From the NCBI RefSeq assembly GCF_902832885.1, contig NZ_CADFDK010000011.1, positions 1 to 64,000 of the forward strand: a stretch of DNA of 64,000 nucleotides. The letters run 5' to 3'. Position numbers and translations under genes: made by a program. Shown piece by piece: positions 1 to 64,000 of the stretch; positions within the stretch are counted from its first letter, which is position 1; every line of letters begins with the position of its first letter. Source of the DNA: Burkholderia seminalis DSM 23518. GTDB lineage: Bacteria > Pseudomonadota > Gammaproteobacteria > Burkholderiales > Burkholderiaceae. The notes beneath the pieces are model-generated. The model was not told where the DNA came from. It ran no database searches and was given only the letters and a program-made list of their open reading frames with translations.

Positions 1-92
1 CTCCGATCGCGATGGAAGAAGGTCTGCGCTTCGCAATCCGCGAAGGCGGCCGTACGGTCGGCGCCGGCGTCGTCGCCAAGATCATCGAGTAA
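1..92 (+). CDS. tuf: Elongation factor Tu, 3' end only (copy 1)
   Basis: The window opens inside a tuf gene. Codons in phase from base 3 read P-I-A-M-E-E-G and end in K-I-I-E-stop at 90-92, which is the C-terminal beta-barrel (domain 3) end of EF-Tu. EF-Tu is the GTPase that carries aminoacyl-tRNA to the ribosome. All 92 bases are identical to the last 92 bases of the complete tuf at 18110-19300, and similarity stops right after the stop codon. Placement before tRNA-Trp, secE and nusG matches the tufB position of other proteobacteria. The rest of the gene lies upstream of the window. Confidence 0.97.
   Translation, partial: PIAMEEGLRFAIREGGRTVGAGVVAKIIE
1..92 (+). repeat. Duplicated tuf 3' end (partner 19209-19300)
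   Basis: Bases 1-92 are identical to 19209-19300. The flanks diverge at once after the stop codon (gccagttatt versus catcgacgat). This is the visible end of a long direct repeat made by the two tuf genes. A pair this close could recombine or undergo gene conversion. Confidence 0.95.
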
Positions 93-119
93 GCCAGTTA
101 TTCGTTGATCGACAGTTTT

Positions 120-141
120 GGGGCTGGCAACAGCCGGCCCC
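120..141 (+). other. Hairpin between tuf and tRNA-Trp
   Basis: Bases 120-128 (GGGGCTGGC) pair with 133-141 (GCCGGCCCC) around an AACA loop, with one G-T wobble. No T tract follows, so it is not a classical terminator. It lies 10 nt before the mature tRNA 5' end and could mark a processing point of a tuf-trpT-secE-nusG transcript. Confidence 0.45.
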
Positions 142-151
142 AACATGGTTT

Positions 152-227
152 AGGGGTATAGCTCAACTGGCAGAGCGTCGGTCTCCAAAACCGAAGGTTG
201 GGGGTTCGATTCCCTCTGCCCCTGCCA
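152..227 (+). tRNA. trpT: tRNA-Trp (anticodon CCA)
   Basis: A 76-nt cloverleaf can be folded by eye. The acceptor stem is 152-158 with 217-223 and contains one G-T pair. The D arm carries AGCTCAACTGGCAGAGC. The anticodon stem is 178-182 with 190-194, holding loop CTCCAAA with anticodon CCA at 185-187. The T loop is GTTCGAT, and the 3' CCA (225-227) is encoded. It reads UGG codons. It lies between tuf and secE and is probably processed from a shared transcript. Confidence 0.97.
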
Positions 228-269
228 AAAATAGCCACGTGTCCTACGTGGCATTTGTTTTAAGGTGTT

Positions 270-650
270 ATGGCGAATCCATCCGTCGAAACTGTAAATA
301 CCTCCGGCGATAAGCTGATGCTGGCCCTGGGTGTATTGCTGGTGTTGGCCGGATTCGTGGGCTTCTTCTGGCTGGCCAATCAGCAGTGGTATGTCCGCGG
401 TGCCGCGTTGGCGGTAGGGATCATCGCCGGTGTGGCCGTCGGGCTGATGTCGGCCCCTGGCAAGAGCCTCATCGCTTTTGCCAAGGATTCGTACAAGGAA
501 GTCCGGAAGGTCGTTTGGCCCACCCGCAAGGAAGCAACGCAAACCACGCTCGTCGTGTTCGGTTTCGTGCTCGTGATGGCGATTTTCCTCTGGTTGAGTG
601 ACAAATCGATCGAATGGGTGATTTTCTCGGCGATTCTGGGTTGGAAATGA
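270..650 (+). CDS. secE: Preprotein translocase subunit SecE
   Basis: This is the small integral-membrane subunit that clamps the two halves of SecY in the SecYEG export channel. The 126 residues match the three-helix form seen in E. coli (127 aa). Hydrophobic segments lie at about 15-35 and 46-63, then the conserved amphipathic stretch [19 protein letters not shown] (about 70-88), then a third membrane helix. The stop TGA is separated from the nusG ATG by one base, the usual secE-nusG coupling. The ATG at 270 follows an AAGG-type ribosome site. Confidence 0.97.
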
Positions 651-651
651 T

Positions 652-1209
652 ATGAGCGATACTCCGGCATCCCCGAGCGGAAAACGTTGGTACGTCGTGC
701 ACGCCTACTCCGGTATGGAGAAGAGCGTGCAACGTGCGCTTCAGGAGCGCATCGAACGTGCTGGCATGCAGGACAAATTCGGTCAGATCCTGGTCCCGAC
801 CGAAGAAGTGGTTGAAGTCAAGGGCGGTCACAAGGCGGTGACCGAGCGTCGTTTCTTCCCCGGCTACGTGCTGGTGGAAATGGAGATGACGGACGAAACG
901 TGGCACCTCGTGAAGAACACCGCGAAGGTCACCGGCTTCGTCGGCGGTGCGCGTAACCGCCCGACCCCGATTTCCCCGAAGGAAGTCGAGAAGATCATGT
1001 CGCAGATGCAGGAAGGCGTCGAGAAGCCGCGCCCGAAGACCCTGTTCGAAGTCGGCGAGATGGTGCGTGTCAAGGAAGGCCCGTTCACGGACTTCAACGG
1101 CACCGTCGAAGAAGTCAACTACGAAAAATCGCGCGTGCGTGTGTCGGTCACCATCTTTGGTCGATCCACCCCGGTCGAACTCGAATTCGGCCAGGTCGAA
1201 AAAGTTTGA
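652..1209 (+). CDS. nusG: Transcription elongation/antitermination factor NusG
   Basis: NusG binds the RNA polymerase clamp, suppresses pausing, and links RNA polymerase to Rho or to ribosomal S10. The 185 residues show the N-terminal NGN domain ([15 protein letters not shown] near residue 12, [10 protein letters not shown] near 67-76) and a C-terminal KOW domain ([18 protein letters not shown] near 130-147). The N-terminus has a short polar extension ([10 protein letters not shown]) relative to E. coli. It follows secE by 1 nt. S10 (rpsJ), its NusE partner, is also encoded in this window. Confidence 0.98.
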
Positions 1210-1350
1210 TCCCGATTCGGTGGGCAGCCTCGGCTGCCCACCTTCGCGCTTACGGCCCGCGTCATGGCCGTTGAGGAGCGTCAGTAGCCAGCGGCGAACG
1301 CGCGTTATTACTCACCGAACGCCCTTTCGGCGTTCCAATGAGGTTCACAA
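1210..1350 (+). promoter_or_regulatory. nusG-rplK intergenic leader with two hairpins
   Basis: This 141-nt leader of the L11-L1 operon holds a perfect 11-bp hairpin at 1219-1242 (GGTGGGCAGCC, TC, GGCTGCCCACC), 9 nt after the nusG stop and without a T tract. A second 7-bp hairpin lies at 1317-1335 (GAACGCC, CTTTC, GGCGTTC), just before the rplK ribosome site. In E. coli, L1 represses this operon by binding the mRNA leader. The second hairpin is in the right place for that, but I cannot show L1 binding from sequence alone. Confidence 0.5.
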
Positions 1351-1782
1351 ATGGCAAAGAAGATTATCGGCTTTATCAAGCTGCAGATCCCTGCAGGTAA
1401 AGCCAACCCGTCGCCGCCGGTCGGTCCGGCACTGGGCCAGCGCGGCCTGAACATCATGGAGTTCTGCAAGGCGTTCAACGCGCAGACTCAAGGCATGGAG
1501 CCGGGTCTGCCGGTGCCGGTGGTCATCACGGCATTCGCTGACAAGAGCTTCACGTTCGTGATGAAGACGCCGCCGGCAACCGTCCTGATCAAGAAGGCGG
1601 CGAAGGTGGACAAGGGCTCGAGCAAGCCGCACACCGACAAGGTCGGTTCGATCACGCGCGCTCAAGCCGAAGAAATCGCGAAGACCAAGATGCCGGACCT
1701 TACGGCAGCTGATCTGGACGCAGCCGTTCGCACCATCGCTGGTAGCGCACGCTCGATGGGCATCACTGTGGAGGGCGTGTAA
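1351..1782 (+). CDS. rplK: 50S ribosomal protein L11
   Basis: L11 binds the GTPase-associated centre of 23S rRNA and forms the base of the L7/L12 stalk. The 143-residue length is standard. The N-terminal domain carries the proline-rich hinge ([20 protein letters not shown], about 13-32). The C-terminal RNA-binding domain includes the conserved GSARSMGI end. Its stop abuts the rplA ATG with no spacer (TAAATG), as in the rplK-rplA bicistron of most bacteria. Confidence 0.98.
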
Positions 1783-2481
1783 ATGGCTAAGATCTCCAAG
1801 CGCCGTCAGGCATTTGCCGCCAAGGTTGATCGTCAGAAGCTGTACGCGATCGAAGACGCACTGAGCCTCGTGAAGGAATGCGCGAGCGCGAAGTTCGACG
1901 AGTCGATCGACGTCGCAGTCCAGCTCGGCATCGATGCAAAGAAGTCGGACCAGGTCGTTCGTGGTTCGGTCGTTCTGCCGGCCGGTACGGGCAAGTCGGT
2001 TCGCGTTGCCGTGTTCGCGCAAGGCGAAAAGGCCGAGCAGGCACGTGCAGCAGGCGCGGAAATCGTCGGTATGGAAGACCTGGCTGAGCAGATCAAGGCT
2101 GGCCAGATGGACTTCGACATCGTGATCGCTTCGCCGGACACGATGCGTATCGTCGGTACGCTGGGCCAGATCCTCGGCCCGCGCGGCCTGATGCCGAACC
2201 CGAAGGTCGGTACGGTCACGCCGGACGTCGCAACCGCCGTCAAGAACGCGAAGGCTGGTCAGGTGCAATTCCGTGTCGACAAGGCCGGTATCATCCACGC
2301 GACCATCGGCCGTGCATCGTTCGAGCCGACCGCACTGCGTTCGAACCTGTCGGCGCTGATCGAAGCGCTGCAGAAGGCCAAGCCGGCAACGAGCAAGGGC
2401 GTGTACCTGCGCAAGATCGCACTGTCGAGCACGATGGGCGTCGGCGTGCGTGTCGACCAGGCTACGCTGGCAGCACAGTAA
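1783..2481 (+). CDS. rplA: 50S ribosomal protein L1
   Basis: L1 forms the mobile L1 stalk that moves deacylated tRNA out of the E site, and in known systems it represses its own operon. The 232 residues are near the family norm. Domain I and domain II are both present, including the signature [16 protein letters not shown] (about residues 128-143). The gene starts directly after the rplK stop. A strong hairpin at 2493-2516 follows it. Confidence 0.98.
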
Positions 2482-2789
2482 GCAAGTATTCGGGCCGCTT
2501 CGTTCGCGAAGCGGCCTACATGGGCTTTGGGCGGTTGCTCGTGCAGCAAGGCGAGCAACCGGTTATCAAAGACCGTTGGTGGGGCGCAGCAGTCAGGTGA
2601 TCCCTTAATTCAAGCCAACGCAGATGGCGAACCCGAAAAAGTTTTGCAGTGGTGAAGCCGCAGGCCGTGAAGCGATTCGCGGCGTGAGGTGGAAATACTC
2701 CTAACGAGGTCGGACGCCGTTGTTGAACGAGGTACGTGAGGTTTCGGCCATACCGGCCGCGCCGAACGTATCGTTTCTGGAGGCTAACC
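2482..2789 (+). promoter_or_regulatory. rplA-rplJ intergenic leader (L10 leader region)
   Basis: There is no gene in this 308-nt stretch. It starts with a perfect 10-bp stem at 2493-2516 (GGCCGCTTCG, TTCG loop, CGAAGCGGCC) that lacks a T tract, so it looks like a processing or RNA-stability hairpin. The remaining ~270 nt precede rplJ, where the known L10(L12)4-binding leader represses rplJL translation in E. coli and many other bacteria. I see a likely leader by position and length, but I did not prove the L10 fold. GGAGG at 2779-2783 serves the rplJ GTG. Confidence 0.5.
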
Positions 2790-3287
2790 GTGCCGCTTAA
2801 TAGAGAAGACAAGCAAGCCGTCGTCGCTGAGGTTTCCGCGCAAGTCGCGAAGGCCCAGACCGTTGTGCTGGCTGAGTATCGTGGAATTGCGGTTGGCGAT
2901 CTGACCAAGCTGCGCGCGCAAGCGCGTGAGCAGAAGGTTTACCTGCGCGTGTTGAAGAACACGCTGGCGCGTCGCGCTGTTGAAGGTACGCCGTTTGCTC
3001 CGCTGGCAGAGCAGATGACTGGTCCGTTGATCTACGGCATCTCGGAAGATGCAATTGCTGCTGCTAAGGTCGTCAACGACTTCAGCAAGGGCAATGACAA
3101 GTTGGTCATCAAGGCTGGTTCGTTCGATGGCAAGGTGATGGACAAGGCTGGCGTGCAAGCGCTGGCAAGCATCCCGAGCCGCGAAGAACTGCTCTCGAAG
3201 CTGCTGTTCGTTATGCAATCGCCTGTTTCGGGCTTCGCGCGTGCTCTGGCAGCGCTGGCCGAGAAGAAGCAAGCGGAAGCTGCATAA
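2790..3287 (+). CDS. rplJ: 50S ribosomal protein L10
   Basis: L10 anchors the L7/L12 dimers to the ribosomal stalk and is the autorepressor of rplJL. I start it at the GTG at 2790 ([12 protein letters not shown]), which follows TGGAGG with good spacing. An in-frame upstream start at 2736 would add 18 residues that do not look like L10. The 165-residue product has the globular N-terminal rRNA-binding domain ([27 protein letters not shown]) and the C-terminal helix rich in alanine that binds L7/L12 ([12 protein letters not shown]). Confidence 0.96.
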
Positions 3288-3350
3288 GCGAGCGTGCATC
3301 AGCGTTACTGATCGCTGGCTGTATCCGAATTCAATTTAGGAGTATTTCAA

Positions 3351-3725
3351 ATGGCAATCGCAAAAGAAGACATCCTGGCAGCAGTCGAAGGGATGACCGT
3401 TCTGGAACTGAACGAACTGGTCAAGGCGTTCGAAGAGAAGTTTGGCGTGTCGGCAGCTGCAGTGGCAGTCGCTGGCCCGGCAGGCGGCGGCGCTGCTGCT
3501 GCTGCAGAAGAGAAGACCGAATTCACGGTCGTCCTGGCTGAAGCCGGCGCCAACAAGGTTTCGGTCATCAAGGCCGTTCGCGAACTGACGGGCCTGGGCC
3601 TGAAGGAAGCGAAGGACCTGGTTGACGGTGCACCGAAGCCCGTCAAGGAAGGCGTCGACAAGGCTGCTGCTGAAGAAGCCAAGAAGAAGCTGGAAGAAGC
3701 TGGCGCGAAGGTCGAAGTCAAGTAA
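3351..3725 (+). CDS. rplL: 50S ribosomal protein L7/L12
   Basis: This is the multi-copy stalk protein that recruits and activates translation GTPases. The 124 residues comprise an N-terminal dimerisation helix pair, a flexible hinge rich in Ala/Gly ([14 protein letters not shown], about 43-56), and the C-terminal domain with [20 protein letters not shown], the surface that contacts EF-Tu and EF-G. AGGAG at 3340-3344 gives a strong ribosome site, which fits its need for excess synthesis. A terminator-like hairpin follows within 21 nt. Confidence 0.98.
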
Positions 3726-4106
3726 GTTTCGACGCGCTGTGCGAAGGCTGGCGGTATTTTCACCGCCGGCCTTTTTGTGCTTTGTGGGGACGTTATTCTG
3801 GCACTCATTCGGGAGCCCGAATAATCGGCCCCAGAAGCCAAAGAAAACCGCCTGATCGTTGTGAAAGATCACGCACGATTGGCGGTTCTCTTTGTCTTCT
3901 GAAGCGACTGCAGAAGGCAAGTTTGGTCGGGTAGCGGGCAACACAGGCATCCGCTGCCGTCAGCCAGCGGTTGGTAGCGGCCAACCACCAAGCTTCTCGG
4001 CTCGTTCAAGCCGTCGAACGGCCATCGGGTCTCAGTCGGTGAACACTCGGGTTTGAAACGTCCAGGTATTCCGCCTCGATAGCACCCGCCGTGATTCGGA
4101 GATCGT
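3726..4106 (+). promoter_or_regulatory. rplL-rpoB intergenic region (381 nt, no gene)
   Basis: No protein or RNA gene is visible. The stretch holds the intrinsic-terminator-like attenuator at 3746-3776. A second, longer hairpin spans 3846-3887 (outer stem 3846-3852 with 3881-3887, middle ATCGT with ACGAT, tip GTGA with TCAC) and is followed by ctctttgtctt. In E. coli this spacer contains an attenuator and an RNase III site that lower rpoBC expression relative to rplJL. Two hairpins in series here suggest the same purpose. I see no confident sigma70 promoter. Confidence 0.6.
3746..3776 (+). terminator. Attenuator/terminator after rplL
   Basis: GGCTGGCGGT (3746-3755) pairs with ACCGCCGGCC (3762-3771), with one T-G wobble and a 6-nt loop, then TTTTT (3772-3776). 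It lies between rplL and rpoB, so it must be partial for rpoBC to be expressed from upstream promoters. Confidence 0.8.
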
Positions 4107-8213
<4,107 letters not shown>

Positions 8214-8234
8214 TCGGACTACGGAGAGAAAGCA

Positions 8235-11200
8235 ATGAAAGCTCTGCTCGATCTATTCAAGCAAGTCCAACAGGAAGAAGTTTTCGACGCGATCAAGATC
8301 GGTCTGGCCTCGCCGGACAAGATCCGTTCGTGGTCGTTCGGCGAAGTGAAGAAGCCGGAGACCATCAACTACCGTACGTTCAAGCCGGAACGCGATGGTC
8401 TCTTCTGCGCGAAGATCTTCGGGCCGATCAAGGACTACGAGTGCCTGTGCGGCAAGTACAAGCGTCTGAAGCACCGCGGCGTGATCTGCGAGAAGTGCGG
8501 CGTCGAAGTGACGCTGGCGAAGGTGCGTCGCGAACGGATGGGCCACATCGAACTGGCCTCGCCGGTCGCGCACATCTGGTTCCTGAAGTCGCTGCCGTCG
8601 CGTCTGGGCATGGTGCTCGACATGACGCTGCGCGACATCGAACGCGTGCTGTACTTCGAAGCCTATGTGGTGATCGAACCGGGCATGACGCCGCTGAAGG
8701 CGCGGCAGATCATGACCGAAGAGGATTACTACAACAAGGTCGAGGAATACGGCGACGAATTCCGTGCCGAGATGGGCGCGGAAGGCGTGCGTGAACTGCT
8801 GCGCGCGATCAACATCGACGAGCAGGTCGAGACGCTGCGCACCGAGCTGAAGAACACCGGCTCGGAAGCGAAGATCAAGAAGTACGCGAAGCGCCTGAAG
8901 GTCCTCGAGGCATTCCAGCGCTCGGGCATCAAGCCCGAGTGGATGATCCTCGAAGTGCTGCCGGTGCTGCCGCCGGAACTGCGTCCGCTCGTGCCGCTGG
9001 ACGGCGGCCGCTTCGCGACGTCGGACCTGAACGACCTGTATCGCCGCGTGATCAACCGTAACAACCGGTTGAAGCGTCTGCTTGAGCTGAAGGCGCCTGA
9101 AATCATCGTCCGCAACGAAAAGCGGATGCTGCAGGAAGCCGTCGACTCGCTGCTCGACAACGGCCGTCGCGGCAAGGCGATGACGGGCGCGAACAAGCGT
9201 CCGCTGAAGTCGCTCGCCGACATGATCAAGGGCAAGGGCGGTCGTTTCCGTCAGAACCTGCTGGGCAAGCGCGTCGACTACTCGGGCCGTTCGGTCATCG
9301 TGGTCGGCCCGACGCTGAAGCTGCACCAGTGCGGTCTGCCGAAGCTGATGGCGCTCGAGCTGTTCAAGCCGTTCATCTTCAACAAGCTGGAAGTGATGGG
9401 CGTCGCGACGACCATCAAGGCTGCGAAGAAGGAAGTCGAGAACCAGACGCCGGTGGTGTGGGACATCCTCGAAGAGGTGATCCGCGAGCACCCGGTGATG
9501 CTGAACCGTGCGCCGACGCTGCACCGTCTCGGTATCCAGGCGTTCGAGCCGGTGCTGATCGAAGGCAAGGCAATCCAGCTGCACCCGCTCGTTTGCGCGG
9601 CGTTCAACGCCGACTTCGACGGTGACCAGATGGCCGTTCACGTGCCGCTGTCGCTCGAAGCGCAGATGGAAGCGCGTACGCTGATGCTGGCGTCGAACAA
9701 CGTGCTGTTCCCGGCCAACGGCGATCCGTCGATCGTGCCGTCGCAGGATATCGTGCTGGGTCTGTACTACGCGACCCGCGAAGCCGTCAACGCGAAGGGC
9801 GAAGGCCTGTCGTTCACGGGCGTGTCGGAAGTGATCCGCGCGTACGAGAACAAGGAAGTCGAGCTGGCCTCGCGCGTCAACGTGCGGATCACCGAAATGG
9901 TCCGCAACGAGGACACGTCGGAAGGCGCGCCGGAATTCGTGCCGAAGATCTCGCTGTACGCGACGACCGTCGGCCGCGCGATCCTGTCGGAGATCCTGCC
10001 GCACGGCCTGCCGTTCTCGGTGCTGAACAAGCCGCTGAAGAAGAAGGAAATCTCGCGCCTGATCAACACGGCGTTCCGCAAGTGCGGTCTGCGCGCGACG
10101 GTGGTGTTCGCCGACCAGCTGATGCAGTCGGGTTTCCGTCTCGCGACGCGTGCCGGCATTTCGATCTGCGTGGACGACATGCTCGTGCCGCCGCAGAAGG
10201 AAACGATCGTCGGCGACGCCGCGAAGAAGGTGAAGGAGTACGACCGCCAGTACATGTCCGGTCTCGTCACCGCGCAGGAACGCTACAACAACGTGGTCGA
10301 CATCTGGTCGGCAACGTCGGAAGCGGTCGGCAAGGCGATGATGGAGCAGCTGTCGACGGAGCCGGTGACGGACCGCGACGGCAAGGAAACGCGCCAGGAG
10401 TCGTTCAACTCGATCTACATGATGGCCGACTCGGGCGCCCGGGGTTCGGCGGTTCAGATTCGTCAGCTGGCCGGTATGCGCGGCCTGATGGCGAAGCCGG
10501 ACGGCTCGATTATCGAGACGCCGATTACCGCGAACTTCCGCGAAGGTCTGAACGTGTTGCAGTACTTCATCTCGACCCACGGTGCACGTAAGGGTCTGGC
10601 TGATACGGCACTGAAGACCGCGAACTCGGGTTACCTGACGCGTCGTCTCGTCGACGTCACGCAGGATCTGGTCGTGGTGGAAGACGATTGCGGCACGTCG
10701 AACGGCGTCGCGATGAAGGCGCTGGTCGAAGGCGGTGAAGTCGTCGAAGCGCTGCGCGACCGTATCCTCGGCCGCGTCGCGGTCGCGGACGTCGTGAACC
10801 CGGAAACGCAGGAAACGGTGTACGAATCGGGCACGCTGCTCGACGAAACGGCGGTCGAGGAAATCGAACGCCTCGGCATCGACGAAGTGCGCGTGCGCAC
10901 GCCGCTGACCTGCGAAACGCGCTACGGCCTGTGCGCGGCCTGCTACGGCCGTGACCTCGGCCGCGGCTCGCTCGTGAACGTCGGCGAAGCAGTCGGCGTG
11001 ATCGCCGCACAGTCGATCGGTGAGCCGGGCACGCAGCTGACGATGCGTACCTTCCACATCGGTGGTGCGGCATCGCGTGCGGCAGTGGCTTCGTCGGTCG
11101 AAGCGAAGAGCAACGGTATCGTGCGCTTCACGGCGACGATGCGCTACGTCACGAACGCGAAGGGCGAGCAGATCGTCATTTCCCGCTCGGGCGAAGCGAT

Positions 11201-12476
11201 GATCACCGACGACTTCGGTCGCGAGCGCGAGCGTCACAAAGTGCCGTACGGCGCGACGCTGCTGCAGCTCGACGGCGCGACGATCAAGGCCGGCACGCAG
11301 CTCGCCACGTGGGATCCGCTGACGCGTCCGATCATCACCGAGTACGGTGGTACGGTGAAGTTCGAGAACGTCGAGGAAGGCGTGACCGTCGCGAAGCAGA
11401 TCGACGACGTGACCGGCCTGTCGACGCTGGTCGTGATCGACGTGAAGCGTCGCGGTTCGCAGGCTTCGAAGAGCGTGCGTCCGCAGGTGAAGCTGCTCGA
11501 CGCGAACGGCGACGAAGTGAAGATTCCGGGCACGGAGCACGCGGTGCAGATCGGCTTCCAGGTCGGCGCACTGATCACCGTGAAGGACGGCCAGCAGGTG
11601 CAGGTCGGTGAAGTGCTCGCACGTATCCCGACCGAAGCGCAGAAGACGCGTGACATTACCGGCGGTCTGCCGCGGGTGGCGGAACTGTTCGAAGCGCGTT
11701 CGCCGAAGGATGCCGGCATTCTCGCGGAAGTCACGGGTACGACGTCGTTCGGCAAGGACACGAAGGGCAAGCAGCGTCTCGTCATCACGGATCTCGAGGG
11801 CAACCAGCACGAGTTCCTGATCGCGAAGGAAAAGCAGGTTCTGGTTCACGATGCCCAGGTCGTCAACAAGGGCGAAATGATCGTGGACGGTCCGGCCGAT
11901 CCGCACGACATCCTGCGTCTGCAGGGTATCGAGGCGCTGTCGCGCTACATCGTCGACGAAGTGCAGGACGTGTATCGTCTGCAGGGCGTGAAGATCAACG
12001 ACAAGCACATCGAGGTGATCGTTCGCCAGATGCTGCGTCGTGTGCAGATCACCGACAACGGCGATACGCGCTTCATCCCGGGCGAACAGGTCGAGCGTTC
12101 CGACATGCTGGACGAGAACGATCGCATGATCGCCGAGGGCAAGCGCCCGGCTTCGTACGACAACGTGCTGCTCGGTATCACGAAGGCATCGCTGTCGACC
12201 GACTCGTTCATCTCTGCGGCATCGTTCCAGGAAACGACCCGCGTGCTGACCGAAGCGGCGATCATGGGCAAGCGCGACGATCTGCGCGGCCTGAAGGAAA
12301 ACGTGATCGTCGGCCGTCTGATTCCGGCCGGTACGGGTCTCGCGTTCCACAAGGCACGCAAGGCGAAGGAATCGTCGGATCGCGAGCGTTTCGACCAGAT
12401 CGCAGCGGAAGAGGCATTCGACTTCGGCACGCCGAGCGCGCCGGCGGAAGAGCCGCAACACCCGGCAGCCGAGTAA
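8235..12476 (+). CDS. rpoC: DNA-directed RNA polymerase subunit beta'
   Basis: This is the catalytic beta' subunit. At 1413 residues it is close to the E. coli length. The N-terminal zinc ribbon is [19 protein letters not shown] (about 70-88). The Mg2+-binding active-site motif NADFDGD is at 458-464. The bridge-helix/trigger-loop region and a second zinc cluster ([13 protein letters not shown], about 894-906) follow. The C-terminus has a short acidic, proline-rich tail. AGAGAAAG precedes the ATG, and a strong intrinsic terminator follows 39 nt after the stop. Confidence 0.99.
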
Positions 12477-12515
12477 GTGCGGGCGGCGCAAGCCGCCTCA
12501 CCTCGCTGTCACCGA

Positions 12516-12546
12516 AACCGTCCGGTTCCGCCGGGCGGTTTTTTTT
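12516..12546 (+). terminator. Intrinsic terminator of rpoBC
   Basis: AACCGTCCGG (12516-12525) pairs with CCGGGCGGTT (12531-12540) around a 5-nt loop with one T-G wobble. With the paired 3' TT, this gives an uninterrupted run of eight T (12539-12546). It closes the secE-to-rpoC block before recQ. Confidence 0.9.
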
Positions 12547-12742
12547 CATCCGTCGTTCACGTGCATGACGTGCCTGAGCCGCGCCCGCGCATGCCCGCAA
12601 TCGCCGGCCGCGCGGCCGCGACAGGCCCGCGATGCACGCGAACGGACCCTGACCGAACGGCCAACAACGCTCGATTCGCCACGCGCCGCGCAAGCGGGTT
12701 GTTAAAATCGCGATCATCGTTCAGCCGTCCTTGTTCCCATTC

Positions 12743-14590
12743 ATGTCCCGCGCCCTCGAAATCCTCGACGAAGTCTTTGGTTATTCCGCCTTTCGCGGCC
12801 AGCAGGGCGAGATCGTCGAGCACGTCGCCGGCGGCGGCGATTGTCTCGTGCTGATGCCCACGGGCGGCGGCAAGTCGTTGTGCTACCAGATCCCGGCGCT
12901 GCTGCGCCGCGAGGCCGGGCAGGGCGCCGGCATCGTCGTGTCGCCGTTGATCGCGCTGATGCAGGACCAGGTCGCCGCGCTGCGCGAAGTCGGCGTGCGC
13001 GCGGCCTACCTGAATTCGACGCTGTCGGGCGCCGAGGCCGCGGCCACCGAGCGCGCGCTGCGCGAAGGCGAGATCGACCTGCTGTACGTCGCACCGGAGC
13101 GGCTGATGACCGGGCGCTTCCTCGACCTGCTCGAACGCGCGAAGATCGGCCTGTTCGCGATCGACGAAGCGCACTGCGTGTCGCAATGGGGGCACGATTT
13201 CCGTCCGGAATACATCCAGCTGTCGGTGCTTCACGAGCGCTTCCCGTCGGTGCCGCGCATCGCGCTGACGGCCACGGCCGACGCGATCACGCGCGACGAG
13301 ATCATCCATCGTCTCGCGCTCGACGACGCACGCGTGTTCGTATCGAGCTTCGATCGCCCCAACATCCGCTACCGGATCGTCGAGAAGGACAACGCGCGCG
13401 CGCAGCTGCTCGACTTCATCCGCGCGGAGCACACGAATGCCGACGGCACGACCGACGCCGGCGTCGTCTATTGCCTGTCGCGTCGCAAGGTCGAGGAAAC
13501 CGCCGAATGGCTGAAGGCGCAAGGCGTGCGGGCGCTGCCCTATCACGCCGGGATGGAGTTCGAGGTGCGGCAGAAGCACCAGGAAATGTTCCAGCGCGAA
13601 GAGGGTATCGTGATGTGCGCGACGATCGCGTTCGGCATGGGCATCGACAAGCCCGACGTGCGCTTCGTCGCGCACCTGGATCTGCCGAAGAGCGTCGAAG
13701 GCTACTACCAGGAAACGGGCCGTGCGGGCCGCGACGGGATGCCCGCGAATGCGTGGATGGCGTACGGCCTCGGCGACGTCGTCCAGCAGCGCAAGATGAT
13801 CGACGAATCGGATGCGGACGACGCACACAAGCGCGTGCAGACGTCGAAGCTCGACGCGCTGCTCGGGCTGTGCGAGACGATTTCGTGCCGCCGCGTGCGG
13901 CTGCTGAACTACTTCGGCGAAGAGAGCCGGCCGTGCGGCAACTGCGACACCTGCCTCGAGCCGCCCGCGTCGTGGGACGCCACGCGCGAGGCGCAGATGG
14001 CGTTGTCGTGCGTGTTCCGCGCGCAGCGCGCGAGCGGTTTCAATTTCGGCTCGAGCCACCTGATCGAGATCCTGCGCGGCGGGCGCACCGAGAAGGTGTT
14101 GCAGCGCGGCCACGACCAGCTCAGCACGTTCGGGATCGGCGCGGCGCTGTCCGAACCGGAATGGCGCGCGATTTTCAGGCAGCTCGTCGCGTACGGCTAC
14201 CTGGCGGTCGACCATGGCGGCTTTGGCGCGCTGATGCTGACGGAGGCCGCGAAGGCCGTGCTGAAGAACGAGGAGAAGGTCACGCTGCGCCGCTACGTGA
14301 AGCCGCAGCGCACGCGCCAGTCGTCGAGCCGCAGCGGCACGCGCGTCGATCCGACCGCCGGCATGGGCACGCGCGAGCGCGCACGGTGGGACGCGTTGCG
14401 CGCGTGGCGCGCGGAAACCGCGAAGACCGACGGCGTGCCGGCCTACGTGATCTTCCACGATGCGACGCTCGCGGAAATCGCGCGCAACGCACCGGAGTCG
14501 ATCGACGACCTGCGCCACATCCCCGGCATGGGCGTACGCAAGCTCGAACGCTTCGGCGACGAGATCATCGACGTGGTCGAATCGGCCTGA
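12743..14590 (+). CDS. recQ: ATP-dependent DNA helicase RecQ
   Basis: RecQ is a 3'-5' helicase acting in RecF-pathway recombination and replication-fork repair. I choose the ATG at 12743 ([14 protein letters not shown]); a TTG 12 nt upstream is possible. The 615 residues show Walker A PTGGGKS (39-45), the DEAH box [14 protein letters not shown], helicase motifs V/VI ([21 protein letters not shown]), a RecQ zinc site ([10 protein letters not shown], then CGNCDTC), a winged-helix domain and a C-terminal HRDC domain ([15 protein letters not shown]...[11 protein letters not shown]). It is a single-gene unit between the rpoBC and str blocks. Confidence 0.98.
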
Positions 14591-14649
14591 CACAGGTGTT
14601 CGGACCCTTCCTGTAAACCACGCGGTCGACCGGCAAATCACGCAACCCG

Positions 14650-14679
14650 TTGACTTAGTTGGTATTTCCGGACTATTAT
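14650..14679 (+). promoter_or_regulatory. Sigma70 promoter of the str operon
   Basis: TTGACT (14650-14655), an 18-nt spacer, then TATTAT (14674-14679). This is the best hexamer pair between recQ and rpsL. A start near 14686 would give a leader of about 130 nt before rpsL. The recQ-rpsL gap (14591-14817) holds nothing else recognisable. Confidence 0.75.
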
Positions 14680-14817
14680 GCTGGGTTCCGGTATTCGGTG
14701 GGCTGTGTCGCGTTCGAAAGCGCGCGCCCGATTCGCCGGTGCGGAAGTCAACTGTGCGCCGATTCTCGCTTTGCCCGAAATCGATGCGCAGATTTTGTTC
14801 AATTTCAGGAATAAACA

Positions 14818-15198
14818 ATGCCAACCATCAACCAACTGGTTCGCAAAGGCCGTCAGTCGGAAACGACGAAGAGCAAGAGCCCGGCCCTGCAGGACTGCCC
14901 CCAGCGTCGCGGCGTGTGCACCCGTGTGTACACGACGACGCCGAAGAAGCCGAACTCGGCACTCCGTAAGGTCGCCAAGGTTCGTCTGACGAACGGCTTC
15001 GAAGTGATTTCGTACATCGGCGGTGAAGGCCACAACCTGCAGGAACACTCGGTTGTGCTGATCCGCGGCGGCCGTGTGAAGGACTTGCCGGGTGTGCGTT
15101 ACCACATGGTTCGCGGCTCGCTGGATACCCAGGGCGTCAAGGACCGTAAGCAAGCGCGCTCGAAGTACGGCGCGAAGCGTGCAAAGGCTGCCAAGTAA
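14818..15198 (+). CDS. rpsL: 30S ribosomal protein S12
   Basis: S12 is a decoding-centre protein and the classical streptomycin target. The 126 residues contain [19 protein letters not shown] with lysines 43 and 44 (E. coli mature K42/K43) and the [13 protein letters not shown] loop (E. coli K87/K88 region). Both are wild type, so there is no streptomycin-resistance substitution. It is the first gene of the str operon. It starts at ATG 14818 and has a weak purine-rich ribosome site (AGGAATAAACA). Confidence 0.98.
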
Positions 15199-15370
15199 GC
15201 AGTTTTTGATCAGGGATCGCCGCAGGGCGGTCAAGGCGGGAGTGCCGGATTGCCGGTGCTGTCGAGTAAGTGGTCACCCGGCCAAGCTGGTTAGTCGTGA
15301 AGATGTGATCGGGTTTGTTGGTGGCCGCGGAGCTGGAACCAGCTCCAACTGAACAAGTAAAGGAAGAATC

Positions 15371-15841
15371 ATGCCGCGTCGTCGCGAAGTCCCCAAGCGG
15401 GAAGTGTTGCCGGATCCGAAGTTCGGCAACGTTGATGTTGCCAAGTTCATGAACATGCTGATGCTGTCCGGCAAGAAGTCGGTCGCAGAGCGCATCGTTT
15501 ATGGCGCATTCGAACAAATCCAGACCAAGGGTGGCAAGGACCCGCTGGAAGTGTTCACGGTTGCGCTCAACAACGTGAAGCCGGTGGTCGAAGTGAAGAG
15601 CCGTCGCGTTGGTGGTGCCAACTATCAAGTTCCGGTCGAAGTGCGCCCGTCGCGTCGTATGGCATTGGCGATGCGCTGGCTGCGTGAGGCTGCGAAGAAG
15701 CGCAGCGAGAAGTCGATGGCCCTGCGCCTGGCAGGTGAACTCTCCGAAGCGGCCGAAGGCCGTGGCGGCGCGATGAAGAAGCGCGACGAAGTTCACCGCA
15801 TGGCAGAAGCCAACCGCGCGTTCTCGCATTTCCGTTTCTAA
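15371..15841 (+). CDS. rpsG: 30S ribosomal protein S7
   Basis: S7 nucleates assembly of the 30S head, contacts E-site tRNA, and in E. coli is the translational repressor of the str operon. The 156 residues start [19 protein letters not shown], a conserved S7 opening, and end AFSHFRF. A strong AGGAAG ribosome site precedes the ATG. The 172-nt rpsL-rpsG spacer (15199-15370) is longer than usual. I see no gene in it, but it is where S7 feedback binding would be expected. Confidence 0.98.
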
Positions 15842-15964
15842 GCGCCTGGCTGGGCTGTTAGCGGAAATAAATTCCGGGCGGGTGCGCTTTTCAGGCGCCT
15901 CGCCCGTTTGTGTTGAAGCATGATGCAGCCGGGCTGCATCGTGTTATCCCAGTAGAGGATCAAA

Positions 15965-18067
<2,103 letters not shown>

Positions 18068-18109
18068 ATCTGCAGCTACCAACTGATTATTTTTTGAAAG
18101 AAGAGAACC

Positions 18110-19300
18110 ATGGCAAAAGAAAAGTTTGAGCGGACCAAGCCGCACGTGAACGTTGGTGCGATTGGTCACGTTGACCACGGCAAGACGACGCTGACGGCAG
18201 CGATCACGACGGTTCTGACGAAGAAGTTCGGCGGCGAAGCGAAGGCGTACGACCAGATCGACGCGGCACCGGAAGAAAAGGCGCGCGGCATCACGATCAA
18301 CACGGCACACGTCGAGTATGAAACGGCGAACCGCCACTACGCACACGTCGACTGCCCGGGCCACGCTGACTATGTGAAGAACATGATCACGGGCGCAGCG
18401 CAGATGGACGGCGCGATCCTGGTTTGCTCGGCAGCTGACGGCCCGATGCCGCAGACGCGTGAGCACATCCTGCTGGCGCGTCAGGTTGGCGTTCCGTACA
18501 TCATCGTGTTCCTGAACAAGTGCGACATGGTGGACGACGCTGAACTGCTCGAGCTGGTCGAGATGGAAGTTCGCGAGCTGCTGTCGAAGTACGACTTCCC
18601 GGGCGACGACACGCCGATCGTGAAGGGTTCGGCGAAGCTGGCGCTGGAAGGCGACACGGGCGAGCTGGGCGAAGTGGCGATCATGAGCCTGGCCGACGCG
18701 CTGGACACGTACATCCCGACGCCGGAGCGTGCAGTTGACGGCGCGTTCCTGATGCCGGTGGAAGACGTGTTCTCGATCTCGGGCCGTGGTACGGTGGTGA
18801 CGGGTCGTGTCGAGCGCGGCATCGTGAAGGTCGGCGAGGAAATCGAAATCGTCGGTATCAAGCCGACGGTGAAGACGACCTGCACGGGCGTTGAAATGTT
18901 CCGCAAGCTGCTGGACCAAGGTCAGGCAGGCGACAACGTGGGTATCCTGCTGCGCGGCACGAAGCGTGAAGACGTGGAGCGTGGCCAGGTTCTGGCGAAG
19001 CCGGGTTCGATCACGCCGCACACGCACTTCACGGCTGAAGTGTACGTGCTGAGCAAGGACGAAGGCGGCCGTCACACGCCGTTCTTCAACAACTACCGTC
19101 CGCAGTTCTACTTCCGTACGACGGACGTGACGGGCTCGATCGAGCTGCCGAAGGACAAGGAAATGGTGATGCCGGGCGACAACGTGTCGATCACGGTGAA
19201 GCTGATCGCTCCGATCGCGATGGAAGAAGGTCTGCGCTTCGCAATCCGCGAAGGCGGCCGTACGGTCGGCGCCGGCGTCGTCGCCAAGATCATCGAGTAA
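18110..19300 (+). CDS. tuf: Elongation factor Tu (copy 2, complete)
   Basis: This GTPase delivers aminoacyl-tRNA to the ribosomal A site. The 396 residues show G1 GHVDHGKT (19-26), the switch I region [14 protein letters not shown]3 DCPGH (81-85) and G4 NKCD (136-139). Domain 2 and domain 3 barrels follow. AAAGAAGAGAACC gives the ribosome site. It is the last gene of the str operon and is followed by a strong terminator. Its last 92 bases are identical to the tuf end at 1-92. Confidence 0.99.
19209..19300 (+). repeat. Duplicated tuf 3' end (partner 1-92)
   Basis: Identical over 92 bases to the left edge of the window. Identity ends with the stop codon. Confidence 0.95.
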
Positions 19301-19361
19301 CATCGACGATCCGCGGATCCCGACGGGGTCCGCGATTCCGCGGTACGCGGTTGTGCCGTCG

Positions 19362-19403
19362 AAACCGGGTGTCCAGCTTGTGCTGGCACCCGGTTTTGTT
19401 TTT
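19362..19403 (+). terminator. Terminator of the str operon
   Basis: AAACCGGGTG plus CCAGC (19362-19377, with one bulged T) pairs with GCTGG plus CACCCGGTTT (19382-19396) around TTGT, followed by a T-rich run to 19403. It is a long, stable hairpin 60 nt after the tuf stop and separates the str and S10 transcripts. Confidence 0.88.
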
Positions 19404-19458
19404 CCGGCGGCGCGTTGCGCGGGCCGTGAAATGCACGCCACGGTTTCAGAATTTCGTG

Positions 19459-19464
19459 TAGAAT
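19459..19464 (+). promoter_or_regulatory. Possible -10 element for rpsJ
   Basis: TAGAAT at 19459-19464 lies 123 nt before the rpsJ ATG and just after the tuf terminator, where a promoter is needed. The corresponding -35 position (CGCCAC) is poor, so the call is tentative. The E. coli S10 operon has a long L4-regulated leader at this point. Confidence 0.35.
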
Positions 19465-19586
19465 CGCCGGCTTAGCAGTGGAAGTACTGTCCGGAACCTG
19501 ATGCTTCGCTCCCCGCTGGCGTCATGTTTCACGTTCTTTTAGTGTCCGGCGATGCAACATCGCCTCGCTCTTTTCAAGGAATCGTC

Positions 19587-19898
19587 ATGCAGCAACAGAA
19601 AATCCGCATTCGCCTGAAGGCATTCGACTATCGTCTGATCGATCAATCGGCTGCCGAGATCGTCGATACCGCGAAGCGGACTGGCGCAATCGTCCGTGGC
19701 CCGGTGCCGCTGCCGACGCGCATTCAGCGTTTTGACATCCTGCGTTCGCCGCACGTCAACAAGACGTCGCGCGATCAGCTCGAAATCCGCACCCACCAGC
19801 GCCTGATGGACATCGTCGACCCGACGGACAAGACCGTCGACGCGCTGATGAAGCTCGACCTGCCGGCTGGCGTCGACGTGGAAATCAAGCTGCAGTAA
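19587..19898 (+). CDS. rpsJ: 30S ribosomal protein S10 (NusE)
   Basis: S10 is a 30S head protein and also the NusE partner of NusB and NusG in antitermination and transcription-translation coupling. The true start is the ATG at 19587 ([17 protein letters not shown], 103 residues) after AAGGA. The longer in-frame extension upstream is not S10-like. The conserved [10 protein letters not shown] loop is present. It is the first gene of the S10 cluster, and a 178-nt spacer with a likely internal promoter separates it from rplC. Confidence 0.97.
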
Positions 19899-19948
19899 GG
19901 CTTCCGGCGCCGATCGGCATGCCGGGCGGCGCTAAGTCTTTGTATTGC

Positions 19949-19977
19949 TTGCGGAAATGGAAAAGTCGGGCTATACT
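19949..19977 (+). promoter_or_regulatory. Likely internal promoter between rpsJ and rplC
   Basis: TTGCGG (19949-19954), exactly 17 nt, then TATACT (19972-19977). A start near 19984 would give a ~93-nt leader for rplC containing the short inverted repeat CGCG-TATT-CGCG followed by AAAAAA. This would uncouple rplC-onwards transcription from rpsJ. Confidence 0.55.
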
Positions 19978-20076
19978 GCTTGGCTTTTCGCGTATTCGCG
20001 TAAAAAAGTTGGGCCTTGCGTGCCCGGCATTTTGTAAATCAGCCCCGACCAATCGCAGTCGGGAATGGAGAAAATG

Positions 20077-20727
20077 ATGAGCCTTGGACTCGTAGGTCGC
20101 AAGGTTGGCATGACCCGTATCTTCACGGCTGAAGGGGATTCGATTCCCGTCACCGTGCTGGACGTGTCGGACAACCGCGTGACGCAGATCAAGACTGTTG
20201 AAACCGACGGCTACACGGCCGTGCAGGTTGCATTCGGCTCCCGTCGTGCATCGCGCGTGACGAAGCCGCTGGCAGGTCATCTCGCCAAAGCCGGTGTCGA
20301 AGCCGGTGAAATCCTCAAGGAATTCCGCATTGATGCGGCCAAGGCAGCCGAGCTGTCGAATGGCGCCGTGGTCGGTGCAGATCTTTTCGAAGTGGGCCAG
20401 AAGGTCGACGTGCAAGGCGTGTCGATCGGTAAGGGCTACGCCGGTACGATCAAGCGTTACAACTTCTCCTCCGGCCGTGCCACGCACGGTAACTCGCGCT
20501 CGCACAACGTGCCGGGCTCGATCGGTATGGCGCAGGATCCGGGTCGTGTTTTCCCGGGTAAACGCATGACGGGTCACATGGGTGACGTGACGGTGACGGT
20601 GCAGAACCTCGAAATCGCTCGTATCGACGCAGAGCGCAAGCTGCTGCTCGTGAAGGGTGCGATTCCGGGCGCGAAGGGCGGCAAGGTCTTCGTGACGCCG
20701 GCCGTCAAGACCAAGGGGGCGAAATAA
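20077..20727 (+). CDS. rplC: 50S ribosomal protein L3
   Basis: L3 is an early-assembly protein whose long loop reaches the peptidyl transferase centre. I start at the ATG at 20077 ([16 protein letters not shown]), 6 nt after GGAG; ATGs at 20065 and 20074 are also in frame but poorly placed. The 216 residues include the extended loop with [23 protein letters not shown]-type sequence near 138-160, whose glutamine is a known methylation site in E. coli. Its stop overlaps the rplD ATG by one base. Confidence 0.95.
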
Positions 20728-21347
20728 TGGAACTCAAGCTCCTGAACGAAAATGGTCAGGAAGGTGCAGTGGTCAACGCATCGGACGTCGTGTTCGGTCG
20801 TGACTACAACGAAGCGCTGATCCACCAGGTCGTCGTCGCTTACCAGGCGAATGCTCGCCAGGGTAACCGCGCACAGAAGGACCGTGAGCAAGTCAAGCAC
20901 ACGACCAAGAAGCCGTGGCGCCAGAAGGGTACGGGCCGTGCTCGTGCCGGTATGTCGTCGAGCCCGTTGTGGCGTGGCGGTGGTCGTATCTTCCCGAATT
21001 CGCCGGAAGAAAACTTCTCGCACAAGGTCAACAAGAAGATGCATCGCGCAGGTCTCTGCTCGATCTTCTCGCAGCTGGCCCGTGAAGGCCGCCTGTCGGT
21101 CGTCGAGGACATCATCCTCGAAGCGCCGAAGACCAAGCTGCTGGCCGACAAATTCAAGACCATGGGTCTCGACTCCGTGCTGATCATCACCGACACGGTT
21201 GACGAAAACCTGTACCTGGCATCGCGCAACCTGCCGCACGTGGCAATTGTCGAGCCGCGCTACGCTGACCCGCTGTCGCTGATCTACTTCAAGAAAGTGC
21301 TGGTCACGAAGGCTGCGGTCGCCCAGATCGAGGAGTTGCTGTCATGA
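20727..21347 (+). CDS. rplD: 50S ribosomal protein L4
   Basis: L4 lines the exit tunnel and, in E. coli, represses the S10 operon by attenuation and translation. The 206 residues contain the tunnel loop rich in basic and glycine residues ([17 protein letters not shown], about 58-74). The start codon overlaps the rplC stop (TAATG) and the end overlaps rplW by 4 nt, giving tight translational coupling. Confidence 0.98.
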
Positions 21348-21658
21348 GCGAGATTCGCAAGAACGATCATCGTTTGATGCAGGTCCTGCTCGCACCGGTG
21401 ATCTCGGAAAAGGCGACGCTGGTTGCCGACAAGAACGAGCAAGTCGTGTTCGAAGTCGCACCGGATGCCACGAAGCAGGAAGTGAAGGCGGCCGTCGAGC
21501 TGCTGTTCAAGGTTGAAGTTGATTCCGTCAACGTGCTGGTTCAGAAGGGCAAGCAAAAGCGCTTTGGCCGTTCGATGGGCCGCCGCAAGGACGTGAAGAA
21601 GGCGTACGTTTGCCTGAAGCCCGGCCAGGAAATCAACTTTGAAGCGGAGGCCAAGTAA
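21344..21658 (+). CDS. rplW: 50S ribosomal protein L23
   Basis: L23 sits at the tunnel exit and docks trigger factor and the SRP. The 104 residues include the family segment [20 protein letters not shown]-like (VISEKATL near 23) and [11 protein letters not shown], typical of L23. The ATG overlaps the rplD stop (ATGA). Two bases separate its stop from rplB. Confidence 0.97.
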
Positions 21659-21660
21659 TC

Positions 21661-22488
21661 ATGGCAATCGTTAAAGTTAAGCCGACATCGCCGGGTCGCC
21701 GCGCGATGGTCAAGGTGGTCAACAAGAACCTGCACCAGGGCAAGCCGTTCGCGGCACTGCTCGACTCGCAGAGCTCGACCGCCGGCCGTAACAACAACGG
21801 TCGTATCACCACGCGTCACAAGGGTGGTGGTCACAAGCAGCACTACCGTATCGTCGATTTCCGTCGCACGAAGGATGGCATCCCGGCAAAGGTCGAGCGT
21901 CTCGAGTACGACCCGAACCGCAGCGCGAACATCGCGCTGGTGCTCTACGCAGACGGCGAGCGTCGCTACATCATCGCCCCGAAGGGCCTGACCGTCGGCC
22001 AACAGCTGATGTCGGGTTCGGAAGCGCCGATCCGTGCAGGCAACACGCTGCCGATCCGCAACATTCCGGTCGGTACGACGATCCACTGCATCGAGATGCT
22101 GCCGGGCAAGGGCGCGCAAATGGCGCGTTCGGCTGGCACGTCGGCCATGCTGCTGGCACGTGAAGGCGTCTACGCGCAGGTTCGTCTGCGTTCGGGCGAA
22201 ATCCGCCGCGTGCACATCGAGTGCCGTGCAACGATCGGTGAAGTCGGTAACGAAGAGCATAGCCTGCGCCAGATCGGCAAGGCTGGCGCGAACCGCTGGC
22301 GCGGTATCCGCCCGACGGTGCGTGGCGTTGCGATGAACCCGGTTGATCACCCGCACGGTGGTGGTGAGGGCAAGACGGCTGCAGGTCGCGATCCGGTGAG
22401 CCCGTGGGGTACGCCGGCTAAGGGTTACCGCACCCGCAGCAACAAGCGCACGACGACGATGATCGTCCAGCGCCGTCACAAGCGTTAA
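21661..22488 (+). CDS. rplB: 50S ribosomal protein L2
   Basis: L2 is needed for subunit association and peptidyl transferase assembly. The 275 residues carry [17 protein letters not shown] (about 42-58) and the C-terminal signature [16 protein letters not shown] (about 222-237), with the histidine implicated in peptidyl transferase activity. It starts 2 nt after rplW. Confidence 0.98.
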
Positions 22489-22498
22489 GGAGTAGGCA

Positions 22499-22774
22499 AT
22501 GGCACGTTCTGTTAAAAAAGGTCCGTTCTGCGACGCCCATTTGCTGAAGAAAGTTGAGGCGGCTGCAGCTTCGCGCGACAAAAAGCCGATCAAGACCTGG
22601 TCGCGTCGCTCGACGATTCTGCCGGATTTCATCGGCCTGACGATCGCTGTTCACAACGGCCGTCAACACGTTCCGGTGTACATCTCGGAAAACATGGTCG
22701 GCCACAAGCTTGGCGAGTTCGCACTGACCCGTACGTTCAAGGGTCACGCAGCCGACAAGAAGGCCAAGAAATAA
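22499..22774 (+). CDS. rpsS: 30S ribosomal protein S19
   Basis: S19 is a 30S head protein that contacts S13 and the subunit bridge. The 91 residues open [19 protein letters not shown] and include [22 protein letters not shown] and [12 protein letters not shown], all family hallmarks. GGAG lies 6 nt before the ATG. Confidence 0.98.
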
Positions 22775-22786
22775 GGGGCAATCAAG

Positions 22787-23116
22787 ATGGAAGTGAAAGC
22801 AATTCATCGCGGTGCCCGCATCTCGGCGCAAAAAACGCGCCTTGTGGCTGACCAGATCCGCGGTTTGCCGGTCGACAAGGCGCTGAACGTTCTGACGTTC
22901 TCGCCGAAGAAGGCGGCTGGCATCGTGAAGAAGGTTGTGCTGTCGGCAATCGCGAATGCGGAGCACAACGAAGGCGCCGATATCGACGAGCTCAAGATCA
23001 AGAGCATCTACGTCGACAAGGCTGCATCGCTCAAGCGTTTCACCGCGCGTGCCAAGGGCCGCGGTAACCGCATCGAGAAGCAATCCTGTCACATCACTGT
23101 GACGGTCGGGAATTAA
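22787..23116 (+). CDS. rplV: 50S ribosomal protein L22
   Basis: L22 lines the exit tunnel, and its beta-hairpin is a macrolide-resistance site. The 109 residues include [16 protein letters not shown] and the C-terminal hairpin tip region [19 protein letters not shown], where the tip reads KGRGNRI and looks intact. It is closely coupled to rpsS and rpsC. Confidence 0.97.
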
Positions 23117-23127
23117 GGAGCCATACG

Positions 23128-23928
23128 ATGGGACAGAAAATTCATCCGACTGGCTTCCGCCTGGCTGTCAGCCGCAATTGGGCTTCGCGTTGGTACGCGA
23201 ACAACAACAATTTCGCGGCGATGCTGCAGGAAGACATCGGTGTTCGTGAATACCTGAAGAAGAAGCTGAAGAACGCTTCGGTCGGTCGGGTCGTCATCGA
23301 GCGTCCGGCGAAGAACGCGCGCATCACGATTTACAGCTCGCGTCCGGGCGTGGTCATCGGCAAGAAGGGCGAGGATATCGAGCAGCTGAAGACGGAACTG
23401 CAACGCCGCATGGGCGTGCCGGTTCACGTCAACATCGAGGAAATCCGCAAGCCGGAAACCGATGCTCAGCTGATCGCTGACTCGATCACGCAACAGCTCG
23501 AGCGCCGGATCATGTTCCGTCGCGCGATGAAGCGTGCGATGCAGAACGCGATGCGTCTGGGTGCCCAAGGCATCAAGATCATGAGCGCGGGCCGTCTGAA
23601 CGGTATCGAAATCGCTCGTACGGAGTGGTATCGCGAAGGTCGCGTGCCCCTTCACACGCTGCGTGCTGATATCGACTACGCGACTTCGGAAGCGAAGACG
23701 ACTTACGGGATCATCGGCGTCAAGGTGTGGGTCTACAAGGGCGATACGCTCGGCCGCAACGACGCACCGGTGGTGGAAGAAGTAGCCGAAGACAAGCGTC
23801 CGCGTCGCAATGCGCGTCCGGGCGACCGTCGTCCGCGCCGTGACGGCGAAGGCGGCGCTCCGGGTGCTCGTCGTGGCGCACCGCGCCGCGGCGCCGGCAA
23901 GCCCGAAGACGGCAAGACTGGAGAATAA
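23128..23928 (+). CDS. rpsC: 30S ribosomal protein S3 with long basic tail
   Basis: S3 lies at the mRNA entry tunnel and has helicase-related activity. The KH domain carries [13 protein letters not shown] (about 73-85). At 266 residues it is over 30 longer than E. coli S3 (233). The extra part is a C-terminal tail of about 45 residues made almost only of Arg, Pro, Gly, Ala and Asp ([14 protein letters not shown]...), predicted to be disordered and basic. A tail of this kind also occurs in other Burkholderia as far as I know. GGAG precedes the ATG. Confidence 0.97.
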
Positions 23929-23930
23929 CG

Positions 23931-24347
23931 ATGCTGCAACCGAAACGCAGAAAGTATCGTAAAGAGCAGAAGGGTCGTAACACCGGCAAGGCGACGCGCG
24001 GCAACGCAGTGTCGTTCGGTGAATTCGGCCTGAAGGCGATCGGTCGCGGTCGTTTGACCGCACGCCAGATTGAAGCGGCGCGTCGTGCAATGACGCGTCA
24101 CATCAAGCGTGGCGGCCGCATCTGGATCCGGATCTTCCCGGACAAGCCGATTTCGCAGAAGCCGGCCGAAGTGCGTATGGGTAACGGTAAGGGTAACCCG
24201 GAGTACTACGTCGCCGAGATTCAGCCGGGCAAGATGCTCTATGAAATGGACGGCGTAACCGAAGAACTGGCACGCGAAGCGTTCCGTCTGGCTGCAGCCA
24301 AGCTGCCGCTGAAGACGGCATTCATCGTGCGCCAGCTCGGCGCCTAA
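23931..24347 (+). CDS. rplP: 50S ribosomal protein L16
   Basis: L16 organises the A-site tRNA region of the 50S subunit. The 138 residues begin [17 protein letters not shown] and contain the conserved [21 protein letters not shown]. The arginine equivalent to the hydroxylated R81 of E. coli is present (VRMGNGKG segment). It starts 2 nt after the rpsC stop. Confidence 0.98.
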
Positions 24348-24356
24348 GGAGAAAAC

Positions 24357-24551
24357 ATGAAGGCTTCCGAACTTCTCCAGAAAGACCAGGCCGCGCTCAA
24401 CAAGGAGCTGGCGGACCTGCTGAAGGCGCAATTCGGCCTGCGCATGCAACTCGCGACCCAGCAGCTCACGAACACGAGCCAGCTGAAGAAGGTTCGTCGC
24501 GACATCGCACGTGTGCGGACCGTCATGACTCAGAAGGCGAACCAGAAATGA
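24357..24551 (+). CDS. rpmC: 50S ribosomal protein L29
   Basis: L29 is a small helical protein at the exit-tunnel rim next to L23. The 64 residues open [18 protein letters not shown] and end with the [11 protein letters not shown] signature. AAGGAGAAA gives a strong ribosome site, and its stop overlaps the rpsQ start by 4 nt. Confidence 0.97.
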
Positions 24552-24820
24552 ACGATAGCGTGAAAACCTCGCTGAAGCGGACGCTGGTCGGTCGGGTCGT
24601 CAGCAACAAGATGGACAAGACCGTCACCGTGCTGATCGAGCACCGCGTCAAGCACCCGATCTACGGCAAGTATGTCGTGCGCTCGAAGAAGTACCACGCG
24701 CATGATGAAGCGAACACCTGCAACGAAGGCGATCTCGTCGAAATCCAGGAAACTCGTCCTGTTTCGAAGACGAAGGCCTGGACGGTGTCGCGCCTCGTCG
24801 AAGCCGCTCGCGTCATCTAA
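24548..24820 (+). CDS. rpsQ: 30S ribosomal protein S17
   Basis: S17 is a primary 16S rRNA-binding protein. The 90 residues contain [19 protein letters not shown] and [15 protein letters not shown], both diagnostic. It overlaps rpmC by 4 nt (ATGA). It ends the S10-type cluster, and a 309-nt gap with a new promoter follows. Confidence 0.98.
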
Positions 24821-24886
24821 GCGGGCAGCGCAGTAGGCAGTAACAGGCACCTCTCCTCGAAGTGCTTGAAATCGCAAAGTTTTTGC

Positions 24887-24914
24887 TTGCGTGACCAGGA
24901 TTATTTGTTATAAT
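24887..24914 (+). promoter_or_regulatory. Promoter of the spc cluster (rplN onwards)
   Basis: A consensus -10 TATAAT is at 24909-24914. The best -35 is TTGCGT (24887-24892), giving a 16-nt spacer; TTGCTT (24883-24888, 20 nt) is the alternative. Confidence 0.7.
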
Positions 24915-24920
24915 CCTGGT
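24894..24920. repeat. Perfect 11-bp inverted repeat containing the rplN -10 box
   Basis: ACCAGGATTAT (24894-24904), 5-nt centre TTGTT, then ATAATCCTGGT (24910-24920). The -10 hexamer sits in the centre and right arm. It could be an operator, a cruciform, or the terminator-like end of the S10 transcript; the downstream tail CTTCCCTCTTT is only weakly T-rich. Confidence 0.85.
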
Positions 24921-25129
24921 CTTCCCTCTTTATGGGAGCCCCGTCGCGGGCGAAGTTGGTGGGGGAAGCGGACTGGCGCCTGCCTGTCCGAAAGATTCAC
25001 CGAATTGCGATGGCGGGTTTCGTTTGCCGTCGCTGCTGTTCCAACCCAAGCAGCCGATTGGCTGACGGGACCAAGACTGACCGAATGCATCATGGTGGTG
25101 CATCCGGATTAAGTTGGGAAAGACAAACC

Positions 25130-25498
25130 ATGATCCAGACCGAATCTCGGCTCGAAGTAGCCGACAACACGGGTGCGCGTGAAGTCATGTGCATCAAGGT
25201 GCTCGGCGGCTCGAAGCGTCGTTATGCCGGCATTGGCGACATCATCAAGGTGACCGTCAAAGAGGCAACGCCGCGCGGGCGCGTGAAGAAAGGCGAAATT
25301 TACAACGCCGTGGTGGTCCGCACCGCCAAGGGCGTGCGCCGTCAAGACGGCTCGCTGATCAAGTTCGACGGCAACGCCGCTGTGCTTTTGAATAACAAGC
25401 TCGAGCCGATCGGCACCCGTATCTTCGGGCCGGTGACGCGTGAGCTGCGTAGCGAACGATTCATGAAGATCGTTTCGCTGGCGCCGGAAGTGCTGTAA
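25130..25498 (+). CDS. rplN: 50S ribosomal protein L14
   Basis: L14 contributes to inter-subunit bridges and is the RsfS target. I start at ATG 25130 ([19 protein letters not shown], 122 residues), the canonical L14 opening. The signature [19 protein letters not shown] and the end [11 protein letters not shown] are present. It is the first gene of the spc cluster and is preceded by the palindromic promoter region. Confidence 0.97.
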
Positions 25499-25507
25499 GG
25501 AGTCGCG

Positions 25508-25816
25508 ATGAACAAGATTCGCAAAGGCGACGAAGTGATCGTCGTCACTGGCAAGGACAAGGGCAAGCGCGGCGTCGTGCTGGCTGTCGGTGCTGAGCAT
25601 GTGACGGTTGAGGGTATCAACCTCGTCAAGAAGCATGTGAAGCCGAACCCGATGAAGGGTACGACGGGTGGCGTGGAAGCGAAGACGATGCCCCTGCATA
25701 TTTCGAACGTCGCACTGGTCGACGCGAATGGCAAGGCGTCGCGTGTTGGCATCAAGGTCGAGGAAGGCAAGAAGGTTCGCTTCCTGAAGACGACCGGTGC
25801 CGTACTGAGCGCCTGA
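25508..25816 (+). CDS. rplX: 50S ribosomal protein L24
   Basis: L24 is an assembly-initiator protein of the 50S subunit. The 102 residues begin [22 protein letters not shown], a KOW motif, and include [16 protein letters not shown] precedes the ATG and rplE follows after 16 nt. Confidence 0.98.
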
Positions 25817-25832
25817 CGCAGCGGAGTAAAAA

Positions 25833-26372
25833 ATGGCTCGTTTTCAAGAGTTTTACAAAGAAAAGGTTGTGCCCGGCCTGATCGAGAAGTTCGGTTACAA
25901 GTCGGTCATGGAAGTGCCGCGCATCACCAAGATCACGCTGAACATGGGTCTTGGCGAAGCGATCGCTGACAAGAAGATCATCGAGAACGCCGTTGGCGAC
26001 CTCACGAAGATCGCCGGCCAGAAGCCGGTCGTCACGAAGGCACGCAAGGCAATCGCTGGCTTCAAGATCCGCCAGGGTTACCCGATCGGCGCGATGGTGA
26101 CGCTGCGTGGCCAGGCGATGTACGAATTCCTCGACCGTTTCGTGACCGTTGCCCTGCCCCGCGTGCGAGATTTCCGCGGTGTGTCGGGTCGTGCGTTCGA
26201 TGGCCGTGGCAACTACAACATCGGTGTGAAAGAGCAGATCATTTTCCCCGAAATCGACTACGACAAGATCGACGCACTGCGTGGGCTGAACATCAGCATC
26301 ACGACGACTGCGAAGACCGACGACGAAGCAAAGGCTCTGCTCGCCAGCTTCAAGTTCCCGTTCAGAAACTGA
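25833..26372 (+). CDS. rplE: 50S ribosomal protein L5
   Basis: L5 binds 5S rRNA and contacts P-site tRNA. The 179 residues contain [15 protein letters not shown], the [18 protein letters not shown] segment and [23 protein letters not shown], all L5 hallmarks. It is followed after 7 nt by rpsN. Confidence 0.98.
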
Positions 26373-26379
26373 GGTTACC

Positions 26380-26685
26380 GTGGCTAAACTGGCACTGATC
26401 GAACGTGAAAAGAAGCGCGCCCGCCTGGTCGCGAAGTTCGCAGCAAAGCGCGAAGCGCTGAAGGCGATCGTCGAAGACCAAAGCAAGTCGGAAGAAGAGC
26501 GCTACGAAGCACGCCTGGAGCTGCAGCAACTGCCCCGCAACGCAAACCCGACCCGCCAGCGTAACCGCTGCGCGATCACGGGCCGTCCGCGTGGCACGTT
26601 CCGTAAATTCGGCCTCGCGCGTAACAAGATTCGTGAAATCGCATTCCGTGGCGAGATTCCTGGCCTGACCAAGGCGAGCTGGTAA
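26380..26685 (+). CDS. rpsN: 30S ribosomal protein S14 (zinc-free type)
   Basis: S14 is a 30S head protein. The 101-residue product uses a GTG start at 26380 after GAGG. It is the long, C-minus form: the [21 protein letters not shown] segment lacks the two CxxC pairs of zinc-binding S14, so it needs no zinc. I see no zinc-type paralogue in the window. Confidence 0.97.
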
Positions 26686-26699
26686 TAGGAGAAACGTAA

Positions 26700-27095
26700 A
26701 TGAGCATGAGTGATCCTATCGCCGATATGCTGACTCGCATCCGCAACGCGCAGATGGTCGAGAAGGTATCGGTTGCGATGCCCTCGTCGAAGGTCAAGGT
26801 TGCAATCGCGCAAGTCCTCAAGGACGAAGGTTATATCGACGATTTCGCCGTGAAGGCGGAAGGTGCGAAGTCCGAACTGAATATCGCGCTGAAGTACTAC
26901 GCAGGTCGCCCGGTCATCGAACGCCTCGAGCGCGTGTCGAAGCCTGGTCTGCGCGTGTACCGCGGCCGTAACGACATTCCGCAGGTCATGAACGGCCTCG
27001 GCGTGGCTATCGTGTCGACGCCGAAGGGCGTGATGACCGACCGCAAGGCGCGCGCTACCGGCGTCGGCGGCGAAGTCATCTGCTACGTCGCTTAA
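26700..27095 (+). CDS. rpsH: 30S ribosomal protein S8
   Basis: S8 is a primary 16S rRNA binder and, in E. coli, the translational repressor of the spc operon through a site at rplE. The 131 residues begin [18 protein letters not shown] and end [10 protein letters not shown], with [12 protein letters not shown] near 105. AGGAGAAACGTAA gives the ribosome site. Confidence 0.98.
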
Positions 27096-27113
27096 AGCCG
27101 AGGAGAGAGAAAC

Positions 27114-27644
27114 ATGTCTCGAGTAGGTAAGAGCCCGATCGCGCTGCAAGGCGCGGAAGTCAAGCTGGCCGACGGTGCTATCACCGTCAAGGGCCCGCTG
27201 GGCACCATCACGCAAGCGATCAATCCGCTCGTGAACGTGGCGAACAACGACGGCACGCTGAATCTGTCGCCGGTCGACGAAAGCCGCGAAGCAAATGCAC
27301 TGTCGGGCACGATGCGCGCGATCATCGCGAATGCCGTGCACGGCGTGACCAAGGGTTTCGAGCGCAAGCTGACGCTGGTTGGCGTCGGTTACCGTGCGCA
27401 AGCGCAAGGCGACAAGCTGAACCTGTCGCTGGGTTTCTCGCACCCGGTGGTGCACCAGATGCCGGAAGGCGTCAAGGCTGAAACCCCGACGCAAACCGAA
27501 ATCGTGATCAAGGGGATCAACAAGCAACAAGTCGGTCAAGTGGCTGCGGAAGTCCGCGGTTACCGTCCGCCGGAGCCCTACAAGGGCAAGGGCGTGCGTT
27601 ATGCCGACGAGGTTGTGATCCTCAAAGAAACGAAGAAGAAGTAA
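27114..27644 (+). CDS. rplF: 50S ribosomal protein L6
   Basis: L6 sits near the sarcin-ricin loop and L7/L12 base. The 176 residues have two similar alpha-beta domains. They start [16 protein letters not shown] and include the C-terminal RNA-contact segment [23 protein letters not shown] precedes the ATG. Confidence 0.98.
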
Positions 27645-27656
27645 GGGTGCGCAATC

Positions 27657-28022
27657 ATGGATAAGACTCAATCTCGCCTGCGCCGCGCTCGCCAGACGCG
27701 TATCAAGATCGCTGAGCTGCAGGTCGCGCGTCTCGCCGTGCATCGCACGAACACGCACATCTACGCTCAAGTGTTCTCGCCCTGCGGCACCAAGGTGCTC
27801 GCCAGCGCGTCGACGCTCGAAGCAGAAGTGCGCGCCGAACTGGCCGACAAGTCGGGCAAGGGCGGCAACGTGAATGCCGCGACGCTGATCGGCAAGCGTA
27901 TTGCCGAGAAGGCAAAGGCTGCCGGCATCGAATCCGTCGCCTTCGACCGCTCGGGCTTCCGCTACCACGGCCGCGTCAAGGCGCTGGCTGAGGCAGCTCG
28001 CGAAGCTGGGCTCAAGTTCTAA
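27657..28022 (+). CDS. rplR: 50S ribosomal protein L18
   Basis: L18 binds 5S rRNA together with L5 and L25. The 121 residues contain [28 protein letters not shown] and [24 protein letters not shown], the conserved L18 C-terminus. The N-terminus is basic. Confidence 0.98.
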
Positions 28023-28036
28023 GGAAGGAATTCGTC

Positions 28037-28555
28037 ATGGCAAAGATGCAAGCGAAAGTTCAGGCTGACGAGCGCGACGACGGCCTTCGCGAAAAGATGA
28101 TTTCGGTCAATCGCGTGACCAAGGTCGTGAAGGGTGGCCGTATTCTCGGCTTCGCCGCACTGACCGTGGTTGGCGACGGTGATGGCCGCATCGGTATGGG
28201 CAAGGGCAAGGCGAAGGAAGTGCCGGTCGCTGTCCAGAAGGCAATGGAACAAGCTCGCCGCAACATGTTCAAGGTGCCGCTCAAGAACGGCACGCTGCAA
28301 CACGAAGTGCACGGCAAGCACGGCGCATCGGCCGTCCTCCTCGCTCCGGCGAAGGCAGGTACGGGCGTGATCGCCGGCGGCCCGATGCGCGCAGTGTTCG
28401 ACGTGATGGGCGTTCAGAACGTCGTGGCGAAGAGCCACGGTTCGACGAACCCGTACAACCTCGTTCGCGCCACGCTGGACGGCCTGCGCAAGCAGTCCAC
28501 CCCGGCAGACATCGCGGCGAAGCGCGGCAAGTCCGTCGAAGAAATTTTGGGCTAA
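28037..28555 (+). CDS. rpsE: 30S ribosomal protein S5
   Basis: S5 acts in decoding fidelity and lines the mRNA entry site; mutations in it give spectinomycin resistance or ram phenotypes. The 172 residues contain [19 protein letters not shown] (spectinomycin loop, wild-type appearance) and [27 protein letters not shown] precedes the ATG. Confidence 0.98.
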
Positions 28556-28570
28556 GCCCGGGTGGTCACC

Positions 28571-28753
28571 ATGTCTGAAAAAACTGTCAAGGTTCAGCTC
28601 GTTAAGAGCCTGATCGGGACCCGCGAATCGCACCGCGCGACCGTGCGTGGTCTGGGCCTGCGCCGACTCAATTCGGTCAGCGAGCTCCAGGACACGCCGG
28701 CGGTCCGCGGCATGATCAACAAGGTCTCGTACCTCGTTAAGGTCATCGCGTAA
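28571..28753 (+). CDS. rpmD: 50S ribosomal protein L30
   Basis: L30 is a small 50S protein. I start at ATG 28571 ([16 protein letters not shown], 60 residues); the in-frame GTG upstream adds three residues not seen in the family. The conserved [19 protein letters not shown] is complete. It sits between rpsE and rplO as in all spc operons. Confidence 0.96.
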
Positions 28754-28779
28754 GCGGCCCTACGGATCAAGGAGTTGAT

Positions 28780-29214
28780 ATGGAATTGAATAACCTGAAG
28801 CCGGCCGCTGGCGCCAAGCACGCCAAGCGTCGCGTCGGTCGTGGCATCGGTTCGGGCCTCGGCAAGACGGCTGGCCGTGGTCACAAGGGTCAGAAATCGC
28901 GTTCGGGCGGCTTCCACAAAGTCGGTTTCGAAGGCGGTCAGATGCCGCTGCAACGTCGTCTGCCGAAGCGCGGCTTCACGTCGCTGACGAAGGAATTCGT
29001 CGGTGAAGTGCGCCTGGGCGACCTCGAGAAGCTGCCGGTCGACGAGATCGATCTGCTCGCACTGAAGCAAGCCGGCCTGGTCGGCGAGCTGACGAAGAGC
29101 GCAAAGATCATCGCGACGGGCGAACTGAAGCGCAAGATCGTCGTGAAGGGTCTCGGTGCCACCAAGGGTGCGCGCGCTGCGATCGAAGCGGCCGGCGGTT
29201 CGTTCGCCGAGTGA
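28780..29214 (+). CDS. rplO: 50S ribosomal protein L15
   Basis: L15 is a late-assembly 50S protein. The 144 residues begin [22 protein letters not shown] and carry the glycine-rich basic loop [24 protein letters not shown] is well placed. It precedes secY by 42 nt. Confidence 0.98.
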
Positions 29215-29256
29215 CACGCGTAGCGCGTCGTCACTTGCATTCATCGGAGAAGGTAC

Positions 29257-30606
29257 TTGGCTAACAGCCCGAGTCTTGCAAAACCCGGTCGAAGCACGGC
29301 GAAATTCGGCGATCTGCGTCGGCGAGCGATGTTCCTGCTCCTGGCGCTGATCGTCTATCGCATCGGCGCGCACATTCCCGTGCCGGGCATCGATCCGGAT
29401 CAACTGGCTAAGCTGTTCCAGAGCCAGGCGGGCGGCATCCTGGGCATGTTCAACATGTTCTCGGGTGGCGCGCTTTCCCGCTTCACGATCTTTGCGCTGG
29501 GGATCATGCCGTACATTTCGGCGTCGATCATCATGCAGTTGCTGGCGATCGTATCGCCGCAGCTCGAGGCGCTGAAGAAGGAAGGGCAGGCAGGGCAACG
29601 GAAGATCACGCAGTACACGCGGTATTTCACCGTGGTGCTCGCGACCTTCCAGGCGTTCGGTATCGCGGCCGCGCTGGAAAACCAGCCGGGCCTCGTCACC
29701 GACCCCGGCATGCTGTTCCGTCTGACGACGGTCGTGACGCTGGTTACCGGTACGATGTTCCTGATGTGGCTCGGCGAGCAGATTACCGAGCGTGGTCTGG
29801 GCAACGGTATCTCGATCATCATCTTCGGCGGGATCGCAGCAGGGTTCCCGAATGCCGTGGGTGGGTTGTTCGAGCTGGTGCGTACGGGTTCGATGAGCAT
29901 CATTTCGGCGATCATCATCGTCGTTCTGATCGCCGCGGTGACTTACCTGGTCGTGTTCATCGAACGCGGTCAGCGCAAGATCCTCGTGAACTACGCGAAG
30001 CGCCAGGTCGGCAACAAGATCTACGGTGGGCAGTCGTCGCATCTGCCGCTGAAGTTGAACATGTCGGGCGTGATTCCGCCGATCTTTGCATCGTCGATCA
30101 TCCTGTTCCCGGCGACGATTCTCGGCTGGTTCAGTACCGGTCAGCCGACGGGAAGCTGGATTTCCAATACGTTGCATAACGTAGCGGAAGCGCTGAAGCC
30201 GGGCCAGCCGGTCTATGTGCTGCTGTACACGCTGGCGATCGTGTTTTTCTGCTTCTTCTACACCGCACTGGTGTTCAACAGCAGGGAAACCGCGGACAAC
30301 CTGAAGAAGAGCGGCGCGTTTGTTCCGGGCATCCGTCCGGGCGATCAGACCGCACGATATATCGACCGCATCCTCACGCGTCTGACGCTGGCCGGTGCGA
30401 TCTACATCGTCTTCGTGTGTCTGCTGCCGGAATTTCTGGTGCTGCGCTGGAACGTGCCGTTTTATTTTGGTGGAACGTCGCTGCTGATCATTGTCGTCGT
30501 CACGATGGACTTTATGGCGCAGGTGCAGTCGTACGTTATGTCGCAACAGTATGAGTCTCTGCTCAAGAAGGCGAACTTCAAGGGCGGCAACATCCCGATG
30601 CGTTAA
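29257..30606 (+). CDS. secY: Preprotein translocase subunit SecY
   Basis: SecY is the pore of the SecYEG channel. The 449 residues form ten hydrophobic segments. Typical stretches are [13 protein letters not shown] (TM1 end), [23 protein letters not shown] (plug/TM2) and the cytoplasmic loop [22 protein letters not shown]. The start is TTG at 29257, fixed by GGAGAAGG a few nt upstream and by the family N-terminus ([11 protein letters not shown]). SecE, its partner, is encoded at 270-650. Confidence 0.98.
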
Positions 30607-30611
30607 GGACT

Positions 30612-30830
30612 ATGGCCAAAGACGATGTAATCCAGATGCAGGGAGAGGTGATTGAAAACCTCCCGAATGCGACCTTCCGTGTGAAGCTGGAAAACGGCCA
30701 TGTCGTATTGGGACATATTTCCGGGAAGATGCGGATGCACTACATCCGTATCCTGCCGGGCGACAAGGTGACGGTTGAGTTGACGCCTTACGATCTGTCT
30801 CGTGCGCGGATCGTGTTCCGGGCGAAGTGA
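30612..30830 (+). CDS. infA: Translation initiation factor IF-1
   Basis: IF-1 blocks the A site during initiation. The 72 residues are a single S1-type OB fold: [20 protein letters not shown], then [22 protein letters not shown] and the LSRARIVFR end. It lies between secY and rpmJ as in many betaproteobacteria and gram-positives. AAGGACT precedes the ATG, only 5 nt after the secY stop. Confidence 0.98.
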
Positions 30831-30850
30831 TTTGAAAAAAGGGTATTATC

Positions 30851-30967
30851 ATGAAAGTGATGGCATCGGTTAAGCGCATTTGCCGCAATTGCAAGATCAT
30901 CAAGCGCAAAGGCGTCGTTCGCGTGATCTGCAGCTCGGATCCGCGCCACAAGCAGCGCCAAGGCTGA
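30851..30967 (+). CDS. rpmJ: 50S ribosomal protein L36 (zinc type)
   Basis: This very short gene of 38 codons encodes [20 protein letters not shown] and so on. It keeps the CxxC...C...H zinc ribbon: two cysteines in ICRNCK, then a third cysteine and the histidine in VICSSDPRH. This is the zinc-binding L36 form. It sits between infA and rpsM, the standard position. Confidence 0.96.
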
Positions 30968-31005
30968 CCGCGCGTTTGTTTGCGCTTTTTGTTTGAGGAA
31001 AAACA

Positions 31006-31371
31006 ATGGCTCGTATCGCAGGGGTTAACATCCCGAATCACCAGCACACCGAGATCGGCCTGACGGCTATCTTTGGTGTCGGCCGCACCCGTTCGCGCAG
31101 CATCTGCGTGGCAGCTGGCGTCGATTTTTCGAAGAAGGTCAAGGATCTGACCGACGCAGACCTGGAAAAGCTGCGTGAAGAAGTGGGCAAGTTTGTCGTC
31201 GAAGGCGATCTGCGCCGTGAAGTGACGATGAACATCAAGCGCCTGATGGACCTCGGTTGCTACCGTGGCGTCCGTCATCGCAAGGGCCTGCCGATGCGCG
31301 GTCAGCGTACGCGTACGAACGCACGTACCCGTAAGGGTCCGCGTCGTGCAGCGCAAGCGCTGAAGAAGTAA
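31006..31371 (+). CDS. rpsM: 30S ribosomal protein S13
   Basis: S13 forms head-to-50S bridges and touches P-site tRNA. The 121 residues include [31 protein letters not shown] and the basic C-terminal tail [29 protein letters not shown] precedes the ATG. In E. coli it opens the S4-controlled alpha operon. Confidence 0.98.
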
Positions 31372-31399
31372 GCGGAACTGACAGTTACAGGAAAACGTA

Positions 31400-31801
31400 A
31401 TGGCTAAGGCTTCGAACACCGCGGCGCAACGCGTTCGCAAGAAGGTTAAGAAGAACGTCGCTGAAGGCGTGGTTCACGTTCACGCGTCGTTCAACAATAC
31501 GATCATCACGATCACCGATCGCCAAGGCAACGCTCTGGCATGGGCGACGTCGGGCGGTCAGGGCTTCAAGGGCTCGCGCAAATCGACGCCGTTCGCTGCT
31601 CAGGTCGCAGCCGAGTCGGCTGGCCGCGTCGCGATGGAATACGGCGTGAAGAATCTGGAAGTGCGGATCAAGGGCCCGGGCCCGGGTCGCGAGTCGGCAG
31701 TGCGCGCACTGCACGGCCTCGGCATCAAGATCACCGCGATTTCGGACGTCACCCCGATTCCGCACAACGGCTGCCGTCCGCCGAAGCGTCGTCGTATCTA
31801 A
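31400..31801 (+). CDS. rpsK: 30S ribosomal protein S11
   Basis: S11 lies on the 30S platform near the Shine-Dalgarno helix. The 133 residues include [21 protein letters not shown] and end in [18 protein letters not shown], the conserved C-terminus. A two-hairpin region with a terminator-like T tract follows before rpsD. Confidence 0.98.
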
Positions 31802-31827
31802 GGATGTGCTGGCACGTTCGTGCTAGC

Positions 31828-31870
31828 GCATTGCCTGTCGCCGCTCAGCGTCGACGGGCGTTGCTTTTTT
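31828..31870 (+). terminator. Terminator-like hairpin between rpsK and rpsD
   Basis: GCATTGCCTGTCG (31828-31840) pairs with CGACGGGCGTTGC (31852-31864) with one mismatch and two wobbles, followed directly by TTTTTT (31865-31870). A second wobble-rich hairpin precedes it (about 31804-31830). Being inside the alpha operon, it probably attenuates rather than ends transcription. Confidence 0.7.
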
Positions 31871-31955
31871 GATTGACTAAGCCCACCGTTCGCCCCAAAG
31901 GGAGCGGACTAGCGCGGATTTCGGTTCGCGTGACTGATTGATAAAGGAATGCAAA

Positions 31956-32579
31956 GTGGCACGTTATATCGGCCCCAAAGCCAAGCTGTCCCGCCGTGAA
32001 GGCACCGACCTGTTCCTGAAGAGCGCACGCCGCTCGCTCGCCGACAAGTGCAAGCTCGACAGCAAGCCGGGCCAGCACGGCCGTACCTCGGGCGCACGTA
32101 CGTCCGACTACGGTACGCAGCTGCGTGAAAAGCAGAAGGTCAAGCGCATCTACGGCGTGCTGGAGCGTCAGTTCCGCCGCTACTTCGCTGAAGCCGACCG
32201 CCGCAAGGGCAACACGGGTGAAAACCTGCTGCAACTGCTCGAGTCGCGCCTCGACAACGTCGTGTATCGCATGGGCTTCGGCTCGACCCGCGCTGAAGCG
32301 CGTCAGCTGGTGAGCCACAAGTCGATCACCGTGAACGGCGTCGTCGCAAACGTCCCGTCGCAGCAAGTGAAGGCAGGTGACGTCGTCGCGATCCGCGAAA
32401 AGGCGAAGAAGCAAGCGCGTATCGTCGAAGCGCTGTCGCTGGCCGAGCAAGGCGGCATGCCGAGCTGGGTTGCAGTCGATGCGAAGAAGTTCGAAGGCAC
32501 GTTCAAGCAAATGCCGGAACGCGCCGAGATCGCAGGCGACATCAACGAAAGCCTGATCGTCGAATTGTATTCGCGTTAA
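31956..32579 (+). CDS. rpsD: 30S ribosomal protein S4
   Basis: S4 nucleates 30S assembly, takes part in rRNA antitermination and represses the alpha operon in E. coli. The start is GTG at 31956 ([16 protein letters not shown], 207 residues) after AAGGAATGCAAA. An in-frame TTG 18 nt upstream is not S4-like. The S4-type RNA-binding domain ([23 protein letters not shown]) is at about 96-118. This long type lacks an N-terminal CxxC zinc site. Confidence 0.97.
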
Positions 32580-32703
32580 TCCGATTGACGGCCGAGGTAC
32601 CCCGATTGCGTTGCGCAAGGAAGGGCCTCGGCTGTTTATTTTCTGGTTGTTACCGGTCAGCCTTATCGGTGTAACGAGCCGAGGGTATTGAAAAGGAAAA
32701 CCC

Positions 32704-33681
32704 ATGCAAACCAGTTTGCTGAAACCCAAGATCATCGCCGTGGAATCGCTGGGCGAGAACCACGCGCGGGTGGTCATGGAACCGTTCGAACGCGGTTACG
32801 GCCATACCTTGGGCAATGCGCTTCGCCGCGTGCTGCTGTCGTCGATGGTTGGCTACGCGCCGACCGAAGTCACGATCGCAGGCGTGGTGCACGAGTACTC
32901 GACGCTGGACGGCGTGCAGGAAGACGTCGTCAACCTGCTGCTGAACCTGAAGGGCGTGGTGTTCAAGCTGCATAACCGTGACGAAGTGACGGTTACGCTG
33001 CGCAAGGAAGGTGAAGGCGTTGTCACGGCCGGCGATATCGAACTGGCCCACGATTGCGAAGTCATAAACCCGAATCACGTGATTGCGCACCTGTCGAAGG
33101 GCGGCAAGCTCGACGTTCAGATCAAGATCGAAAAGGGTCGCGGCTATGTGCCCGGCAACGTCCGTCGTTATGGCGAAGACACGGCCAAGATCATCGGCCG
33201 CATCGTCCTCGACGCATCGTTCTCGCCGGTTCGCCGCGTGAGCTACGCGGTCGAAAGCGCACGTGTCGAGCAGCGTACCGACCTCGACAAGCTCGTGATG
33301 AACATCGAGACGAGCGGCGTGATCACGCCGGAAGAAGCGATCCGTCAATCGGCCCGCATCCTGGTCGACCAGCTGTCCGTGTTCGCGGCGCTGGAAGGCA
33401 CGGAAACGGCAGCCGAAGCACCGTCGCGCGCGCCGCAGATCGACCCGATCCTGCTGCGTCCGGTGGACGATCTCGAGCTGACGGTTCGTTCGGCGAACTG
33501 CCTGAAGGCCGAGAACATCTACTACATCGGCGACCTGATCCAGCGCACGGAAAACGAGCTGCTGAAGACGCCGAACCTCGGTCGCAAGTCGCTCAACGAG
33601 ATCAAGGAAGTGCTCGCTTCGCGCGGTCTCACGCTGGGCATGAAGCTCGAGAACTGGCCGCCGGCTGGTCTCGACAAGTAA
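32704..33681 (+). CDS. rpoA: DNA-directed RNA polymerase subunit alpha
   Basis: Alpha dimerises to start polymerase assembly, and its C-terminal domain binds UP elements and activators. The 325 residues have the N-terminal domain ([22 protein letters not shown], about 26-47) and, after a proline/alanine linker near 240, the CTD with [23 protein letters not shown] and the [13 protein letters not shown] helix. GGAAAACCC precedes the ATG. A strong terminator-like hairpin follows 24 nt after the stop and before rplQ. Confidence 0.99.
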
Positions 33682-33705
33682 GCCCGGTTGTTGCTGTAGT
33701 TGGCA

Positions 33706-33747
33706 AAGATGCGGATTTTCCTTTAAAATCCGCATCTTGCTTTTTTT
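33706..33747 (+). terminator. Strong intrinsic terminator between rpoA and rplQ
   Basis: AAGATGCGGATTTT (33706-33719... one bulged A at the base) pairs with AAAATCCGCATCTT around CCTT, then GC and TTTTTTT (33741-33747). The 14-bp uninterrupted stem is among the best terminators in the window, yet it lies inside the classical rpoA-rplQ unit. Confidence 0.85.
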
Positions 33748-33818
33748 CGCTACCGGCCCGTGCACCCTCGGGGTGCGATAGAAGAGCTGGATCAAAACTT
33801 TGAATCAAGGAAACTGAA

Positions 33819-34214
33819 ATGCGCCATCGTCATGGTCTGCGGAAACTGAACCGCACGAGCAGCCACCGTCTGGCTATGCTCCGTAACATGTCCAACTCGC
33901 TGATCGAGCACGAAGTCATCAAGACGACGCTGCCGAAGGCGAAGGAACTCCGTAAAGTCGTCGAGCCGCTGATCACGCTCGGCAAGAAGCCGTCGCTGGC
34001 AAACCGTCGCCTGGCGTTCAACCGCCTGCGCGATCGTGACTCGGTGGCGAAGCTGTTCGACGTGCTCGGTCCGCGTTTCGCGAACCGTCCGGGCGGCTAC
34101 CTGCGCGTGCTGAAGTTCGGCTTCCGCGTGGGCGACAACGCACCGATGGCACTGGTCGAACTGCTCGACCGTCCGGAAGTCGACGAAACGGAAAACGTGC
34201 AAGAAGCCGAGTAA
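33819..34214 (+). CDS. rplQ: 50S ribosomal protein L17
   Basis: L17 lies near the exit tunnel. The 131 residues begin [24 protein letters not shown] and include the [25 protein letters not shown] segment. AAGGAAAC precedes the ATG. Because a strong terminator separates it from rpoA, it needs either read-through or a promoter in the 137-nt gap; I see no clear hexamer pair there. Confidence 0.98.
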
Positions 34215-34240
34215 GCTTCCGGTACGCCGCAGTATCTGAA

Positions 34241-34269
34241 AAGGGCCGAGCAATTGCTTGGCCCTTTTT
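34241..34269 (+). terminator. Terminator after rplQ
   Basis: AAGGGCCGAGCAA (34241-34253) pairs with TTGCTTGGCCCTT (34254-34266) with one wobble; the centre opens to form the loop. A T run follows (34265-34269). It closes the ribosomal-protein superoperon. Confidence 0.88.
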
Positions 34270-34415
34270 GTTTTCGAGATGCCGGCTGCGATCGATTGTC
34301 GCAGGCCGGCGCCGGCAGCATTGCGCGGGCTGCGCTACGATACGGGCAGCCGACGCGATCCGAGGACAGGCAATCCGCGCCGGCCGGAGCCGGTAGACCA
34401 GCCAGGAGGGCGCGG

Positions 34416-34742
34416 ATGATAGTGGTGCTGATGCTGACGACGGTGCCCGATGCGGCGACGGCCGCGGCGCTGTCCGATGGCGCGCTCGACGCGCGGCTGG
34501 CCGCATGCGTGTCGGAGCTCGGCGCGATCAAGTCGCGCTATCACTGGCAGGGCAAGGTCGAAACGGCCGACGAGATCCAGTTGCTGTTCAAGACGAGCCC
34601 CGTGCGGGCGCTCGAACTGGAGCGATTTATTCTCGCGCATCATCCGTACGAGACGCCCGAAATCGTCTCGTGGCAAACGACGGCGTCGGCCGCGTATGGC
34701 CAGTGGGTGACCAGCGAAACTCAACGTCTATTTCATGTTTAA
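34416..34742 (+). CDS. cutA: Divalent-cation tolerance protein CutA
   Basis: CutA proteins are small trimeric ferredoxin-like proteins linked genetically to copper tolerance; their biochemical role is still unclear. I start at ATG 34416 after AGGAGGG, giving 108 residues. Diagnostic segments are VLMLTTVPD, AACVSELGAIKSRYHWQGKVE and the C-terminal HPYETPEIVSWQTT. The stop overlaps the dsbD start by 8 nt. The cutA-dsbD pairing recurs in proteobacteria, including E. coli, and suggests a joint role in envelope metal and thiol balance. Confidence 0.96.
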   Translation: MIVVLMLTTVPDAATAAALSDGALDARLAACVSELGAIKSRYHWQGKVETADEIQLLFKTSPVRALELERFILAHHPYETPEIVSWQTTASAAYGQWVTSETQRLFHV

Positions 34743-36585
34743 CGGTATGGCGCTTTCCGTGCGCGTGCGCGCGCTGCGGTTCCTGGCAGTCCTGTTGTCG
34801 TTCGCGGTCATGCTGGGCGGCCTGTCGGTCGCGCGCGCGGCCGACGATTTCCTCGATCCGTCGGTCGCGTTCAAGTTCAGCGCGAGCGAGTCGCCGGGGC
34901 AGGTGGACGTCCGCTTCAAGGTCGCCAACGGCTATTACCTGTACCGCGAGCGGTTCGCGTTCGCGGTGAAGAGCGGACAGGCGACGCTTGGCGAGCCGCA
35001 ATTCCCGGCCGGCCACGTGAAGTTCGACCAGACGTTCCAGAAGAACGTCGAGACCTATCGCGACGAAGTCGTCATCCACGTGCCGGTGAAGCAGGCGGCC
35101 GGGCCGTTCGACCTCGCGGTGACGTCGCAGGGCTGTGCGGACGAAGGGATCTGCTATCCGCCGGCCGAGCACGTCGTGAAGGTCGGCGGTGCGGCGCTCG
35201 GCGCCGCGTCGTCGTCCGGTGGAGACGCGGCGGCCGCGGGCAGCTGGTTCGACAAGGTCACGAGCGCCGATTTCGCGCAGTCGCTGCTCGAAGGCCACGG
35301 CTTCTTCACGATCGTCGCCCTGTATTTCGTCGCGGGTGTCGTGCTGAGCCTCCTGCCCTGCTCGTACCCGATGATCCCGATTGTGTCCGCGATCATCATC
35401 GGCCAGGGCACGCGGGCGACACATGCACGCGGCCTCGCGCTGTCGCTGACCTATGTGGTCGGCATGGCGCTCGTCTACACGGTGCTCGGCATTGCCGCGG
35501 CACTGGTCGGCCAGAGCCTCGGCGCGTGGCTGCAGAACCCGTGGGTGCTCGGCGCGTTCGGCGTGCTGCTGACCGCGTTCGCGGTATCGCTGATCTCGGG
35601 CAAGGACATTGCGTTGCCCGCACGCTGGCAGAACGGCGCGGCCGAAGCCTCGAGCGCGCGACAGGGCGGCCACTTCGTCGCGGTCGCGGCGATGGGCGCG
35701 TTGTCGGCGCTGGTCGTCGGCGCATGCATGACGGCGCCGCTGTTCGCCGTGCTCGCCTTCATTGCGCACACCGGCAATGCACTGCTCGGCGGGGCGGCGC
35801 TGTTCGCGATGGGGCTGGGGCTCGGCGTGCCGCTGCTGGTCGTCGGCGTCGGTGCCGGGACGGTGCTGCCGCGCGCAGGCGCGTGGATGGACGGCGTGAA
35901 GGTGTTCTTCGGCATCGTGCTGCTCGCGGCCGCGCTGTGGATCGTGTGGCCGGTGCTGGCAGGCGGCCTGAAGATGGTGCTCGCCGCGTTGTGGCTGCTG
36001 GTCGCGGCCGCGGCGCTCGGCCTGTTCACGCCGAATGCCGGCGCCGCGTCGATCTGGCGCCGCCTCGGCAGGGGCCTTGGCGCCGCGCTCGCGATCTGGG
36101 CCGCGACGCTGCTCGTCGGCCTGGCGGCCGGCTCGACGGATCCCGTGAAGCCGCTGGCCGTGCTGGCGGCACGCACGGCGGCGTCCGGCGGCGCTGCGGC
36201 TGCCGGCGCGGCCGCCGCGCAGGACGGCCCCGCGTTTGCGTCGGTGCGCTCCAGCGGCGAACTCGACGCGCTGCTGAAGACGTCTGGCAAGCCCGTGATG
36301 CTCGACTTCTACGCGGACTGGTGCGTGAGCTGCAAGGAGATGGAGCATCTGACGTTTACCGACGCTCGCGTGCAGGCGCGTCTCGCACAGCTCCACCTCG
36401 TGCGCGCGGACGTCACCGCGAACAATCCGGACGACCAGGCGCTGCTCAAGCGCTTCAACCTGTTCGGGCCGCCGGGCATCATCTTCTTCGATCGCAGCGG
36501 CAACGAGATCGGGCGCGTGGTCGGTTATCAGGCGGCCGAGACGTTCCTGCGCAGCCTCGACCGCGCCGCCGTCCCGACGGTGTAG
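34735..36585 (+). CDS. dsbD: Thiol:disulfide interchange protein DsbD
   Basis: DsbD carries electrons from cytoplasmic thioredoxin across the inner membrane to periplasmic DsbC, DsbG and cytochrome c maturation proteins. The 616 residues have a signal peptide (about 1-32), the periplasmic alpha domain with its cysteine pair in SQGCADEGICYPP, an eight-helix membrane domain with the reactive cysteines in LLPCSYP and GACMTAP, and a C-terminal thioredoxin domain with DWCVSCKEME. All three Cys pairs are intact. It overlaps cutA by 8 nt. The nearby cytochrome c genes are natural electron users. Confidence 0.97.
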   Translation: MFNGMALSVRVRALRFLAVLLSFAVMLGGLSVARAADDFLDPSVAFKFSASESPGQVDVRFKVANGYYLYRERFAFAVKSGQATLGEPQFPAGHVKFDQTFQKNVETYRDEVVIHVPVKQAAGPFDLAVTSQGCADEGICYPPAEHVVKVGGAALGAASSSGGDAAAAGSWFDKVTSADFAQSLLEGHGFFTIVALYFVAGVVLSLLPCSYPMIPIVSAIIIGQGTRATHARGLALSLTYVVGMALVYTVLGIAAALVGQSLGAWLQNPWVLGAFGVLLTAFAVSLISGKDIALPARWQNGAAEASSARQGGHFVAVAAMGALSALVVGACMTAPLFAVLAFIAHTGNALLGGAALFAMGLGLGVPLLVVGVGAGTVLPRAGAWMDGVKVFFGIVLLAAALWIVWPVLAGGLKMVLAALWLLVAAAALGLFTPNAGAASIWRRLGRGLGAALAIWAATLLVGLAAGSTDPVKPLAVLAARTAASGGAAAAGAAAAQDGPAFASVRSSGELDALLKTSGKPVMLDFYADWCVSCKEMEHLTFTDARVQARLAQLHLVRADVTANNPDDQALLKRFNLFGPPGIIFFDRSGNEIGRVVGYQAAETFLRSLDRAAVPTV

Positions 36586-36631
36586 CGAACGAGGGCGTTC
36601 GACGCGGCATCGGCTTCGATCGCCGGTAAAC

Positions 36632-36668
36632 AAAAAACGGCGGAACACCGAAGTGTCCCGCCGTTTTT
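36632..36668. terminator. Bidirectional terminator between dsbD (+) and hemB (-)
   Basis: AAAACGGCGG (36634-36643) pairs with CCGCCGTTTT (36658-36667), inner ACAC with GTGT, loop CGAA. T runs occur on both strands, so it can end both convergent transcripts. Confidence 0.9.
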
Positions 36669-36690
36669 CGTTGGGCCTGCCGGCGCGCGA

Positions 36691-37722
<1,032 letters not shown>

Positions 37723-37759
37723 TTACGGAACCCTTAGGTGATTTTTGAGAGCGTTGGTA

Positions 37760-37765
37760 TATGAT
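37760..37765 (+). promoter_or_regulatory. -10 element of the small RNA between hemB and engB
   Basis: TATGAT at 37760-37765, part of TATATGATAG, puts a start near 37771-37773. That is exactly where the first hairpin begins. No good -35 hexamer is seen at 17 nt (GGTGAT), so an activator or an extended contact may be needed. Confidence 0.55.
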
Positions 37766-37770
37766 AGCGA

Positions 37771-37876
37771 TCGAGCGGCACGCGTCGCGTGCAGCTCCCC
37801 GCTTCTCCTCCCTGAGCGGGTGCCTGTCGTTTTTCGATTAGGCTGTTTGACCCGCCGTCCAACGGCGGGTTTTTTT
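37771..37876 (+). ncRNA. Candidate trans-acting small RNA with anti-Shine-Dalgarno loop
   Basis: This is a stand-alone transcription unit of about 105 nt on the + strand between two minus-strand genes. Three stem-loops follow each other. Hairpin 1 is 37773-37797 (GAGC/GCTC and GCACG/CGTGC). Hairpin 2 is 37798-37820, whose 6-bp stem CCCGCT/AGCGGG displays the 11-nt loop TCTCCTCCCTG. A linker with a T-rich stretch (GTTTTTCGATT) follows. Hairpin 3 is 37850-37870, ACCCGCCGT/ACGGCGGGT, with a seven-T tail: an intrinsic terminator. The exposed UCUCCUCCCU is complementary to Shine-Dalgarno (AGGAGG) sequences, a known design of CU-rich-loop regulatory RNAs in other bacteria. No reading frame fits. 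Alternatives are a hemB/engB antisense leader or an unrelated structural RNA. Confidence 0.7.
37850..37876 (+). terminator. Intrinsic terminator of the small RNA
   Basis: A perfect 9-bp stem (37850-37858 with 37862-37870), 3-nt loop, then T run to 37876. On the opposite strand there is no T tract, so it is + strand specific. Confidence 0.88.
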
Positions 37877-37942
37877 ATGAGCCGGCCGAATCCGCAGGCG
37901 CCATCAGGTGCGCGCCGCCGATCCCGGCCGCGCGTTGCCCGA

Positions 37943-38602
37943 TCATTGTGCTACAGGCTCGCCTTTTTCGTCGGCGACGGACGGCCGCACCCAGCTCTCG
38001 ATCAGCTCATGTGCCTCGTCGAGCCCCGTGCGCTTCAGCGCGGAGAACAGCTGGACCGTCAGCTTGCCCTGGACGCCCTGGTCGCGATACGCATCGAGCC
38101 CCTTTTGCGTGGTCCGCAGCGCGTTGATGCTTTCCTGGCGCGTCAATTTGTCGCACTTGGTCAGCAGCGTGTGGATCGGCTTGCCGGTCGGCGTGAACCA
38201 CTCGATCATGCGGCGATCGAGGTCGGTCAGCGGACGGCGCGAATCCATCATCAGGATCAGGCCGCAGAGCTGCGAACGCGTCGCGAGGTAGGACGACAGC
38301 AGCATCTCCCAGTGCGCCTTGGCGGCGCCGGGCACTTCCGCATAGCCGTAGCCGGGCAGGTCGACGAGGTTCGCGACGGGCTCGGCGGCCGGGCCGACGG
38401 AGAAGTAGTTGATATGCTGCGTGCGGCCGGGCGTCTTCGACGCGAAGGCCAGCCGCTTCTGGTTGCACAGCACGTTGATCGCCGTCGACTTGCCGGCATT
38501 CGAGCGGCCCGCGAACGCGATTTCCGGCTGGACCGTCGGCGGCAGGTCGCGCAGATGGTTGACGGTCGTGTAGAAGCGGGCTTGATGGAGCAGAAAGGCC
38601 AT
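37943..38602 (-). CDS. engB: Ribosome biogenesis GTP-binding protein EngB (YsxC/YihA)
   Basis: EngB is a small essential GTPase needed for late 50S assembly. The 219 residues show G1 GRSNAGKST (about 32-40), G3 DLPGYGYA, G4 TKCDKL and the G5-like region near the C-terminus. It begins [21 protein letters not shown], the usual opening. It is transcribed away from the cytochrome c4 gene, and a 12-nt palindrome lies in the shared promoter region. In E. coli the homologue also neighbours a small RNA gene (Spot 42), which is an intriguing positional echo. Confidence 0.96.
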
Positions 38603-38681
38603 GGGAACCGGAAGGACGGGCGGCGCGAGCCGCTTGGTGGAGGCGGGGTAGCCCCGATAGGCGCGGGAGCTTTCAACGCGA

Positions 38682-38693
38682 TATTGTACAATA
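38682..38693. promoter_or_regulatory. Palindromic TATTGTACAATA between engB and cytochrome c4
   Basis: A perfect 12-nt palindrome that presents TACAAT (-10-like) on both strands, 80 nt upstream of engB and 124 nt upstream of the cytochrome gene. It could be a shared divergent -10 or an operator. No good -35 hexamer accompanies either direction. Confidence 0.4.
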
Positions 38694-38816
38694 CGGCGGT
38701 TTTACCGAAGGCCACCCGGCGCCTGCCTCGCGCTTTTATGTGGCTTCTGCGGTAGACTGGTCGCCGTCGTTTTTTGCAGAACCTCAAATTCCCACAAGAC
38801 GAAACAGGGTGTGCGA

Positions 38817-39470
38817 ATGAATCGACTGTGCAAGTCTCTGATGGTGCTTCAGGTTGCAGCAGGGTTCGTAGGTTTCGTAGCGGAGGCAAACGCGGCGGAT
38901 GCGGCAAAGCCGGATCTCGACCGCGGCAAGGCGATTGCCGGGCAGGTCTGCGCGTCGTGTCACGGCGCCGACGGCAATAGCGCATCGGCCAGTTTCCCGA
39001 AGCTGGCCGGCCAGCATCCCGAATATCTGGTCAAGCAACTGAACGACTTCAAGACGCAGCCGGGCGCGAAGGGGCCGGCGCGCAACAACGCGGTGATGGT
39101 CGGATTCGCGAGCGCGTTGAGCGCGGACGACATGCGCAACGTCGCCGCGTACTACGGGTCGCAGACGACGAAGCTCGGTACCGCACGCGACGCGGCGACC
39201 GTGCCGGTCGGCCAGAAGATCTATCGCGGCGGCATCGCGGAGAAGGGCGTCCCTGCCTGCGCGAGCTGTCACGGGCCGACGGGGCAGGGGATGCCGGTCC
39301 AGTATCCGCGTCTGTCGGGGCAGTGGGCCGATTACACGGTCGCGCAGTTGACCGCGTTCCAGCAGGGTGCCGGCGCGCGCAACAACAACGAGGCGATGCA
39401 TCAGATCGCCACGCGCCTGTCGGACAACGAGATCAAGGCCGTCGCGGATTACATCGCGGGCCTGCGTTGA
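38817..39470 (+). CDS. Di-heme cytochrome c4-type protein
   Basis: This is a periplasmic electron carrier. I choose ATG 38817 after AGGG; an in-frame GTG at 38811 adds two residues. A signal peptide of about 27 residues ends near AEANAADA. Two heme c sites, CASCH at 45-49 and CASCH at 148-152, lie in two similar halves, the mark of cytochrome c4 (217 residues). Each half also carries candidate axial methionines (VMVGFASAL; EAMHQIATRL). It is directly followed by the resB-ccsB heme-attachment machinery and probably feeds electrons to a terminal oxidase. Confidence 0.94.
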   Translation: MNRLCKSLMVLQVAAGFVGFVAEANAADAAKPDLDRGKAIAGQVCASCHGADGNSASASFPKLAGQHPEYLVKQLNDFKTQPGAKGPARNNAVMVGFASALSADDMRNVAAYYGSQTTKLGTARDAATVPVGQKIYRGGIAEKGVPACASCHGPTGQGMPVQYPRLSGQWADYTVAQLTAFQQGAGARNNNEAMHQIATRLSDNEIKAVADYIAGLR

Positions 39471-39530
39471 CCGGCCGGTCGCGAACCGAATGACCGGTCG
39501 CCCGCAGGGCGGCCGGAGCCAGAACAAGAA

Positions 39531-39573
39531 AAGGGTGGGGCGCCGCGCCAGTGCGGCCGCCTTGCCCTTTTTT
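39531..39573 (+). terminator. Terminator between cytochrome c4 and resB
   Basis: AAGGGTGGGGCG pairs with CGCCTTGCCCTT (with three wobbles) around an inner CCGC/GCGG hairpin, followed by TTTTTT (39568-39573). The resB ribosome site begins only 11 nt later. Confidence 0.72.
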
Positions 39574-39592
39574 GTTGTCAGTTGGAGTTTGA

Positions 39593-41809
39593 ATGAGCGT
39601 TACCACGTCGGGGTTGCAGTCGAAGTCGGGTCAGGGTGCGTCGAGGCGCGCGGTCGAGTTGCTGAGCTCGATGCGCTTCGCGATCGCGCTGCTGGTGGTG
39701 CTGTCGATCGCGAGCATCATCGGGACGGTCCTGACCCAGGACGATCCGTATCCGAACTACGTGAACCAGTTCGGGCCGTTCTGGGCGGACATCTTCCGCT
39801 CGCTCGGCCTGTACAACGTGTACAGCGCGTGGTGGTTCATGCTGATCCTGATCTTCCTCGTCGTGTCGATCTCGCTGTGCGTGATCCGCAACGCGCCGAA
39901 GATGCTCGCCGATGCGAAGAGCTGGAAGGACAAGGTCCGCGAAGGCAGCCTGCGCGCGTTCCACCACAAGGCCGAGTACTCGGCTTCCGGCACGCGCGCG
40001 AGCGTCGCGGCGACGGTCGCCACCTTCGTCACCAAGGCCGGCTACAAGCACGTCGTGCGTGAAAACGACGGCGCGACGCTGATCTCCGCGAAGCGCGGCG
40101 CGATGACCAAGTGGGGCTACATCTCCGCCCACCTCGCGATCGTCGTGATCTGTATCGGCGGCCTGCTCGACAGCAACCTGCCGATCAAATTCCAGATGTG
40201 GATGTTCGGCAAGAGCCCGGTCAACACGAGCGCGACGATCAGCGAGATCTCGCCCGACCATCGGCTGTCCGCGTCGAACCCGACGTTCCGCGGCTACGCG
40301 TGGGTGCCCGAGGGCCAGTTCGTGTCGACCGCGATCCTGAACCAGCCGAGCGGCTCGCTGATCCAGGATCTGCCGTTCTCGATCCAGCTGAACAAGTTCA
40401 TCGTCGACTACTACACGACGGGCATGCCGAAGCTGTTCGCGAGCGACATCGTCGTGATCGATCGCGAGACCGGCCAGAAGATCCCGGCGCGCGTCGAGGT
40501 CAACAAGCCGTTCACGTACAAGGGCGTGTCGATCTACCAGTCGAGCTTCCAGGACGGCGGCTCGCAGATGCAGATGACGGCCTACCCGATGACGGGCGGC
40601 AGCGCGACGACCCTCCCCGTGAAGGGCACGATCGGCAGTTCGGCGCCGCTGCAGGTGCCCGGCGCCGACGGCGACACGATCGAGTTCTCCGATTTCCGCG
40701 CGATCAACGTCGAGAACATGGCCGACGCGAACGGCAAGCCGGACGTGCGCGGCGTCGCGACGACGAGCTCGCTGAAGGAAGTGTTCGACGAGCGGCTCGG
40801 CTCGGGCGCGAAGACGTCGAAGCCGACGCAGCTCCACAACATCGGCCCGTCGGTGCAGTACAAGATCCGCGGCAAGGACGGCCAGGCGCGCGAATTCAAC
40901 AACTACATGCTGCCCGTCGACATGAACGGCGAGCGCGTGTTCCTCGCCGGCGTGCGCGCGAGCCCGAACGATCCGTTCCGCTACATGCGGATCCCGGCCG
41001 ACAGCCAGGATTCGATCGGCGAATGGATGCGCCTGCGCGCCGCGCTGGAGGATCCGGCCGTGCGCGCCGAGGCCGCCGCGCGCTTCGCGCAGCGTTCGCT
41101 GCCGGGCACCGACGCATCGCTGCGCGGCCGCCTGCAGGACAGCGCATCGAAGGTGCTGACCCTTTTTGCTGCAAGCGACGACAGCGTCGGCCGCGGTGCC
41201 GACGGCCAGCCGGTCGGCGGCTTCCAGGCGGTGGCGACGTTCATCGACCGCTCGGTGCCGAAGGCCGAGCAGGAGAAGGCGGCGAGCCTGCTGCTGCGGA
41301 TGCTCGAAGGCTCGATGTGGGAGGTCTGGCAGATCGCGCGCGAGCGTGCCGGCGAGCCGGCCGCCCAGCAGGGCACCGAGACGATCCGCTTCGTGCAGAA
41401 CGCGATCAATGCGCTATCCGACAGCTTTTTGTATGGATCGCCGGTCTATTTGCAGCTTGACTCATTCAAGCAAGTGCAAGCTTCGGTATTTCAGTTGACG
41501 CGCGCACCCGGCAAGAATCTGGTGTATCTTGGCAGCCTGCTGCTGGTCGCCGGCATCTTCTCGATGTTCTACGTGCGCGAGCGGCGCCTCTGGTTCTGGC
41601 TGAAGGACGCCGGTTCGGGCGTCGATGTGGTGATGGCGATGTCCACGGCCCGCAAGACCTTCGATTTCGAGAAAGAATTCGTGCAGACGCGCGACGCGGC
41701 CGGCGTCGCCTTGCGCGCCGCACCTCGCGACGCCGCGCCCGCCGGTGCGGCATCGACGGCCCGCCCGCCTGCCGGCGGCGGTTCCGATTCCGAGAATTCC
41801 ACCCGGTAA
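39593..41809 (+). CDS. resB: Cytochrome c biogenesis protein ResB (Ccs1)
   Basis: ResB is the membrane partner of CcsB in System II cytochrome c maturation, thought to present reduced apocytochrome. The 738 residues have paired N-terminal membrane helices (RFAIALLVVLSIASIIGTVL near 24-43; a second near 80-100), a third near 175-195, a long periplasmic domain (about 200-640), and a last membrane helix (LVYLGSLLLVAGIFSMFYV) near 645. GGAG lies 5 nt before the ATG. It is followed after 4 nt by ccsB. Confidence 0.95.
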   Translation: MSVTTSGLQSKSGQGASRRAVELLSSMRFAIALLVVLSIASIIGTVLTQDDPYPNYVNQFGPFWADIFRSLGLYNVYSAWWFMLILIFLVVSISLCVIRNAPKMLADAKSWKDKVREGSLRAFHHKAEYSASGTRASVAATVATFVTKAGYKHVVRENDGATLISAKRGAMTKWGYISAHLAIVVICIGGLLDSNLPIKFQMWMFGKSPVNTSATISEISPDHRLSASNPTFRGYAWVPEGQFVSTAILNQPSGSLIQDLPFSIQLNKFIVDYYTTGMPKLFASDIVVIDRETGQKIPARVEVNKPFTYKGVSIYQSSFQDGGSQMQMTAYPMTGGSATTLPVKGTIGSSAPLQVPGADGDTIEFSDFRAINVENMADANGKPDVRGVATTSSLKEVFDERLGSGAKTSKPTQLHNIGPSVQYKIRGKDGQAREFNNYMLPVDMNGERVFLAGVRASPNDPFRYMRIPADSQDSIGEWMRLRAALEDPAVRAEAAARFAQRSLPGTDASLRGRLQDSASKVLTLFAASDDSVGRGADGQPVGGFQAVATFIDRSVPKAEQEKAASLLLRMLEGSMWEVWQIARERAGEPAAQQGTETIRFVQNAINALSDSFLYGSPVYLQLDSFKQVQASVFQLTRAPGKNLVYLGSLLLVAGIFSMFYVRERRLWFWLKDAGSGVDVVMAMSTARKTFDFEKEFVQTRDAAGVALRAAPRDAAPAGAASTARPPAGGGSDSENSTR

Positions 41810-41813
41810 CATC

Positions 41814-43004
41814 ATGGATCTCACGCAAGTTTCCTCTTCCCGTGCGGCGTCGGCCCAGGCGCCGGTTTCGTCGCCGCTGTTCGACGACCGTCCTTTCCTC
41901 GCGCGCCTGTCGCTGTTCGACTGGCTGTTCGCTCTGGCGCTCGTGGCGGGCGCGGGCTATGCGCTCGTGCACTACAACGCGCACATGGATTACTACGACA
42001 AGGCGGTGATGATCGGCACCGTGCCGGCGCTCGTCGCGCTCGGCTGGCGCTGGAAGCCCGCGCGGCTGATGATGGCGTCGATCGCCGTGCTGTCGCTGCT
42101 GTCGATCCAGATCTACCAGGGCGATCTCGCGCGCGCCGATTCGGCGTTCTTCCTCAAGTACTTCCTGTCGAGCCAGTCGGCGATCCTGTGGATGAGCGCG
42201 CTGTTCGTGCTCGCGACGATCTTCTACTGGATCGGCCTGCTCGCGCGCTCGGAAACGGGCGCCGCGATCGGCCAGAAGCTCACGTGGGTCGCCGTGCTGA
42301 TGGGCTTCACGGGGCTGATGGTGCGCTGGTACGAGTCCTACCTGATCGGCTCGGACGTCGGCCACATCCCGGTTTCGAACCTCTATGAAGTGTTCGTGCT
42401 GTTCAGCCTGATTACCGCATTGCTGTACCTGTATTACGAAGGCCACTACGGCACGCGTTCGCTCGGCGCGTTCGTGCTGCTGGTGATCAGCGCGGCGGTC
42501 GGCTTCCTGATGTGGTACTCGGTCGCGCGCGATGCGCAGCAGATCCAGCCGCTCGTGCCGGCGCTGCAGAGCTGGTGGATGAAGATCCACGTGCCGGCGA
42601 ACTTCATCGGCTACGGCAGCTTCGCGCTGTCGGCGATGGTGTCGGTCGCGTACCTGATGAAGGAGCGCGGCGTGCTCGCCGATCGCCTGCCGACGCTCGA
42701 AGTGCTCGACGACGTGATGTACAAGTCGATCGCGGTCGGTTTCGCGTTCTTCACGATCGCGACGATCCTCGGTGCGCTGTGGGCAGCCGAGGCATGGGGC
42801 GGCTACTGGAGCTGGGACCCGAAGGAAACCTGGGCGCTGATCGTATGGCTGAACTACGCGGCGTGGCTGCACATGCGGCTGATGAAGGGCCTGCGCGGCG
42901 CGGTCGCTGCATGGTGGGCGCTCACCGGCCTGCTGGTCACGACGTTTGCGTTCCTCGGCGTCAACATGTTCCTGTCGGGGCTGCACAGCTACGGCAAGTT
43001 GTAA
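41814..43004 (+). CDS. ccsB: Cytochrome c biogenesis protein CcsB (ResC/CcsA family)
   Basis: CcsB exports heme and catalyses its ligation to apocytochromes together with ResB. I start at ATG 41814 (MDLTQVSSSRAASA, 396 residues), 4 nt after the resB stop. Multiple membrane helices surround the tryptophan-rich heme-handling motif (WGGYWSWDPKETWALIVW, about 328-345). Flanking histidines that could ligate heme are visible (VPANFIGYGS preceded by KIH; the HMRLMKG histidine). A terminator follows 26 nt after the stop. Confidence 0.96.
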   Translation: MDLTQVSSSRAASAQAPVSSPLFDDRPFLARLSLFDWLFALALVAGAGYALVHYNAHMDYYDKAVMIGTVPALVALGWRWKPARLMMASIAVLSLLSIQIYQGDLARADSAFFLKYFLSSQSAILWMSALFVLATIFYWIGLLARSETGAAIGQKLTWVAVLMGFTGLMVRWYESYLIGSDVGHIPVSNLYEVFVLFSLITALLYLYYEGHYGTRSLGAFVLLVISAAVGFLMWYSVARDAQQIQPLVPALQSWWMKIHVPANFIGYGSFALSAMVSVAYLMKERGVLADRLPTLEVLDDVMYKSIAVGFAFFTIATILGALWAAEAWGGYWSWDPKETWALIVWLNYAAWLHMRLMKGLRGAVAAWWALTGLLVTTFAFLGVNMFLSGLHSYGKL

Positions 43005-43030
43005 GATTTCCGCCGCTCGTCCGACTATCG

Positions 43031-43066
43031 AACCGCCGGTGCACTGCGTGCCCGGCGGTTTTGTTT
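43031..43066 (+). terminator. Terminator after ccsB
   Basis: AACCGCCGG plus GCAC pairs with GTGC plus CCGGCGGTT (43031-43060, one bulged T), followed by TTGTTTT. Confidence 0.85.
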
Positions 43067-43163
43067 TGTAACGGGCGGGCGAACCGGGCGTCGAACGGCG
43101 CACGACGGGCCGGGTCGAACGCTCATGAAGCATGCGCGCCGCGCATGCAGGAGGAACAGCACG

Positions 43164-44159
43164 ATGTGGATCAAACGCCCTTTGCGGAACGTACTGACCG
43201 GCGGTGATATTTCGTCCAGCGAGGTCACGCCGCGCGCGGTATTCGAGAACCGGCGGCGCGTATTGCAGGCGGCCGGCCTCGCGGCGGCGGGCGGGCTGCT
43301 CGGCGGCAGCGGCGCGGCATTCGCCGCGTATGCGTCGCCCGACGCGCGGGCGACGAAGCTCGCGGCAAAAACGAATCCGAAGTTCGTCGCCGCCGACAAG
43401 GTGACGCCGTTCAAGGACATCACGTCCTACAACAACTTCTACGAGTTCGGCACCGACAAGAGCGACCCGGCGCAGAACGCCGGCACGTTGCGGCCGCGCC
43501 CGTGGCGTGTGAGCGTCGAGGGCGAGGTGCTGCACCCGAAGGTGTTCGATCTCGACGAACTGATGAAGCTCGCGCCGCTCGAGGAGCGCGTGTACCGGCT
43601 GCGCTGCGTCGAGGGATGGTCGATGGTGATTCCGTGGATCGGTGTGCCGCTGTCCGAGCTGATCAAGCGCGTGCAGCCGACCGGCAACGCGAAATACGTG
43701 CAGTTCATCACGCTGGCCGATCCGTCGCAGATGCCCGGTCTGTCGACGCCCGTCCTCGACTGGCCGTATTCGGAAGGGCTGCGGATGGACGAGGCGATGA
43801 ACCCGCTGACGCTGCTGACGATGGGCGTCTACGGGCAGGTGCTGCCGAACCAGAACGGCGCGCCGGTGCGGATCGTCGTGCCTTGGAAGTACGGCTTCAA
43901 GAGCGCGAAGTCGCTCGTGAAGATCCGCTTCGTCGACAAGCAGCCGAAGACGAGCTGGAACACCTACGCGTCGAACGAGTACGGCTTTTATTCGAACGTG
44001 AATCCGAACGTCGATCATCCGCGCTGGAGCCAGGCGACCGAGCGGCGCATCGGCGAGGACGGCTTCTTCACGCCGAAGCGCAAGACGCTGATGTTCAACG
44101 GCTACGGCGATCTCGTCGCGTCGATGTATCAGGGCATGGACCTGAAGAAGAACTTCTGA
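43164..44159 (+). CDS. msrP: Protein-methionine-sulfoxide reductase catalytic subunit MsrP (YedY)
   Basis: MsrP is a periplasmic molybdopterin enzyme that repairs oxidised methionine in envelope proteins. I choose ATG 43164 (MWIKRPLRN), 9 nt after AGGAGG, giving 331 residues. A Tat signal is visible ([20 protein letters not shown], about 27-46). The molybdenum-ligating cysteine is C148 in [10 protein letters not shown]. It is followed by its heme partner msrQ. Exported as a folded holoenzyme, it complements the nearby redox genes. Confidence 0.96.
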
Positions 44160-44179
44160 ACGCGACCGTGAGAAACGAC

Positions 44180-44866
44180 ATGCCTCCTCCGACGCTCACG
44201 CCCGCGCGTGCCGCGGGCGCCGGGCCGGCCGCGCGCGCGGCGCGAAACGGTGCGGTCCGACCCGCCGCGCCGCGCTGGCTCGTGCCGGCCAAGGTGCTGG
44301 TGTTCGCGGCCGGCCTCTATCCGCTCGCGCGTCTCGTGCTGTTCGGGCTGACCGACCGGCTCGGCGCGAATCCGATCGAATTCATCACGCGTTCGACGGG
44401 CCTCTGGACGCTCGTCTTGTTGTGCATCACGCTCGCCGTCACGCCGCTGCGGCGCATGACGGGGTTCGCCGCGCTGCTGCGTTTTCGCCGGATGATCGGG
44501 CTGTTCGCGTTCTTCTACGCGACGCTGCACTTCACGACCTACCTGTGGTTCGACAAGTGGTTCGACGTCGTCGCGATCCTGAAGGACGTCGGCAAGCGTC
44601 CGTTCATCACGGTCGGCTTTGCCGCGTTCGTGCTGCTGATCCCGCTCGCCGCGACATCGACGCGCGCGATGGTGCGCCGGCTCGGCCGCCACTGGGCGAC
44701 GCTGCATCGCACGATCTACGCGATCGCGCTGTTCGGCGTGCTGCACTTCTGGTGGATGCGGGCCGGCAAGCACAATCTCGCGCAGCCGAAGCTCTATGCG
44801 GCCATCGTCGCCGTGCTGCTCGGCTGGCGGCTGATCGCATGGGGATGGCGGCGCGTGCGTGCGTGA
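44180..44866 (+). CDS. msrQ: MsrQ, heme-binding membrane subunit of MsrPQ (YedZ)
   Basis: MsrQ passes electrons from the respiratory quinone pool to MsrP. I choose ATG 44180, which gives 228 residues; a GTG at 44168 is possible. After a 35-residue Ala/Arg-rich cytoplasmic extension come about six membrane helices of the ferric-reductase-like fold, with conserved histidines in TLHFTTYLWF, TLHRTIYAIALFGVLHFWW. The gene starts 20 nt after msrP. The N-terminal extension is longer than in E. coli YedZ. Confidence 0.93.
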   Translation: MPPPTLTPARAAGAGPAARAARNGAVRPAAPRWLVPAKVLVFAAGLYPLARLVLFGLTDRLGANPIEFITRSTGLWTLVLLCITLAVTPLRRMTGFAALLRFRRMIGLFAFFYATLHFTTYLWFDKWFDVVAILKDVGKRPFITVGFAAFVLLIPLAATSTRAMVRRLGRHWATLHRTIYAIALFGVLHFWWMRAGKHNLAQPKLYAAIVAVLLGWRLIAWGWRRVRA

Positions 44867-44878
44867 CGGCGCGGCCTG

Positions 44879-44913
44879 GAAAAACAAAAGGCGATGACTG
44901 GAAGTCATCGCCT
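44879..44913 (-). terminator. Terminator of the lptM-like gene (minus strand)
   Basis: AGGCGATGACT (44889-44899) pairs with AGTCATCGCCT (44903-44913) around GGA. On the minus strand it is followed by TTTTGTTTTT, a good T tract. On the plus strand the tail CGTTTCG is weak, although it may also help end msrPQ transcripts. Confidence 0.8.
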
Positions 44914-44946
44914 CGTTTCGCCGGCCGCGCGTGCGGCCTCGCGTCG

Positions 44947-45225
44947 TTACTTCGCGGCGGCCGGGCTCGATGCCGGCGCGGGCATGGTCGATGCGCCGCT
45001 CGACAGCTCGGGCGACAGCGTGAGCGGCGAGCCCGACGTGTCGGGTGTGTCGTCGGACGACGCGTTTTCATCGGTCGGTTTCACGTCCGACGGCGGCGTA
45101 TCCTGCTGCTGGAGCGGCTTGGGCATCGGAGGCACGGTGGGCAGATAGAGCGCGCCGCTTTGACCGCAGCCGGCAAGAATCGCCAAAGCCGCTACAATCG
45201 CGCTCATCCGGAAAACGACTCGCAT
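44947..45225 (-). CDS. lptM: LPS translocon maturation chaperone-type lipoprotein LptM (YifL)
   Basis: This is a small lipoprotein of 92 residues. The N-terminus is a lipoprotein signal with lipobox LAGC (cysteine 20), followed by GQSGALYLP, the conserved YifL/LptM segment, and then a low-complexity Pro/Ser/Asp-rich tail. In E. coli, LptM helps oxidative maturation of the LptD outer-membrane translocon. E. coli yifL likewise lies next to cyaY, as here, where the two genes diverge from a 36-bp gap. Confidence 0.88.
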   Translation of the reverse strand: MRVVFRMSAIVAALAILAGCGQSGALYLPTVPPMPKPLQQQDTPPSDVKPTDENASSDDTPDTSGSPLTLSPELSSGASTMPAPASSPAAAK

Positions 45226-45237
45226 GATCGTCCCTGA

Positions 45238-45588
<351 letters not shown>

Positions 45589-45626
45589 CGTGCCGGGGCG
45601 CCGGAGCCCGAGCGTTGCCGCCAAAG

Positions 45627-45653
45627 AAAAAGCGCCCCGCGGGGCGCTTTTTT
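45627..45653. terminator. Bidirectional terminator between cyaY (+) and mrcA (-)
   Basis: AAAAAGCGCCCC pairs perfectly with GGGGCGCTTTTT; A and T runs flank both sides, so it works in both directions. Confidence 0.9.
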
Positions 45654-45670
45654 CATGTCCGGGCCGTGTG

Positions 45671-48061
45671 TCAGTGGCCGCGGAACAGGTTCATGATGTC
45701 CTGCTTTTCCTGTTCGTCGACGTGCGGGACCGCTTCGTCGACGCCCTGCGCGGCCGGTGCCTGCGGTACGCCGACCGTCGACACGAAGCCGTGACCCGGC
45801 GTGAATTCGGTGAAGTACAGCTCGCTGCCGAGCGATTCGACACCGTCGGGCATCGTCGGCTTGAACTCGGGCACGCCCTTCAGCGCCGCGCCCATGTAGT
45901 CGATCCAGACCGGCAGCGACAGGCCGCCGCCCGTTTCGCGATCGCCGAGGCTGCGCGGGTTGTCGTAGCCGATCCACGCGATCGCGGCGAGCGTGTGCTG
46001 GTAGCCGGCGAACCACGCGTCGTGCGAATCGTTCGTCGTGCCGGTCTTGCCCGCGAGGTCGGTGCGCTTCAGGATGTTGGTCCGTGCGCCCGTGCCGCGC
46101 TGCGCGACGCTCTGCAGCAGGCTGTTCATCACGTACGCGTTGCGCGCGTCGATCGCGCGCGGCGCGTTCTGCTCGGCGACGAGCGGTTGCGCGCGGGCGA
46201 CGATCGCGCCGTTCGGATCGGTGACTTCGGCGATCAGGTAAGGATTGACGCGGTAGCCGCCGTTCGCGAACACCGAGTACGCGCCGGCCATCTGCAGCGG
46301 CGTGACCTGGCCGGCGCCGAGTGCCATCGGCAGGTAGGCCGGATGGCGCTCGGCGTCGAAGCCGAAGCGCGTGATGTACTGCTGCGCGTACTTCGTGCCG
46401 ATGTGGTTCAGGATCCGGATCGACACGAGGTTGCGCGAGCGCTGCAGCGCGGTGCGCATCGACATCGGGCCTTCGAAGCCGCCGCCGTAGTTCTTCGGCT
46501 CCCACGGCTGGCCGCCCGTTTCCGCGGCACTGAAATACAGCGGGCCGTCGTTGATCACGGTGGCCGGCCCGAGGCCCTTGTCGAGGGACGCCGAGTAGAT
46601 GAACGGCTTGAACGACGAACCCGGTTGCCGCCACGCCTGCGTGACGTGGTTGAACTTGTTCTTGTTGTAGTCGAAGCCGCCGACGAGCGAGCGGATCGCG
46701 CCGTCCTGCGGGACGATTGACAGGAACGCGCCTTCGACCTGCGGCAATTGCGTGATCGACCACTTGCCGGTGTCGTTCTTCACGACGCGCACTATCGCGC
46801 CGGGGCGGATGCGGCGGTTCGGCTGCGCGTTGGCCGACAGCGCGCCCGACGCGAAGCGCAGGTTGTCGCCCTCGACCGTCGCCGTGCTGCCGTCGATGAA
46901 TGCCACCGTGATCTGGCGCGGGCTCGCGGCCGTGACGACCGCGGCAATCAGCTCGCCGTTGTCGGGATGTTCGAGCAGCGCGTCGTCGATCGCCTGTTCG
47001 CGGTCGTCGGCACCGGCGGGCAGCTCGATGAAGCCTTCCGGCCCGCGATAGCCGTGGCGGCGCTCGTAATCCATGATGCCCTTGCGCAGCGCGGTGTACG
47101 CGACCTGCTGGTCCGCGGAATCGATCGTCGTGACGACGTTGAAGCCGCGTGTGTAGGTTTCCTCGCGGTACTGCGCGTACATCATCTGTCTGACCATTTC
47201 CGCGACGTACTCGGCGTGCACGCTGAAATCGCGTCCCGGGCCCTTGACGACGAGCGGTTGCGCGACGGCTTCGTCGTACTGCTCGCGCGTGATGAAGTTC
47301 AGCTCGAGCATCCGCTGCAGGATGTATTCCTGGCGCACCTTCGCGCGTTTCGGATTGACGACCGGGTTGTACGCGGACGGCGCCTTCGGCAGCCCCGCCA
47401 GCATCGCGGCTTCCGCGAGGCTGATGTCCTTCAGGTCCTTGCCGAAATAGACCCGCGCGGCGCTCGCGAAGCCGTACGCGCGCTGGCCGAGATAGATCTG
47501 ATTCATGTAGACCTCGAGAATCTGATCCTTCGTCAGCGCGCGCTCGATCCGGTACGCGAGCAGCATCTCGTAGATCTTGCGCGTGTAGGTCTTCTCGCTC
47601 GACAGGAAGAAGTTGCGGGCGACCTGCATCGTGATCGTGCTCGCGCCCTGCGACGCGTGGCCGTTCGTCAGCGCGACGAAGCCGGCGCGGATGATGCCGG
47701 TGAGGTCGACGCCGCCGTGATCGTAGAAGCGCGCGTCCTCGATCGCGAGGATCGCCTTCTTCAGCGAGTCGGGCACGTCCTTGAAATGCACGACGTCGCG
47801 GCGCTCCTCGCCGAATTCGCCGATCAGCACGTGATCGGACGTATAGATGCGCAGCGGCACCTTCGGGCGATAGTCCGTCAGCGCGTCGAGCGACGGCATG
47901 TTGGGCCAGGCGATGACGAGGGCATAGCCGAGCACGAGGCCGCCGGCCACGACGGCGGCCACGCACATCGCGGCGAAGCCGAGCAGGACTTTTTGCCACC
48001 AGGGCCGCTTCTTCTTCGGCTCCGGGGCGGGAGGCGGGGACGTAGGAGTCGTGGATTGCAT
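45671..48061 (-). CDS. mrcA: Penicillin-binding protein 1A (bifunctional)
   Basis: PBP1A polymerises and cross-links peptidoglycan. I choose the ATG at 48059-48061 (MQSTTPTSPPPAPEPKKKRP), giving 796 residues; the reading frame continues upstream but the extra part is not family-like. A proline-rich cytoplasmic start and one membrane anchor come first, then the glycosyltransferase domain (catalytic Glu in AIEDARFYDHGGVD), an OB-like insert, and the transpeptidase domain with SSFKP (active serine), SRN and KTGTTND. It is divergent from the pil genes, the arrangement seen across beta- and gammaproteobacteria. Confidence 0.96.
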   Translation of the reverse strand: MQSTTPTSPPPAPEPKKKRPWWQKVLLGFAAMCVAAVVAGGLVLGYALVIAWPNMPSLDALTDYRPKVPLRIYTSDHVLIGEFGEERRDVVHFKDVPDSLKKAILAIEDARFYDHGGVDLTGIIRAGFVALTNGHASQGASTITMQVARNFFLSSEKTYTRKIYEMLLAYRIERALTKDQILEVYMNQIYLGQRAYGFASAARVYFGKDLKDISLAEAAMLAGLPKAPSAYNPVVNPKRAKVRQEYILQRMLELNFITREQYDEAVAQPLVVKGPGRDFSVHAEYVAEMVRQMMYAQYREETYTRGFNVVTTIDSADQQVAYTALRKGIMDYERRHGYRGPEGFIELPAGADDREQAIDDALLEHPDNGELIAAVVTAASPRQITVAFIDGSTATVEGDNLRFASGALSANAQPNRRIRPGAIVRVVKNDTGKWSITQLPQVEGAFLSIVPQDGAIRSLVGGFDYNKNKFNHVTQAWRQPGSSFKPFIYSASLDKGLGPATVINDGPLYFSAAETGGQPWEPKNYGGGFEGPMSMRTALQRSRNLVSIRILNHIGTKYAQQYITRFGFDAERHPAYLPMALGAGQVTPLQMAGAYSVFANGGYRVNPYLIAEVTDPNGAIVARAQPLVAEQNAPRAIDARNAYVMNSLLQSVAQRGTGARTNILKRTDLAGKTGTTNDSHDAWFAGYQHTLAAIAWIGYDNPRSLGDRETGGGLSLPVWIDYMGAALKGVPEFKPTMPDGVESLGSELYFTEFTPGHGFVSTVGVPQAPAAQGVDEAVPHVDEQEKQDIMNLFRGH

Positions 48062-48086
48062 AGGCACACCGGAAAACAGTCCCGCG

Positions 48087-48092
48087 ATTATA
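48087..48092 (-). promoter_or_regulatory. Possible -10 element of mrcA
   Basis: On the minus strand these bases read TATAAT, about 26 nt upstream of the mrcA ATG. No convincing -35 is seen. The 228-nt mrcA-pilM gap also contains a run of eight G at 48120-48127 on the + strand. Confidence 0.45.
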
Positions 48093-48289
48093 GCTGCCCG
48101 GTAACACCGGTCCTGGCGCGGGGGGGGCGCCCGCCGGCAAGCCGCGGGTCGGCGGGCCGCCAGTATGACCCGCGCACGGCCGCCGCCGGCCGCTGCTGGC
48201 CGTTTGGCCGACTGTCGGCCCTGCAAGCCGCTTTGCAGAATCAGGTCTCGGCAACGTGGCGTGGGCCGCGACGATTTCGGGAGGCTGGG

Positions 48290-49213
48290 ATGGCGGGACG
48301 ATGGGTAGCGCGGTTGGCGCAGGGCAAGCACCGGTCGACGGGGATCGACATCGGCGCGGACGAGCTGAGGGTGGTCGTGCTGAGCCGGCGCGGCCGGGGC
48401 GCGGACGTGCGGGTCGAGGGGCTCGAGCGGGAGCCTGTCGGATTGTGCGGCGGCCCGGAAGACGCGCGCTGGGCCGCGGTCGCGCGGGCGCTGGCGGCAG
48501 CCGTCGCGCGGCTGTCGGCGGCCGACGTGCGGTGTGACACGCGCGGCGTGATGGCGTTGCGCGATGACGAGATACGTACCGCGACGCTCGACCTGGCCGG
48601 GCGTCACGACATCCCGGACGCCGCGCGGCAGGCGGCCGAGCGCATCTCGGGGCTGGCGCCGGACAGTTTCGCGTTCGACTGGCGGCAGCACGGCGGCGCG
48701 CGATCCGGTGAAATCGCGGTCGCCGTGGCCCCGCTGGCGCTGCTGGAGCGGCGGATCGACGTGGCCGCCCAGGCCGGTATCGACCTGACCGCGGTCGACG
48801 GCGAGTCGGCCGCGATGCTGCGCGCGTTGCGCTATGCCGCTCAGTTCGAACTCGACGCGCAGGGTTCGTACGCCGCGCTCTGGTTCCGCGACTCGGAGGT
48901 GCGAGGCTGGCGAATCGAAGGGCCGCTGGCGGTTCCGGTGCTCACGCTGTCCGGCCTCCCTCCGGAGGCGCTTCCCGATGCGCTGCGCCGGTGCGCGCTC
49001 GGCGCCGTGCGCCGTGTGTTCGTCGCCGGGGACGAGCGAAGCATCGCGTGCTTCGATACGTCCGTCGCGGAGATTGGCGACGTGCTTGGCTCGGCGGTGG
49101 TGCCGTTCGACTGCACGGGCTGGGACGGGCAGCCATGCGCGCCCGGCGGCATGCCGGGCGGCCCGGCATTCGCCGTTGCATTCGGGCTGGCGTTGCGCGG
49201 GGTGTGGGAATGA
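48290..49213 (+). CDS. pilM: PilM-like type IV pilus assembly ATPase-fold protein
   Basis: PilM is an actin-fold cytoplasmic protein that links the pilus motor to PilN. I start at ATG 48290, 5 nt after GGGAGG, giving 307 residues. Visible features are the early phosphate-1-like GIDIGADELRVVVLSR (about 17-32) and FVAGDERS late in the protein. The sequence is divergent from textbook PilM, so the call also leans on position: first of four overlapping genes before aroK-aroB, exactly the pilMNOPQ-aroKB context. Confidence 0.82.
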   Translation: MAGRWVARLAQGKHRSTGIDIGADELRVVVLSRRGRGADVRVEGLEREPVGLCGGPEDARWAAVARALAAAVARLSAADVRCDTRGVMALRDDEIRTATLDLAGRHDIPDAARQAAERISGLAPDSFAFDWRQHGGARSGEIAVAVAPLALLERRIDVAAQAGIDLTAVDGESAAMLRALRYAAQFELDAQGSYAALWFRDSEVRGWRIEGPLAVPVLTLSGLPPEALPDALRRCALGAVRRVFVAGDERSIACFDTSVAEIGDVLGSAVVPFDCTGWDGQPCAPGGMPGGPAFAVAFGLALRGVWE

Positions 49214-49821
49214 TGGCCGACCAGGCGGCACTCGGCGGCTTCAACCTGCTGCCGTACCGCGAGCGGCGGGCGCACGCGTTGCGGCGTCGCCGGGCTGTGC
49301 AGTGCGGGGCGGCGATCCTGCTCGGCGTGCTCGGCGCCGCACTGTGGACGGGCGCGGCCACCTGGATGCGGTGGCGCGCGGACGCCGCGCGCATAGGCGT
49401 GGAGACGCGGCTGCGGCAGTTGCAGCCGCGGGTGCATGCCGCGACGCGCGCCGCCGATGCGGCGGCAGTCATCGCGCGGCGCGATGCACAGGTCGCCGCG
49501 CTTGCCGCACCGTACGAGCGCGCCGCGGGGCTGCTGGCGACACTGGCGCGGGTGCGCGACGACGGCGTCCGGCTCGACACGCTGCGCACGACGCCGGCCG
49601 GGGCCGTGCTCGAGGTGCGTGCCACGAGCTATCGGGCAGCCGCGCGATGGCTTGCCGGGATGGCGCGCGAGCAGCGCGACTGGCGGATCGACGTGGATGC
49701 ATTGAAACCCGTGTCGAGCAGCGCGCCGGTCCCACTGGCCGGGTTGCCGCTGCGGTTTTCGGTTCAATTGCGCTGGCACGACGCGATGCTGTCGCGGACC
49801 GCGACGGGAGACGGCGCATGA
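49210..49821 (+). CDS. pilN: PilN-like inner-membrane pilus assembly protein
   Basis: PilN docks PilM through a short N-terminal motif and pairs with PilO. The 203 residues carry that motif as FNLLPYRERR (about 12-21; family form INLLPYR), then one membrane helix (CGAAILLGVLGAALWTGAA, about 34-52), a coiled-coil-like Ala/Arg stretch and a periplasmic ferredoxin-like domain. The start overlaps pilM by 4 nt (ATGA); ATG 49213 is an equally possible start. Confidence 0.85.
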   Translation: MMADQAALGGFNLLPYRERRAHALRRRRAVQCGAAILLGVLGAALWTGAATWMRWRADAARIGVETRLRQLQPRVHAATRAADAAAVIARRDAQVAALAAPYERAAGLLATLARVRDDGVRLDTLRTTPAGAVLEVRATSYRAAARWLAGMAREQRDWRIDVDALKPVSSSAPVPLAGLPLRFSVQLRWHDAMLSRTATGDGA

Positions 49822-50663
49822 CGGCGATCACGCATTGGCCTGCGCCGCGTGGCGATGCGTGGCCAGGCGGCATGCGGCGGGTCTCGCCGGGGGCCCTGCA
49901 TGCCGCCGGCTGCGTGCTGACGTTCGTGGCCGTGCTGGCGGGCGGCATTCATCTGACGAATACGGCCGACTGGAGCGGGCTCGCGCAGAGTCGCGCGTTG
50001 CTCGCCGCCGCGCAGGGGCGTGTGGTCGACGCGCAGCGCGTACTCGGGGCTGCGGAGCAAAGGCACGAGACCCGTTTGCCGCCGGCGCATGGCGACCGCG
50101 CGCCGGAATGGGCGGCGCTGATGCTGGAATTGGCCGATCTTGCCGCGTCGAGCGGGCTGCACGGCGTATCGATCGAGCCGCAGCCCACCGACGGCGCGGC
50201 GCGGGATGGCCGGCGCGCCGTGCGTATCGTTGCCGACGGCGGCTTTCGCGCGCTGTCGACGATGGTCGGCGGGCTGGCGCGCTTTCCGGTGCTGGCGGTG
50301 CCGTCGGCGCTGCGTGTCGAGCGAGGCATGCAGTCGACACGGGTGGACATGTCTATCGACGTGTATCCGGCGCTGCCGACGGCATCGTCCGCACGCGGCA
50401 CGATGCCGCTTCAGGCCGCTGCGCTCGACGCCGATCCGTTCGGCGGGGAAGCCGACGGGAGGGCGGTCCGCCTCGCCGGCACGATTCGCGACGCGCGTGC
50501 CGGTCTCGCGTTGTTCGACGACGGAGACGGCGTGTTCACCGCCGTGGCGCCCGGCGAAGCGCTGGGGGCAGTGCGCGTGGTGCGCGTCGAGCCCGCGGCG
50601 GTGATGCTCGCGACGGCGGACGGCGCGCACCGGGTCGTCCTGGACGACGGAGGGCGGCCATGA
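49818..50663 (+). CDS. PilO-like protein with C-terminal PilP-like domain (apparent fusion)
   Basis: The 281 residues show a membrane helix at about 30-50 (AAGCVLTFVAVLAGGIHL) and a helical stretch to about 95. A PilO-like ferredoxin fold runs from about 95 to 195, including FRALSTMVGGLARFPVLAV. From about 205 comes a small beta domain (VRLAGTIRDARAGLALFDDG ... VFTAVAPGEALGAVRVVRVEPAAVML) that resembles PilP/GspC homology regions. A separate lipoprotein pilP is missing between this gene and pilQ, which supports a fusion. No lipobox is present. It overlaps both neighbours by 4 nt. Confidence 0.72.
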   Translation: MTAITHWPAPRGDAWPGGMRRVSPGALHAAGCVLTFVAVLAGGIHLTNTADWSGLAQSRALLAAAQGRVVDAQRVLGAAEQRHETRLPPAHGDRAPEWAALMLELADLAASSGLHGVSIEPQPTDGAARDGRRAVRIVADGGFRALSTMVGGLARFPVLAVPSALRVERGMQSTRVDMSIDVYPALPTASSARGTMPLQAAALDADPFGGEADGRAVRLAGTIRDARAGLALFDDGDGVFTAVAPGEALGAVRVVRVEPAAVMLATADGAHRVVLDDGGRP

Positions 50664-52292
50664 TGAAGCACGGCTGTCGGGTACTCGCCGTCTGGGCCGG
50701 ATTGACGGCGGCCGGTGCGGGCGCGTCGTTGCCGCCGCTGCCGGCAGTCTGGCCCGCCGCGTCGGTGGAGGCGCCGGCGCCGGGTCTGCCGCTGCCGCAC
50801 GGGAGCGTGGACGGCGCGGACAGCGCGGCTCCCGAGGAAGCCGGCCCGCCGCCGTCCGGCCAGGCTGCTCGCGCGGTGCTTCAGGCGGAGCCCGCTCCAC
50901 CGGCGCCGCAACTGGAGGGGCCGCCGATTCCGTTGGCGCCGCCGGCCCGAATGAGCGACGCCGCTGCGCGGCAACCCGACGATGCGGACGACGCGCGACG
51001 AATCTCGCTGAATCTGCAGGGCGCCGGGCTCGCGGCCGCGTTCGACGCATTCGCGCGGTTCACGGGGCTCAATATCGTCGTCGGCGAGCAGGTGCGAGGC
51101 ACCGTCACGTTACGTCTGAACAATGTGCGCTGGCGCGATGCATTCGACACGCTGCTCGACACGCACGGGCTCGCGATGTCCCGGCGCGGCAACGTGATCT
51201 GGGTCACGCCGGCGGCCGAGCTGGCCGCCCGGGAGCGCGAGCGCTTCGAAATGCATGCGCGGGCCGCCGATCTGGAGCCGCTCGCGAGCCGCACGTTCGC
51301 GCTGCACTACCCGCGCGCGCAGGACGTGCAGCGGCTGCTGGCCGGCGCGACCGGCCAGCGCCTGCTGTCGAAACGCGGCGCCGCGGCGGCCGATCCGCGC
51401 ACGAACCTGCTGTTCGTCACCGATCTCGCGCCGCGCCTCGCGCAGATCGCGAGCCTGATCGACGCGATCGACCGGCCGTCGCGGCAGGTCCGGATCGAGG
51501 CCCGCATCGTCGAGGGCGAGCAGGGCTTCTCGCGCAACCTCGGTGCACGCGTCGCGCTGCGGGCGCAGGGGCGTCCGTCGGGGGGGCGAGAGCGCCACGT
51601 TCACGGCCGACGCGCGCAACGCGCTCGACCTCGCCGCGCGGCCGCTCGGCGGCTTCGACGCGGCGACCGCCGGCTTCACGCTGTTCGCCGCGCCGCTCAG
51701 CCGTGTCCTCGACGTCGAGCTGAGCGCGCTGGAGGCGCAGGGGCGGGGCCAGATCGTCTCGCGGCCGCGCGTGGTGACGGCCGACCGCGTCAAGGCCATC
51801 GTCGAGCAGGGTTCGGAGCTGCCGTACCAGGCGAAGGTGGGCAATGGCGTGAGCGGCGTGCAGTTCCGCCGTGCGACGCTCAAGCTGGAGGTCGAGCCGC
51901 AGATCACGCCGGACGGGCGCGTGGTGCTGGATCTCGATGTGACGAAGGACAGCGTCGGCGAGCCGACGGCGGCCGGCCCGGCCATCCATACGAAGCATGT
52001 GCGGACGCGTGTCGAGGTCGAGAATGGCGGGACGGTCGCGATCGGCGGCATCTATGAACAACTGAACCGGAACGATGTGACGCGCGTGCCGCTCTTGGGC
52101 AAAATACCGTTTCTGGGCGCGCTTTTCCGGCATCGCGCGCAGCGCGACCAGCGCAACGAACTGGTCGTGTTCATCACGCCGACCGTCGTCGATGCGCGTT
52201 GCGATGGGCGCGACGCGGGCGATGCGGATCCCGATAAAACGGGGCCAGAAGGCGCCGGCGCAGGCTCGACAAGGCAGCCGCTTTGCCAGTAA
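50660..52292 (+). pseudogene. pilQ: PilQ/HofQ-type secretin, interrupted by a 1-nt frameshift
   Basis: This is the outer-membrane secretin of the type IV pilus or DNA-uptake machine. Reading starts at ATG 50660 (signal peptide about 1-23, then a Pro/Ala-rich linker, a secretin N domain with ISLNLQGAGLAAAFDAF and VTLRLNNVRWRDAFDTLL). It continues in frame to a 7-G run at 51580-51586. After that the homologous sequence ([56 protein letters not shown]) is in the +1 frame until the stop at 52292. Removing one G restores a 543-residue secretin. Unrepaired, the product is 465 residues with a nonsense tail after about 309. It could be a true pseudogene, phase or slippage control, or a sequencing error. 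Confidence 0.85.
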
Positions 52293-52332
52293 GCTGCGCC
52301 ACACACCAGCAAGATTGAAGCAGAGGAAGCCG

Positions 52333-52887
52333 TTGCAAGCGCGGGACCCACATGCAAACGTATTTTTCGTCGGCCTTATGGGAGCGGGTAAGACCACCGT
52401 GGGCCGTGCGGTCGCGCGTCGTCTCGACAGGACGTTCTTCGACTCCGACCACGAAATCGAGGCCCGCACGGGCGCGCGCATTCCGGTGATCTTCGAGCTG
52501 GAGGGCGAGGCGGGGTTTCGCGATCGCGAAACGCAGGTGATCGCCGATCTCACCCAGCGCGAGAACATCGTGCTCGCGACGGGCGGCGGCGCGGTGTTGC
52601 GCCCGGAAAATCGCGACTGCCTCAAAAGCAACGGCATCGTCGTCTACCTGCGCGCCAATCCGCACGATTTGTGGCTGCGCACGCGCAAGGACAAGAACCG
52701 CCCGCTGCTGCAGACCGACGATCCGAAGGGGCGTCTCGAGGCGCTGTACGAAGTACGCGACCCGCTGTACCGCGAATGCGCGGATTTCGTCATCGAGACC
52801 GGCCGTCCGTCGGTCAACGGTCTCGTCAACATGGTGCTGATGCAACTCGAACTGGCCGGCGTCATCGCCAAGCCGCTACAAGCATGA
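52333..52887 (+). CDS. aroK: Shikimate kinase
   Basis: AroK phosphorylates shikimate at the 3-hydroxyl, the fifth step toward chorismate. The start is TTG at 52333 after AGAGGAAG ([14 protein letters not shown], 184 residues). Walker A is GLMGAGKTT (14-22), the shikimate-binding D-x-D-like region is FFDSDHEIE, the GGGAV loop is present ([13 protein letters not shown]), and the lid carries RKDKNRPLL. Its stop overlaps the aroB start by 4 nt. Confidence 0.96.
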
Positions 52888-53963
52888 TTACTGTCAACGT
52901 CGATCTGGGCGACCGAGCCTATCCGATTCACATTGGTGCCGGCCTGATCGGCCGCACCGAGCTGTTCGCGCCTCACATCAAGGGTTCGTCCGTCACGATC
53001 GTCACGAACACGACGGTCGATCCGCTCTACGGCGACGCGCTGCGCGCGGCGCTCGCGCCGCTCGGCAAGCGCGTATCGACGGTTGTGCTGCCGGACGGCG
53101 AGGCGTACAAGAACTGGGAAACGCTGAACCTGATCTTCGACGGCCTGCTGACGGATCGCGCCGATCGCAAGACGACGCTCGTCGCGCTCGGCGGCGGCGT
53201 GATCGGCGACATGACGGGCTTTGCCGCCGCGTGCTACATGCGCGGCGTGCCGTTCATCCAGGTGCCGACCACATTGCTGTCGCAGGTCGATTCGTCGGTC
53301 GGCGGCAAGACGGGCATCAACCACCCGCTCGGCAAGAACATGATCGGCGCGTTCTACCAGCCGCAGGCCGTGATCGCGGACATCGGCGCGCTGACGACGC
53401 TGCCCGATCGCGAACTGGCGGCCGGCGTTGCCGAGATCATCAAGACCGGCGCGATCGCCGACGCGGCGTTCTTCGACTGGATCGAGGCGAACGTCGACGC
53501 GCTGAACCGTCGCGAGCCGGCTGCGCTCGCGCATGCCGTGAAGCGTTCGTGCGAGATCAAGGCGAGCGTGGTCGCGGCCGACGAGCGCGAAGGCGGTCTG
53601 CGCGCGATCCTGAATTTCGGCCACACGTTCGGCCATGCGATCGAGGCCGGGCTCGGCTACGGCGAGTGGCTGCACGGCGAGGCGGTCGGCTGCGGGATGG
53701 TGATGGCCGGCGACCTGTCGGCACGGCTCGGCCTGCTCGACGAAGCGTCGCGGCAGCGCCTCGACGCGGTGATCGCGGCCGCGCATCTGCCGACGCGCGG
53801 GCCCGCCCTCGGCGACGCGCGCTACATGGACCTGATGCGCGTCGACAAGAAGGCGGAGGCCGGCGCGATCAAGTTCATCCTGCTGAAGCGATTCGGCGAT
53901 ACGCTGATCACGGAAGCGCCAGACGAAGCCGTGTTCGCTACACTGGCGCAGACGACCCGATAA
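52884..53963 (+). CDS. aroB: 3-Dehydroquinate synthase
   Basis: AroB cyclises DAHP to 3-dehydroquinate using NAD+ and zinc, the second shikimate step. The 359 residues include the NAD-binding loop [15 protein letters not shown] (about 99-113), the [20 protein letters not shown] segment, and zinc-ligand regions ending in [26 protein letters not shown]. It overlaps aroK by 4 nt, the near-universal aroKB coupling, and precedes dgt. Confidence 0.97.
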
Positions 53964-54004
53964 CGGTGGCCCGGATGCCCCGGCGCCCCTGACATGGAGG
54001 AGAC

Positions 54005-55213
54005 GTGAGCGAGACATCCAGCAGCACCTTGCCCGAAGCCGGCCGCGCATCCGCTGCGCCGGTGGCCGAGCCGCCGACGCTGGCGGCGCTGGAAGCCCAT
54101 CTCGCTCCGTATGCCGCGCACGCGTCGCAATCGCGCGGCCGCCGCCATCCGGAAACCCCGCCGGCGGCGCGCACCGAATTCCAGCGCGATCGCGACCGCA
54201 TCGTCCATTCGACCGCGTTCCGCCGGCTCGAATACAAGACGCAGGTCTTCGTGAATCACGAAGGCGACCTGTTCCGCACCCGCCTCACGCACAGCCTCGA
54301 AGTCGCGCAGATCGCCCGCTCGGTTGCCCGCAACCTGCGCCTGAACGAGGATCTCGTCGAAGCGATCTCGCTCGCGCACGATCTCGGCCACACGCCGTTC
54401 GGCCATGCCGGCCAGGACGCGCTGAATGCATGCATGCGCGACCACGGCGGCTTCGAGCACAACCTGCAGAGCCTCGCGGTCGTCGACGAGCTGGAGGAGC
54501 ACTACGGCGCATTCAACGGGCTGAACCTGTGCTTCGAGACGCGCGAAGGTATCCTGAAGCATTGCTCGCGCGAGCATGCGCGCAAGCTCGGCGCGCTCGG
54601 CGAACGTTTCCTGCACGGCCGCCAGCCGTCGCTCGAAGCGCAGCTCGCGAACATCGCCGACGAAATCGCATACAACAACCACGACGTCGACGACGGCCTG
54701 CGTTCCGGCCTGATCACGATCGAGCAGCTTGCGGAAGTCGAGCTTTGGCAGCGTCACTACGAGGCGGCGCTCGCCGAATTCCCGCACCTCGAAGGCCGCC
54801 GGCTCGTGCACGAGACGGTGCGCCGCATCATCAACACGCTGATCGTCGACTTGATCGACGAAACGACGCGCAACCTCGTGCGCGTCGCGCCCGCGTCGCT
54901 CGACGACGTGCGCGCCGCGCCGCCGCTCGTGTCGCACAGCGCGACGGTCGCCGCTCAGGCAGCCGCGCTCAAGCGCTTCCTCTTCAAGAACCTGTACCGC
55001 CACTACAAGGTGATGCGCATGGCGAGCAAGGCGCAGCGCGTCGTCACGGGGCTGTTCGACGCATTCATCGACGATCCGCGCCTGCTGCCGCCGCCGTACC
55101 AGTCCGACGACGCGGCACATCAGCCCCGCCTCGTTGCGCACTACATCGCCGGCATGACCGACCGCTTCGCGCTGAAGGAATATCAGCGCCTGTTCGTCAT
55201 CAACGACAACTGA
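54005..55213 (+). CDS. dgt: Deoxyguanosinetriphosphate triphosphohydrolase-like protein
   Basis: Members of this HD family hydrolyse dNTPs to deoxynucleosides and tripolyphosphate. The GTG start at 54005 follows TGGAGGAGAC. The 402 residues have the HD metal site: [19 protein letters not shown] (first His, about 98-103) and [16 protein letters not shown] (HD pair, about 122-125), plus a later conserved Asp in [13 protein letters not shown]. The 40-residue N-terminus is Ala/Pro-rich and divergent. It sits just after aroKB, as in many betaproteobacteria. Confidence 0.95.
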
Positions 55214-55230
55214 CTGTCACAAACGATCAC
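55214..55230 (+). promoter_or_regulatory. Weak Pho-box-like sequence upstream of ugpB
   Basis: CTGTCAC, AAA, CGATCAC lies 74 nt before ugpB. The first half matches the PhoB half-site CTGTCAT at 6 of 7 positions. The second half is poor and 1 nt out of the 11-bp spacing. ugp operons are PhoB-controlled in E. coli, so it deserves a note, not a firm call. Confidence 0.25.
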
Positions 55231-55303
55231 TAGACTTCGCCGGTTCAATGGCGACGGGAATGTTGCACACGCTGTTGGTAACGTTTTCATAGGAGAGAGG
55301 TCG

Positions 55304-56638
55304 ATGAAGAAGAAGCCTGCGGGGACACTGGTTCGTTCGATCGCGCTCGGCGGCGCGCTGATGTTCGGGGTGCAGCACGTGGCGCTCGCCGCGACGGAAA
55401 TTCAGTTCTGGCATGCGATGGAGGCCGCGCTCGGCGAGCGGGTCAATGCGATCGCCGACCAGTTCAATGCGTCGCAAAGCGACTACAAGATCGTGCCGGT
55501 CTTCAAGGGCACCTACGACCAGGCGCTCGCGGCCGGCATCGCCGCGTATCGCAGCGGCAATGCGCCGGCGATCCTCCAGGTCTACGAAGTCGGCACGGCC
55601 ACGATGATGCAGGCGAAGAAGGCCGTCGTGCCGGTCTACGACGTGTTCAAGCAGGCCGGCGTGCCGCTCGACGAAAAGGCGTTCGTGCCGACCATCGCGA
55701 GCTATTACAGCGACGCGAAGACGGGCCATCTCGTATCGATGCCGTTCAACAGCTCGACGCCGGTGCTTTACTACAACAAGGACGCGTTCAAGAAGGCCGG
55801 CCTCGATCCGAACCAGCCGCCGAAGACGTGGGCCGACGTGCAGGCCGATGCCGAGAAGCTGCGCAAGTCGGGGATGGCGTGCGGCTTCACGACCGGCTGG
55901 CAGGGCTGGATCCAGCTCGAGAACTACAGCGCGTGGCACGGGCTGCCGTTCGCGAGCCGCAACAACGGCTTCGACGGTACCGACGCGGTGCTCGAATTCA
56001 ACAAGCCGCAGCAGATCGCGCACGTCGCGTTCCTGCAGCAGATGGCGAAGGACGGCACGTTCACGTACGCGGGCCGCAAGGATGAAGCGTCGGCGAAGTT
56101 CTACAGCGGCGATTGCGGGATCATGACGACGTCGTCGGGCGCGCTCGCGAACGTGCAGAAGTTCGCGAAGTTCAGCTACGGCACCGGCATGATGCCGTAC
56201 GACGCGAACGTGAAGGGTGCACCGCAGAACGCGATCATCGGCGGCGCGAGCCTGTGGGTGCTGGCCGGCAAGGATCCGGCGACCTACAAGGGCGTCGCGA
56301 AATTCCTCGCGTACCTCGCTTCGCCGGCGGTCGCCGCGAAGTGGCATCAGGACACGGGCTACCTGCCCGTCACCAAGGCGGCCTACGACCTGACGCGCGA
56401 ACAGGGCTTCTACGCGAAGAACCCGAGCGCCGAAACCGCGATCAAGCAGATGCTGAACAAGCCGCCGCTGCCGTACACGAAGGGGCTGCGCCTGGGCAAC
56501 ATGCCGCAGATCCGCACGGTGGTCGACGAGGAGTTCGAACAGGTCTGGGCGCAGAAGAAGTCGCCGAAGGACGCGCTCGATTCGGCCGCCTCGCGTGGCG
56601 ACGAGCTGCTGCGCCGCTTCGAGAAGTCGGGCGGCTGA
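55304..56638 (+). CDS. ugpB: sn-Glycerol-3-phosphate ABC transporter substrate-binding protein
   Basis: UgpB is the periplasmic receptor for sn-glycerol-3-phosphate and glycerophosphodiesters. The 444 residues start with a basic signal peptide ([21 protein letters not shown]..., cleavage near ALAATE about 29-31), then [25 protein letters not shown], the typical family-1 opening. Lobe-hinge segments such as [20 protein letters not shown] (about 200-220) agree with UgpB. AGGAGAGAGG gives a strong ribosome site. It opens the ugpBAECQ operon. Confidence 0.97.
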
Positions 56639-56734
56639 GCACGCATCGCGTCGTGCCGCCGGCGGCCCCGCGCATGAGCGCGTGCCGTCCGGCGGCACGG
56701 TTTCCTTTCCGTTTCGCCTGACCGGATATCCGCG

Positions 56735-57619
56735 ATGCAATCCCGTTCCCGTTTCGGTACGAGCCTGTTGCCGTACCTGCTGATCGCGCCGCAGCTCGCG
56801 ATCACCGCCGTGTTCTTCCTGTGGCCGGCGGGCGTCGCGCTGTGGCAGTCGACGCAGACGCAGGACGCGTTCGGCACGTCGAGCGAATTCGTCGGCTTCG
56901 CGAACTTCGCGCACCTGTTCGCCGATCCGCTGTATCTCGATTCGTTCCGCACGACGCTCGTGTTCAGCTCGCTCGTCACGGTGAGCGGGCTCGTCGTGTC
57001 GCTGCTGCTCGCCGCCTGCGCCGATCGCGTGATCCGCGGCGCGCGCGCGTACCGCACGCTGCTGATCTGGCCGTACGCGGTCGCGCCGACGATCGCGGCC
57101 GTGCTGTGGGCGTTCCTGTTCAACCCGAGCATCGGCCTGATCACCTACGCGCTCGCGAAGAGCGGCATCGTGTGGAATCACGCGCTGAACGGCGGCCAGG
57201 CGATGTTCCTGGTCGTGCTGGCATCGGTATGGAAGCAGGTGAGCTACAACTTCCTGTTCTTTTACGCGGGCCTGCAGGCGATCCCGCGCTCGCTGATCGA
57301 GGCGGCGGCGATCGACGGGGCCGGGCCGGTGCGGCGCTTCTTCAACATCGTGCTGCCGCTGCTGTCGCCGACGAGTTTCTTCCTGCTGGTCGTGAACCTC
57401 GTCTACGCGTTCTTCGACACGTTCCCGGTGATCGACGCGGCCACCGGCGGCGGCCCGGCGCAAAGCACCAAGACGCTGATCTACAAGATCTTCACGGAGG
57501 GCTTCCAGGGGCTCGACATCGGCAGCTCGGGCGCGCAGTCGGTCGTGTTGATGATCATCGTCGTCGGGCTCACGGTGATCCAGTTCCGCTTCGTCGAACG
57601 CAGGGTGCAATACGCATGA
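56735..57619 (+). CDS. ugpA: sn-Glycerol-3-phosphate ABC transporter permease UgpA
   Basis: This is one of two membrane subunits of the Ugp importer. The 294 residues carry six hydrophobic segments and the EAA loop that contacts the ATPase ([22 protein letters not shown], about 189-210). The 96-nt gap after ugpB includes a GC-rich palindromic stretch (GTGCCGCCGG...CCGGCGGCAC, about 56652-56700) that may stabilise the ugpB message. The stop overlaps ugpE by 4 nt. Confidence 0.96.
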
Positions 57620-58461
57620 TCGAAAATCGCAAGGGCTTCGACCTGTTCTGCCACGCGGTGCTGATCGCGGGCGTCGTGCTGATCGTGTTCCCCGTCTACG
57701 TCGCGTTCTGCGCGGCGACGATGAACGCGCAGGAAGTGTTCACGGTGCCGCTGTCGCTCGTGCCGAGCACGCACCTGTTCGAGAACATCGCGTACATCTG
57801 GGGGCACGGCAGCGGCGGCACGACGGCGCCGTTCGGCCGCCTGCTCGTGAACAGCTTCGCGATGGCGCTCGGCATCGCGGTCGGCAAGATCGCGGTGTCG
57901 ATCCTGTCCGCGTACGCGATCGTCTATTTCCGCTTCCCGTTCCGCAACACGGCGTTCTGGCTGATTTTCGTCACGCTGATGCTGCCGGTGGAAGTGCGGA
58001 TCTTCCCGACCGTGCAGGTCGTGTCGACGCTGCACCTGACGAACACGTACGCCGGGCTCACGATGCCGCTGATCGCATCGGCGACCGCTACGTTCCTGTT
58101 CCGCCAGTTCTTCATGACGCTGCCCGACGAGCTGATGGACGCCGCGCGCATCGACGGCGCCGGGGCGCTGCGCTTCTTCTGGGACGTGGTGCTGCCGCTG
58201 TCGAAGACGAGCATCGCGGCGCTGTTCGTGATCACGTTCATCTACGGCTGGAACCAGTATCTTTGGCCGATCCTGATCACGACGGAAGCGTCGCTGTCGA
58301 CGGCGGTGGTGGGCATCAAGACGATGATCGCGAGCGGCGACGCCGCGACCGAATGGCAATACGTGATGGCGGCGACGCTGCTGGCGATGATCCCGCCGCT
58401 CGTCGTCGTGCTGGCGATGCAGCGCTGGTTCGTGCGCGGCCTCGTCGATTCCGAGAAATGA
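57616..58461 (+). CDS. ugpE: sn-Glycerol-3-phosphate ABC transporter permease UgpE
   Basis: This is the second permease subunit. The 281 residues have six membrane segments and an EAA-type loop ([21 protein letters not shown], about 175-195). I start at ATG 57616, overlapping ugpA by 4 nt. The large + strand reading frame covering both ugpA and ugpE in another phase is not used before this point. Confidence 0.96.
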
Positions 58462-58493
58462 ACCATGGACGGTAACCGGGAGAAGGACCAGGT

Positions 58494-59579
58494 ATGGCTG
58501 CGCTGAGCTTGAAGGGCGTCAGGAAATCCTACGACGGCAAGCAGCATGTGCTGCACGGCATCGACGTGGAGATCGCGGACGGCGAATTCATCGTGCTGGT
58601 CGGCCCGTCGGGCTGCGGCAAGTCGACGTTGCTGCGGATGATCGCGGGGCTCGAGTCCGTGACGGACGGCGAGATCGCGATCGGCGAGCGCGTCGTCAAC
58701 ACGCTGGAGCCGAAGGATCGCGACATCGCGATGGTGTTCCAGAACTATGCGCTGTATCCGCACATGACGGTCGCGCAGAACATGGGCTACGGGCTGAAGA
58801 TCCGTGGAATCGAGCGCGCGACGATCGATTCGCGGGTGGCCGCGGCCGCGAAGATCCTCGAGCTCGAGCCGCTGCTGGCACGGCGGCCGCGCGAACTGTC
58901 GGGCGGCCAGCGGCAGCGTGTCGCGATGGGGCGCGCGATCGTGCGCGAGCCGTCGGTGTTCCTGTTCGACGAGCCGTTGCCCAACCTCGACGCGAAGCTG
59001 CGCGTGCAGATGCGGCTCGAGATCCAGCGGCTGCATGCGCGGCTGGCGACGACGAGCGTCTACGTGACGCACGACCAGATCGAGGCGATGACGCTCGCGC
59101 AGCGCGTGATCGTGATGAACCGCGGCTACGCGGAACAGATCGGCGCGCCGGTCGACGTGTACGAGAAGCCGGCGACGGTGTTCGTCGCGGGCTTCATCGG
59201 CTCGCCGGCGATGAACCTGATGCACGGCCGGCTGTCGGATGACGGCGCGACCTTCACGGTCGCGGGCGGCGGCCCCGCGCTGCCGGTCGCCGGTGCGCCA
59301 GGCATCGGCGCGGAGATCGCCACCGGGCGCGACTGGGTGCTCGGCGTGCGTCCCGAGCACATGACGCCGCAGCCGGGCGTCGCGCAGGCGACGCTGCCGG
59401 TCGACTCGTGCGAGCTGCTGGGCGCGGACAACCTCGCGCACGGCCGCTGGGGCAACCACGACATCGCGGTGCGCCTGCCGCATGCGGACCGTCCCGCACG
59501 CGGCACGGCGCTCGCGGCCGCGCTGCCCGCGCACCGGCTGCATTTCTTCGATCCCGAAACCGGCAAGCGTGCCGGTTGA
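58494..59579 (+). CDS. ugpC: sn-Glycerol-3-phosphate ABC transporter ATP-binding protein UgpC
   Basis: UgpC is the ATPase of the importer. The 361 residues show Walker [10 protein letters not shown] (about 37-45), signature [19 protein letters not shown] (about 134-152), Walker [16 protein letters not shown] and switch [16 protein letters not shown]-terminal MalK-like OB domain follows. One oddity: the D-loop reads LPNLD, where UgpC/MalK proteins usually have LSNLD. It lies 32 nt after ugpE. Confidence 0.96.
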
Positions 59580-59607
59580 ACCTGCTGCACTTGCCGAGAG
59601 ACCGACG

Positions 59608-60378
59608 ATGACCCTCCGCACCGACTGGCCCTATCCGCGCGTCGTCGCCCATCGCGGCGGCGGCACGCTCGCGCCGGAGAACACGCTTGCCGCGCTCGAC
59701 GAGGGGGCGCGTCGCGGGCACCGGATGGTCGAGTTCGACGCGAAGCTGTCGGCCGACGACGTGACGTTCCTGCTGCACGACGACACGGTCGACCGGACGT
59801 CGAACGGCCACGGGCCGGCGGCGGGCATGCGTTATGCGGCGCTCGCCGCGCTCGACGCGGGCGCGTGGCGCGACGCGCGCTTCGCGGGCGAACGGATGCC
59901 GACGCTCGAGGCGGCGGCGGCGCGCTGCATCGCGCACGGGCTCGCCGCGAACGTCGAGATCAAGCCGTGCCCGGGGCGCGAGCGCGAGACCGGGCAACGC
60001 GTGGCGGCCGACGCGGCTGCGTACTGGCGCGACGCCGCGGTGCCGCCGCTGCTGTCGTCGTTCTCGTTCGATGCGCTGCAGCAGGCACGCGCGACCGAGC
60101 CGGCGCTGCCGCGCGGGATGCTCTACGAAGCCGTGCCGGACGACTGGCACGCGCAGGTCGTCGGCGCGCTCGGCTGCGTATCGTTGCACGCAGACCACAA
60201 ACGGCTCGACGAACCGCTCGTGCGCGCGATCAAGGCGGCCGGTCTGCGCATCCTGGTTTACACGGTGAACGATCTCGAACGGGCGCGCGAACTCGCGCGC
60301 TGGGGCGTCGACGCGGTCTGCACGGACCGGATCGACCTGATCGCCCCCGATGCGCTGGACGACATCGCCGTCGTCTGA
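59608..60378 (+). CDS. ugpQ: Glycerophosphodiester phosphodiesterase
   Basis: UgpQ cleaves glycerophosphodiesters to glycerol-3-phosphate plus alcohol in the cytoplasm, so the imported diesters yield phosphate and carbon. I start at ATG 59608 (MTLRTDWPYPRVVAHRGGG, 256 residues). The catalytic pattern HRGGGTLAPENT with the downstream acidic pair in VEFDAKLSADDVTFLLHDDTVDRTSNG is complete. It is the last gene of ugpBAECQ, 28 nt after ugpC. Confidence 0.96.
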   Translation: MTLRTDWPYPRVVAHRGGGTLAPENTLAALDEGARRGHRMVEFDAKLSADDVTFLLHDDTVDRTSNGHGPAAGMRYAALAALDAGAWRDARFAGERMPTLEAAAARCIAHGLAANVEIKPCPGRERETGQRVAADAAAYWRDAAVPPLLSSFSFDALQQARATEPALPRGMLYEAVPDDWHAQVVGALGCVSLHADHKRLDEPLVRAIKAAGLRILVYTVNDLERARELARWGVDAVCTDRIDLIAPDALDDIAVV

Positions 60379-60427
60379 CGATCACGGCAACGCCACGGCG
60401 CGGCTCGAGCGGGAACGTGCCTGACGC

Positions 60428-60468
60428 GAAAAAACAACGCCCCGGCGGGATTTCCGCCGGGGCGTTGT
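60428..60468 (-). terminator. Terminator of ompW (minus strand), shared with ugp end
   Basis: CAACGCCCCGGCGG (60435-60448) pairs with CCGCCGGGGCGTTG (60454-60467). On the minus strand it runs into TTTTTTCGCG, a true T tract, 80 nt after the ompW stop. On the plus strand it follows ugpQ by 57 nt but lacks T residues. Confidence 0.8.
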
Positions 60469-60548
60469 GCATCGTGGAGACGTTACGTCAGGAAAAATCC
60501 GCTACAAATTGCAGCAGGATTAACCATTCCCCAAATATTCGACTACGC

Positions 60549-61280
60549 TTAGAAACGGTAGCCGACGTTCAGGTACGTGACGATCGGGTTGAGCGAGATC
60601 TTCGCTTTCGACGTTTCGGTCAGGGTGCCGACCGGCGTCCGGCGGGCCGTCGTGAAGGTCGCGGTCACGCTGACCGGGATGTACGAGATCGACAGGCCCC
60701 CGAACCAGTGTTTCGTGAAGTTGTACGTGAAGCCGGCGTTGAATACGGGCGCCCACTGGTTGCTGGTCGTCGCGCTGGTCGGGCCGCCGAGCACGCCGTT
60801 CTCGAAGCTGCTGTTCGTGATCTTTGCGCCGGTGAACCAGACATACGTCGCGCCGACGCCGACATACGGACGGAACTTCGCGTTGGCGTCGTTGAAGTGG
60901 TAGCGAAGCAACACGGCGGGGCTCCACTGGTACGCACGGCCGAGTACGCCGAACTTATCGAACTGACCCTTGCCGGTGATGTCGAACTTCGGCGGTATCC
61001 CCATGACGAGCTCGGTGGAGATGTGGTCGGTGACGAAGTAGCCCGCTGCGAGCCCAAGCGTATCGGCGTCGTTGATGCCGGCGCCCGTGTTGGGAATCGA
61101 TTGGTTGATGGGCGTGCCGCCGACGCGATACAGGAACAGCGGATCGCTGCTGTCCTGCGGCGACAGGTGCAGCCAGCCGGTGCTGACGTAGAAATCACCT
61201 GCGGATTGTGCTTGTGCCGTACCGCCCGCAAACGTGAATGCGAGCGCTGCGGCCCCCGTAATGGCCAGTTTTCGTTTCAT
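60549..61280 (-). CDS. ompW: OmpW-family outer-membrane protein
   Basis: OmpW proteins are eight-stranded outer-membrane barrels with a hydrophobic pocket. I start at the ATG at 61278-61280 (MKRKLAITGAAALAFTFAGGTAQA, 243 residues) after GGAGGAGAC. A Sec signal of about 24 residues is followed by strands such as GDFYVSTGWLHL and ending in VTYLNVGYRF, with terminal Phe as expected for barrel insertion. The LGLAAGYFVTDHISTEL and KFRPYVGVGATYVWF segments are OmpW hallmarks. It is divergent from the RAYT-like gene. Confidence 0.95.
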   Translation of the reverse strand: MKRKLAITGAAALAFTFAGGTAQAQSAGDFYVSTGWLHLSPQDSSDPLFLYRVGGTPINQSIPNTGAGINDADTLGLAAGYFVTDHISTELVMGIPPKFDITGKGQFDKFGVLGRAYQWSPAVLLRYHFNDANAKFRPYVGVGATYVWFTGAKITNSSFENGVLGGPTSATTSNQWAPVFNAGFTYNFTKHWFGGLSISYIPVSVTATFTTARRTPVGTLTETSKAKISLNPIVTYLNVGYRF

Positions 61281-61473
61281 TGTGTCTCCTCCGATGTAAG
61301 GCGTGCTCATTATGACGACTGCGTTTAAAACCAAACAAGCTCGTAAGTTAGAGTTTTCACCCTAGGATTAGTACGACCGTACGCTTACGCGCGCCGCAGG
61401 GACAGGCATTCTACGCAGGTGCGCACTTTCGGACCTTCGGGTATTTCCTAACGCGTTCAAACGGACATTCAGC

Positions 61474-62187
61474 ATGGCACGGTTAGCACGACTCTACGTT
61501 CCCGACCAGCCGCAGCACGTGATACTGCGCGGCCTGGATCAGCAACCCGCGTTCGTCGACGACCAGGACTACGAACTCTTCATCGATTGCCTGAAGGCCG
61601 CCGCGCGCGATCATCACCTGTCGGTGCACGCCTACGTGCTGCTGCCGCGCCAGGTGCAACTCCTCGTGACGCCGAGCGACGAGGCGAGCCTGCCGAAAGC
61701 GATGCAGGCCGTCGGCCGCCGCTACGTCGCGCATTTCAACCGGCGCTACTCGCGGCGCGGCACGCTGTGGGAAGGCCGCTACCGCGCGACCGTGATCGAA
61801 GGCGAGCGCTATTTCCTGCTCGCGAGCCGCGTGGTCGAGATGAGCCCGGTGCGGTCGCAACTCGTCGCGACGCCCGAGGCCTATCGCTGGTCGAGCTACC
61901 GGCATCACGTCGGGCTCACCGTCGACAGCCTGATCACCGACCATCCGCTGTACTGGGCGCTCGGCAATACGCCGTTCGACCGTCAGCGCGCGTACAAGGA
62001 GCTGTGCGAGCAGCCGCTCGACGAGCGGCAGGCCGACCAGCTGCAGCAGGCGACGCTCAAGGGCTGGGTGCTCGGCGGCGAGCATTACCGCGAGTGGGCG
62101 GCGCGTACCGCGAACCGGCGCGTGTCGCCGTTGCCGCGCGGACGCCCCAGAAAGGTGCGTGAGAACACGCCGCCGATCCAGCAGTAA
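61474..62187 (+). CDS. REP-associated tyrosine transposase-like protein, catalytic residues lost
   Basis: The 237 residues align by eye with RAYT / Y1-transposase proteins: MARLARLYVPDQPQHVILRG, the Y-x-x-F-x-D-C-L region, the GRRYVAHFNRRYSRRGTLWEGRY block (about 84-106) and a WSSYRHH motif. But the HUH nuclease motif, normally H-V-H, is Q60-V61-Q62 (LLPRQVQLLVTP). The catalytic Tyr position in the R-Y-I-E-L-N-P block is V120 (SRVVEMSPVR). The frame is otherwise intact and has a basic C-terminal tail, so it looks like a domesticated DNA- or RNA-binding protein and not an active element. No REP arrays or terminal repeats surround it. Confidence 0.88.
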   Translation: MARLARLYVPDQPQHVILRGLDQQPAFVDDQDYELFIDCLKAAARDHHLSVHAYVLLPRQVQLLVTPSDEASLPKAMQAVGRRYVAHFNRRYSRRGTLWEGRYRATVIEGERYFLLASRVVEMSPVRSQLVATPEAYRWSSYRHHVGLTVDSLITDHPLYWALGNTPFDRQRAYKELCEQPLDERQADQLQQATLKGWVLGGEHYREWAARTANRRVSPLPRGRPRKVRENTPPIQQ

Positions 62188-62205
62188 TGCCGGAAAGGCG
62201 GGCCG

Positions 62206-62235
62206 GAAGCGGCGCTGCGGGCGCCGCTTCTTTTT
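62206..62235 (+). terminator. Terminator after the RAYT-like gene
   Basis: GAAGCGGCG (62206-62214) pairs with CGCCGCTTC (62222-62230), 7-nt loop, then TTTTT (62231-62235). It is 18 nt after the stop. Confidence 0.88.
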
Positions 62236-62315
62236 GCACCAAAACGATACGTCCCCAATAAAACAGCACCAGATCGATGCGTCTGATTAATTGGGGTTCG
62301 ATCAAGCGGTTTTTG

Positions 62316-62345
62316 TTGCTATTTCCTTGATTCGTCGCGTATATT
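62316..62345 (+). promoter_or_regulatory. Promoter of gltB
   Basis: TTGCTA (62316-62321), 18-nt spacer, TATATT (62340-62345). A start near 62352 leaves a leader of about 124 nt. The leader has a GC hairpin near 62399-62414 (TCTCCCGTCGGGAG). No clear Shine-Dalgarno precedes the gltB ATG (GGTGTCCCCATG). Confidence 0.65.
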
Positions 62346-62475
62346 CCGAATTCCGGTGGCCCGGGCGAAGCCTGCCCAACCACTGTCGGCCGCGCCGTCT
62401 CCCGTCGGGAGCGGGATCGGCGGCAACAAGAAAACGGTTCAACGGCCTCCAGGCCCCCTTTACGACGGTGTCCCC

Positions 62476-64000
<1,525 letters not shown>

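Follow-up and report, generated by a model that had tools for sequence, protein, structure and literature searches.

Between hemB and engB, two genes of the reverse strand, a stretch of Burkholderia seminalis DSM 23518 DNA carries a short unit on the forward strand. The locus raises the questions of whether this unit is a small-RNA gene of its own, to which RNAs it is related and on what its exposed CU-rich loop would act. The stretch analysed, here called the window, is 64,000 nt long (contig NZ_CADFDK010000011.1, positions 1 to 64,000).

A small-RNA gene between hemB and engB

The features of the locus are the following.

36691-37689, reverse strand: hemB, the divergent neighbour (open reading frame, Pfam ALAD)
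37760-37765, forward strand: −10 box TATGAT, read from the sequence
37772-37876, forward strand: anti-hemB/ncS04-type small RNA, predicted 105-nt transcript (fold z −6.14)
37773-37797, forward strand: GC-rich hairpin 1, from the fold, almost entirely beyond the Rfam model
37796-37878, forward strand: match to RF02837 anti-hemB, model positions 1-81 of 81
37798-37820, forward strand: hairpin 2, from the fold, with stem CCCGCU/AGCGGG round the CU-rich loop
37806-37813, forward strand: exposed loop UCCUCCCU, the complement of AGGGAGGA
37822-37843, forward strand: hairpin 3, from the fold
37849-37876, forward strand: intrinsic terminator, with its hairpin at 37849-37871 and T7 (U7 in the RNA) at 37870-37876
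37943-38602, reverse strand: engB (yihA/ysxC), the convergent neighbour and landmark of the slot (open reading frame, Pfam MMR_HSR1)
38811-39470, forward strand: cytochrome c gene with two haem sites (c4-like), beyond engB (Pfam Cytochrom_C)

The −10 box, together with the length published for ncS04, served to place the 5′ end of the RNA, and the T-run its 3′ end. The minimum free energy of 37772-37876 is −54.5 kcal/mol, compared with −34.9 ± 3.2 in 200 dinucleotide shuffles, none of which folded as low. The promoter box, the three hairpins and the terminator with seven T had all been proposed in a sequence-only reading of this DNA; sequence reading and folding placed every one of them at the positions above, with a fold far better than that of shuffled sequence. 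The terminator was also recovered by a terminator scan (2 sites per 401 bases versus 0.8 ± 1.0 in shuffles). A simple sigma-70 scan of the window locus retrieved no −35/−10 pair at standard spacing. A TATNAT box is present at most 75 nt upstream of the Rfam start at 52 of 59 loci of family f1, which we take to be Burkholderiaceae, a count that has no chance control. The RNA would be transcribed from its own promoter and end at its own terminator.

Each base of UCCUCCCU is unpaired with a probability of 1.0 in the folding ensemble. The loop had earlier been read as UCUCCUCCCUG, of which the UCCUCCCU portion is indeed fully unpaired, while the remainder is partly or wholly paired. Hairpin 2 would display UCCUCCCU as a preformed single-stranded seed, and hairpins 1 and 3, together with the U-tailed terminator, may provide stability and a landing site for Hfq.

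The Rfam scan of the whole window identified the RNA as RF02837, anti-hemB (Burkholderia RNA 7), at 85.5 bits against a cut-off of 49.5. A tRNA gene at 152-224 was the sole other Rfam match at cut-off in the window. A permissive scan of the intergenic region added 16 weak matches, all far under their cut-offs. The gene is thus already known, and the earlier idea of a previously undescribed gene does not hold; 'orphan' is apt in that it is a separate gene of its own, but it was already catalogued in Rfam. Its orthologue, ncS04 of B. cenocepacia J2315, is described in the part of PMC5688073 used here as a 105-nt RNA of replicon 1 detected by dRNA-seq and 3′ RACE, included among the Northern panels and flanked by BCAL0264 and BCAL0265 in the arrangement <- -> <-. 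The window RNA has the same arrangement, the same length of 105 nt (as predicted here) and a full-model match. Compared with the RF02837 model, from which Rfam has left out hairpin 1, nothing essential differs. The original proposal of a stand-alone small RNA, about 105 nt long and with its anti-Shine-Dalgarno loop exposed, is therefore confirmed in sequence, and the RNA has a published orthologue.

The RF02837 model omits nearly all of hairpin 1 (37773-37797), a hairpin that the length of the published transcript nevertheless implies. Four weaker RF02837 matches (27-34 bits) were retrieved elsewhere in the same genome. One, at locus L004, was rejected as a further copy, being an RF02278 double-hairpin RNA (positions 1501-1562 of that locus, 73.8 bits) beside the RNase P RNA; L002, L003 and L005 were likewise rejected, being without an Rfam match at cut-off and possibly due to chance. 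In this genome polA is on contig C2 and the RNA on C11, so that the window RNA has no adjacent polA.

Conservation of the loop and its candidate targets

It had been suggested to check whether the loop stays CU-rich while the stems covary, and the alignments returned just this: the stems compensate and UCCUCCCU is nearly fixed. The sequences of 26 of the 59 Burkholderiaceae loci, chosen for diversity (alignment A1) and aligned with MAFFT alone, have no variation in six of the eight loop columns and almost none in one more. Hairpin 3 and the loop of the terminator are variable in the same alignment, and the sequence of hairpin 1 varies freely among relatives. RNAalifold found 8 of 13 pairs in the Burkholderiaceae alignment changed on both sides yet still paired. 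A wider alignment of the window's order and other orders (A3, which comprises 52 chosen loci with 55 matches at E ≤ 5e-4) has 6 of 7 modelled pairs of hairpin 2 and 5 of 6 of the terminator changed on both sides. Of its cells, 98.1% are paired, compared with 83.4% for shuffles and no more than 60.1% for slid controls, and 0 of 500 shuffles were as high; this figure is favoured by an alignment fitted to the model that had found its rows.

Two covariance models were used, both covering hairpin 2 and the terminator only and leaving out hairpin 3. R1 was built from the 26 Burkholderiaceae sequences only. The gammaproteobacterial loci of A3 were ones that R1 had already matched, and because of this neither the 55-RNA covariation test nor the other model, the mixed model R2, is independent of R1. 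New stems were found round the old loop, for instance CCUCGUUU/AAACGAGG at L058 and GAUCUGCUC/GAGCAGAUC at L138. Exceptions in the loop itself are UCCUUCCU at L043 and one missing C at L061. A MAFFT alignment of 34 hairpins (A4) was set aside, its left arms being misplaced, and the counts of one hairpin extraction that took terminators in some rows were not used. Pairing-based hairpin lists do not count as covariation evidence, because pairing was required for inclusion; from one of these lists, 13 weak or misplaced rows had been removed beforehand.

The complement of this fixed, exposed loop, AGGGAGGA, is a strong ribosome site. As a seed, UCCUCCCU would pair with purine-rich ribosome sites of the type AGGGAGG(A), and pairing would lower the translation of a set of mRNAs. 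By analogy with sX13, anti-hemB most likely blocks the ribosome sites of several mRNAs. In the part of PMC3771888 consulted, sX13 represses mRNAs through C-rich loops that act on G-rich motifs near start codons; loop and motif were both required, and joint changes restored no control, so that pairing is not cleanly proven even for sX13.

A different role for the loop, serving a protein or another RNA (as an Hfq sponge or a decoy) and not ribosome sites, would agree with the U-rich tail and with the Hfq co-purification of ncS04, cited in the consulted parts of PMC5688073 and PMC4603805. Binding of Hfq through a U-rich tail would, however, not need a fixed UCCUCCCU, and the complementarity of the loop to a strong ribosome site would point to ribosome sites, so that we consider such a role improbable. 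For the window RNA the U7 tail is observed, and Hfq binding is known only as cited for the orthologue.

Assuming that ribosome sites are blocked, candidate targets can be named at different strengths. Genes of the window with strong ribosome sites, namely msrP, cutA and ompW, had been put forward as possible targets. The AGGAGG of msrP is present at 43149-43154, but its complement to the loop region is shorter than 7 nt (6 nt by eye), and the ompW ribosome site, GGAGGAGA, offers 8 nt; a special role of the window genes as targets is not supported by msrP and ompW. The best complement found, 13 nt and perfect, is at the ribosome site of a PF10118 gene of the same genome (C20:5099; positions 1501-2420 of locus L223), which encodes a predicted metal-dependent hydrolase. 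Its 21-base start region was counted in 23 of the 61 Burkholderia genomes listed, the gene behind it having been examined only in this genome and in L304, and the site has degenerated in Paraburkholderia and in a number of named Burkholderia. A porin of the same genome is a further candidate, with a complement of 9 nt. The complement scans near start codons had as their sole control the reversed pattern, which is unlike a ribosome site, and they do not support enrichment. The main text of PMC5688073, as far as it was available, names no target at its four mentions of ncS04; CU-rich unpaired stretches are marked there in seven candidates.

A separate motif, TCAGGGAGGAACGGATG, recurs in nine Burkholderia genomes by a count of the listing. 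It opens a 202-aa frame in L318, which by eye we take to be esterase-like, and only short frames in L311, L313 and L316.

In the same part of PMC5688073, qPCR detected no significant change of ncS04 across the seven conditions of Table 2. Since the published levels are stable, a constitutive buffer would fit better than a stress switch.

Gene order in the window's order and the polA/engB slot elsewhere

The RNA is widespread in the window's order, which we take to be in effect the betaproteobacteria; its class is, on the same assumption, the gammaproteobacteria of GTDB. Within the family, 356 of 398 genomes were matched at E ≤ 1e-4, 317 of them above the RF02837 cut-off. The other 42 had no match, and the 20 listed of these are all of 2.3 Mb or less. 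Across the order, 271 of 399 genomes were matched at E ≤ 1e-5 (245 above cut-off), from 115 of 158 genera, and 46 of 51 families carry the RNA, as counted from the family labels in the match listing. The Burkholderia name of RF02837 is too narrow for this spread.

Neighbours were examined at 105 loci of the order (RNA coordinates for L064-L109 are approximate to a few bases). A divergent hemB upstream and/or a convergent engB downstream was present at 57 of 59 Burkholderiaceae loci and at 39 of 46 other loci, with hemB as the divergent neighbour in 56 and 36 of them, respectively. At L086, L095, L101 and L103 the RNA is directly 3′ of engB but runs in the same direction, and at L058, L062, L098, L102 and L107 neither hemB nor engB was found within the examined stretch. 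Tandem duplicates of the RNA were seen at L102 (1317-1582), L098 (1322-1590) and, outside the order, L168 (3012-3282).

Outside the window's order, too, the 3′ side of engB is occupied. E. coli K-12 has the arrangement polA > spf (Spot 42) > < yihA (= engB), and the tblastn match of the window EngB in that genome ends at yihA; the same polA-spf-engB order is given for Aliivibrio in the part of PMC3295665 consulted. An EngB search matched 158 of 185 genomes of the class, and 40 engB loci of other orders were hand-picked from the better-scoring places among the matches listed. Of these, 34 have a cytochrome c gene beyond engB and 17 have polA on the side of the slot. When these slots were read, the CU-loop hairpin was recognized in RNAs there as well. 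A fixed rule, which asked for a stem of 6 or more, a CU-rich loop containing UCCC(U/A) and a terminator further downstream, retrieved the hairpin and terminator in 14 of 41 slots, E. coli included in the 41, compared with one match in 436,113 control bases, itself on the opposite strand of slot L127. The other 27 slots, that of E. coli among them, had no such hairpin and terminator by this rule. The window RNA has both, with a CCUCCC(U)-type loop, 3′ of engB. The rule was written after the slots had been read, and R1 was therefore taken as the independent test.

Applied to 183 genomes that belong to the class but not to the window's order, R1 retrieved 40 matches in 31 genomes at E ≤ 1e-4 per genome. 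Thirty of them, in 26 genomes, are no more than 1 kb 3′ of engB and/or polA; both genes were placed by protein search among the matches listed, and some genomes have no listed place. All but one of the 30 are convergent with engB and/or run along with polA, the exception being in G797. There, at L127, the RNA has kept its place 3′ of engB but runs the other way with respect to it. Matches within 1 kb of engB or polA, among the places listed, were 32 of 50 at E ≤ 1e-3 and 40 of 91 at E ≤ 0.05; those away from both were 10 of 40, 18 of 50 and 51 of 91 at 1e-4, 1e-3 and 0.05, respectively. Of the ten at the strictest threshold, one (G895:C15) is beside polA and two (G956 and G946) are beside the cytochrome gene. 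The other seven, including a tandem pair in G932, had no engB, polA or cytochrome gene in the stretch read. Around that pair (L168), hemB was also absent from the stretch read.

The E-values of R1 on slot RNAs of other orders go down to 2.2e-10 per genome, and the slot RNA L142 exceeds the RF02837 cut-off, at 51.7 bits. In slot RNAs of other orders the stem CCCGCU/AGCGGG is found again, and together with it the loop CCUCCCUGA; many of these RNAs contain the loop core, and many have a C-rich loop on hairpin 3. Beyond the class, R2 retrieved weak matches only, in a set of 120 genomes of the phylum (best E 5.2e-5, in G1045).

Unrelated CU-rich-loop RNAs might have arisen in this slot separately, in betaproteobacteria on the one hand and other orders on the other. 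C-rich loops do recur in unrelated RNAs, 6C and Scr3202 score weakly on slot sequences, and a direct similarity between the window RNA and sX13 is undetectable. Such convergence is nevertheless quite improbable, given that a model built from Burkholderiaceae alone detects slot RNAs in other orders, for the most part at a single place and with a single orientation, that the same stem and loop recur together, and that L142 surpasses the anti-hemB cut-off.

The kinship of anti-hemB with slot RNAs of other orders is well supported. The family would be at home on the 3′ side of engB, where its gene has hemB as the other neighbour in the window and polA in many genomes of other orders. This kinship was overlooked in the sequence-only reading, which had correctly recognized a small-RNA gene, its exposed loop and the value of covariation. 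No paper linking anti-hemB to RNAs of the polA/engB locus was found in the open-access literature, the scope of the search, with subscription papers and preprints outside it, and the kinship appears to be what is new. We consider it probable that the window RNA is a vertically inherited, trans-acting small RNA, the betaproteobacterial branch of an old family of the polA/engB locus that would block ribosome sites through its loop.

Relation to sX13, ErsA and Spot 42

Three further RNAs have been described from the same slot or beside polA. The sX13 RNA of Xanthomonadaceae resembles anti-hemB in having C-rich-loop hairpins and a terminator, and its gene is 3′ of polA on the same strand; it differs in carrying C-rich motifs in three loops and in being reported, in the part of PMC3771888 consulted, as Hfq-independent. 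The sX13 model (RF02232) matched 6 of 185 genomes of the class at E ≤ 1e-4. Two matches, in G947 and G795, are above cut-off and adjoin polA; three, in G953 (48.3 bits), G865 (37.9) and G919 (36.9), are at polA and have engB or the cytochrome gene on their opposite side, engB itself not being found in G865; the sixth, in G905, is elsewhere. A single RNA of G865 was matched by both R1 (1.3e-6) and the sX13 model (1.4e-5).

ErsA (Pseudomon-1) shares with anti-hemB its place between polA and engB (PMC8575079). Its model (RF01719) matched 2 of 185 genomes: G944, at 121.3 bits and 3′ of polA, and an RNA of G953, at 37.1 bits. Unlike anti-hemB, the sole copy above cut-off (L157) has no CU-loop hairpin when read by eye. 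In G953, four tandem slot RNAs are present between polA and engB (L159, 2150-2886), of which one was matched by the anti-hemB and ErsA models and another by the sX13 and anti-hemB models.

None of the G865 and G953 RNAs reaches the Rfam cut-off for sX13, ErsA or anti-hemB (cut-offs in Rfam are 50 bits for sX13, ErsA and RF02278, 80 for Spot 42 and 47 for 6C). When these RNAs were scanned permissively against 4,227 families, the best were anti-hemB (3.2e-8), sX13 (7.4e-8), ErsA (1.9e-5) and ar14 (2.4e-5), followed by ar7, tfoR, 6C, Scr3202 and Spot 42 (E 0.004-0.06). As 6C and Scr3202 have C-rich loops too, the resemblance may be partly generic. With filters off, R2 gave 19.8 and 15.3 bits on sX13, 12.7 on ErsA and 10.3 (E 0.13) on Spot 42 (spf). 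The window RNA matched neither sX13 nor ErsA at E ≤ 10 in the permissive intergenic scan, and its own genome had no match to either model at E ≤ 1e-4. Because the window RNA itself matches neither, the tie of anti-hemB to sX13 and ErsA runs through intermediates.

These comparisons point to a probable kinship of anti-hemB with sX13 and a possible one with ErsA. The relation to Spot 42 (RF00021) is positional only: it occupies the same slot in the same orientation in E. coli K-12, but has no significant similarity, and its model had no match in the window at cut-off or in the permissive intergenic scan. Two further families have similar loops at most. The RF02278 double-hairpin (toxic) sRNAs ncS03, ncS05, ncS27 and ncS62 of the same genus have CU-rich loops complementary to ribosome sites, according to the part of PMC5688073 consulted, but the window RNA scores 15.8 bits on their model, far under its cut-off, and they are encoded at other loci. 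The 6C RNA (RF01066) has C-rich loops on two hairpins in the model consensus; at 22.1 bits the window RNA is not a member and at most works alike.

More tentatively, one ancestral small-RNA gene between polA and engB in the beta-/gammaproteobacterial ancestor may have given rise to anti-hemB (with hemB now on the side of polA), sX13 in Xanthomonadaceae, ErsA in Pseudomonas and Spot 42 in enterics and vibrios, each staying beside engB or polA. The CU-rich ribosome-site loop would then be ancestral and lost in the last two. We regard this scenario as possible, somewhat short of an even chance.

That the RNA or its promoter acts in cis, by interfering with the divergent hemB transcript, is suggested by the Rfam name and by the frequency of a divergent hemB in the order, but is very improbable, as the predicted transcript is clear of the hemB frame (start 37689) and directed away from it, antisense overlap would require a hemB mRNA start beyond 37772, other orders retain the RNA with polA on that side, and antisense pairing offers no explanation for a loop fixed across genera.

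The preferred reading, a locus-bound family acting through its loop, bears on a question posed by the authors of sX13, who, in the part of PMC3771888 consulted, asked whether small RNAs are encoded at polA in other bacteria too. For the polA/engB locus the answer is yes in at least 26 of the 183 genomes of the class outside the window's order, and the polA locus is now linked to an RNA named after Burkholderia. Sequence comparison gives good support to the view that this 'Burkholderia' RNA is a member of a locus-bound family that spans its order and extends into many other orders of the class. If this is true, it would be a deep base-pairing RNA family with a traceable locus, in which targets, the use of Hfq and changes of the loop could be followed over long times. 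It also suggests that function should be sought in what all hosts share, and not in Burkholderia biology or in hemB.
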